64,000 nt of DNA, taken from NCBI RefSeq assembly GCF_002775205.1, contig NC_036460.1, positions 24,136,751 to 24,200,750 of the forward strand, in the 5' to 3' direction. A program made the position numbers and the translations under genes. The notes beneath the pieces were generated by a model. That model saw nothing but the letters and a program-made list of their open reading frames with translations, ran no database searches and was not told the DNA's origin. Origin of the DNA: Xiphophorus maculatus (Eukaryota > Chordata > Actinopteri > Cyprinodontiformes > Poeciliidae). Position 1 is the stretch's first letter. Each line of letters opens with the position of its first letter. This document shows, in pieces, positions 1 through 64,000 of this stretch.

Positions 1-936
1 TGGTTGTGTGCGCTGCTTATTTCTAGTAAAACAGTGGACACAGGAGGACAGTTTTCATTCACAAATGTCTGTGTTTTTGACATCTAGCTTTGATTTCTAC
101 TCTCATAACAATCTGATCTGACAGTATTTCACCAAAACAGTGGTAAATGTTAAGTATTTACTTCAGCAGGTCTTTTCTATTCTGAAACAAACTTCCAGAA
201 AACTGGAAAACAGCTGAAACGCTGAGTTCCTTTAACTCAAGGCTAAAAACTCAAATGCTTAGAGTTGCCTTTAATTAATTACTGGAATATTAATCAAAAT
301 ATTTGATGTACATTTGCTTAATGATTTTGCTGATTGCATTTGACAAAATGTAATGTTAATTTTTTGTTTCATAATGGGTAACTGTATTTTGTTTTTATGG
401 TGTAGAGCACTTTGAACTGCCTTGTTGCTGAAATGTGCTCTTGAATTGACACACACAGGGAGAACATGCAACCACAACCACATAATGTACTGAATCGCAG
501 TTTGTCATCGTAGTATGAGTCTGTGCAATATCACAAATGCAACGGTCTCTAACAGTTGGTGTTTAACCTCTCAACCCATTAGAGGTTGAGATGCTAAAGC
601 ACATGGAAATTAGTGGTGATGCTGTTTAACGGTAGAAGGAAACAAAAGGCAGAAAAATGTGGACTGTCATAATCAGATTTGAGCATTTTCATAAAATTTC
701 TGCAGTGCTGTAATTTCTGAGAGCTGAAGTTTAGCTTTGGCATTAGCATTAGCAGGGCTCGAAAATGTAAAAATTAGTTGGAAATGTCGATATACCAATA
801 TGAGCTCAGACTCGTGGGAAACCGTGAATATTTGCAAATGTCTGAACCGTACCTCCTACTGTGTTTTGTTGTTGTTATGCAACCTAATTTTTATCTGGAG
901 CCATCTAATTTCTCCTCTGTGCTCTCACGTTTTCAG
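1..936 (+). other. ppm1l intron 1, downstream end
   Basis: AT-rich intron ending in a pyrimidine tract and AG at 935-936. I see no exon, RNA gene or recognisable repeat in it. Confidence 0.7.
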
Positions 937-3900
937 GCTGCTGCTGAGTTCGCCAAGACCCACCTGGCGGAGGCTCTGCGCAGGCAGCTACTGACCTACG
1001 AACGAGAGAGAGACCGAGACAGAGAAAAAGACAAGGACGAAAAAAAGGAGAAAGGAGGCTCCTCCTATCCGTCTATCCTGGAGCAGCAGATACTGACGTT
1101 AGACAGAGAAATGCTGGACAAACTCTCTGCCAACTACAACGAAGCAGGTCTGTATCTTAGTTGTACATTGGCTCATTAACTCTCAGTGATTTAAATGTGT
1201 GCGAAAAGTACATTCACCTGGAGAGGAGATGATAAAACTCAAGCGCATTAGGATGGATTCAAGCCATGTGTGCTGTTTGCCAAAGCAGATGTAATAAGAA
1301 AGAAATAACCAATCTTTTTAGCGTCTCTCGTAATGCTGCATTTAAAGCTGTATGTGCTACTTTAGTGTTTCACTTGACAGGAGTTGAATAGTGACTGTCA
1401 GCAGCCTGGGGTCTAGCTTATTCAGCTGTTTGAATAAAAGTTGATCTTCACAAAGCTTGTAGTAATTATCTCTGAAGGGATGGATGTGTAGAAGAAGGAG
1501 AATTGCGTGGGAGAGAGAGAGAGATAGGCGGAAACGGTTAAGGAACGGGTCAAACGGAGGGGTATGTATGTGGAAATGAGCATTGGGCTGTTAGGGCGAA
1601 TACAGTACCGTGGAAAATGACCACATTACAGAAGTCAAAATAAAGTGAGAAGAATATTCACGGCTTTCTCCAGTGTATTATGAGACTGGCGGGCTGCCAG
1701 GCTTTAGGATTTGACTGATTTATGTTATTTACTTGAATTGTGTTTCATTGAATTTCATTGTGTTTGCCTATTTAAAACTGTAGTTGGTGTTTAAGTAATG
1801 TCTGTAATGTAATAACACAGAATCACCTTCCTGTTAATACACAGAAACACCGTGGGCCGCTGGTGGGTGCCCCTACATTCGGGCTTAGCAATATTTCTGG
1901 GTAACACCCTGATGTTGGTTTACAAAGAGAAGATGGGAAAAAAAAAAGATAAAATCCAAAAGGAGCACGTCCAGTGGTTTATAAGTTCTATACATGCGCT
2001 GACATAACCAGCAGAAGTGAACGTTTAAAATGAGCTAAACTTGTAGCAAACTGGAATGTCTCTTAGGAAATTAGCTTGGAAAAAATGTGAACGTTGGATG
2101 GGACGTCTGAATGGTAGTGTGTAGCTCATTAAAACCTGCTGACATGTGACTCGTAAGTAAGTCAGTGAAAGGGGCCGCTTGTATGAAAGAGCCATTGAGC
2201 TTTCATATCCTCAAAATGAAGAGTCATATGATCCAGTAAAGACAATTAAAACGTGCACAGCCACAGCAGTCTGGAGATTCCTAGTACTACTGTTGCCGAA
2301 GATCCATTTTGCTCCAGTTGCAACTTCTTGGCAAAGACTCTCTGTCCTCTGTCCTTTTTTATATAGCATGTAGGTCAAAATAATATATTTAAATGTTATT
2401 TCTGATTGGCATATAAATTAAGATAATTTGCTCCTCAAACTAGCATAGCAAGCAGGAAACAGAAAAAAATTCTGAAAAGAAAGACCAAATGAACCGTCCA
2501 GCAGCCCCACGGTGGAGGACACTGCTGCTAAAAAAAACATAAGGACTGTGGGAACAAAAGAAAATTCTGTTGTGTAATTGATAGGTTTATTTTTGTCCTA
2601 ACCTGCAAAGAATCAGCCAGAGACAGAGGTTACTTTTCTTTTCTTTTCTGCAGAACAGGAGAATTGAAAGCAGACGCGTTGAATCGCTGTCAAACACTGT
2701 CTGGAATCAATTCTGCCAGATCTTTCTTTGCATTTCTCTTTATTGTATAGAAAAAGGAGGTTGGGCTTCTTCACACAGTCACACAGAGAATTGACCAGCC
2801 GTCTTTACATTCTGGAACCTTCTGTGGACATGCCCTTGTAAGGGCATGTGGCTGACCACAACTAATCAGTTACACATGGAGCTAATAACACATGAATGTT
2901 TTAACGTTTTTAGCTTCCAGGCAAACATCCTAAACAAAGTTAATAATATACTACAAAAGATTAATAAAGTACTACAAAAGAGAGAAGTTAAGTAAACATA
3001 AAAAAGAATAATAATATGAGAGTAATAATATAAAAAGAATAATATGAAAACATAACTTGTAAAATAAACTCATAAGTAAATGAACAGGAGGATAATTTTT
3101 CTAACAGTAATATAAAAAATTACATTTTCTTGTAATCAAAAGAGGGGCTTGGGATGAAAAATAGTATTTTCTGGTAATAAAGTCATAAAATATTGTCTGA
3201 TAGTAAAATTATTCACCACAAAACTCATAGTCATCTAAAATCAGAAGGTGTGAAGCAGCATTTATGCTTTATGAATGTAATAATTATCGAATAGTAATAA
3301 AAAACATTCTAAACGTTGTTTATTTACATACTTGGTAGCATTGTTTGTGAAGGGATTTCCCTTTTTTTGTTTTCCCTTTCTGATGCACATTAATAGTGTT
3401 TCTCTTTCAGAGTCACCCCATCACACTTACAACCCTGAATAAAGTCTACTAAGTCTGCTATCAAGGTTTTATGTTGCCCCTTTACTCTGATGGTCCTAAA
3501 TAAAGTTTTTAGGTCTATTGCCTGATAACCCAAAATAAAGAATATCATAGAAACAGGTTGTTCAGTGCATTGTGCTGTACAGAGTGTTGCCTTGTCCCAG
3601 TCCTGACCACCAAAAACATTGATAAAACTGACCTTTAAGTGGGGCTTGTTTTTTTTCTCTGCCTTTGATTCTATTTTCTCAAGAAAATCATACGTATCTG
3701 ATGATTGTTGGTACAATTTACTACAAGAGCGATTTTAATCTTTGTGTTTTGATTCCAGTGTTCTCTGATTGCATAAAAACAGAATATATTACTTTCCCCT
3801 CAGAGTGTTTGTTCAAACACTTCAGTGCTTCACACTTGAGCTTCTCTTTTTTTTTTCTGAGGCAGGAAATTATTCTATTTGTGCTCTGATCTGTGCATAT

Positions 3901-6900
3901 ATTTGCTTCAGAGCTTGTCCTAAAATGCACGTCGTTTGATGGAGGTTTTATCACATTTTTTAAAAAAAAATCTTTGTATACTTTGCTGAAGTTGAGCTGA
4001 ATGTTTTTAGCTCTTTCAGGGCTTTCCTCGTGATGGTGTTGAAGGTGATGCATGAGAGGGAAGGAATAATAAGGTTAAATATTTTTTAAAATCAGTTCAC
4101 ACCTCTGCAACCAACTAGCAAGCGAAATGGGATCGTAGCATCTGGGTGCACTTAACTAAATAACCACCAGCAGGTGTTACCAACTCTGTAAAACGGGGCA
4201 ATTTGCTGCTCTCTGGATCGTACAGGTGTTTAGCACAATGCCTGGAAGGACAAGTTGCTCCTGTTCATTAGTTTAGGAAAAAGCCAAATTATTTATTGCA
4301 TTAATGTTAACTAGGCCTGTCACGATAAACAATAAATCAATTAATCGTACGATAAATTAAAACTACCGACGTCATTTTAATTATCGGCATTATCGTCTCT
4401 TCCGGCCTTTTCCTCTTTCTGTTAATGACACTGAATGAAAAAAGGCTCAACTCCGGTTCTCTCCACTGACCCTCCCTTCCTCATTTCCTTAGTGTAAAGC
4501 CCAGCGGACAGGACACGATCTTAGAGCTGTCGGCCGATTGTCGGCCCATTTTCAAAACCTGACAGATCACACATTAGCCGACACAAATCCTAGGTATAAT
4601 GGTTCGATCGGGTTCGGTCCTGCCATGTGATGTCCAACAATGGGCACAAAATAATGGCTATAAGTTCAGTGAACTAATTTTAAAACCAGGCATTAATCAA
4701 TGCTTTACTACAATCTACCTGCAATGCATGTGGCTAGTGTCAGAGTAAAGTCCTGATTGAATGAAAATCATTAGAACCTATTTACTCACGTTAACTTACT
4801 GGTTTCGCTCCAACTCCTCCTCTTGTCATTTCTATATTCTTTGCATGTTGAATAAACATTAATGTTGTTTCCACGTATCATCTCCAATGTCCACTGGACT
4901 TCGGGTTGCGCCGTGTCAGCTGTTTGGGATTCCCCTCCGTAATTTCCCCTCAGAAAACGCTGAGGAGAATCTGCGCTTTCTGATTGGCTGCCTGTCACAT
5001 TCAACAGGCTGCATTAAGATCCCAGTCGGGAAAACCCCTGATTTAGATCGGAGCGGCAGCGACGATGATCTACCATAACACACCACACAATCTTAGAAAG
5101 ATCAACGTTTTAAGATTGTTGTAAGGGGAAAAATAGTAGCAAAAAATCGTGTAATGTGAACTATTGCATCATGTAGTCGATGTGCCCATCTTCTCTATTT
5201 AAATCTAATTATTACTGAAGGGCAACACAATATACAGACTTCATAATCTGCCCTCTTTTGGTTGAATGCAGTATTTATTTACACTTTGGCTTTATGTTTA
5301 GTTTTTTTTTCCAGTGCATTTTTTGCTAATGGAGACTGAGAATCCATTTTATTTTTGTTTTTGGTTGTTTTGTTTATTTTGTTTACCAGTTCCAGTGTTT
5401 AGTGTTCTTTTGAAAATAAAGTGTATCTAACTTTGGCAAGAAATCGCATGCATTATTACATCATTTTCAGCGTAAAAAGGTCTTCAAACAATATTATCGT
5501 TTATCGCAATAATTTTTGAGACAATTAATCGCTCAGCAAAATTTGCTATCGTGACAGGCCTAATGTTAACCCACATTTTCTTTTTTAACATCGTTTCAGT
5601 CAGCACTGTGTCTCCACTAACCATGAGATGAAGTCATTTGGGATTGCAACACATTGATATAGGGATGGGCTATAAGTTGATTTTAGAAATTCAATTACAT
5701 TTTTTGTTTTTGAAGATTATTTTTTTTCCTTACTAATGGGTGTCCATAGTTCATAGAGTGATGTCAGCATTCCCAAGGCCCACCATCTTGTTTGACATGC
5801 ATGTTTTACAGCTTCTATTTATCTGGACTTTGAATTCAGGTCAACTCTATGATGAAATATAAGAGTCAAGCTTAAAATGTTTTCCTTTTATTTTAATTAC
5901 TAGAATAAAGTTAGAATATTGCAAGAATACAGTCGTAGTAATACGAGAGTAAAGTTGTGTGACAATAAGTTGAAATAATAGGAGAATAAAGATTTAATAT
6001 TACCAGTATTAATAGCAGTTGTAGTAGTAGTAAAATAAAGTTGTTTTTTTTGTAAGAATTCCAACCTGAAAAATAACAATTAATTATCCAAGTTTCTTTT
6101 CCAAATGAAACAACTTTTTTCTCATAATTTTAAAGTGTTCTTTCAGTAAAATTGCTTCTTTATTCTGCTAATATTTTGACTTTATTCTTCTAATTAAAAA
6201 AAAAATGCTCCTAGCCTACTCTCAGAAGAGACGATTGAAATAAAAGCCACTTTTTCAATGTTTTTCCCGACATTTGTAATTTTATTTTTAAAAAAGCGGG
6301 AAAAAAAATATTAAAATTGGTATGAAAAAATTGGAGATTGATTCTAATTCTAGGTAAAACAAAACCTTACTCTAAATTGGTGAAATACTTTCTTTTTTTT
6401 TTGAACCATTGAAAGTGAGTTGCAGTTTTTTAGGTCACCACTTCTTATTTTTCAGCCCATTAGCAGGACATAAACGGAGCAGCCTGTCAGAGATGGTCAA
6501 CTCCAAATAAATGACCACAGTGATGCAAATTGGAGTGAAAGCCAAACTGTTGAGGAGATGTTAATCTGGCTGGAGTGCTGAGGGTTTTCCTGTCCAAGCT
6601 AAGCTAATTATTGACATGAGCACTGGGTGCACAGGGACCTTGGTGCCATTCTAATAGGGGAATACTCGATGTATGCTGGGCATGGCTGAGCTAATTGGGG
6701 AAGGGTGTGCTCGCAAAGCACCTCAGTCTATTATCTCTATCACCATGGGAACTAGATAAGGATAATTAGCTGGACAGCAAGGCACCATGCTGCTTCAGCT
6801 ATAAGTCAGTGCAGCAGGATTAAGGATGCATACGATGATGAGCCTAAAAGAAACATCAATATTCAGCAAGTCATTTAAATTTTGTGGCATCAGCAACTCC

Positions 6901-9900
6901 ATCAGTCAGTGTAATTTTCCTCTTGGCTTCCTTGTCACTGCTTTATCTCTGCTTTTATTTAATTTATCGCATTCTACTCACTTGAATCTAAGATAAATAA
7001 CGTAATTATCACAGTTTTGCTTCTTTTTTTCTTTAAAGAATTGCCATTTAAGCAACCATCCCCTCTTCCTGTGCTCTGTCATTTGGTTTTATCTGCATCC
7101 GCTGCTGCCTGTTATCTCGTCTCATTGCTTTCAGCTTCAAGTCAACTGACTCTCAGAATATAGATTGTAATACAGGGAGCTAAACCTTAAAATGTCCCCA
7201 TTTTACCACATTAGAACAACGGTCTTTGATTTATTTTATGGGGATTTTATGTGATAGACAAAGATAATAAACGAAGATGTTAACTTCTTAAAGGGACATT
7301 ATTATTTAAAATCAATTTTGTTGAGCTTTACATCATGTTATAATGTTATTTCCTCATCAAAAACATGCCTGGAGTGTTGCCTTGATTCTTTCATTTATGT
7401 CTGAGAAATCCTTTAATCTCCTGTGGCAACCATTCAGGATGCAGCTCCTCCTCAGAGCTGCAATTTCTGAGTTTCCACTTCAACTCCCCTACTTGGTTCC
7501 TTCAGACTAGCCAGCAGGAATTAGCAAACACTTGGTAAAACTGCCAATAATGAGCTCATCTACTGAGCTCATTATACGAGCTACTTCTCTCTGAAATGCT
7601 TGTAAAATTGTTTTTAAATGGTTAATAGAGGAGCCATGTTGTGATGACTTCTTGAAGGTGGAGCTTCAGAAAGAGCTGTAGTTTTTAAAGGGACAGAGAC
7701 CCTATTTCAAGGCGATAAATTAAGTCAAATTTCTTTTAAGTCGTATATGATATATAAAACCTTTTTATTACAAAAAGGTAATAAAAAGGACTTGATTGCT
7801 CTGTAAAATGGCACTATGTGCCTGGAAAATACATAATACCGCCCCTTTGAATTGTTGGAATATTTTCTTCCTCCTGCATTTTGTTCAGATCCTGGGTGTG
7901 ACTGCTGCTGTTTGTTTTCATTCTCCCCATCTTTCTCTGTCTGGGTGGTCCAGCCCCATGTGCTGGGACCCCCTGCTTTCATCCCTTATTCTTTTCACCC
8001 CTCGCCCACTCTCCAGCTTTGCCTTCAGTCAGAGTGTGAGCACATGGCCAAATGGGCAGATCTGTTCTGTCCCTACAGGACTTTGGATCTAATACAGCAG
8101 CCCTCAGATTCTGAGCCTACACTCAGATTCTGCTTGGCTGGGAAGCTAAACAAAGAGAGGAAGGAGAAACAAAAGTATTTTGGACTTTTGTAAGGCGGAG
8201 GTGTTACTTGACCACCTCTTGACTTGTTCTTCCATTCTTTTATGTGCTTTATTATCTTTATTTTATTTTTCTAGCTTATTTTCCAGTTTTATCTGACTCT
8301 GGTTATCATATTTGTTTCACATAGACAGGGTCTTAAAAAGTCTTAAATTCATGTATTTAAAATGATGGCCTTAAAATGTTGTTTTTAAAAAGTTTGCTTT
8401 AAATAAGTGAATCACCGGTCTTAAATTTTGTCTTATAGTATATTGGTTTTTTGTTTTTTTTAATAAATATGTCTTTGTCTCTATTTTTTTTTTCTCTCGC
8501 AAAACTTTTCTGTCAGGCATAAATTTTTGATGCACGCAGACATTTACATTTCTAGGCTTTGGACGGTTGAGGCTGTTACTAACTAACTGCTAGCATGCCC
8601 TTGGTAGCTTTCTAGCTAGTTAGCTAGCTAAACCTTACAAGCTAGCTCGCTAGCTAACTATAGCAAGGGCTTGTCTGAGTGTACTCACTCCGTCTGAGGC
8701 TAGCTAGCTAGGTTTTTTGCATCTATCATGAGTAAGTGCAAATTTACTGCCTGTTGACTGAACAAAGTTTGTATATTTTTGTGGAAATTTTGGTCTTAGA
8801 AAGGCCTTAAAAGGTCTTAAATTTGAGTTGGTGAAAGCTGCTGAAGAAAGCTAGATTATCTTGTAGTTAAACAGCCAGTCATTAATATTCTGCAGTTAAA
8901 TGGTTCCTGGGCTTTCCCTAATCTTCAGGGTAAAATGATCCATCCCCAAGTAGGTTTAACAAAATCCACACTCTGGTATTAATGCCATGTCAGTTTCTCA
9001 GCTTCACTTTGCCAAAATTGAAATCTCTCGGCAACAGTTTGATGGACAGCTTGGAAAATTTTGCAGACATATTTCCTCTCCTGAGGACAAGTCTTACACG
9101 CTCCCGACTGTGATCTTATGACATTTTCCCTAACATGTAATATTTTGAGAAAGAAAATTGCGATATTCTCATCCTCCTCTACGTTTTCATTTTCCTGTCC
9201 TTCCTCCGCTGCAGGCACTACTTGTCTGGTGGCTCTGCTGTCGGATAAGGAGTTGATAGTGGCCAACGTCGGAGACTCCCGGGGGGTTCTGTGCGATAAA
9301 GACGGCAATGCCATTCCTCTGTCACATGACCACAAACCTTACCAGCTCAAGGAACGCAAGAGGATCAAGAAGGCCGGTGAGAAAGCTTGACCATGGCACA
9401 GACGAGTTTATTTTCTGGAAAAAAGCATAAATATATAGTTATTCATATCAAATACTGAGAATCATGATCCAGGTAAATATTATTTCTGGTGTATGAAGGC
9501 ATGTATGGATGCTTGTTACAGATTGTCAGATTGATTTGGGAAAGCTCAACAGCTCCATCTAATGTTTGAGTTGTGCCCTGTAAAAACATCAGGCCCTGCT
9601 GTGAAATGCTCCTGTGCAAACCTCACTCCAGAATAAATTCCCACCAATAAATTTATGAAGAAAGGGAAGTGCTGTTTCGAATAATATTGAAAGGTTAAAC
9701 TGGGAGTCTTCCAATTCGGGCCTGTTAATTTTAATTTTAGTTTCAACACACCTGAGTCAAATAATCGGGTCAGTAGCAGGACTCTGGAGAACTTGGCTGC
9801 ATACTGAGGAGGTCATTCGGCTATTTGAGTCGGATTTTAAAATTAATTATTAAAGTAATGAACGTGAAAATAAAAAAAGATGGGCGAAACTTTAATATTC

Positions 9901-10821
9901 TAACGTATAAACATAATAAAATTTTACTTATCTGTCCTAAAGAGGAATTTTATTATAAGAAAAAGGGGGTTTGTGTTCAGATGGATATTTTGCCAAACCA
10001 GTTGCTGTCGGGAATAAAAAGGGTTTTATGACCAAGTTTGGAAACGTCCATCTTATGTGCTTATTTTTAGAGCTGCTCCCTTTTTTCAGATCCCAAAGCT
10101 ATAGACGAGGTCCAGCCGTTTCACCAGGATATGACATGAACTGAAACGTATCCAACGCAAACACTTCTGAGAGTTAAAACAACTATTATGTTTGGACTTA
10201 AAGAGGAACAATCAAGAGTCAGCGTGCAGCTTCAGATATTACAGCTAGAAACTAGAGATCAGGTCTGAAATCTTGATGTGGATGAACTCTGACCTGAACC
10301 TTCAGAGCCACATAAAGACACTTACAAAGTCAGCCTTCTGTCACCTGAAGATCATTTCCAGGATTAGAGAATCAATGTACCAACAAGATCTTTGTGCTCT
10401 TCTTCTTCACTTTTCTGACAGTCACTCCAACACTCTTAACTGTACCAATTTTTTTTTTTTCGCTGGATCCTCCACAGGCGGTTTCATCAGCTTCAACGGT
10501 TCGTGGCGTGTCCAGGGCATCCTCGCCATGTCCCGCTCTCTGGGCGACTATCCGCTGAAAAACCTCAACGTGATCGTCCCCGACCCCGACATCATGTCCT
10601 TTGACCTCAACAAGCTGCAGCCAGAGTTCATGATCCTGGCCTCGGATGGCCTGTGGGACACCTTCAGCAACGAGGAGGCAGTCCGCTTCATCAGGGAGCG
10701 ACTGGACGAGCCGCACTTCGGAGCCAAGAGCATTGTCCTCCAGTCCTTCTACCGCGGCTGCCCCGACAACATCACCGTCATGGTGGTCAAGTTTAAAGGC
10801 AAGACGGGTGAAAAAAAGTAA
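937..10821 (+). CDS. ppm1l: Protein phosphatase 1L (PP2C family), 3' three coding exons, 5' partial
   Basis: Metal-dependent Ser/Thr phosphatase; the mammalian protein is anchored in the ER membrane and dampens stress-kinase signalling (family knowledge). Coding exons: 937-1147, 9215-9376, 10478-10821 (stop TAA 10819-10821), all with AG/GT borders and matching phases. The exons encode AEFAKTHLAEAL and LEQQILTLDREMLDKL, then VANVGDSRG and LSHDHKPYQLKERKRIK, then GSWRVQGILAMSRSLGDYPL, LASDGLWD and CPDNITVMVVKF. The Asp of SDGLWD and of CPDN are the usual PP2C metal ligands. The first exon, with the membrane anchor and the DGHGG motif, must lie left of the window. Odd point: exon 937-1147 has a purine-rich, highly charged stretch (RERDRDREKDKDEKKEKGG, about 1003-1062) that looks longer than the same place in mammalian PPM1L. 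Synteny with arl14 and kpna4 supports PPM1L over its paralogue PPM1K or PPM1A. Confidence 0.95.
1148..4303 (+). other. ppm1l intron 2, left part
   Basis: Intron 1148-9214 begins with donor GTCTGT. This left part is AT-rich, with a short GA run near 1509-1524 and a very AT-rich stretch at 2930-3320. An open frame of 108 codons runs on the minus strand at 3390-3716, but I do not recognise it and it has no exon-like signals. Nothing else is supported. Confidence 0.5.
4312..5562. mobile_element. Non-autonomous hAT transposon with intact ends and 8-bp target duplication
   Basis: The element starts with TAGGCCTGTCACGATA at 4312 and ends with its exact reverse complement at 5562. It is flanked by the 8-bp direct repeat ATGTTAAC at 4304-4311 and 5563-5570. 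An 8-bp duplication and short terminal inverted repeats are the mark of the hAT superfamily. Below the terminal repeats, further subterminal stretches rich in CGATAA/TTATCG are also inverted relative to each other. The 1251 bp contain no transposase reading frame, so it would have been moved in trans. The perfect duplication and ends suggest a fairly young insertion in ppm1l intron 2. Confidence 0.9.
5571..7287 (+). other. ppm1l intron 2, middle part
   Basis: AT-rich intron sequence with several AATAAAG-rich stretches (5890-6060) and poly(A)/poly(T) runs. No gene or clear repeat boundary is seen. Confidence 0.5.
7288..7852. mobile_element. MITE-like repeat with TTAAAGGG-type ends
   Basis: The left end reads TTAAAGGGACATTATTA and the right end ATAATACCGCCCCTTTGAA, which are imperfect inverted copies of each other. 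The body (ATCATGTTATAATGT, GCCTGGAGTGTTG, GGAGCTTCAGAAAGAGC, TTTAAAGGGACAGAGACCC) is of a kind I know as a common dispersed repeat in fish genomes. No coding capacity is seen. Superfamily not decided; target duplication unclear. Confidence 0.55.
8326..8845 (+). mobile_element. GTCTTAAAA MITE family, copy 1
   Basis: Begins CAGGGTCTTAAAAAGTCTT and ends with the AAAAGGTCTTAAATTTGAG / TTGGTGAAAGCTGCTG block. The interior holds a cluster of overlapping GCTAGC palindromes (8588-8710). It shares both ends and interior with copies near 24428, 25416, 27428, and inverted copies near 48138 and 54775. The best ends (CAGGGTTcCTGC ... GCAtaAACCCTG) are inverted repeats, hAT-like. Confidence 0.7.
10200..10440 (+). 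mobile_element. LINE reverse transcriptase fragment (relic)
   Basis: Within ppm1l intron 3 a + frame reads MNSDLNLQSHIKTLTKSAF then HLKIISRIRESM. This is the typical C-terminal part of a non-LTR retrotransposon reverse transcriptase (pattern xDSDLxFxxHIxxxxKSAFxHLRxIxRIR). It is short and has no intact flanks, so it is a dead fragment. The exact clade (Rex1, L2 or a relative) cannot be told. Confidence 0.6.
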
Positions 10822-13800
10822 GGAATTAAGCAAAGGGCATCAGTTGGGAGGCAACTGAGTGAGAACTATTCGCCACAGATATTTACAGCACTTTGCTCTT
10901 CAAACCTCACATCAGCATCCCCCATGGTTTTTGTTTTTTTAATAACAGACTGGTTGATTTTAGGATAGGCATTACCTATCAGGACGCTAATGTGAGCAGG
11001 GTTGCCGTTTCGCGAATTAATAGATTACGTTTTGTACAGCTGGGAATTTTGAGATTGATTTGTCCTTTTAAAAAAGAATTTTAAGAAGAAATTCCAGCAG
11101 ATTTCTCTTTATGTTAAACAAAAACATGAACGTCTCTTTTGTTTTGCTGTCGATTTTCTAGAGTGGCGACGGCAGCATGTTGGAGTAGCCATTTCAGATT
11201 CCGCTCTTTCTGTTACGTCTGTTTATAATGGGTTTTGGTTGAGGCATCGCATGTTTGGACAATTATTCTTTTTGATTTTGGATGCTGTGCAGCTGGGAGA
11301 ATTTCTGCTCCATTGTACTTTTGAACAGTTTTGATGCGTAACTGTGGCAAGAAGGTGTTGTTTTAACAACTCGCAGCAGCTGATTAGCATGTTAGAGTTT
11401 CAATTCTCTGAGGAGTTGAAAAAGGAGACTTCAGGCAGAGAGAGAAGGAGGAAGTTCAAACCATCTCTTCCCTCAATCTTATTAGGCAAAGCTCATATCC
11501 CCTACTCCAACATCTGTCTGCCCGACTTTCTAATCATACGGCAGTGCTTGCTAGCAATTAATTGCGTCATAAAGGACATGTTACTATGAAATATAACTTC
11601 TCCTGTCCGGAAAGTGAGCTGTTCGTTGTCATAGAAGCTATCAGACTTTCATACAGCAACAGCCTTCAGTCAGAGGCCTCGTCAGATTTGTTGCACGACT
11701 GACTGCTACTGGAGATCCTTCCTGCCCATAGCATCACGATCCACAACAGCTCTTTGGAGAAACTTGCATAGGGCTGCACAATTTATAGCAAATATATCAC
11801 CATCGCAATATGAATGTGTGCAATATTCGCATCGCAAAGGACTGTGGAACGCAGTAATTGACTGACACATTATTCAGTGTTATAAATGTTCAAATAGGAG
11901 GCCAATGATGTTGCCCGAATGCTAGCTCTCACAGTGATGGAAGCACAGATGAGAAGGACAGGAGAGAAGAAGTTAGGTATATATGGAAACTGATATTGTC
12001 ATCGCAATATTTACCAACATTCTCACTAGTGCAAGATATTCTAATATAGTGCAAATCTAACAAAAAGATGATCTCCCAAAAACGGACAAAAATCATACTT
12101 GTAATATTCACATAAAGAAGTAAGGTCAGTGCAGATTAATTGTCAACAAGATGGCAAAACTGCAGTATAACTTGAGGTCTTATTCAAGTCATTAGTTGAA
12201 ATTTTCTTTATTTTTCCATAAATATATCAGAGGGTTGGAAAAAAACTGCAATGTAAGTTTTTTCCAGTATTGTGTAGACCTATACTTGAATGATACTTGA
12301 ATCTCCCTTTAGGGAAGTTAAAGTGTTTTTGAATAGAATTGACAAAAATATGGCTGTCATTTTTCCTTTGCTTAATATATTTTATATGTTTGATCTATTT
12401 TTTTCTGATTGATCCAGCATGACATTTCTCTTGTCCAATACACATCACATTCATTATTTCACAAAGTATTAAATATTCTTGTCATGAACGACAGAAATGC
12501 TAATTTTGCCTATATGACCCCTGAACCTGTACAGTAACAGAACTGACTGCTTTTATATCACATTTAATGTATGTCGTGTAAGAATAGATGACTCTTTAGG
12601 TTGGGTTTCCCTGTTTTTTTATGTATTTTTTTTGTTTGCTTTTTTAGTGCCAGGTTTCTGATGGATTTTCTTGTTCGCATTTTTTAACACTGATATTGAT
12701 CAGCTCTGCTGCTTCAGCACAGCTCCGATCTGTATGAGTAATAATAACGTGGAACATCATAACCACAGTGTGTCGGAGAGGAACGAAAGGTTTCTGAGTC
12801 AGTCGTCCTTCGTACACAGTGAATTAGTAATGTAGTACTTCTCATTACTGCTGACTGCTAATTATTTGTCCAGAAAGATTTCCCTTCTTTTCTGACTCAC
12901 AAGTACTTTAATAAAGCCAGACATATGTAAATTTGATAATTACAAACACATCTGACAAGATAACTTCATTAATGTTAAGACGTGGATATGAGATGGACAT
13001 GCTAGTAAATTTTCCCATCATATTTTTGTTACATCTACAGTAAATAGCGATTATGCTGTGACAGGTTATTGCAATGTGATGTTTTTGGGATACAATTTCA
13101 CCTTTTACTAAGACAAAGATTCAAATTTTAAGCAAGTTAAAATTATATGAATTTTTCTATAATTTTGGAAAATAAGTTGTGTTAAGATGTGGATAATAAG
13201 ATCTGTTGCCTTATTATTATGTTCTGCCGCCAAAAGCGCTCGTCTCGTTGTTTCATAGTTTTTAAGCAGGCGATCGCGCCGCACACGAGGCTCGACCTTG
13301 TTGTCATATCTTGTAAATCCAAACATGGAGCATTGAACGTCTCTGGGAGACGCAAAGTTGTAAGATGAATGTACATACTGTCAATGTGTTAATATCACCC
13401 AAACACGTTTACTACACAGATTTAAAAAAAAGAAACATATGAAAGTTCACGTGTTTTCCTTAATAATAACAATGATATTAATGTATCTAACAGAATGTCT
13501 GTGGCATTTGTACTTGTTTTTCTTGATTTTAATTAACTGTAAAAAATAAAAACACACACAATGTTAATTTACGCTGTAAATCATAACGGTGAAATTACAG
13601 CAATGATTGTCATTTTATCTAGTTTTTTTAAAAGAAGATCATTTGTAGTTCAAATTACAAACATGATTAGTCCTAGGAAAGTGTTGTGAATAACTACCCC
13701 GAAAAAGTATAAAATGTAATGTACATTATATCCTGAAAAAGGAATGGAAGCTCCAATAAAATAACAAAAATATAAATATGATGATTTTGAGTCCGTGTGC

Positions 13801-14555
13801 ATTTTTTACAAGTCTAAACTAAAGGTGCTCGACATTTCGTTTTGCTAACTTGCAAAAACACTGTAAGACTTCACGTTAGCTCAAACCACAATACTTAATT
13901 TTTTACGTTTTTATTCTCTTGTCAAACTATCGAGTGATTGAATGATTGCACTGCTTATACTACAGAATTTTTTAACCGTAAAAGGCATGGCACCTTTATG
14001 TCTTTGCACTCTATTGAAATGAAAAGCAGACATGCATTAATGTGGTGGGGGTGTAAGTCTGACTGCTGCTAATAAAACTGCTTAAAAATGAAAAAGAAAT
14101 ACGATCATTATGAAATATAAAAATGTAATGAAGCACAGGTTGATGAAAGTTGTTGCAAATTAATTTGAGACTTTCTTTTCCTTTGAAAAACAAAAGCACT
14201 TTGAACTTTTTCACATTTTGAACCGCAGTTCTCTGTATGTTTTTGGATTTTTTTTTTTTTTAACGTGTGCTCTGATACCCCTAAATAAAATTCTCTGCCA
14301 CTAACCAGATGACTGTGAACTCATCTGGTCAGTAGACGGAGTCCTCCTCTGTGTAATCTTATCCAGCTGTTCTGTGAAGGCCTCAGAGGATTGTTGGAGA
14401 ACATTAGCGGACAAACAGCATCACGAAGTCCAAGGAACACAGAAAACAGATCAGAGTTAAAGTTGTGGAGACGTTTAAAGCAGAGTTAGGTTATACAACA
14501 ATATCCTCCGCTTTGAACATCTACCTAAACCCAACTGAGAACCCTAAGCAACACT
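10822..14555 (+). other. ppm1l 3' UTR and intergenic DNA
   Basis: Sequence after the ppm1l stop. Mammalian PPM1L has a long 3' UTR, so much of this may be transcribed. Candidate AATAAA signals occur near 13543, 13754 and 14284, but I cannot choose between them. A repeat sits at 11769-12050. A GC-rich island near 13200-13350 with CpG sites stands out from the AT-rich surroundings and is not explained. Confidence 0.4.
11769..12050. mobile_element. TAGGGCTGCACAAT-type MITE, degraded
   Basis: Starts TAGGGCTGCACAATTTATAG and contains several CATCGCAATAT/GCAATATTCGCATCGC blocks typical of hAT-like MITEs in fish. The right end is eroded, so the boundary is approximate. A sibling with both ends lies at 23597-23884. 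Confidence 0.45.
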
Positions 14556-14570
14556 TGAACATTAACATTT

Positions 14571-14766
14571 TTTTTTTCTCCGAAGAGTTTTTGCGGCGCT
14601 AGTGGCTCGTATTTTTTACACAGTAGGCAGACAGGAAGGAGGGTGAGGAGAAGACATGCGGCAAAGGTCGTCGGGACCGGGAATCGAACCCACGACGTCT
14701 GCGTCGAGGACTAAGGCCTCCAAACGTGGGGCATGCTAACCCCCTGCGCCACCACAGCACGCCCCC
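14571..14766 (-). mobile_element. tRNA-derived SINE, full length, flanked by 15-bp target duplications
   Basis: On the minus strand the element opens with a tRNA-like head: box A-like TGGCGCAGGGGGTTAGCATG (14751-14732) and box B GGGTTCGATTCCC (14691-14679). A tRNA-unrelated body and an A-rich tail (T run on the + strand at about 14568-14577) follow. The direct repeat TGAACATTAACATTT flanks it at 14556-14570 and 14767-14781, as expected for LINE-driven insertion. Not a working tRNA gene. Confidence 0.9.
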
Positions 14767-15498
14767 TGAACATTAACATTTAAATACTCGGTGTACAATC
14801 TGATTCTGCCTCAGCTGATTCGCAAAGAAACGTGGGTGAACCGTAGCGATGGATCCAAAACGTCTTGGAGCTGTAATGGCTGTAAAAGATCATTCTGCAA
14901 AACATTGACTGACTGAGAGCGTCCAAAACACAAACGCGCATAACCTTTTTTAGAAACCATGTGACATTTTCCATCCAGGTCACAATTATGCCCTTCTTTA
15001 TGTTTATACGTCACATGAAATTCCTCTAAAACAAACTTGTGTTTGTCGCTTCAACGAGACAAAATGTGATGAGGTGCGAAAAGGTATAAAAGACAGCATG
15101 AATCTGGATTTTAGCAAAATGCATACTGACTGAAAAGCCTTGTGTCACAGATGCTTCATAACATAAGTATGCCTCTTCGTATCTTTCATAACCACTGGTC
15201 TATTCATACATTCATTAGATTTCTCAATAATTAAAAACAAATCTCCACTATAAAAGTCTCGTGGGAATTCTAGAAGATCCACTTCCACAGACATACCTTT
15301 CTAAACAAACAGCCACTGCCAGACTTATCTCTCACTTAGTGCAACCACAATGTAAATGATGTAAGTACTTTGAGAGCAAGACAAACTTCTCGTCGTTTCA
15401 AGCATAAACTTCCTGTGTGTTCTGGTGCTTGATGACCTGGGACAGGTGCTGGCTGGAGGGCCGCATGCCATCCCTCTTAGTTGCTTCGTCACGTCTGG

Positions 15499-15506
15499 TA
15501 TAAATA
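15499..15506 (+). promoter_or_regulatory. TATA box of arl14
   Basis: TATAAATA in the context GGTATAAATAGC, 129 bp upstream of the arl14 start codon and in the right orientation. A start of transcription near 15530 would leave a 5' UTR of about 100 nt. Inferred from position and motif only. Confidence 0.6.
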
Positions 15507-15634
15507 GCTTTACCAAAAGCAACGCAGTTGCATCCCAACAGAGGGGAGGGATCACCTAGTCCTCATAAGAGACCGGACCTCACTCACTGAGTGTGCGGAC
15601 AGCATAGCTTACATTTAAGCCGCACGCTTCAGAC

Positions 15635-18564
15635 ATGGGCACGCGTGGATCCAAGCCAAAGAAACAAGTGCAGGTCCTCCTGCTGGGTCTGGACGGCTCG
15701 GGAAAGACCACCCTGCTCTACAAGCTCAAGTACAACGAGAGCGTCGTCACGGTTCCGACTGTGGGATTCAACGTGGAGATGCTGGAGACGGACAGGGGAA
15801 GCCCAGGACTGACTGTGTGGGACGTCGGGGGCCAGAGGAAGATGAGGCCCCACTGGAAGCATCACTTCCTGGACACAGCTGGGCTGGTGTTTGTGGTGGA
15901 CAGCGCGGATCGGAAGCGACTGGACGAGGCCCGCAAGGAGCTGCACCGGGTAATGGGACCAGTGAACATTTGTCCGCTCACTTCTGGCATTTAACACCGA
16001 ATTATTTCATTAATGTGTGAATAAATTTAAGCTATTTAGTAGATTATTAGTGCTGCTTAGTTTTTGAATGTAAAATCCTATATATGAGATGAAGCAGTGA
16101 ATCCTTTTCTAAACTATGTTAATGCACAGAGATGAATCAGTCTCATAATCAAACAGAAATTAGTCTGAAGGGACTTTTTTTTACTAATGCGTTCAATAAA
16201 ATCACAAATAAAGAAGCAAGATTTTACATATTTCTCAGGATTTAAGATCCATTTAGGACTACATCTACAATGACCAGCCTTCAGTATGGCAAGGAATCAG
16301 TATGGTAAAGAGTTGTTTTTAATAATGAAATTAATTTCTATTTACTAATTATTTAAATAATTACAAATAAGCACTAATTATAATTCAACTTTGCAAACTA
16401 TATATACAAGTCAAAAGTGAAAGTTTATGAAACAGAATTTAAAAAAAGATTTATGAGGAGTTTACGATCTCTTAAAAGCTTAAAGGAGTGGGTTTTTATG
16501 GGTTAAAAGTTATATTATGTTAATTTGAAGAAAGGAAGAAGGTGGAGGATTTCAGTATTGAAATAAACTTTGAACCATCAGTTTTCATCAGAATAACCAG
16601 AAGTGGTAAAAGTAGAAACAGTGCTTCTCTGGATCAGATTAAGATATTTATGTTTCCTGAAACAATTAGTGTTTCTGCATCAATGTTCTCTCACGTCGGT
16701 CCCTCTCTCTGATGAAAGGACAGCCGTGCAGCAAAAAAATCCAAAACAAACATTGTTGAAGAGCACAACACAAAATAAGACAAATGTGATCAGACTGTCA
16801 CTCTGGTTCTTTGTGTTACTATCTCAAAATTTATAAAAGCTTCTTAACAGCTAGAGCTTTCAGGGGAGGAGTCATTAGGGGGGGACTGATCAGCCAATCA
16901 GAGACAGACCTGGAAAAACATGAACAGCCAAGGAAAAAAATTAAATCAGTATACAGTACAGACCAAAAGTTTGGACACACTTTCTCATTGAATTCAATGA
17001 GAAAGTGTGTCCAAACTTTTGGTCTGTACTGTATATATTTTTTCTGTTCTAAATACATAAAATTAGATAAGTTACAGCAGAATGTTGACATCTATTGACA
17101 AGCATTCATGTCGGGTCAAAAAACATCTCGCTGAATGTTGGAGATTCAGGGAGACTGACAATTCCAAAGGCCCCTGACCGACAGGGGGCCCTCCGCAATT
17201 CTTTATTTTTCATAGAAATAAATATAAAATGGGGCCCTGTCAATAACAAAATGAATCATATAGTGTTTTCTAAAATTTCTTTTAGTAGTAAAAATGAAAT
17301 GTTCCTCCTCCCAGACCAGAAAGCACACATCTATATTTGTACTGAATCATCGTCCCCCGGATCTGCATGAAATGGTTTGTTCCTGCTTGGAGAGCTTGGC
17401 GGTTTTCAGCAGCAGTCAGTGGGAGACCAGAGCGACCGTGGTAGCTACTATGCTACTAAAAAAAAGAAATTGATAAAATCAGGTTTTCAAAAAAATAGAG
17501 AGATGGAGAGAGAAAAAGGTAAGAGTGTCAATATGTAACCCAGTTCTTCTCCGAGAGGTGGGTAGATTGTGAAATTATCAACCATTTAGCATAGTTAGCT
17601 TAGCTACAGACTGCTGTATGCCTCCATTTCACTAGTATCTAATGAATTAAGGAAAAATATGGAGAAAACATTTTTTATTAAAGTTATACACTGCAGCGTG
17701 AACAAAATGCAACAACATAGCATTTTTTGAGAAGTCTGGATTGCTTCATGTATATTTTGCATGTTGCCTATGACTGTTGCTTGTGGGGAGAGATATTTCA
17801 GTAAGTTAAAACTAATAGAAAAAATGCAAGCAACCTGCTTGCATACTGTATGCGGACTGTTAGACGTAAATATCATGAGCAGTAAATATTGTGCTAGTAT
17901 CAGTATTGGACCAAAGAAAGCAAGGCAGTTGCAAGCCTTTAAAATTGTGACGCTTTTGGTGGGTCAGATAGACTCAAAGAATTGAAACAGCAGCTGCGTG
18001 GGGGGGCCAATTTAATTTTTTGCTATGGGGCCCAAGATTCCTGGCAGCGCCCCTGCTAACTGCATAGGTGAGAAGTTGTGACTGGATTTAAAAGATTCAG
18101 CAAAGGATCTGGAAACAATTCTTCTTGTTAGTAAACAAATTGTTTTAAAAACTGTTTGTACTACAAAGAATAGAAATATACCTCATAAGTGGTTGGATTT
18201 ATTTAAACTTTGTATTTCACCTCACAATAATGGTGTATACTCCTTTACATTTTAGATCTTGAGGAACCACAGTCTAAAAGGAGTTCCCCTTGTGATTCTG
18301 GCCAACAAACAGGACCTTCCAGGAGCTCTGAGCCCAGAAACACTCTGCCAGGAACTGGACCTGAGGAGAGCGTGCGAAGGCAGAGCGTGGTTCATCCAGC
18401 CCTGTTCAGCCACCATGGGAGTGGGTCTTGAAGAAGGTTTTAGAAGGATGGTCTACCTAATGAAAAACCCACTGAGACAGACTCAAGAGGACATTAAGGT
18501 GAAGATGAGGTCCAAAGGATTTAGTTTCACAATAATCAAAAAAGCTATGGTCTGTGGCGGCTGA
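15635..18564 (+). CDS. arl14: ARF-like GTPase 14, two coding exons
   Basis: Small GTPase of the ARF/ARL family, acting on vesicle membranes. Coding exons 15635-15949 and 18256-18564 join in phase 0 to give 207 residues. Gly2 (MGTRGS) is a likely myristoylation site. Motifs: P-loop GLDGSGKT (18-25), switch I PTVGFN with Thr42, WDVGGQ (62-67), NKQD (122-125) and CSAT (155-158); all five guanine-nucleotide motifs are present. The start ATG fits the family's N-terminus and follows a TATA box. Position next to ppm1l and kpna4 favours ARL14 over its close paralogue ARL11. Human ARL14 is coded by a single exon as far as I recall, so the 2.3-kb intron (15950-18255) is noteworthy. A poly(A) signal AATAAA lies at 18882-18887. 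Confidence 0.92.
16950..17035. repeat. 86-bp perfect palindrome, Tc1/mariner-like MITE ends
   Basis: Each base from 16950 to 16992 pairs with its partner up to 17035, with the centre in GAATTC (16990-16995) and no unpaired loop. The outer ends read TATACAGTACAGACCAAAAG, a terminal sequence I know from dispersed fish elements, and the outermost TA at each end fits a Tc1/mariner TA target. It looks like two element ends joined head to head with the middle lost. Confidence 0.85.
17110..18055 (+). mobile_element. Degraded hAT-like transposon
   Basis: Scraps of a transposase frame survive. A + frame near 17785-17825 reads [13 protein letters not shown], the C-terminal hAT dimerisation motif (ERxFSxLKxIK), and 17460-17520 encodes a lysine-rich [18 protein letters not shown] N-terminus. 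The right end GGGGCCC...GGCAGCGCCCCTG (to 18055) gives CAGGGGCG when inverted, a usual hAT terminus. GGGGGCCCTC/GGGGCCC motifs near 17180-17235 belong to the left part. Most of the coding region is deleted. Confidence 0.5.
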
Positions 18565-18881
18565 TGGTTTTTATGCCTTTTTTTTTTTTTAAACAAAACG
18601 TTTTAGGTTTCTAATTGCTGTACTATGCTTGTCATTTGCAAATAGTGATGGACATTAGTTATTCTGCATGGACCAACATTTCATTGTGATGCAGCCACAA
18701 TGTGCTCTGCTGTGAAATATTAAACCACAGCTGAACATAATATGAAATCACAAGGATTTTGGGTTATCTGATTTGAGAAAAACTGTGATTAAAAATGTTA
18801 GTTGTTGTTTATTTCAGCTCTATTTACTCCAAGGAAATGATTTGTTTGTAACCTCAGTTTTGTATAGTAACTGCATCAATC

Positions 18882-18887
18882 AATAAA
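18882..18887 (+). terminator. arl14 poly(A) signal
   Basis: AATAAA, 318 nt after the arl14 stop codon, in a context (TCAATCAATAAAGATTT) suited to cleavage shortly downstream. No earlier canonical hexamer follows the stop. Confidence 0.55.
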
Positions 18888-19123
18888 GATTTAAGTACAT
18901 ACTTTTGCTGATTTTTTTATTGAGTTGGTGATTTAGACTCAACACACAATACGTAATTTGTCAATGTGTCCTTATAATGTCAGTAGATTGGATAAGAAGA
19001 CCAAAAACTTTGGACAACTTCCATATAACTTTCACTTTTGAGCTACTAAAATAAATTTACTTTTTAATTTTATTCCAATTTGAATGCACGTGATTGTTTT
19101 CTGAAGTATTGGGATGTTTAAAT

Positions 19124-19242
<119 letters not shown>

Positions 19243-19289
19243 GATATGATTGCGTGGGCATTGCCTGAGTGAGTAAGGTGTGGCTCTCC

Positions 19290-19526
19290 CACCACCCAGA
19301 CGTGAGTGGAGAGACCAATGAGAGTGAGGGGGATTTCCCCACCCTTCCTCTACGCCAGAGCGAGGCTGCCCTCCACCACCCGGCATTCCCAGTATGCACC
19401 GCGGACAGCAGCAGTAGAAAATACTCAGCTAACGAAAGGCTACGAAAAGAGAACCAGAAAAGGGGGGTAGCTCACCAGCTAAATTCAAGAGCCTAAGTCT
19501 ATCCAACGTTACCCAGAAGCGCTAAC
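19290..19526 (+). promoter_or_regulatory. kpna4 promoter / 5' UTR region
   Basis: GC- and CpG-richer than its surroundings and directly upstream of the kpna4 ATG. CpG richness continues into the first intron to about 19880, as at many housekeeping promoters. No TATA box is seen apart from the TA microsatellite. The transcription start is not determined. Confidence 0.4.
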
Positions 19527-34401
<14,875 letters not shown>

Positions 34402-37400
34402 ACGTCACCCCGGGGGGGTCATTCTGGAGTTTTGTTCGCGATGCAGCACCCTGTTCAACATAAACCAATTAGGAGAGAAAGAGCGAGAGAGAGCGAGTGT
34501 GAGAAATTCGATCCATTGTGCTTGGCTCGTGGGATCCATGGCTGCATCTTATGAGAGAGAAAAATATGTGGATTTCATTTGGCAATCCAGGGGGAAACCA
34601 GCCCAAATGAAGTTTGAGATGGCGAGTGGATGCGAGTGAGAATGAGTGGCTACATGTTGCAAAAAATAAAAAAAAGAAGAAAAAAAAAAATCTAAAAGAA
34701 GCTAAACATCTACATCGACTGCGTGGAGAAGACACGCTGACGTAACTTCTGTGTTTATTGGAGCCGCTGTCGACTTCTGGAAAAACTTCAAAACGACGGA
34801 AAGAAAAGAAAAAAAACCTTGGATGTGGATGGGAGCCGTGGACATTAACAAATAGGAAATCAAGACATCTTGAAATATCTCGAGAAAAAAGCAGAAATGA
34901 ATATAATTATGAACAAAGATGAAACCTAAATCATCACAATTCTGCAATTCCCCCCATTCGCCACGAGAGGGCGCCACCTAGCCCCACCCCAACCAACTGG
35001 CCACGTTTATCAGGCAGAGTGTGAATGGACTCATTGTGTATGAATGTCTGGACTCAGCGCAGAGGAGCCAGGTTCATCTCCTCTAACGAGAACGCCCTCT
35101 GATTGGGCGACCATCTTCAAGCCCCTCCCACTCCGCTTCCCCTCACCCGCCTCTCCTCGAATGGGCGGGGCCAGGAGTCCGACTGAACGTATCGCGTGTG
35201 CGAGCGAGAGAATGGACGGATGAGTGGTTTGTGTGTGCGCGTGGCTGCGGGGCGTGACTGGGAAAGTGCGCGTGTCTGGATGAGAGCGCATGTGGAGGCG
35301 GGAAAAAGACACACAAAAAAACGACGACATCTTGAAGAGAAACGCAACAACACAGTAAAGGTCGCAGGAAAAAGAATTTCTGCCTTCTGAACGAGGCCGA
35401 TCCTCAAAGAACTTTGGAAAATGGAAAAAAAGAGAATCATCACAAAGATTAATATTTTTTTTGTTCAGAATTATTATTTAGTATTAATTGACACTGGACA
35501 TTGTTTCTGGGAAGCGTGGAGGAGCAGCAGCAGTGCATCGAATCAAGATGCTTATGGGCTTTTCTTTTTGCCTCCAGTGTGTTCCTTTGTTTTTTCTTTT
35601 TTTTTTCTTTTCTCTTTATTTTAAATTTTTTTTTTTTTTTACTTTTTTCTGCTTTTAGTCCCACCGCTTTTCTGTAAAGGTGAATGACGACGACGACCGT
35701 CTTATTCCATCCTTCCACCTGAACACCAGACGTGAGCTTTGATGCTGTGAAACCCGTGAACCAACCAGATCCTCCTGTAACCGCCTCACCTTTCCTTCAT
35801 TTCGCAGCGTAGATCACCGCTTCGGAGCGCTGCTGCCACAGCTTTTGAGCACCGCCACGGGAGAACAAATCGACGGCCACGTCTCGTAGGATTGTGAATC
35901 ATAACCCTTGCATGTACCTAGCACAGTTATTTTTAGGGTAATTTTAGTTTCCTTAGGCTGTGAATACAGTGAAATTTTCATTTTGAGTAATACTGTGCTT
36001 AAATGTTACATGTGTCCCTTTGCCTCCCCCGCCCCACGCCTCGCCCTCCTTTCTGCTCACTATTGTCAAATTTACTAAGTAATCTGTATGGTTTTGCACA
36101 TGTACTGCAAAGTGAGGCCTGGGTGAGTGTCGGTGGGCTCCGACCCGCTGCTGCCGCCGCCGACCCCTTTACATTATGCATCACTCAGCCACAGTCTTTG
36201 TTGTCTTTCTAAAGTGATCTAATTATACTTTTTAGTGCTATTTGAGAATAGAATTACTTTATTTCATCAGCAGCAGTCGACGAATCTGCTGATGTATCTC
36301 AGTTTGACTTGGAGGGGATTTAACCTCGCTCCTCTCAAAAGGTCAAAGGTGTCCCATGTGTCAGACTGGAGCTGTTCAAGGCGGGTTAACCTGAGTAATA
36401 ATTAAACCCATGGACAAGTTTGCTGTAACTTAAGTACCTTGCAGAGTCCTCTCCCTTTACCCCTTTTTTGCTCTTCTACAAGCTAAATGTACAAGCTTAA
36501 CCTCTTCTGTTTTTTTTTGTTTTGTTTTGTTTTTTTGTTAACTTCAAACACTGTAGTAATGATTATACATTGTGCTCATAAATCTTCTGTTGAACATAGG
36601 GGTAATATTTTTTTGTTTTTTGCAGCATTCCTTGTTAGCAAAGTGGTTTCAAATCTTAAAATTATGACCTGAAAGAATGGAGAAAGCCTAAAAACCTTCT
36701 TTTTTTTCCCCCCCAGGGAGAAATGAAGGTTAAAGGACAGGTTGTCTTCATGAAAATAAATAGTGAAACCCAAACTGAGAGAATGAGTGTATATGTGTGT
36801 GCTCTGTTTATGAAAAATCTAAATTAATCTCGTTCCAGAACAATTTGAACCTTTTTCATGCCCGTGTGTGTTGCCATTTTTCACATGTAGACGGTCTCTC
36901 ATATAAAAAAAAATTCTCTTTTTTACACATTTGTTAAAACTGTCACTTTGTTGTGACTGTAAGGTACGTGACAGATTATCTGAAAAAAATCCAGCTTCTC
37001 CGCTTTCTTCCTGTTCTATTGACATTTGTAGAAATGCACAGCTTTGTCAGAAACAACCAATCACTCAGGAGGGTCTTCCTGCTGTCAATCATTCGTGTGT
37101 ATACACCACTCACACACTCTCCCTTGCTTTCTGGTAGACTTATAGCAGAGCCTGCCCTGAATGTTGAGACAGGGTAGCATGGCTAAGAGGGTGGTTAAAC
37201 CATTTTCCTGAAACGGTAAGTTAATTCATTTTTTATTAGTGGCACCTTGCAACTAAATTTCACTCATGTACATTTTATATGTGCAGTTGAATGACAAAGT
37301 CTGTTCTGAGCAGCATGTACACAAGCATGACTGATGACACTAAGACCCTGTTCTTGGTTGGCTGTGTTTTGGCCGGGAGCTTTGCAAATCTGCAGATCAC

Positions 37401-38279
37401 AGTAGGATTACAGGGAGGAGGTAGAGGAGCTCTGGTTGTTGCCTTCCCTCACATATTCGGTTTCAAGTTATTCTGCCATGACCTAGTGACACTTTTCATA
37501 AACATGTAAAAAAAAAAAAAAAAAAAAAAAAGTTGCATACTGCAGCTTTAAATGCTGTACATTAATTTTACAACTTCTAAGAGTGGGGGGAAAACTTGAG
37601 CACACGTTGACTGAGTAATCAGCCAAAAACATCAGAATATGTTTGTAACATTGAACTCGGCTTCAGTACCTAACATCATGTGCAACCAAGACAAAATTAA
37701 TGATGGGAGAGTTTCCAGCTCACTCTGGGGAGACCGCTAAAGAGAATTTATCTGGGCCAAACATGGTATGAATGAGAGGTAAGTGCCTTGATTTGATGTG
37801 CAGTAAATGGATCTTGAAACGGTGTGAAAAGGGCCAACATCCCATGATGCGGCAGCCACCACCATGCTTCATCGAGTACTGTGGTTTGAATGCTGTCTTG
37901 TGAAGCGACCGTAAAAAACCAACCGAACTCTCGGTCCGCCTTGTTCAATTTCTCTTTTCAGACAGTGACTGTGCTCCCTAGGATGACCTTTTATTTCAAC
38001 AATAGAACTTTATGGGCCACGTCTTGAAACGTGTCGAGTTCACGGGCTCGTTTTGTCACCTTTATTCTGGTTCCTAAATGGGAACCATGAAAATGGAAAC
38101 TGTGGAGATGGGAACGTTTTCAGAAAATAATGCAATTAACGCATACATAATATACTTTGTGACTTTTATCTCCATAATACAAACCCAAATAAAGAAACTT
38201 AATATGTAGGTTTCTTCACATAGCAAAGTGCACATAGAGCCAGCGCTCGTTTCCAGCTACTGGCTGGTTTCAAACCAGA
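34402..38279 (+). other. kpna4 3' UTR and intergenic DNA
   Basis: The first 2.3 kb after the stop is probably the long 3' UTR; mammalian KPNA4 also has a long one. A candidate poly(A) signal AATAAA lies at 36755-36760. Stretches near 34640-34700 and 35580-35640 are A- and T-rich. A run of 24 A's at 37508-37531 followed by GTTGCATACTGCAGC looks like the tail of a retroposed or repeat sequence. The open frames at 35031-35443 are low-complexity and unconvincing. Confidence 0.45.
36755..36760 (+). terminator. Candidate kpna4 poly(A) signal
   Basis: AATAAA in the context TGAAAATAAATAGTG, 2.35 kb after the kpna4 stop. Chosen as the first clear hexamer after the UTR-like block; not proven. Confidence 0.35.
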
Positions 38280-38853
38280 GACAAGACGCTCCCTTATTGG
38301 CTAAACTGGCCGATTGGCCATTAATCCGCATGCGCAATAAAAAATGGACGCGGTCGGAAACGTATGCTCCGTTCAATATGTAACCGAAAATGGGAAGTTC
38401 CGAGTTCCAAGTGTGAGAGAGGTGGGATTCTGAAATTTGACTCGTTTTAAAAGGTTTGTGTCGAGTGAAATGACACAATTGTACACTTAACCGCATTTGT
38501 TTTGTGACTGAAGGAATAACGTGAAGATGAATGCAATGGTGCGCACCCGAAACGCCACAAAGATTAGCTCTGAAATAAACGCAACAAATTATTCAAGGAA
38601 CATCATAACTTGCCTCTAAACTGACGTCTTTGTTGTTTTCAGTACGCTCCGAAAAATTGGAAAACGTTTCATACGTGAGCTAGTATTTTTTTTCCGCGTT
38701 AAAAATACAACTACCTGGTTTTGAATGTTAACGTTGCTTCCGTGTTACGACCTGTCTGTTTTGGAAATGCAAGTTTACTAGACGTGCATGAAAGCAGCAC
38801 GAGAAGGAAGCGGAAAGGAGAAACCGTTGTGGACACTTTCCACTGAAAATAGG
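38280..38853 (+). promoter_or_regulatory. Probable trim59 promoter and non-coding first exon
   Basis: Two inverted CCAAT boxes (ATTGG at 38296-38300 and 38313-38317) and an NRF1-like CATGCGCA (38329-38336) lie in a CpG-containing stretch. A possible exon ends at 38853 before a consensus donor GTAAGTA. The first coding exon of trim59 has an acceptor-like CAG at 40944-40946, 34 bp before its ATG, so a spliced 5' UTR is plausible. All inferred from motifs. Confidence 0.4.
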
Positions 38854-40946
38854 GTAAGTATGAATTATTTTCTCCTAAAACATTTCAATATTAGTCACAT
38901 TTCGTTACCAGGCTGTACACCACGAGTTGAGTTAGCTGACTAATCACAAACCATAAATAAGTTAAACAACGCATGCCGTGTTTCTAATTATCCGCAAAGG
39001 GGTATTGGTGGGAAGTAACAGTGTGGTTAAAAAAAAAGAAAATACAATGTATTTTACGTACATAGCTTATTTAACTGTGGTGTAGAGGAGCTTTGTTAGA
39101 AATAAAGCTGTGGCTGTAAAGGCCATCCTGAAAATGGGATTAATGTTGAACAAAGCTTTGTTTATAACGCAGATTTATCCACCGCTGGACTCCTGCCAGC
39201 TGTTCAGGTCAGTTCGGTGTTTGTTGTTTTTGGGAACTGGCGCTGGGCCTTTTATTGTCACTGTAGCTGCTGGCCGTAACAAGAGGAGACACTAAACAAC
39301 ATAACTGATCGGGGGTAATATGAGCCAAGTGTTTTCCGCTGCCTTCTTGTTGCTAAAGCCAAATATTCCCAGGAACAAACTGCTGAATGTGGTGAGGTTT
39401 AGCTGCACATTTGCATTTAATTTTCCCTTTTGTAATCTAATCAGCCAGAAAAGTCTTCTAATCTCTGAATGCCTGGATAAATGAGTTACAAGCAACCTAG
39501 AGACACACAGCTAATGATTTGGAGAGACCAGTTAAGCTAACAATCATATTTTTGAGCAGTGTGAGGAATCCAGAGTACCCAGGAAAAACCCACACATGCA
39601 TAGGGAGAACAAACAGAAAAACCCTACGTCAATTTCTTTTTTTTAGCCAGTAACCTTTTTGGTGAATCATCTTCTCGGAGCTAAAATACTACCTTATGTC
39701 TATTTTTAATGTTGTTCATAGATTGAGCTAAAACAATAATACATATTTCTATATGTATGACTGGAAAAGTCTCAAAGTATCCCATTTAAAGTTGGTTCTA
39801 GAAGAGGTCTGGCAACATCTGTGACCTGTTCCTTAAGCTGAGAAGTCAGTTAATGACGGATTCAATGAGCAGCTTAGCAAACAAACAAAAAAACCCGTCT
39901 AAATATGTACTGGGCTCAAAGAAAAGATCCTCATAAAGGTTATTTGCCTTTTGTTTCCTCCTGGGCTCTTTTCCCCTCTAAAAACAAAAAGAGCGTTTAT
40001 GCATGAAAAGTAAAGTCGTCTTCAGTCAGCCAGCTGACTGTCGGCGCACTGCAAAGGACGGATAGGAAAAGTCCAATTTCAAAACTGGACCTTTGTTTAA
40101 AATGTTGATATACCGGCTCATCTGTTGTAGCTGCCATTTAAAATTGCTCCGTTGCTAGAAGATGTCTGGTTTGTGTAATGACAACACGGGCCCAACCCAT
40201 CTGCAGCTCGGTTAATAAGCAAGAACAATAAAAAAAAACAAAAAAAAAAAAACACACCCACTCAATCTGGCCAGGTGCTAATACCTGAGAGGAAAAAGCA
40301 TCCAAGGTCCAAAGAAAATCCTTGAGCAATATCAGAATGAGACAGTTTATAAATGTTACAAACACAAAGATGATTTAATGTTCTACACAGTACTGCATGT
40401 AAAACGTGTGGAAAGATATTAAAATAATATAACCTAGTTAATGTTCTGAAATCTAAAAAACATGTTTGAAACCTGAAACTCACAAAAGTAAAGCAGAGTA
40501 AAGGTAAATGTACCAAAGCAGAAGTTTTTATGGTTGAAAATAATAAAACGCTGCATTTTAAACCCAGTTAAGAAACTTTAAAGGTCACTGCAGTTAAGGG
40601 AGAAACGCTTATAAGGTCAGCCATTTTGAAAATCATCACCTTGCTAAAGTAATGGCCTAAGCAATTTAGGCAAAAAACCCCAACAAAAAATCAATCTTGG
40701 TGACAAAGTGACACTGTTTTGTTTTCATTTTACCAGTAAAAATCAGAACCGAGCCAAAACCTACTTAACATTCTGACTGTTATTTTACTAAGCAGCACAT
40801 TTAGATTTTTTTTCTTCTTTTTATTACGATTGTCAGCTTTGTATGACAAGTGTTTTAAATTACACCCACACTCAGATTCTCCTGATTTTATTTTTAACTG
40901 TTTTTTTCTCCAATCACACACCGAGTTCTTAAATTCCTCCCAGCAG
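38854..40946 (+). other. Probable trim59 5' UTR intron
   Basis: AT-rich sequence between the possible non-coding exon and the coding exon. I see no gene or clear repeat boundary. Confidence 0.4.
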
Positions 40947-40980
40947 GTGCGACCCCGCGGCGTCCCGTCCGCCTCCAGCG

Positions 40981-43900
40981 ATGGACAGCCTGGAGGAGGA
41001 CCTGACCTGCTCCGTGTGCTACTCGCTGTTCTCCGACCCGCGCGTCCTGCCGTGTTCCCACACCTTCTGCAAGAACTGCTTGGAGAACCTGCTGCAGGTG
41101 TCCACCAACTACTCCATCTGGCGCCCGCTGCGCCTGCCCATAAAATGTCCCCACTGCCGCAGCGTGGTGGAGCTGCCGCCGAGCGGCGTGGACGCGCTCC
41201 CGTCCAACGTGTCTCTGCGAGCCATCGTCGAGAAAGTAAGACGCGTTCAGGGTGAGATATTCATACTAAAAAAGAAACATGCTGATTTGCGTCTTGCCGT
41301 TTCAGTACCAGAGGGACAGCGAGCCGCGGGCGCCGTCCTGCCAGGAGCACCGCAGGCAGCCGCTCAACATGTACTGCGTCCAGGACCGGCAGCTGATCTG
41401 CGGCCTGTGCCTGACCGTCGGCCAGCACCATGGCCATCCCATAGACGACCTGCAGGCGGCCTTTGTCAGAGAAAAACAAACCCCGGCGCTGCTGCTGGCC
41501 AGGCTCTCGGAGCAGAAGTGGAGTCAGGTGGGGGCTGGGAGGTTGAGCGGCCCTGTGGGAGTCTGTGGGGGAGAGAGGCTAAACCGTAACGCTGTCCCCC
41601 CGTGTTTCAGGTGTGTGAGCTGGGGGAGCAGCTGGAGCAGGAGAAGGCGCGCTGCGACGCTCTGCTGAGGCAGGACCGGCAGGAGGTCAACCAGTTTTTT
41701 GTCTCTTTAGAGGAGGTGCTGGCCAGGAAGAAGCAGGCCTACCTGGAGGCTCTGAGCGAGGCTGCTGCAGAGGTGGCCGCGACCTACGACCCCCTCATCC
41801 ACACAGTCAAGGAGCTGCAGGTGTGTAAAGCTCTGCCATAATAAGCAATCAATCGGTTAATTTCATGACAAATTAAAACAGGGTTTCCGCGCTGTAGTAA
41901 AAGGTAGTAAATTAAATTGACTGAAATTAAGGCCAGTAAAAGGTAGCAGAAGGTAATAGAATTAAAGCTGCAAGCAGCCTCGAACGGCCCTCGCAGCTCA
42001 GCGCCGCTCCGGCCTATTGGCGAACGCGGGGATCCCAGCACAGCCGCCCACTCGCCACCGCAGACGCTCTCGCGCACTTCCTGCACCGGTGCTCAATGTG
42101 ACCTTTCTGTCTGGTGAAAGGTCACATCAGACTCTATTTCTCTGAGAACTCAATTTCTCAATCGATCTCTTTGTCACTGGTGGAGTAATACTGACCCCTA
42201 CTGGCGAAATACTGATGTAGTTATTCATCATCTTTGTGTCGACTTGTCACTGTGTTTTCTCTGTCTGATGCAAGTTATTTCTCTGAAAACTCCGTTTCTC
42301 CATCGGTCTCTTTATCTTTGGTGGAGTAATACTGACCCCCTACTGGCGAGTTACTGAAATTGTTGACAATGACTGCTGATGAATAACAAATGCTGTAGTT
42401 TTTAATGAAAATGAATGAATCAGTGGAGTCAAATTAAAATTGAATACTATTGGGCTCTTTACAGGTTGACAAAAGTCAATCATAAAAAGTTTGTTGCAAA
42501 TCAGATGACTCGTATGTGATTTAGAGATGACTGTATGCATACGGAGAGGGATTGCAATTCGCCATACGGCCACGCCGCATGGTTCAGCCAGCAGCCAGCA
42601 TTGACGGAGTTCATCATCATTTCAGTTGGCACAGGATTAAACCCATATGAAACAAAGAGTAAAAGTAAAACATCCGGCAGAAAAAACGGAGGACTTCCGG
42701 TTGGAAGGGGGCGGGGCTTAGGTGATGTCACCAATTGACCATGTGACTGTGATCAGGGCTGGTCTATAATGAGACATAGAAAGTCTGATGCAGTGGTGAC
42801 CTTGTCTGTGGAAGTTATTGCACTTTGATGTTTCATGGCGAATAGTCAAAGTTTGACACTTAGCCACGCCCACATGCTTTGATGTACAAAAAAATTGTAG
42901 GAGAACTTTTGACCTACTATGCCTCAAGAGTGTGTGGAGTGATTTTCAAGTCTGTATGTTAAACGCTGTAGGACGAGTTTGATCAGATACTATGTCACTA
43001 AAATGGACATGATGGCCATGATTCAAAATGGCCGACTTCCTGTTGAGTTTGGACCATGGCACCAGGAGACTTTTTCGTAGTTCCTGACAAGATACATATG
43101 TGTACCAAGTTTCATAATTCTGGGTTAAAGCATGGCTTGGCGATGGTCATTTAAAAACCTCTAGGGGGCGCTTTAGAGAAATTAGGCCACGCCCACCAAA
43201 GATTCTTATGGATTCCTGTCCGGGGCTGGATAAGGATCCATCCCAGTAAGTTTGGGGCAGCTCAGCTCGAAACTGTGGAATTTAGAGTCAAACGTATGGC
43301 AGCAGCGTGACCTGTCACTGCGCTGCGCCGCCATGGCCACGCCCTCCATTGAAAACTCGTGGCGCTTTAAAGCAAGTGAGCCCAATTGTTATCTGTCATC
43401 CAACACAAGATCACCTTGATTAGATCAAGAGAACCAGAGATGGAGCTTTCCAAGAAAAAAAAAAGTTACTTCCTGTTCTTAGGGGGCGGGGCTTAGATGA
43501 CGTCAGACTGTGACGATATAGGATCGTCAGGCATCCAACCAGGATCACTCAAGCCAAGTTTGGTGCAGCTCGGTCGAAACATGTCGAGTTTCGACTGAGT
43601 CTGGAGGATCCAGTGGAGCATCGTACCTCAAGTCTCTGAGTCATCGGAACCTCCAAAAGAAAACTTGAGTGTATTTGAGAAGCTCCACTTGGCTCGCGAT
43701 GTCGGCCATAAAGCTCAAAATCTTTTTGGAGACATGGCCAACATCCTTGAGAAGACAAAAAATCTGTGTATGTGGGTCCGGCCAGAGTTAACTCTAAAGT
43801 TCTACGTGGGACTGTGGTTGGCCTTTATCTGCTTGTGCGTGTTACCTTACCAGCTGCTGGGGCCGGACCACTGGAGGCGACGAGGAGTCTCCTGGGGCAT

Positions 43901-45189
43901 TAGGGGGCGGAGACTCGGAGGGAGCACTGGGAGGCGGAGACTCGTAGGGAGCACTGGGAGGCGGAGTCTCGGAGGGAGTCTACGAACCCTGTGGTTCAGT
44001 TCAATTTATCCGTCTTAGTTACTTACCATTGAGTTTGTGAAAAATTATAAACATAATCAAATTACATTTTCAGTGTTCTACTAATCAACTTCATTTATAC
44101 CATTAGGCAGATTTGGTGACAGTGAAGTGATGCTTCACTCTACAGGAGATTTGACAAACACACAATAAAAATTAAATATAACAAGATCAAGAGTCCATCC
44201 ATCCATCCTTCTCCAGCTGCTACCCCCGCGACCCGACCCCGGATAAGAGGAAGAGCATGGATGATTAAAAGTGGCCTTTTAAATACATGAAGTATTAAAA
44301 GTCATAAAAACTATCAAATAAAATCACACAGATTTTTAAATACAGTATTGTTCAGACAAAGATTGAAAATGAATAAAAATAATGTTGCATTTGCCAATGA
44401 TTAGGAAAATGCAATGAGAGATGTATTTATTTTAGTGCTTGTCACATTTCTATCAGGGCTGCCAAGAAGTGTTTCGAGAGTCAAAACATCAAAATTTTAC
44501 GCTGATAATAAATCAAATCATCCACTTTTTATTTATTTTTTTTTGTTTTTAATGGTTTCGTGTTGCTTTAATTGGTTGGCGGATCTCAGGAGGAGCAGTT
44601 GGACCTGGTGTCTCTGGGCTCGTCTGTGGAGGAGGAAGACTCCCCCCTGGTGTTTTTGGAGAAAGTCCATCAGTTCAGAGATCGGGTGGAGAAGTTCATC
44701 AGAACCCCGCTGCCCTCCGGCATCAACCTGTCGGTGACGCCGCGCGCAGCGGCCTACCTGCAGCAGAACTGGCCCGCGGTGACCATCAGCAGCCTGGAGC
44801 AGGCGCCGGTTCCCAAGCTGTGCTGCCGCACCAGATGCGACGGTGGCGTCGGCACAGAGGCAGACCCGCCTGTCCCGCCTGCCTGGGACAGGTGGCGCCA
44901 GCTGAAGCCCACCGCTTCGGTAGCTCTGCTGGGCCTGCTGCTGCTGCTGGCGGCGTTGTGGGCCAACCCCGTCGGAGGCGCGTCGCTCGGGTTCTCCCTC
45001 CTTTCCCGCCTCAGTCAGCTGGCCCAGAGTCTGAGCGGCAGCCTCGTCTCGTCCGTGTGGGACACAATGGAGGCGGAGTGCGCAGAGATGGGGGCTGCAG
45101 TGCAGAGGTGGAGCTCGCAGCTGTCTGTCCTCAGAGACCGAGTCGTTCAGCAGGTGGCTGCTTTACTTAAAACGTCGACGTCTCGCTGA
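40981..45189 (+). CDS. trim59: Tripartite motif protein 59, four coding exons
   Basis: RING-type ubiquitin ligase anchored in a membrane. Coding exons 40981-41235, 41306-41527, 41611-41820 and 44590-45189, all phase 0, 428 residues (human 403). The RING is complete: Cys10, Cys13, Cys25, His27, Cys30, Cys33, Cys56, Cys59. The B-box 2 has Cys97, His100, Cys109, Cys117, Cys120, His126 and His129 (GQHHGHPIDDLQ is the TRIM59 hallmark). A coiled coil follows (about 160-260), and a hydrophobic segment VALLGLLLLLAALW (about 340-353) is the membrane anchor. Tail-to-tail with smc4 and next to kpna4, as in human. As I recall, the human coding region sits in one exon; here three introns cut it. Third codon positions and the first exons are GC-rich compared with the flanks. 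The donor of exon 2 (GTGGGG) is weak. Confidence 0.94.
42136..42357 (+). repeat. Direct repeat of about 80 bp, period 141 bp
   Basis: Two similar units, 42136-42215 and 42277-42357, share ATTTCTCTGA, TTTCTC, ATCG and GGAGTAATACTGACCCC / TACTGGCGA. They lie inside the long repeat block of trim59 intron 3. Confidence 0.7.
43599..43873 (+). pseudogene. GRAMD4-like coding fragment in trim59 intron
   Basis: One open + frame (after a stop at 43596-43598) encodes ENLSVFEKLHLARDVGHKAQ, then NLFGDMANILEKTKNLCMW, then LKFYVGLWLAFICLCVLPYQ. The amphipathic helix plus hydrophobic segment is the layout I remember for the membrane-proximal part of GRAM-domain protein GRAMD4. It is cut off on both sides by repeats and has no start or partner exons, so it is a stranded gene fragment. 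The parent assignment is from memory; MCTP proteins have a similar segment. Confidence 0.45.
43903..43982 (+). repeat. GC-rich minisatellite, three 27-bp units
   Basis: Three tandem units of the form GGGAGGCGGAGACTCGGAGG + GAGCACT, differing by single bases. Directly after the GRAMD4-like fragment. Confidence 0.8.
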
Positions 45190-46766
45190 GGAAGGCCGAA
45201 CTGGAAACCAAACTGTCTGAACGTGGAGGAGTCTCTTTTCCCCAGTTCCAAAGAACCAAAACTGCCTCACTTTTGTTACTTCTGCTAGTTACGATTTTAC
45301 ATTAACAGGTATGTTTGAAGTTTCACATAAAAAAAACACACTACGTCGTGTCCAGCCTAAACAGCAACAAGGGTTTTTGTTTTTTTTGCCTTCTCAGCGA
45401 AACAGGAATTTAATTAAGCCAGAATTTCCTCTGCTCATTTCCTGTCAGCACACTTAGGAGATGAAGACAATCAGAGGAGAAATGCTGCAGCAGCAGCAGA
45501 TGTGCAGGTTTCACGTTCATTTCCTGGGTGTTTCACTCTATAATCACACATTATGTAGCAATATTCATTTTTGATAAGTGTTACTTTCTTCTCATTATAT
45601 TACTTCCACTCATAATAAAAGTTGCAGAAACTTGCATCAGATCTTTCTGACATTATTGGACACGTTGCATGTGCACCTTACCACACTAGACTGTTTACAA
45701 CAAATAATGGAGGAATGTGTTGCATAAGGAGCGACTCCCAATCTGTGCCTTTAATTATCCTGCCTCCCCGTTTCTCCCAGGACCAGGACTTTCAAGGAAA
45801 TGGCGCATCTTGAAAATCTGCCTCAGAACAAAGTCCATCATGGCGCCTTGTTTACCATGTTGGTTTGATGTAAACTGGGATTTTGAAATGTGGCAAAACC
45901 ACAGCACACAGCCCTCTGAAACAAAATAAATGTAAACTGTAAAAATTTGTTGCAACCTGTAGGTTTTGTTTTTTTTCCTATAAACCTTTTTAAATATTCA
46001 ATAATTCATGTAATAAAATTTGCAGAATTACATCTTTCAAGCTTCCATTAAACTGTGAAATCAGACTTCAGACTGTCACACCATGTGGTGCCACCTACTG
46101 GACAGCTAGTGCAAGTTCATAAATGACACCTTTGGATCATCTCGCCGGTCCAATATCAGACGTCTTTCCAGGTTGAGAAAAATAAACTAAAGACGTGTTA
46201 AAAAAATTGTTACACTTAAATCTCTCCATTAACATGCACGCCATTCATCTTTTTTTTTTTTTTCAGAAATTGAACATTACAGTAGCTATATTAACATTTT
46301 ACAACTGCAGCCACTTCCTAGATATTGCATCGTCCTTCTATTGTGATCAACATGTATCTGCTTTACATTGGTGGCATGTTCTACATTTCAGTTTGAAACA
46401 CACTGAACAATTGATTTGGTTAAAAATTATATTCTACCAGTGGATTTCTGACTTCCAGCCCTTAAAGTGAGCTATAATAAAAAAAAAAACTTGCTGCTCT
46501 GAATCTGTCAAACCAGTGATAAACTGTTATGTTGGAGGAATCAAATTTAAAGAGGTCAAAATATCTTTTTGCCTTTAGTAACATTTCAGTTTATTGTAAA
46601 TCATGATAGCTGGAAATGTTAAGAGCATTTAGCCAATACTGTAAAAAGCATTCACAATAGATGGAGATTTTCCCCTGAACATGATTTAAAGAGCTGGAAA
46701 TTTGTTCTTACGAGTTCTTCCATTTTGTTTAAGAATAATTTCACAAATAAGTTTATTAAAAAAAAC
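45190..46766 (+). other. trim59 3' UTR and gap to smc4
   Basis: Sequence between the converging genes trim59 (+) and smc4 (-). AATAAA hexamers for trim59 occur at about 45613-45618 and 45925-45930. No other gene seen. Confidence 0.45.
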
Positions 46767-46772
46767 TTTATT
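46767..46772 (-). terminator. smc4 poly(A) signal
   Basis: AATAAA on the minus strand (TGAAAAATAAAGTTT), 101 nt past the smc4 stop codon. A second hexamer follows at 46757-46752. They imply a very short smc4 3' UTR. Confidence 0.6.
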
Positions 46773-46788
46773 TTTCAGATTAAAGAAA

Positions 46789-46805
46789 TAGCAGCACGTT
46801 ATTGG
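46789..46805 (-). promoter_or_regulatory. miR-16 target site in the smc4 3' UTR
   Basis: The minus strand reads CCAATAACGTGCTGCTA. It is complementary to nucleotides 1-11 of the miR-16 in this window and, after skipping three microRNA bases, to nucleotides 15-20. It lies 68 nt after the smc4 stop and 16 nt before the poly(A) signal. The central bulge favours repression rather than slicing. The pairing is seen directly; the function is inferred. Confidence 0.6.
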
Positions 46806-46820
46806 AAAGAACAGTACAAA

Positions 46821-46828
46821 TATTTACA
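46821..46828 (-). promoter_or_regulatory. Pumilio-type element in the smc4 3' UTR
   Basis: TGTAAATA on the minus strand fits the Pumilio consensus UGUANAUA. It sits 15 nt before the miR-16 site in the transcript. Confidence 0.4.
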
Positions 46829-46872
46829 TGGTTTATGAAAGAACATTAAAAGATAACAACAAAGTTGGCTTT

Positions 46873-49800
46873 TTATGCCGTGATGGCATCGTGTTCCCTG
46901 AACACGATTGTTTTGGGATTGATTCCGACACTTTTGGTTGTGTTGTGTGTTTTATAGATGCCGATGAGACGATCCGCGATCTCAAACATGTTGTTCCTCA
47001 AGGAGATGATGATGAACTGAGCGTTCTTTGTCTGTTCCTGCAAAAAGAAAAACACGTTTTAATTATTTAGGCATACAAAGTTACTGTTGAATAATTTCTT
47101 AGTGCAGGCGGGATTCTCTCTGTTTACACACTTTAAAGCTTAAGGATCGTCCTGCTGCAGTCACACAATGACATTTTTGTCACAAAAGGAAAAAGTTATG
47201 ATGCGACCTTCAAGAACAAATGATAAAAGCTGTAAAAAATATTAAAGTAAACTGGCAGCCTAATTGTGCTCACATAAATATAACAGGCAACGATGGAGAC
47301 GTTCTTGAAGTCCAGCGCGGCATCGATCTCGTCCATGAAGTACAGCGGGGTGGGCTTGTAGTGATGCAGAGCAAACACCAGAGCCAGAGAGCTGAGGGTC
47401 TTCTCCCCCCCTGACAGGTTAAAGATCTTTTTCCAACTTTTCTTTGGTGGACGAACACTAAAACGAATAAAAACGAAAGAATACGTCAAATAAATAACAA
47501 ACAGAGCTGTAACATCACATATAAATCCCAGCATGCACCAATAACGTCTTGACTGTTTTTTTTTTTTTTTTAATCCTCCCTTACCTGAACATGATTCCCT
47601 CAGAGAACGGATCCAAGCTGTCCACCAGCTCCAGCTCTGCATCCCCACCTAGTGTCAGCATCTGGTAGTTCTCCTTCAGCTTGTTGGTGATCATGTTGAA
47701 CCCGGTCATGAACTCATTGAGCCGCTGCTTACGGAGGTCCTCGTAGGCGCGCTTGAACCTGTCTCTGTCCGCTGTGATCTCGTCCAGCTGTGCGACGCGC
47801 TGCAGGTACAGCTCCTCCTGATGACACAAAGCGTCGGAGATGACGCGCGTTTATCTTATGCCTTTGTAAAACAAAGTCTGTCTATTAACTTTTGGTGTAA
47901 AAAAATATATATATATTTAAAAAAATGGTACTATGTCCGGTCAACTGGTGATAAATGTCCGCTTCGTCGCTCCTCTCCAGTCGTTTTCATGCTTGTGAAA
48001 TTTTGCTCTTGTAAACGTAAACCTGCACATGCCGGCTTGCCACGCGACACACACATTTCAAAGTGTGCAACTGTTGTCACTGTCGGTTTTCAACACTAAC
48101 TTGTCACCGTCGCTCCCGTGTCTGGAGTCGCCCCTGACAGACACACAAAGCTAGCTAGCAGAGCTATATTGGCAATAAAAGCTATGAAGACATCTGTGAC
48201 CGACTCAAACCTTTGCCTGACAGAAAAGCAAAGTGAGGTAAAAAAAACAAACAAAAAAAAAAAACATGTACGACACTAAATAGTTATAACTACTTTGAAG
48301 ACCAATTTTGAAATTTGAAGACCTGTGATTAATATATTTGAAGCCAACTTACGAATTTAAGATTTATAACTAGTTGCATGAAGTTAAGACTTTTCAAGCA
48401 CGCAGAGACCCTAGAAATATATTTTCTCTCAGGGCAGCAGTGAATGAGAACGAGTCCTCCTTCATCCCGACCAGGACACCTTGTAGTGTTTGTGTGTACC
48501 TTCTTCTTGTACTCTGCAATGGCTCCTAGATTGGGCTTCATTTGACTACACTGGCTCTCCAGCATGCTGATCTTGTTCACCAGGATGTTTGGATCCGAGA
48601 TGGCTTCCAGCTCAGCAGGGGCAAAGACACGGAGTTCCTCTGCTGGCTGGCCCTCAATGGTGTGAAGGGACAGCTTGGTGCTCTGGAAGACAAAAAACAG
48701 GCATTATTAAAGACAACAAAGCTCAGCGAGCCTGGTTGTTCCCCAGCTGTCTACTGGTTTAGAGTTATGTGACTCGCCTCATCCTGCCAGTACTTGATCT
48801 TGCCGTTGTGCTTTGTGATGGCGGCGTCTATCTGCTCGATGGTCAGCCGAACGTTGAGCGACTCTTCTTGCAGTGCGTGCTCCTGCTGCTGCAGGGCCTT
48901 GATCTCCTTGGAAACGTTCTGGTACTGCTCCTGCACCTCAGGCAGAGTGGCCTACACAACCAGAACCAGAGCAGGAGTAAATCAGTATTATTGATGCTAA
49001 GGATGTCCTCTGAGAGAGAAACACTCCCCCAGCAGATTTAAGATGTTCTGATACGAATAAACGTAAATGGCAAGCAGCAACCTCTGCCTCGTGGCAGGTT
49101 TTCATGATCCCCCCCGCCTCATCTTCTAGCTTCTTCAGCTGCTCTGTGAGCTCAGCCATCAACTTCTCGTTCTCTTCCAGCTCTGCTCGCACACGAGCAA
49201 TGCTCTCCTCACACTTTTTCAGGTTTCTGGAAGACAAACGGAAGAGGATTTAGACGTTTCTCCAGTGGTGTCGACGGCAACAGCCAAAGCAGACAAGATC
49301 ATACCAGACAAGCATTTCATTGGCCTTCAGAAAGCAAGGCTTTTGTATTACTCTGGTTCGATGCTGCTCACTTTAACATTGTATACGTTTGCTTTTATAT
49401 CCAAGCGAAGCTTTACCAAGCCATACTGCTGCAACCAATAGGAAAATTCAACTGCCTAAGCACCACCAGACCAAAAGAGGCCAGCAGTGAGACGGTTTAA
49501 GGCAAATAATAATGCCGAACTAAACAAATTCGTACAGAAACGTTACCATAGAATGGTAAATAACCTATTTAGACAGTTTGTCAGCAAAAACAATTTGGGG
49601 GTTAGTTTAACTTTAATGGAGCATTCATTACCACCAACCTAACTGGTAAGGAGTGTTGCCAAGAAAGAAAAAAAAAATCACCCTACATTACAAATTACAC
49701 TGTCTTAGACTTAAAGTAAGTATCAGACCATATTCTATTTTAGATAAATATATAATGTCTAGTTTAGACTGTGACAGATTTGATACACAAAACAAAAACA

Positions 49801-50629
49801 ACAAGCAGTTAATAGAAATTAAACAATCATAGAATCTAGACTGCATGAAGTAACGTGCGTCTTGATGATGAAATTGTGCAAAACCGAATTAAAGGGCACA
49901 CAGCATCAAACCTTTGAGCCAAGTCTGCTAAACGAGGGAATGTCTCAGGCAGGACATTTTTGAAGCACACAGGAACATGAACTTGTGTGGTGCAGATTTG
50001 TATATCTTAAAAGTTTAAAAGTTACCTACTGCATCTTTAAGACTCACTAGAAGTCCTCACTATTCTTAACATTTTGTCACTTTAGGAGGTCTCTTAAAGC
50101 CTGAGGTTCTCCGTGAATAACTTCTATTTTACCAAGGTTAAAATCTATGTGGGGAAAGAAAAGTAAAAGAAAATCACCACTAGGAGCCACTTTCTGTCTT
50201 AGACATAAAAGCAACCAGGTCTTTATAACCCTCTTCAGTGTGGAAGTCATTAAAAGATGAAGAAAACTGAAACGTTCTTCCAGAAAACCCATCAAATCGT
50301 CTGGACTTTGAATTGAATAAAAATCAGATAAAGGTTAGGCAGTCATACTTTTATGTATTGATGCACAATATATCTGCATTAACATCGTCTGATGTTAGTC
50401 ATTTTTTAACATATTGGTCTCACAGCGGAAAACGGGGCGACATTAATAAACAATGTTAGTTTCCATCATGTTGCTGTTGGGATCATGTTTTTGGGAAAGG
50501 AAGTCTGGCGGCCATGTTGTATTTGTTGAGGCAAGTAAATAGTGATGCAGCACAGGAAGGAGGGGTGCTTAAATAAAGCAGAGAAGCAATGTTAGTAGTG
50601 TCATTTTTCAGCGTTAAAAGAGTGGAGAA

Positions 50630-50660
<31 letters not shown>

Positions 50661-53600
50661 GGTGAATCTCTACTTTGATAATCCCTCTATTATAGACCCT
50701 ACAACTAATCTTTTTTTTCCTCTTTCATGGTACATATTGTTGCATTTGATTGTTGCATTAAACAAATGAGTTGACACGTATTACAGTCTTCATACAGAAA
50801 ACCAGTACTGACATCACCAACCTCAAAGAAAACCCAACATCAGTGCCAGCAGGGAGAAGCCGGACTGTTTCATCTTTAATATTTCCACAGTGAGGATCCC
50901 TTACCGATCAGCCGTCTTTATGGCCACTTTGGCCTTGGTGATGATGGAGGAGCAGTCGTCTAGCTCTTTGTTGATCTTGTCGAGCTTATCCTGCTGAGCC
51001 TTCAGTTTGTGGCTGTTGATGTCAACAATCAAGTTGTGGAGTCTTTTCACCTCGTTTTCCACCTTTCCGGCCTTACTGGACGCTGACTCAAAGTCTAATA
51101 AAGAGAGAGGAGGGGGAAAAAAGTAAAAAAAGAAAAGAAAATGAAACATTGTGGCATTAAAACTTAAGGCAATATATTTAAATTAAAATCTACTCGGTAT
51201 TGAAGATATACTAAAGGGTAGAGTGTATTTTTCCAGAAGTTAAGTCTTAATCTGACATGAGGAAGGCTATAATGACATAAAACAATTAGCACCTCTCTTT
51301 ACAGTTTATGCAAGTTCCTACCTTTCTTGAATGCCTCCAGGCTCTTCTCCATCTGTTTCTGCTTGGCTTTGTCTGGGGCAGCTGCCAGCACATTGGCTTC
51401 AAGCTCTTTAATCTGAAGTTTCAAGTGAGTCTCCTGGTCAGCCAGACTCTAAGGGTGGAAGAAAGGGGGGGGGGGGGGGGGGGGGGGGGGGGAATAAATA
51501 AAACTTCTTTAATTAGGTAAAAAAAAAAACTGCTCATTTGTAAGCCTGGATATAGGCAACTGATATCATTTGAAGCATAAATGAAGCACAAACAAGGAGG
51601 CAAGCGGAGCATAAAGTGTCATACGCTCATGCTGTTTGTGTATTTTTCCAGAGTGTTCTTCATCTCTCTGAGCTGAGGCTGCAGGCGCTGGACGTTCTCC
51701 TCCAACTGCAGCCGTCTCTCCTGGCAGCCGTGCAGCTTTGACACTTTCTCATTCAGCTTGCTCTCCATACGGTCGAGCTGTAAAAACACACATGGAAAAT
51801 TAAGTTTTGTTGTGATGGAGGACACACTTGGTACACACGTCGAATGAGCACTTAAGCTGCCCAGTTGGACTCGTTTGTGAAGCTTACACCATTTAACTTG
51901 TAGACGAGTGAAAAGAGCACAGTGCTACTAATGTGTCGTTCTAGATACTAATAGAGAAAAAAAGGAAAGCAAATGACACACAATTTAAAAAAAAAAAAAA
52001 TCTTTCTTTGCATAGTAAAATTCATAATATACATTAATCAGTTGAATAAGATGGAAAGTCAATAATAAAAGAGTTTAACGGCCATCTTCTGATTGAATTA
52101 AATCCCAATATTTTCAAACTATAAATACAACCAACAGCATGTACTTTGATGCAAACGAAGGCCAAATAAATGGAGATAACATTATGCCTTTATTTCTCTT
52201 TAGATTTGAAACAACTACAACAAATTCTATTAAAAACCTCCCAACATTTTCTCCGTCATTCCCATGGTCTTTAGGGAGAGGAAACTGGACTTCATTCAAA
52301 ATCAGGATCAGAAATAATTCAAACCATTCAAAAGTTTGTTTTTTTTATTTTTACCTTCTTTACTTTTTTTTTTTTTTTTTTTTTAAATGCCATGTTTAAG
52401 TTGAAAATGTGACTTTTATTTATTTGCATGTTTTGAACTAACCTCGTCCTGGGACACCTCTTGGCCAATAGAAGACCCCATCCTGCCTTTCATAACTCTT
52501 CCACCTCCAGTCATTGTTCCTGTGCAACAAAAACAAAAATAAAAAAGAATGAGAAACAAAAACTTTGCCTGAGAGTTAATTATTAACTATTCCGTCGCAG
52601 TCTGTGAAGGACAAGCTGTAATAAGATGACAAAACTTTGCATTGTCATGGTCCAAAAGGCTGCTTTGACAAATGATTTAAAGTTCATTTATATTATCCAG
52701 TAATAATCTAGATGAAGGAATATGGGTTCCATGAGTTTAAGAAGTTATAATTACAAAGACAAGGGGACTCAAGTTGTTTTGGTTTGATCATCAGGGCGAA
52801 TATACTTTAGTTAAACTGCCATGCTAACATTACACCAAAAATATGGAGCAAATACTTTCAGATTAAATACTTCAGATAGTTCATCTGAAAAAGTTAGCAT
52901 ATCCATTTCTATTTAAATTATTACGATGTAGTTTGCACCAAAAAAAATAGTTTATATTCTGCAACTCTTTTTCTACAATTTCATACTGACTTTCATATAT
53001 TATGTAATTCTTTTTAGAACACAGTAATTGATACTCTGATTACAGCCTTGATTTAAAGCCTTCTACTCCTGACTGTAAAATAAGCTACAAACATATAAAA
53101 GCCCCATTATGAAATAAAATACAGTTATATACAATCTTACCTCATCACATTAACTTTTTGTGAATCAACTGAATTGAGCTCGGGCCATTAGAATTTACAC
53201 CAAAAGATATAATCGGATCTTTTTATCATTCCCTAATTAAATAAAAGCAGGAAGGTCACTCAGACTTTGAGTGTTGTTGAAGAGAATGTATGTAGGCTCA
53301 GGAGAATCACGAACACAGCTCCAGGAACTGTTCAGTTGTTTTAATCAGAAAAGGCTGAAGTTGTAAGAAAAACTAGACTCACGTTTTAGTCAAAAACAAT
53401 TTCTGCTCTTTTTATCTTGGAAACTTAATAAGCGCCCTCACCGCCGGTAACCGATTCATGTCCTGGCGGTAAACAAGCTAGAAGTAAGAACTCATACCAA
53501 AAGAATTAAATATAAATAGTAAAAAAATAAATAAATACAGGGACAGAAAAAAAAAAATCCCATAGAATCTTGGTGTAAACATTGGAGAAATTTATAGATA

Positions 53601-56600
53601 CATTTAATATTAAAACATAAAAACATGCCTAAGGCGATATTTGAGCTCGGATTGTAATGTCAAGGAATTCCATGCCGATGTACAGTATATGCTTTATGTT
53701 CTGACTGATTGCTTAATTGAGATCATTTATTTTTTGTTTGCCATTTTTTATGACACCACAGTTGTGTGTTTAGGTATTGTCAATAGTGGGGTTTTTATTT
53801 CCTGTCAACTTTTAACATTTTTTAACACCAGTACCAGTTGTGGTTAGAAATTGACCCAAAAAAATAAAAATAAAAAAATAAATAAAGCAGGACAGGAATC
53901 CACGTAAGAGTGACGAATATCACCAACCTGCCATTTCAATTATCTGCCCCTTCAGGGTGACCACCCTCCAGCGTTTGTCCTTCTGAAAGGCCATCCTGGT
54001 GGCCTGCTCCATGTCTTGAGCGACCAGGGTGTCCCTCAGGGCGAAGTAGAACGCCGGTCTGACCCTCTCATCGTTTACTCGCACCATGTCGAAGAGGCGG
54101 GGGCTGTTTTCTGGCGTTCGAATGGAAGTCATGTTCTTCTCCCAGACCTTCATCTAAATCATTTTTTTTTTTTCAAAAAGCAGTCAAAAGGAGAACCAAA
54201 ACCCTGTTTAAGTTTATAGAATCTTAAAGGTACACTGACTGAAGTTTCTAAGGGTTACATTACCTTGTCAAGGCCGATGAAAGTGGCGACGCCGATATTC
54301 TGCTCTTTGAGGAAAGTGACGCATTTCTGAGCCGTGTCGATTGAATCCACCACGATGTTGTCCAGAGCGCCGCAGCAAGATGAAACGGCCACATCGTACT
54401 TTTCATCTATGGCTCCAAGATCTCCCTATGAGCACCAAAAACACATTTAAAACCCTACATTATGATTATGAAAAACAAATGTAGGAATAATGACAAAAAA
54501 TATAAACAAATGAAAAGGTTTTCTGTAAAGTGTAAACAGGTTTTTACCAATCTTCCGTAGATTCCAGGGATTTTGCCGCTCTTCTTGAGCTGCATCAGAG
54601 CGTCCAAGACTTTTCCTCGACTGCGATTGGAGGACAGGGAGCTCTTGGCTTCGTCCACCTTTTGCTGCAGTTCTCTCACCACGTGCCTGGTGTCATTATC
54701 CACCTTCAGCAGCTGTTCCAACTCTTCCTGGTCCTGTAGTGAAACACGGAGAGTAAGTAAAACAGAAGCTCTCTCAGGGTTCCTGCAGGCTTCACCAACT
54801 CAAATTTAAGGCTTTCTTAAGACTAGTGTGACAGAAATTTAAGATAGGAATGTACAAAAAAAAAAAAAAGCATGTTTTATATCGAAGTAGTGCCAAGGTT
54901 TTGGGAACAAAATGCACACACAGCAGGGCCTGGCAACAGAGGTGAAGATGAATGCTGTCCTGCAAACTGTGAACAAACTTACACTTTCCCATGACAGACA
55001 CAAAAAAGCTAGCTAGCAACGGTATATTAGCGGCAGCCTCAAACGACTCAAGTCACAGAATGGAACAAAAATGTCAAGCAAGGAAAAAAAAAAAAAATAC
55101 AATGAATAAAGATTAAATAGTGCTGCCATGACAAAATTTAAGATCTGTGATCAACTTATTTAAAGCCAACTTACATTTTTTGTAATGAATTTAAAATATT
55201 TTGAGGTCTTGATTTTAGATACATGATTTTAAGACTTCACGCTGATTTTGGCTTTTCTCCGTTGATCGTTTTACCTTTTTGAGCTCCTTTTCCTTCTGTG
55301 GGATATGGACCTGCAGGTCTTTGATGGCGGGCCGGCGCTCCTGCAGAGTGTCCGAGGTCGTCTGGAGCGTTTGCTTAGCCGCGTTCAGCTGAGTCAGAGC
55401 CGTTTTGTGGCGGCTAAGGTAGATGTCGAGCTCGGACTGAGCGATGTCCATTTGAGAGCGGGTCTCGTTGACGGCCTTGCTGAGTTCCATGAGCTCTTTC
55501 TCTTTTTTCTGGGAAGTAAGAGCGGTGTTTAAAAAAAATTAAATAAAAAAAAAATATAAGAACAATTGAAGACTTCATTTAACAGATAATAACGCAGGGC
55601 TAATCTGGTAACCTCAGCCAAGTCGTCAGCACATCTGCAACTACACCCACACACACCTCTTTGTCCTGTTGCAAGCCGCTCGTCTCTTCCTTCAGACTTT
55701 CCATCACTACTTTCAGTTTTTCTTCTTCTTTCGCTTTCTGCTTCTCCAGGTCTTCTTTTTGGGCCGTCGCTTCAGAGATGGCTTGTTCACTGCTGGCTGG
55801 TATGCCTCGCACTTCCTCCAGCTGAATAATGAGCCAAACAACAAATAAAGAACGGTTAAAACTAAAGTAGACTGAGCAAATTTTACATTTTTCTCAATTC
55901 AAAATGTGAGTATCCGTTGATTAAGCAGTGAATATTATGATTCAAGCCATTTTTTCTGTTAATTCTTGTTTCTAACTAGTGAAAATCCTAAAATAAGTCT
56001 CACAAATTTTGAGTTTAATTTTAAAATAAATATATATATACATATATAAATCAAATGAGAACGAAATTCAATACAGAAATGTTACAGCCTATGTAATCAT
56101 CTAAAAAGACTCGACTTGAAAGTTGTCCAGTGAGTTTTCACACCTTCAACAAGTAGGTAAGCCACAAGTTCCTGCTGAAGAACTCGTCTCTTCATATTAC
56201 TGTATCAAAGCAATGGCAAGCTGAGAGAAATACGTGTGGTACAAAAATGTGCAAAAGTAACAGGAAAAACTGCTGTCTTGTAAGGACTGTGAACAAAAGC
56301 CCATTCAAGAGTTTGGTGGAACCTGACAAGGTTTGGAAAGCAACGTTAGAAGCGTGTTACCTGGGATAAGAAAGAAGAAGCAGAAGAAAAAAAGGACTAG
56401 ACTCTTGCTCAGTGCTCAAAAGTTCTTATTTCATCAAAGTGAGTTTTGAACTTTGAGAAGTCAAGCTCCAAGAGTCTGGAAGAAGAGGGGTGAGGCACAG
56501 AAGCCGTGTTGCTTGATGTTTCTACAGTCTGTGTCGATTTGGGGTGCCAGGTCGCCTTCTGCCGTTTGTCCACGGGGTTTCATCAAGGCCATCATCAGCG

Positions 56601-59600
56601 TAGCAGTCCATCCAGAAATGTTAGAGCACATCACGCTTCCCTCTGCTGACAAGCTTCATGGAGATGCACATTTCATTCTCTAGCAGGCTTTGGCACCTGC
56701 CAACACTGCCAAAGGTTCCAGTCTATTGACCATGGTACAACCATGATTAACCACCAGCAAATTCACCCGATCTGAACCACAGAGAGCTTAAAGTACTGTC
56801 AACAGGAAAAGCCAACAATGGAGGCGAGCTAAAGGCGGCTACTAAAGCAACCTGGGCTTCCATTACGCCACAGCAGACCCACGATTCTTTATTAAATAAT
56901 TTAACTGTCAAAGAAAAATAATTAGGTTTTTTTGTTTTGTTGAAGTGCTAAAATAAATGAAATGATAACCTATATATTATTGTGATACATATAACGTCTC
57001 ATCAACAAACTGTAATCCATAGCGCACAGCACCTCAGATTTTAACACACATTGCACTGCATCTGTCATCTCCATGGTTCCCTGCCTATGGATTTTGTAGT
57101 CTATTGAATACACACATTTGCTGCCGTTATGATGCAAAACCTACAAAGGGTGTTTAGTAGTTAGTAGATACGATGTATGCAAGTTCAGCTCAAAGAGGGG
57201 AAAAAGGAATAAAAAAATAAAAAGCACAGGCGACAATAAGGTACCAGCCTGCCACAAATCTGTATATGATGGAAATATATAATACTGTTCTCGGCTTCCA
57301 GAAGCAAGAAAATGTCCACCTAATGTGAAAATACTTTAAAGTACAGTGCTGATGGACAACATAAATAAGAAACTGAATAGATGTAAAGCTAGTACAGACC
57401 TTTAGGTCTAAGAAGATAAGATGGATGTAATTCCTATTTTTCATCTGTTAGTTTTATTTACAAAAAATTTTTAATAATAAAAAAATTCATTTCCAAGCTT
57501 GTTTTGACTTTAATGAGATAAAATTTGAAACCAGGCCACTAATTTGTGCATTTACACTTTGAGGTTTCCAAGAGCCGTGATGACTCATTTTGATCTTGCA
57601 ACTATGATGTCAACCCTTTTCCCCTCCTCACTTCGGACGATGCCTGAGGCAAAAATAAGCAAGAAATTAAGAATTTAGTCATACAACAAGTGCAGTCTGT
57701 AAACGTATAGTCAGAGCTGCTATAAATAAGAAAGCCAGAATGAAAATAAAAACGTAATAAATATTAGAAGAATCAATTGGGATTTAAGATGGATACTTTG
57801 AAGACCTTTATATCAAAAGTACACTCAAAATTTAAAAACTAATATTTGACTCACACACACATATATGCAATTATTCTTTGATCGCACTTCTATTGTTACA
57901 CATGAAAAGAAAAATAAGGAAAAAGAACAAAGGGAAGCAACACCACAACCTCATTTAATTGTGATAGGATTTAATTTAAGACTTTGCCTGTAGTAGATCT
58001 GACTAAAGTCAGAACATCCCATTTTAATAACTCAAATACATAAAGCTCAGATTACTACCTGTTGTGAAAGTGTTATTTCTAAGAAACATGATCAGGAGTG
58101 TGTTTAATTGTCTGTGGATCACAATTCGGACCATTAAGCAAGCAAACCACAGGATATGATGCTCCATTTATTCATGTGGTGTAAGACCTGGAATAAATTT
58201 GATAGGAGGAGGTCCCGTTGGGAGGGGAAAGGGAAAAAAAACAACACAAAACACAAAACAGACACACACACACACAAAAAAAAAATCTGTGTAAATTACC
58301 AGCTACTACACAATGCATTCTAAAGCAGACCGAGAGCACACATGTAATCAAATATAAGCACACGAAGACCAAACAAGCCCTGGTTAAGACTGCCACAACA
58401 GTCTGCATTTTGGCAGAGCTGAAACAAAGCAAGAATTGGCATCTGCATATATAGTTTATGTTGTGTAGGGTTAACTGCGGGTGAAATGTGAATGTGGCTG
58501 CTGGACGTGTTACACAAGCCAGGCCATAGTTGACTACCACACAGCAGAACACTGCTCCCCAGAGGTCAGGCTGCCTCTGCCCAGCTCCCCCTCTGACCAG
58601 CAGAGTTCCAGGAGAAAAGGCCTTCAGAGCTGGGAGAAAACGTCAGCCATACGTCCCTGAACAAATGATTTGGATCAGCTATGTTGCAAAAATAAAAGGA
58701 TCGGCAGTTTAATCCATCAGGACAAAAATAGTTGAGCAAAGCACACACCCAGATTCACTTTGTGCAGCTTCGCAGCCCCCTAGTGTCTGATAACTCGTTG
58801 ACAGTTTCACATTAGTTTTTATTTTTATTCCACTGATAATATCACTTTAATGAAATCACAAAAATCATATAAAACATCTCTTTTTCAAACACTGCTGGAA
58901 AGAAAATTTTCCAAGTAAGGAATTATTTGTACAGTACTTGTTTCACCATTACTGTAATTGATAAAAAGGAACCATTCCTTGATGCAAATATTCGTGAGTA
59001 AAAATATCCATATTTTAAGACAAGAAAAGCTGCCATTTTGCTTTTTTGGGGGGGGGATCATAATCAACATGCAGTCAGGCAAAATACTGTCATAAAAAAG
59101 CTATTAAAAAGGCTTTTTTAATATCAATTTGTATCTCTTCAGAAGCACAAGTTTTCACAAAAAATAAAATAAAAATACCATACTGCAAAAACACTAAATC
59201 CTAATAAGTAACTTTGGTGTAGATTCTGGTATAAACATCTTCGTACACCTAAAATAAGTCAAAGCAAACTTACAACTAACTTAGGAGCTTGTCTTAAAAA
59301 AATAAGTAATAATTTCTTAATATTGATTAAAAAAAAGAAAAAAGTTCCACTAGCAGATTATTTAATTTATAACACATTTCCACCAATGTAATCAGTGAAA
59401 TAATCTGCCAGACAAACTGGTACTTTTTCATCTCTATTCAAGAATTCCTGGTTTAAAACAAGATCCTATATCTTGCTGAAAAGTTACTTGTAAGTAGGTT
59501 TTGACTTATTTTAGGTCTACCAAGATATACGTACTAGAAGCTAGACCAAAAATACTTAGTAAAACTGTATTTTTCAAGTGCGTTAAGAAATATTTTTTCC

Positions 59601-62600
59601 TTAAAGAGAACTTGATTCAGCCTAAAAAAAATTATACAAAACAAATTATTTATAATTTAAAAAAGTCTTAATAAATAAAAAGGACTGATAGTTGTATGTC
59701 TCATTAGGGGCAATACAATCCCCCTCCAAACAAGCTATTTCACTACATCTGAGCAACAAAAACAGCAAACACCAAAATCCCCGTGGCTTCCTTTCTGACA
59801 CATTTTTAAAATTTATTTTATTTCTTCCATAGGCCACAACCAAAAACACACAAACCAACCCCAGTAATGCCAGGGCTGTCTCAGCATTACTTTTTTAATT
59901 AAATGTGTGGGGTAAATTTAGAAAACAAAAGGCTAAAATTACACACCTCTGTCAGATCCAGTATCTGTGTGCCTCTGAACTGTGCTGCCTGCAGTGATAT
60001 TGTCAGAGTGACACAACTTATCTATTCCAGAGCAGCAAACACTAAAACCAAGTGAGATAAAGTCATTGAACTGCATGCTACAGTGGATCCGCTGCAACCT
60101 AAAGGCCAACACACCTTTTTCTGGTCTTTTTCCAGCTGCTTCTGCAGTGCCTTGTTCTTGCTCTTTGAGTGTTTAATCTTCTCACGCACTTCAACATCCT
60201 GCAGGTCCAGCTGGGTGAACTTTCCCTTCTGGGTCTCTATATACTTGTTGATCTTATTTTTTTTCCTGGTGGAGGAAAAGCATTTTTTTTTAAAGAATTA
60301 AATTCGAATCAGTTTTATGGGGGGAAGAAAATCTATCAAAAGCAATCCTTAAAAAAAAAAACACTAATAAATGGGGGGGGGAGCCAGGGGGGAACAACAG
60401 TTAGTTTCTGTAACAATTTTTTTTTTTAGTAAAAAGGTTCCTTTAAGAGAATAACAGTACATGAAACTCTGTCATGTTTCTACTCTTTTTCAAAGCCAAC
60501 TACTTTACAAATAACTAATTTCACATAGATTAGAAACTCAAAGTGCTGATAAATTCCTCTAAATGTCTGAACAAGCAAATAAAAACCTACATTGACAGAA
60601 ATGTTACTTAGTACACAAACCAGGTTACATTAGTAACAGAGGAAACAAGTTCAAGAAAAGCAGATTTCTTACTTTTCCACATTTTGGAGCTCTTGGTTCA
60701 TTTTTTCCATCTCTTCTGATATCTTTGCATTTTTTTCAGTGAGCTCCTTGGTTTCCTCCAAAATCTTTAGCTTTTCCTGTTCTTTATCAGTCACACGTTT
60801 TTGTAGATCATGACTAAAGAAAAAAAACAACAAAAAAAAATCATATTATGCAACAATATTTTTTTTTTCTATTTATACACTTCATAATGGTAAGATATCA
60901 GCGAAGAGTCCCGCAGAGCTCTTGTTGGTCCTTCTTTTTGTCATATTTTGTCCTGACTGGAGCACAGAGGTGCTGCTGGTGTACTCACACATAGTACTGG
61001 TGGAGCTGGCTCTTGTGTTTGAAGATGTCGTTCTCCAAGGTGAGGAACTCCACAGCTTTATTCTTTTCCCCCTCCAAAGCATTTTTCTCCTTTTCTACCA
61101 GCTTAACTCTATTCAGCTAGGACAGAACAAGAAAAAAAAACCCTGATACTTTAATTTCTAGACAAAAGTTTAAAAAATAAATGAGAAAAATCCTCAATTC
61201 TGCGGTCTAATGAAATTAGGCTAGCAGAAACTATGCCAGAGAGACATAAAAATAATTAGGTGCAAGCAGAATATAAATTAAATTCAATAAATGACTCATT
61301 TATGAGTAGGTGTAATTTAACTTTTGAGTAATACTTTATATCTGAATGTCAAAATGAGTGAGAGGGTCATCTCACAAAACAAAGTGTCTTTATATTTATT
61401 TCCATATTTATTATCTCATTTATTCACCTCTACGCCCGACTATGCAGTTTTACACCCCTTGCAAGTGTATGTACCTTTTCTCCCCTTTGCTCATTGAGCA
61501 GCTCGATGCGGCGAGAAAGAGTTTGGATCGGTTCTTTGAGACGGCATGAACCGATGATGTCCTCCAAGTACTCCAGCATCCCCTCATCATGCTCCGTCTG
61601 ACCCTTAGGCTTCATCATGGCAATCTGCTCCACCTCACCCTACACACAGCCCACAAGAGCAGATTGGAAAAGGCACACACGGATTCACAATAGGGCTGCA
61701 TAAAAATCACTAAAATTAAAATAATAATATTTTTTTTTAAAAACATACACCAATCTTTAAAAAAAAAAAAAAAAATTAAGACAGAGAGACAACTCTCTCT
61801 CACACAAAATTTTAAACAGAGTACACAAAAGTGTAAATAACATTACACAGCACAGAAAGACGACCTGATTCCACATTTTAAAAAAATAAATAAATAAATG
61901 AAAAACCCTGTCACTGAAAATCTCCAACTGTGAAGGGATAAGTTACATGATTACATTTGTGGAACAAAAAATATGCCGTTATTTCTGCTAAAATATCACA
62001 GCAACCCACCAATAATAATTTCCAGTGATGACTGGAAAAGTCATTTAAATTGTCATAAAAATAGATATTGTTTTTGCAAAAATAAATAGCGATGCACCGA
62101 TCTGGCTTTTCCTCGCCGATGACGATTTTTGGTTTATTAAAAGCTCTGGCCTGCGAGTCTGATTCATCTTATTTTGAGGAATATCACACAGAAGAGACAA
62201 AAGATGTGCTCAAAGCTGTCTGATAATTGGAAATAGCTTCAAAACTAACAAAATGAGTTACACAATTATCTCAATTCATGTGTCAAAGCATACATTTCTC
62301 TAACCTTATATCTTAAATCAACCTAAAAAAAATTTTTTTCAAAGTATATGCAATTGGTGGAATTGTTTATAGACCAAATAAGGGAGATTTCTCTATTTCT
62401 GATGCATTCTAAAAATATAAGACAAAAATAAATTAATTATAAAAAAAGAAAAAAAAAAATCTGTATTTTAGCAGCCAGTCAAAGAACGGGACCAAGCAAC
62501 AAAAATATTTGCCCAATTCCATTCCTTGGCTAATTGGTGCAGCTCTAAAAATGAGAGCCACTTAAACAAAACTGATATCTCTAAAACCACACACACACAC

Positions 62601-63249
62601 ACACACACATCCTCAGCTCTCCATTGTAACTCTATTGAAGTGGACATGTGCATTTATTTTTATTTATTGTAAATCACACGTCAATTAATAATATCATTAT
62701 TTATGATTTTTTTGTGAAATGCTTCTTTTTAGAGTCTCAATTTTTTAAAGATTTTTTTTTTTTTAAAAGAACGTTTTTTAAAATACTTGTTTTAATCTGT
62801 GAGAGAAAAAGCAGCTTTAAGAGTTGGGTGGTGGGGGAATCCCCACATCATCCTCTCCTCTGATCAGTGCACAAACTAGACAGCTTCCCCTTATTTACCA
62901 GAAGTCTGGAAAAGTGAGGTGACCTTGAAGACCAAGTTTAAACCTCCACCCATAGTCATGCAGCCGTGTCACCGACAGAAACAAACAAGAGGAATGAAAA
63001 AGGACACGCTCACATTGAAAGGAAAAAGTTCACCACTGAAATAAAATAAAGAAACCAAATGCAACTAAATTTGAATCATGTGCCTTCAGTTGATCAGTAA
63101 TAACAGTCAGGTCAGATGCAATACACTTTGCAGGGCTAGGAGTGTAACATGTGAACTTTTTTAGGGTGACTGCAAAACAACCCATGGGGAAAATATTTAA
63201 ATAATTAAGCAAGAAAATATTATTTTCAAGAATTCAGTTTATGTCAGAG

Positions 63250-63283
<34 letters not shown>

Positions 63284-64000
63284 AGAAAATATTAATAAAA
63301 ATGAGAGCCATGGCAGAGGAGGGTGTTTTACCCTGCCACCCTGAAGCAGCACTGCTAATATTGGTTTTTTTTTCCCTCACACACCAATATTTACGTGCTG
63401 CTAAAGTGTGGCAGGTACATGAGAAAGGGGAGCTCCAACCTGTCCTCCACTGGTGGCTCAGTCCCCCAAAACAAAAACTGCCTCACATAGTAGAAAATCA
63501 AATCTGGTCAAATCGTATCTTTTCCTTAAAATTCTAAAGCAGCAAATAATGGTTCGCACCTTTTTCACATTGTTTCAAACCATGATGCGCTGCTATAGCA
63601 GTCTAAGGGATGGCAGAGCACTCTCCTCTCCTCTTCTTTCCAACTCCAGTGCAACAGGTTATTTCACCCCCCCACACACACCACCCCCAAAACACACACA
63701 CACACACAGAGACAGGCAGGGCATAAAATAATATTTTAAAACTATCACCAGGAAATGGGATGAGGCACAGGGACTGGTAAACAGAAGGATGGCCATAAGA
63801 AGGATAAAAAAATAAATAAATAAAAATAATAATAATAAAAATACAATTACCTGCAAGATCAGAAATCTGTTGTGGTCTAGATCAATACCGTGGCTGCGGA
63901 GTAAAGTGCCAACTTCTTTGAAAGTGGCCTTTTTGCCATCGATATGGTAGTAAGAGGAACTGTCTCTGTTGGCAGTCCTGGAAACATAGAACTTGCTGTT
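46873..64000 (-). CDS. smc4: Structural maintenance of chromosomes 4 (condensin core), N-terminus outside window
   Basis: ATPase that pairs with SMC2 in condensin to compact mitotic chromosomes. Exons in transcript order: 64000-63851, 61639-61475, 61116-60989, 60813-60673, 60265-60115, 55821-55657, 55508-55275, 54733-54548, 54425-54264, 54153-53928, 52519-52443, 51777-51625, 51448-51322, 51094-50905, 49226-49082, 48951-48778, 48682-48500, 47817-47585, 47457-47274, 47037-46873. They sum to 1113 codons in frame. Visible parts: VSRTANRDSSSYYHIDGKKA and LLRSHGIDLDHNRFLILQ near the N-terminal head; long coiled coils; the hinge (IPGIYGRLGDLGAIDEKYDV, GTMTGGGRVMKGRMGSS); signature NLSGGEKTLSSLALVFALH; Walker B LYFMDEIDAALD. 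Walker A is beyond the right edge. One donor is GC (after 48778). The intron 61640-63850 hosts mir-15b and mir-16. Confidence 0.97.
48138..48413 (-). mobile_element. GTCTTAAAA MITE family, copy 5, truncated
   Basis: Inverted copy. On the minus strand it starts CTAGGGTCTCTGCGTGCTTG and continues AAAAGTCTTAACTTCATGCA, TAATCACAGGTCTTC, GTCAGGCAAAGGTTTGAGTC and GCTAGCTAGC. The right-hand third is missing. In an smc4 intron. Confidence 0.65.
49227..50904 (-). other. smc4 intron with TA/CA microsatellite
   Basis: 1.7-kb intron between the exons at 51094-50905 and 49226-49082. It has a short TA then CA run at about 50631-50660. No RNA gene is seen. Confidence 0.6.
51465..51492. repeat. G28 homopolymer (C28 in the smc4 sense)
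   Basis: Twenty-eight consecutive G on the + strand. In the smc4 transcript this is C28 inside a 176-nt intron, ending 15 nt before the acceptor of exon 51448-51322, so it forms most of the pyrimidine tract. Confidence 0.95.
51778..52442 (-). other. smc4 intron, small
   Basis: AT-rich intron with a T run near 52365-52384. Nothing recognised in it. Confidence 0.6.
52520..53927 (-). other. smc4 intron after hinge exon
   Basis: 1.4 kb of AT-rich intron. No repeat or gene recognised. Confidence 0.6.
54775..55244 (-). mobile_element. GTCTTAAAA MITE family, copy 6
   Basis: Inverted copy with good ends: on the + strand it begins CAGGGTTCCTGCAGGCTTCA and ends GATTTTAAGACTTCACGCTG. AAAGCTAGCTAGCAACGG lies in the interior. 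It makes up 470 of the 541 bp of the smc4 intron 54734-55274. Confidence 0.7.
56285..56835 (+). mobile_element. Tc1/mariner transposase relic
   Basis: The + strand keeps scraps of a Tc1-like transposase: APRVWKKRGEAQKPCCL, VSIWGARSPSAV, FIKAIISVAVHPEMLEHITL, PSADKLHGDAHFIL, then after a stop QALAPANTAKG. The order and wording follow the DDE transposase C-terminal half known from fish Tc1-like elements. Stops and gaps make it inactive. It lies antisense in an smc4 intron. Confidence 0.65.
59180..59582. mobile_element. CACTGCAAAAAC fold-back MITE, both arms
   Basis: Left arm TACTGCAAAAACACTAAATC and right arm AATACTTAGTAAAACTGTAT / TTTTCAAGTG are long imperfect inverted repeats. Within the arms AGATTCTGGTATAAAC and AGAAGCTAGACC also mirror each other, as do AGCAGATTATTT and AAATAATCTGCC nearer the centre. 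About 400 bp, non-coding. Related to 27107-27345. Confidence 0.6.
63332..63415 (-). ncRNA. mir16: microRNA mir-16 hairpin
   Basis: The 84-nt minus-strand hairpin runs from CCTGCCAC to GGTGGCAGG. The 5p arm at 63403-63382 starts TAGCAGCACGTAAATATTGG, the miR-16 sequence. The 3p arm (63364-63342) starts CCAATATTAGCAGTGCTGCT, the usual star strand. The stem pairs well and the loop is A-rich. It is in the smc4 sense strand, downstream of mir-15b, so both should be cut from the same intron. miR-16 represses cell-cycle genes (cyclins, BCL2, WEE1) in vertebrates. Confidence 0.96.
63524..63608 (-). ncRNA. mir15b: microRNA mir-15b hairpin
   Basis: The minus-strand hairpin runs from CCTTA to TAAGG. 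The 5p arm (63595-63574) starts TAGCAGCGCATCATGGTTTG, the fish form of miR-15b as I recall it. The 3p arm (63556-63535) starts CGAACCATTATTTGCTGCTT, matching the usual star strand. It lies 108 nt before mir-16 in the same direction, the order seen for mir-15b/mir-16-2 in mammalian SMC4. Confidence 0.95.

Follow-up and report, generated by a model that had tools for sequence, protein, structure and literature searches.

A putative target site for miR-16 was found in the 3' UTR of smc4, the same gene that carries a mir-16 hairpin in one of its introns. From the letters of the site and its predicted pairing, we consider it to be a canonical 8mer site through which miR-16 would mildly repress smc4 as a self-loop, a reading to which we give a probability of about 0.5. 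Argonaute would take up the miR-16 released from the smc4 intron as well as that of a second cluster, and this complex would bind the mature smc4 mRNA some 30-65 nt 5' of the poly(A) tail. The stability and translation of the mRNA would then be mildly lowered by the ordinary deadenylation route, and the outcome would be a self-loop damping the output of smc4, which encodes a condensin subunit. The window, that is, the whole stretch of 64 kb that was analysed, is part of an assembly of 704 Mb in 101 contigs. The features are listed in Table 1.

Table 1. Features of smc4, of its 3' end, and of the intronic hairpins (positions in the window).
Feature	Position	Strand	Remarks
smc4 coding part within the window	46873..64000	-	20 exons, single open frame of 1112 codons; 5' exons outside the window
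smc4 stop codon TAA	46873..46875 (46875-46873)	-	
smc4 3' UTR as used for calculations, 128 nt	46745..46872	-	end inferred from poly(A) hexamers
Predicted miR-16 site	46789..46805	-	CCAATAACGTGCTGCTA; UTR positions 68-84; 8mer with pairing continued to nt 11, and a 6-bp match to nt 15-20
8mer TGCTGCTA inside the predicted miR-16 site	46796-46789	-	
CATAAA, variant poly(A) hexamer 5' of the miR-16 site	46832..46837	-	
AATAAA, first canonical poly(A) hexamer 3' of the miR-16 site	46767..46772	-	
AATAAA, second canonical poly(A) hexamer	46752..46757	-	
mir-16 hairpin	63331..63416	-	smc4 intron 63850-61640; Rfam family mir-15
mir-15b hairpin	63524..63608	-	same smc4 intron 63850-61640; Rfam family mir-15; G at 5'-arm nt 8

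Host gene, 3' UTR, and intronic hairpins

The identity of SMC4 was given by the last 193 residues of the frame, which match PDB 9f5w_B with an E value of 2.1e-107. When the C-terminus was compared with the genome contigs only one bacterial locus (L001) was obtained, and with the viral contigs none. Along the gene, the exon 48951-48778 seems to have a GC donor (GCGAGT) rather than GT, and an intron contains 28 consecutive C (51492-51465, minus strand). On the plus strand a RING-containing gene, which we take to be trim59, heads towards smc4, and its long open stretch ends at 45189.

The 3' UTR of smc4 is probably about 115-150 nt long, because canonical AATAAA hexamers are located at 46772-46767 and 46757-46752. 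The mature transcript would include the site. Both its letters, which on the minus strand at 46805-46789 are exactly those that had been reported, and its place, 68-84 nt after the stop (46873) and 16 nt 5' of the first AATAAA, were confirmed. The CATAAA at 46837-46832, if used, could yield an smc4 transcript without the miR-16 site. An element UGUAAAUA, presumably of Pumilio type, was observed in the same UTR at 46828-46821 of the minus strand, 15 nt 5' of the miR-16 site.

The intron that carries the two hairpins is flanked by the smc4 exons 64000-63851 and 61639-61475, and by their 5'-arm sequences we take the microRNAs to be miR-15b and miR-16. Both hairpins are on the minus strand, the coding strand of smc4, and the miR-16 gene lies inside the host as had been stated. 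For the second hairpin (63416-63331), a match to the Rfam mir-16 family was obtained on its opposite strand. A self-loop of this kind calls for a microRNA gene in an intron of its target gene, on the same strand, and, in the 3' UTR of the host, for a canonical seed match. The two were found here, the second of them as an 8mer in a UTR whose extent was inferred from AATAAA, and the smc4 CDS within the window (3339 nt) contained no other 7mer match. The genome also holds a second mir-15/mir-16 cluster, on contig C7 (L003:1260-1575). The negative loop on the host gene proposed from the first reading thus has its necessary parts here (the shared strand and gene, one strong site in the probable 3' UTR, and no 7mer in the CDS), but it would not be private to smc4, because of this second cluster.

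Pairing and accessibility of the site

The minimum-energy duplex with miR-16 (-24.5 kcal/mol) was the one described in the first-pass annotation, in which nt 1-11 and 15-20 of the guide are predicted to pair and a 3-nt bulge is left in the guide. The pairing to nt 11 and beyond contributes about -5.6 kcal/mol. The 3' pairing at nt 15-20 has an offset of -3, outside the range of 0 to +4 that is favourable for 3'-supplementary pairing according to the optima measured for other miRNAs (PMC8940178). Taking into account this offset and the position of the 3' helix at nt 15-20, little added affinity would be expected from it, as far as optima reported in that work for other miRNAs apply to miR-16. 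The possibility that the site is an antisense copy of a fragment of the mir-16 hairpin was also considered and discarded, since the likeness, judged by eye, does not extend past the 17 bases on either side.

It had also been proposed that miR-15b could act at the same site. In this genome miR-15b starts UAGCAGCG, with a G at nt 8, so its nt 2-8 seed is not identical to that of miR-16, and because of this G it forms only a 7mer-A1 match followed by a G:U wobble at nt 8. Its best duplex within a stretch of 30 nt around the site reached -18.2 kcal/mol, versus -24.5 kcal/mol for miR-16, while across the whole smc4 UTR it reached -20.0 kcal/mol, with a long loop. An action of miR-15b may be retained for its 7mer-A1 match, but as a weaker one, and an equal action of the two microRNAs was rejected on account of the G at nt 8 and of the difference between -18.2 and -24.5 kcal/mol. 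A literature search with this miR-15b sequence gave no match.

Considering that the duplex joins a seed to 3' pairing with an interruption between them, the smc4 mRNA could be thought to trigger the decay of miR-16 by target-directed microRNA degradation (TDMD, ZSWIM8), so that high smc4 would lower miR-16, a brake of the cell cycle. According to a review (PMC10899785), a stretch of 3-11 unpaired nt that leaves nt 9-10 open is typical of validated triggers, and some triggers with a paired centre are also effective. The smc4 site, with nt 9-11 paired and a 3' helix of 6 bp, falls outside the typical description in that review, exceptions being noted there. Moreover, nt 21-22 are unpaired, and the pairing to nt 11 and beyond contributes the energy given above. 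In mouse work miR-16-5p is used as a normalising RNA, and Malat1 binds miR-15/16, reportedly without degrading them (PMC12863257). We consider this decay very improbable, and it was rejected as the main mechanism on account of the paired nt 9-11 and the unpaired nt 21-22. A selected two-way switch, in which miR-16 lowers smc4 and abundant smc4 mRNA removes or sequesters miR-16, is suggested by a site that pairs so far into the guide, and we regard it as highly unlikely too.

The uninterrupted pairing of nt 1-11 spans nt 10-11, which could suggest a slicing of the smc4 mRNA by Argonaute at the site. However, the pairing extends no further than nt 11, beyond which lies the 3-nt bulge of the guide, on which ground slicing was rejected as the main mechanism; it is the least probable of the readings considered. 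Teleost Ago2 is also a poor slicer, a point not found among the literature matches listed and one that we count against slicing.

Returning to the canonical 8mer reading, the local context was evaluated. The flanks of the site are 82% A+U. The opening of the 17 nt costs 3.3 kcal/mol, compared with 3.8 for the UTR median (the cost is no higher at 35% of the positions), and a net energy of about -21 is left. By local folding within the UTR, the accessibility of the 8-nt seed match was 0.008, at the 5th percentile; it was 0.014 (13th percentile) when a tail of A40 was added, and 0.011 (12th percentile of the UTR) in the run with the tail plus the last 500 nt. The seed match is thus predicted to be less accessible than most of the UTR, and this would count against a functional site.

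Rarity of the match and the chance explanation

It had been claimed that a match of 11 nt plus 6 nt in so short a UTR would not arise by chance. Two Markov models gave, for the 128 nt of the smc4 UTR, an expectation of 0.002-0.005 for the 8mer and of 1.1e-5 to 2.3e-5 for the 11-mer. Of 5000 dinucleotide shuffles of this UTR, 15 contained the 8mer, 89 contained a 7mer, and 0 contained the 11-mer; it is on the Markov model and the shuffles that the rarity of the 11-mer rests. The energy of -24.5 kcal/mol was reached by 0 of 3000 dinucleotide-shuffled UTRs (mean -10.8, best -20.8), and equally by 0/3000 shuffled microRNAs. When both strands of the window were covered with 40-base tiles, 3 of the 8530 outscored the site, all three on the mir-16 hairpin, and the best tile outside this hairpin and the site, at 19576, had -20.8. 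In the whole 704-Mb assembly, where the pattern searches skip very common words and the counts may be lower bounds, the 17-mer was found at least once (a single occurrence was seen) and the pattern TAGCAGCACGT-N(0-8)-TATTGG at least three times, corresponding to the site and to the two mir-16 genes, in the window and on contig C7. In the same assembly, a control search with the pattern reversed gave 0 matches.

On the other hand, when the 11-mer was fixed and the 21 bases upstream of it were shuffled, 1903/20,000 of the resulting sequences bound equally well. The strength of the finding therefore lies in the 8mer plus three more pairs, not in 17 bp: the 11-mer is indeed rare (1-2e-5; 0/5000), but the 6-bp match in the 3' part adds little to the claim.

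These numbers bear on the explanation that most competes with a selected site, namely, that it is an unselected chance seed match, a real sequence that is perhaps occasionally bound, with neither function nor history. Unselected seed matches to some miRNA or other are frequent in UTRs, many comparisons may have been tried by the earlier reader across the 64 kb, and both the recovery of the 8mer in 15 of the shuffles, in line with its expectation, and the commonplace nature of the 3' extension once the 11-mer is given are in its favour. Against it stand the expectation of the 11-mer and its absence from the shuffles, as well as the narrowness of the hypothesis, which confronts one host UTR with the miRNA of that host. 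We hold chance to be a serious possibility, somewhat short of even odds; under the proposed self-loop the site would have been selected.

Relation to known self-loops and biological meaning

The pair smc4/miR-16 is a plausible further case, partly supported, of the known kind of intronic-microRNA self-loop. In zebrafish the intronic miR-26b represses its host ctdsp2 (Dill et al. 2012 and Han et al. 2012, via PMC5825903 and PMC4159003), and the present case is like it in that a vertebrate, fish miRNA lies inside a host gene that is proposed as its target. Unlike miR-26b/ctdsp2, for which suppression of the host is reported, smc4/miR-16 is known from sequence alone, and its host is a condensin subunit. 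The same network motif has been the subject of large-scale predictions of intronic-miRNA self-loops (Hinske 2010, PMC3091682; Bosia 2012, PMC3534558; Zeidler 2020, PMC7016697), in contrast to the single case described here. The word SMC4 was not found in the main texts of these three articles. In human, mouse, and chicken, mir-15b/mir-16-2 are in SMC4 introns (PMC3675212), which is the same host with the same cluster; what is reported there is that the co-location is conserved, and not that the 3' UTR of SMC4 has a site. The trigger sites of Plagl1 and Lrrc58 for miR-322/miR-503 (PMC12863257, PMC13041716) are likewise mRNA sites paired to a relative of miR-15/16, but they degrade the miRNA, and the smc4 site differs in its paired centre and its short 3' helix.

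In the human NCI-60 lines the correlation between SMC4 and mir-15b was 0.479 and between SMC4 and mir-16-2 0.354, both positive (PMC2686738). Such positive values are as expected from co-transcription of host and microRNA, and they suggest that any repression in those lines is therefore not dominant. Repression of SMC4 by miR-15/16 or same-seed relatives was not found among the literature matches listed, supplements excluded and leaving out PMC7205818 and PMC4833141, both of which contain SMC4 and a phrase on the targets of miR-16 or miR-15b. We make no claim that the loop is unreported.

The prediction is cheap and testable, since the UTR is short and its single 8mer can be mutated. If the two-way switch that we regard as highly unlikely were true, the supply of condensin in fish would be linked to the brake that the miR-15/16 family puts on the cell cycle. 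If the self-loop is real, the conserved mir-15b/16 cluster would gain a direct reason for sitting in its SMC4 host, and the level of a condensin subunit would be tied to a miRNA that restrains the cell cycle.
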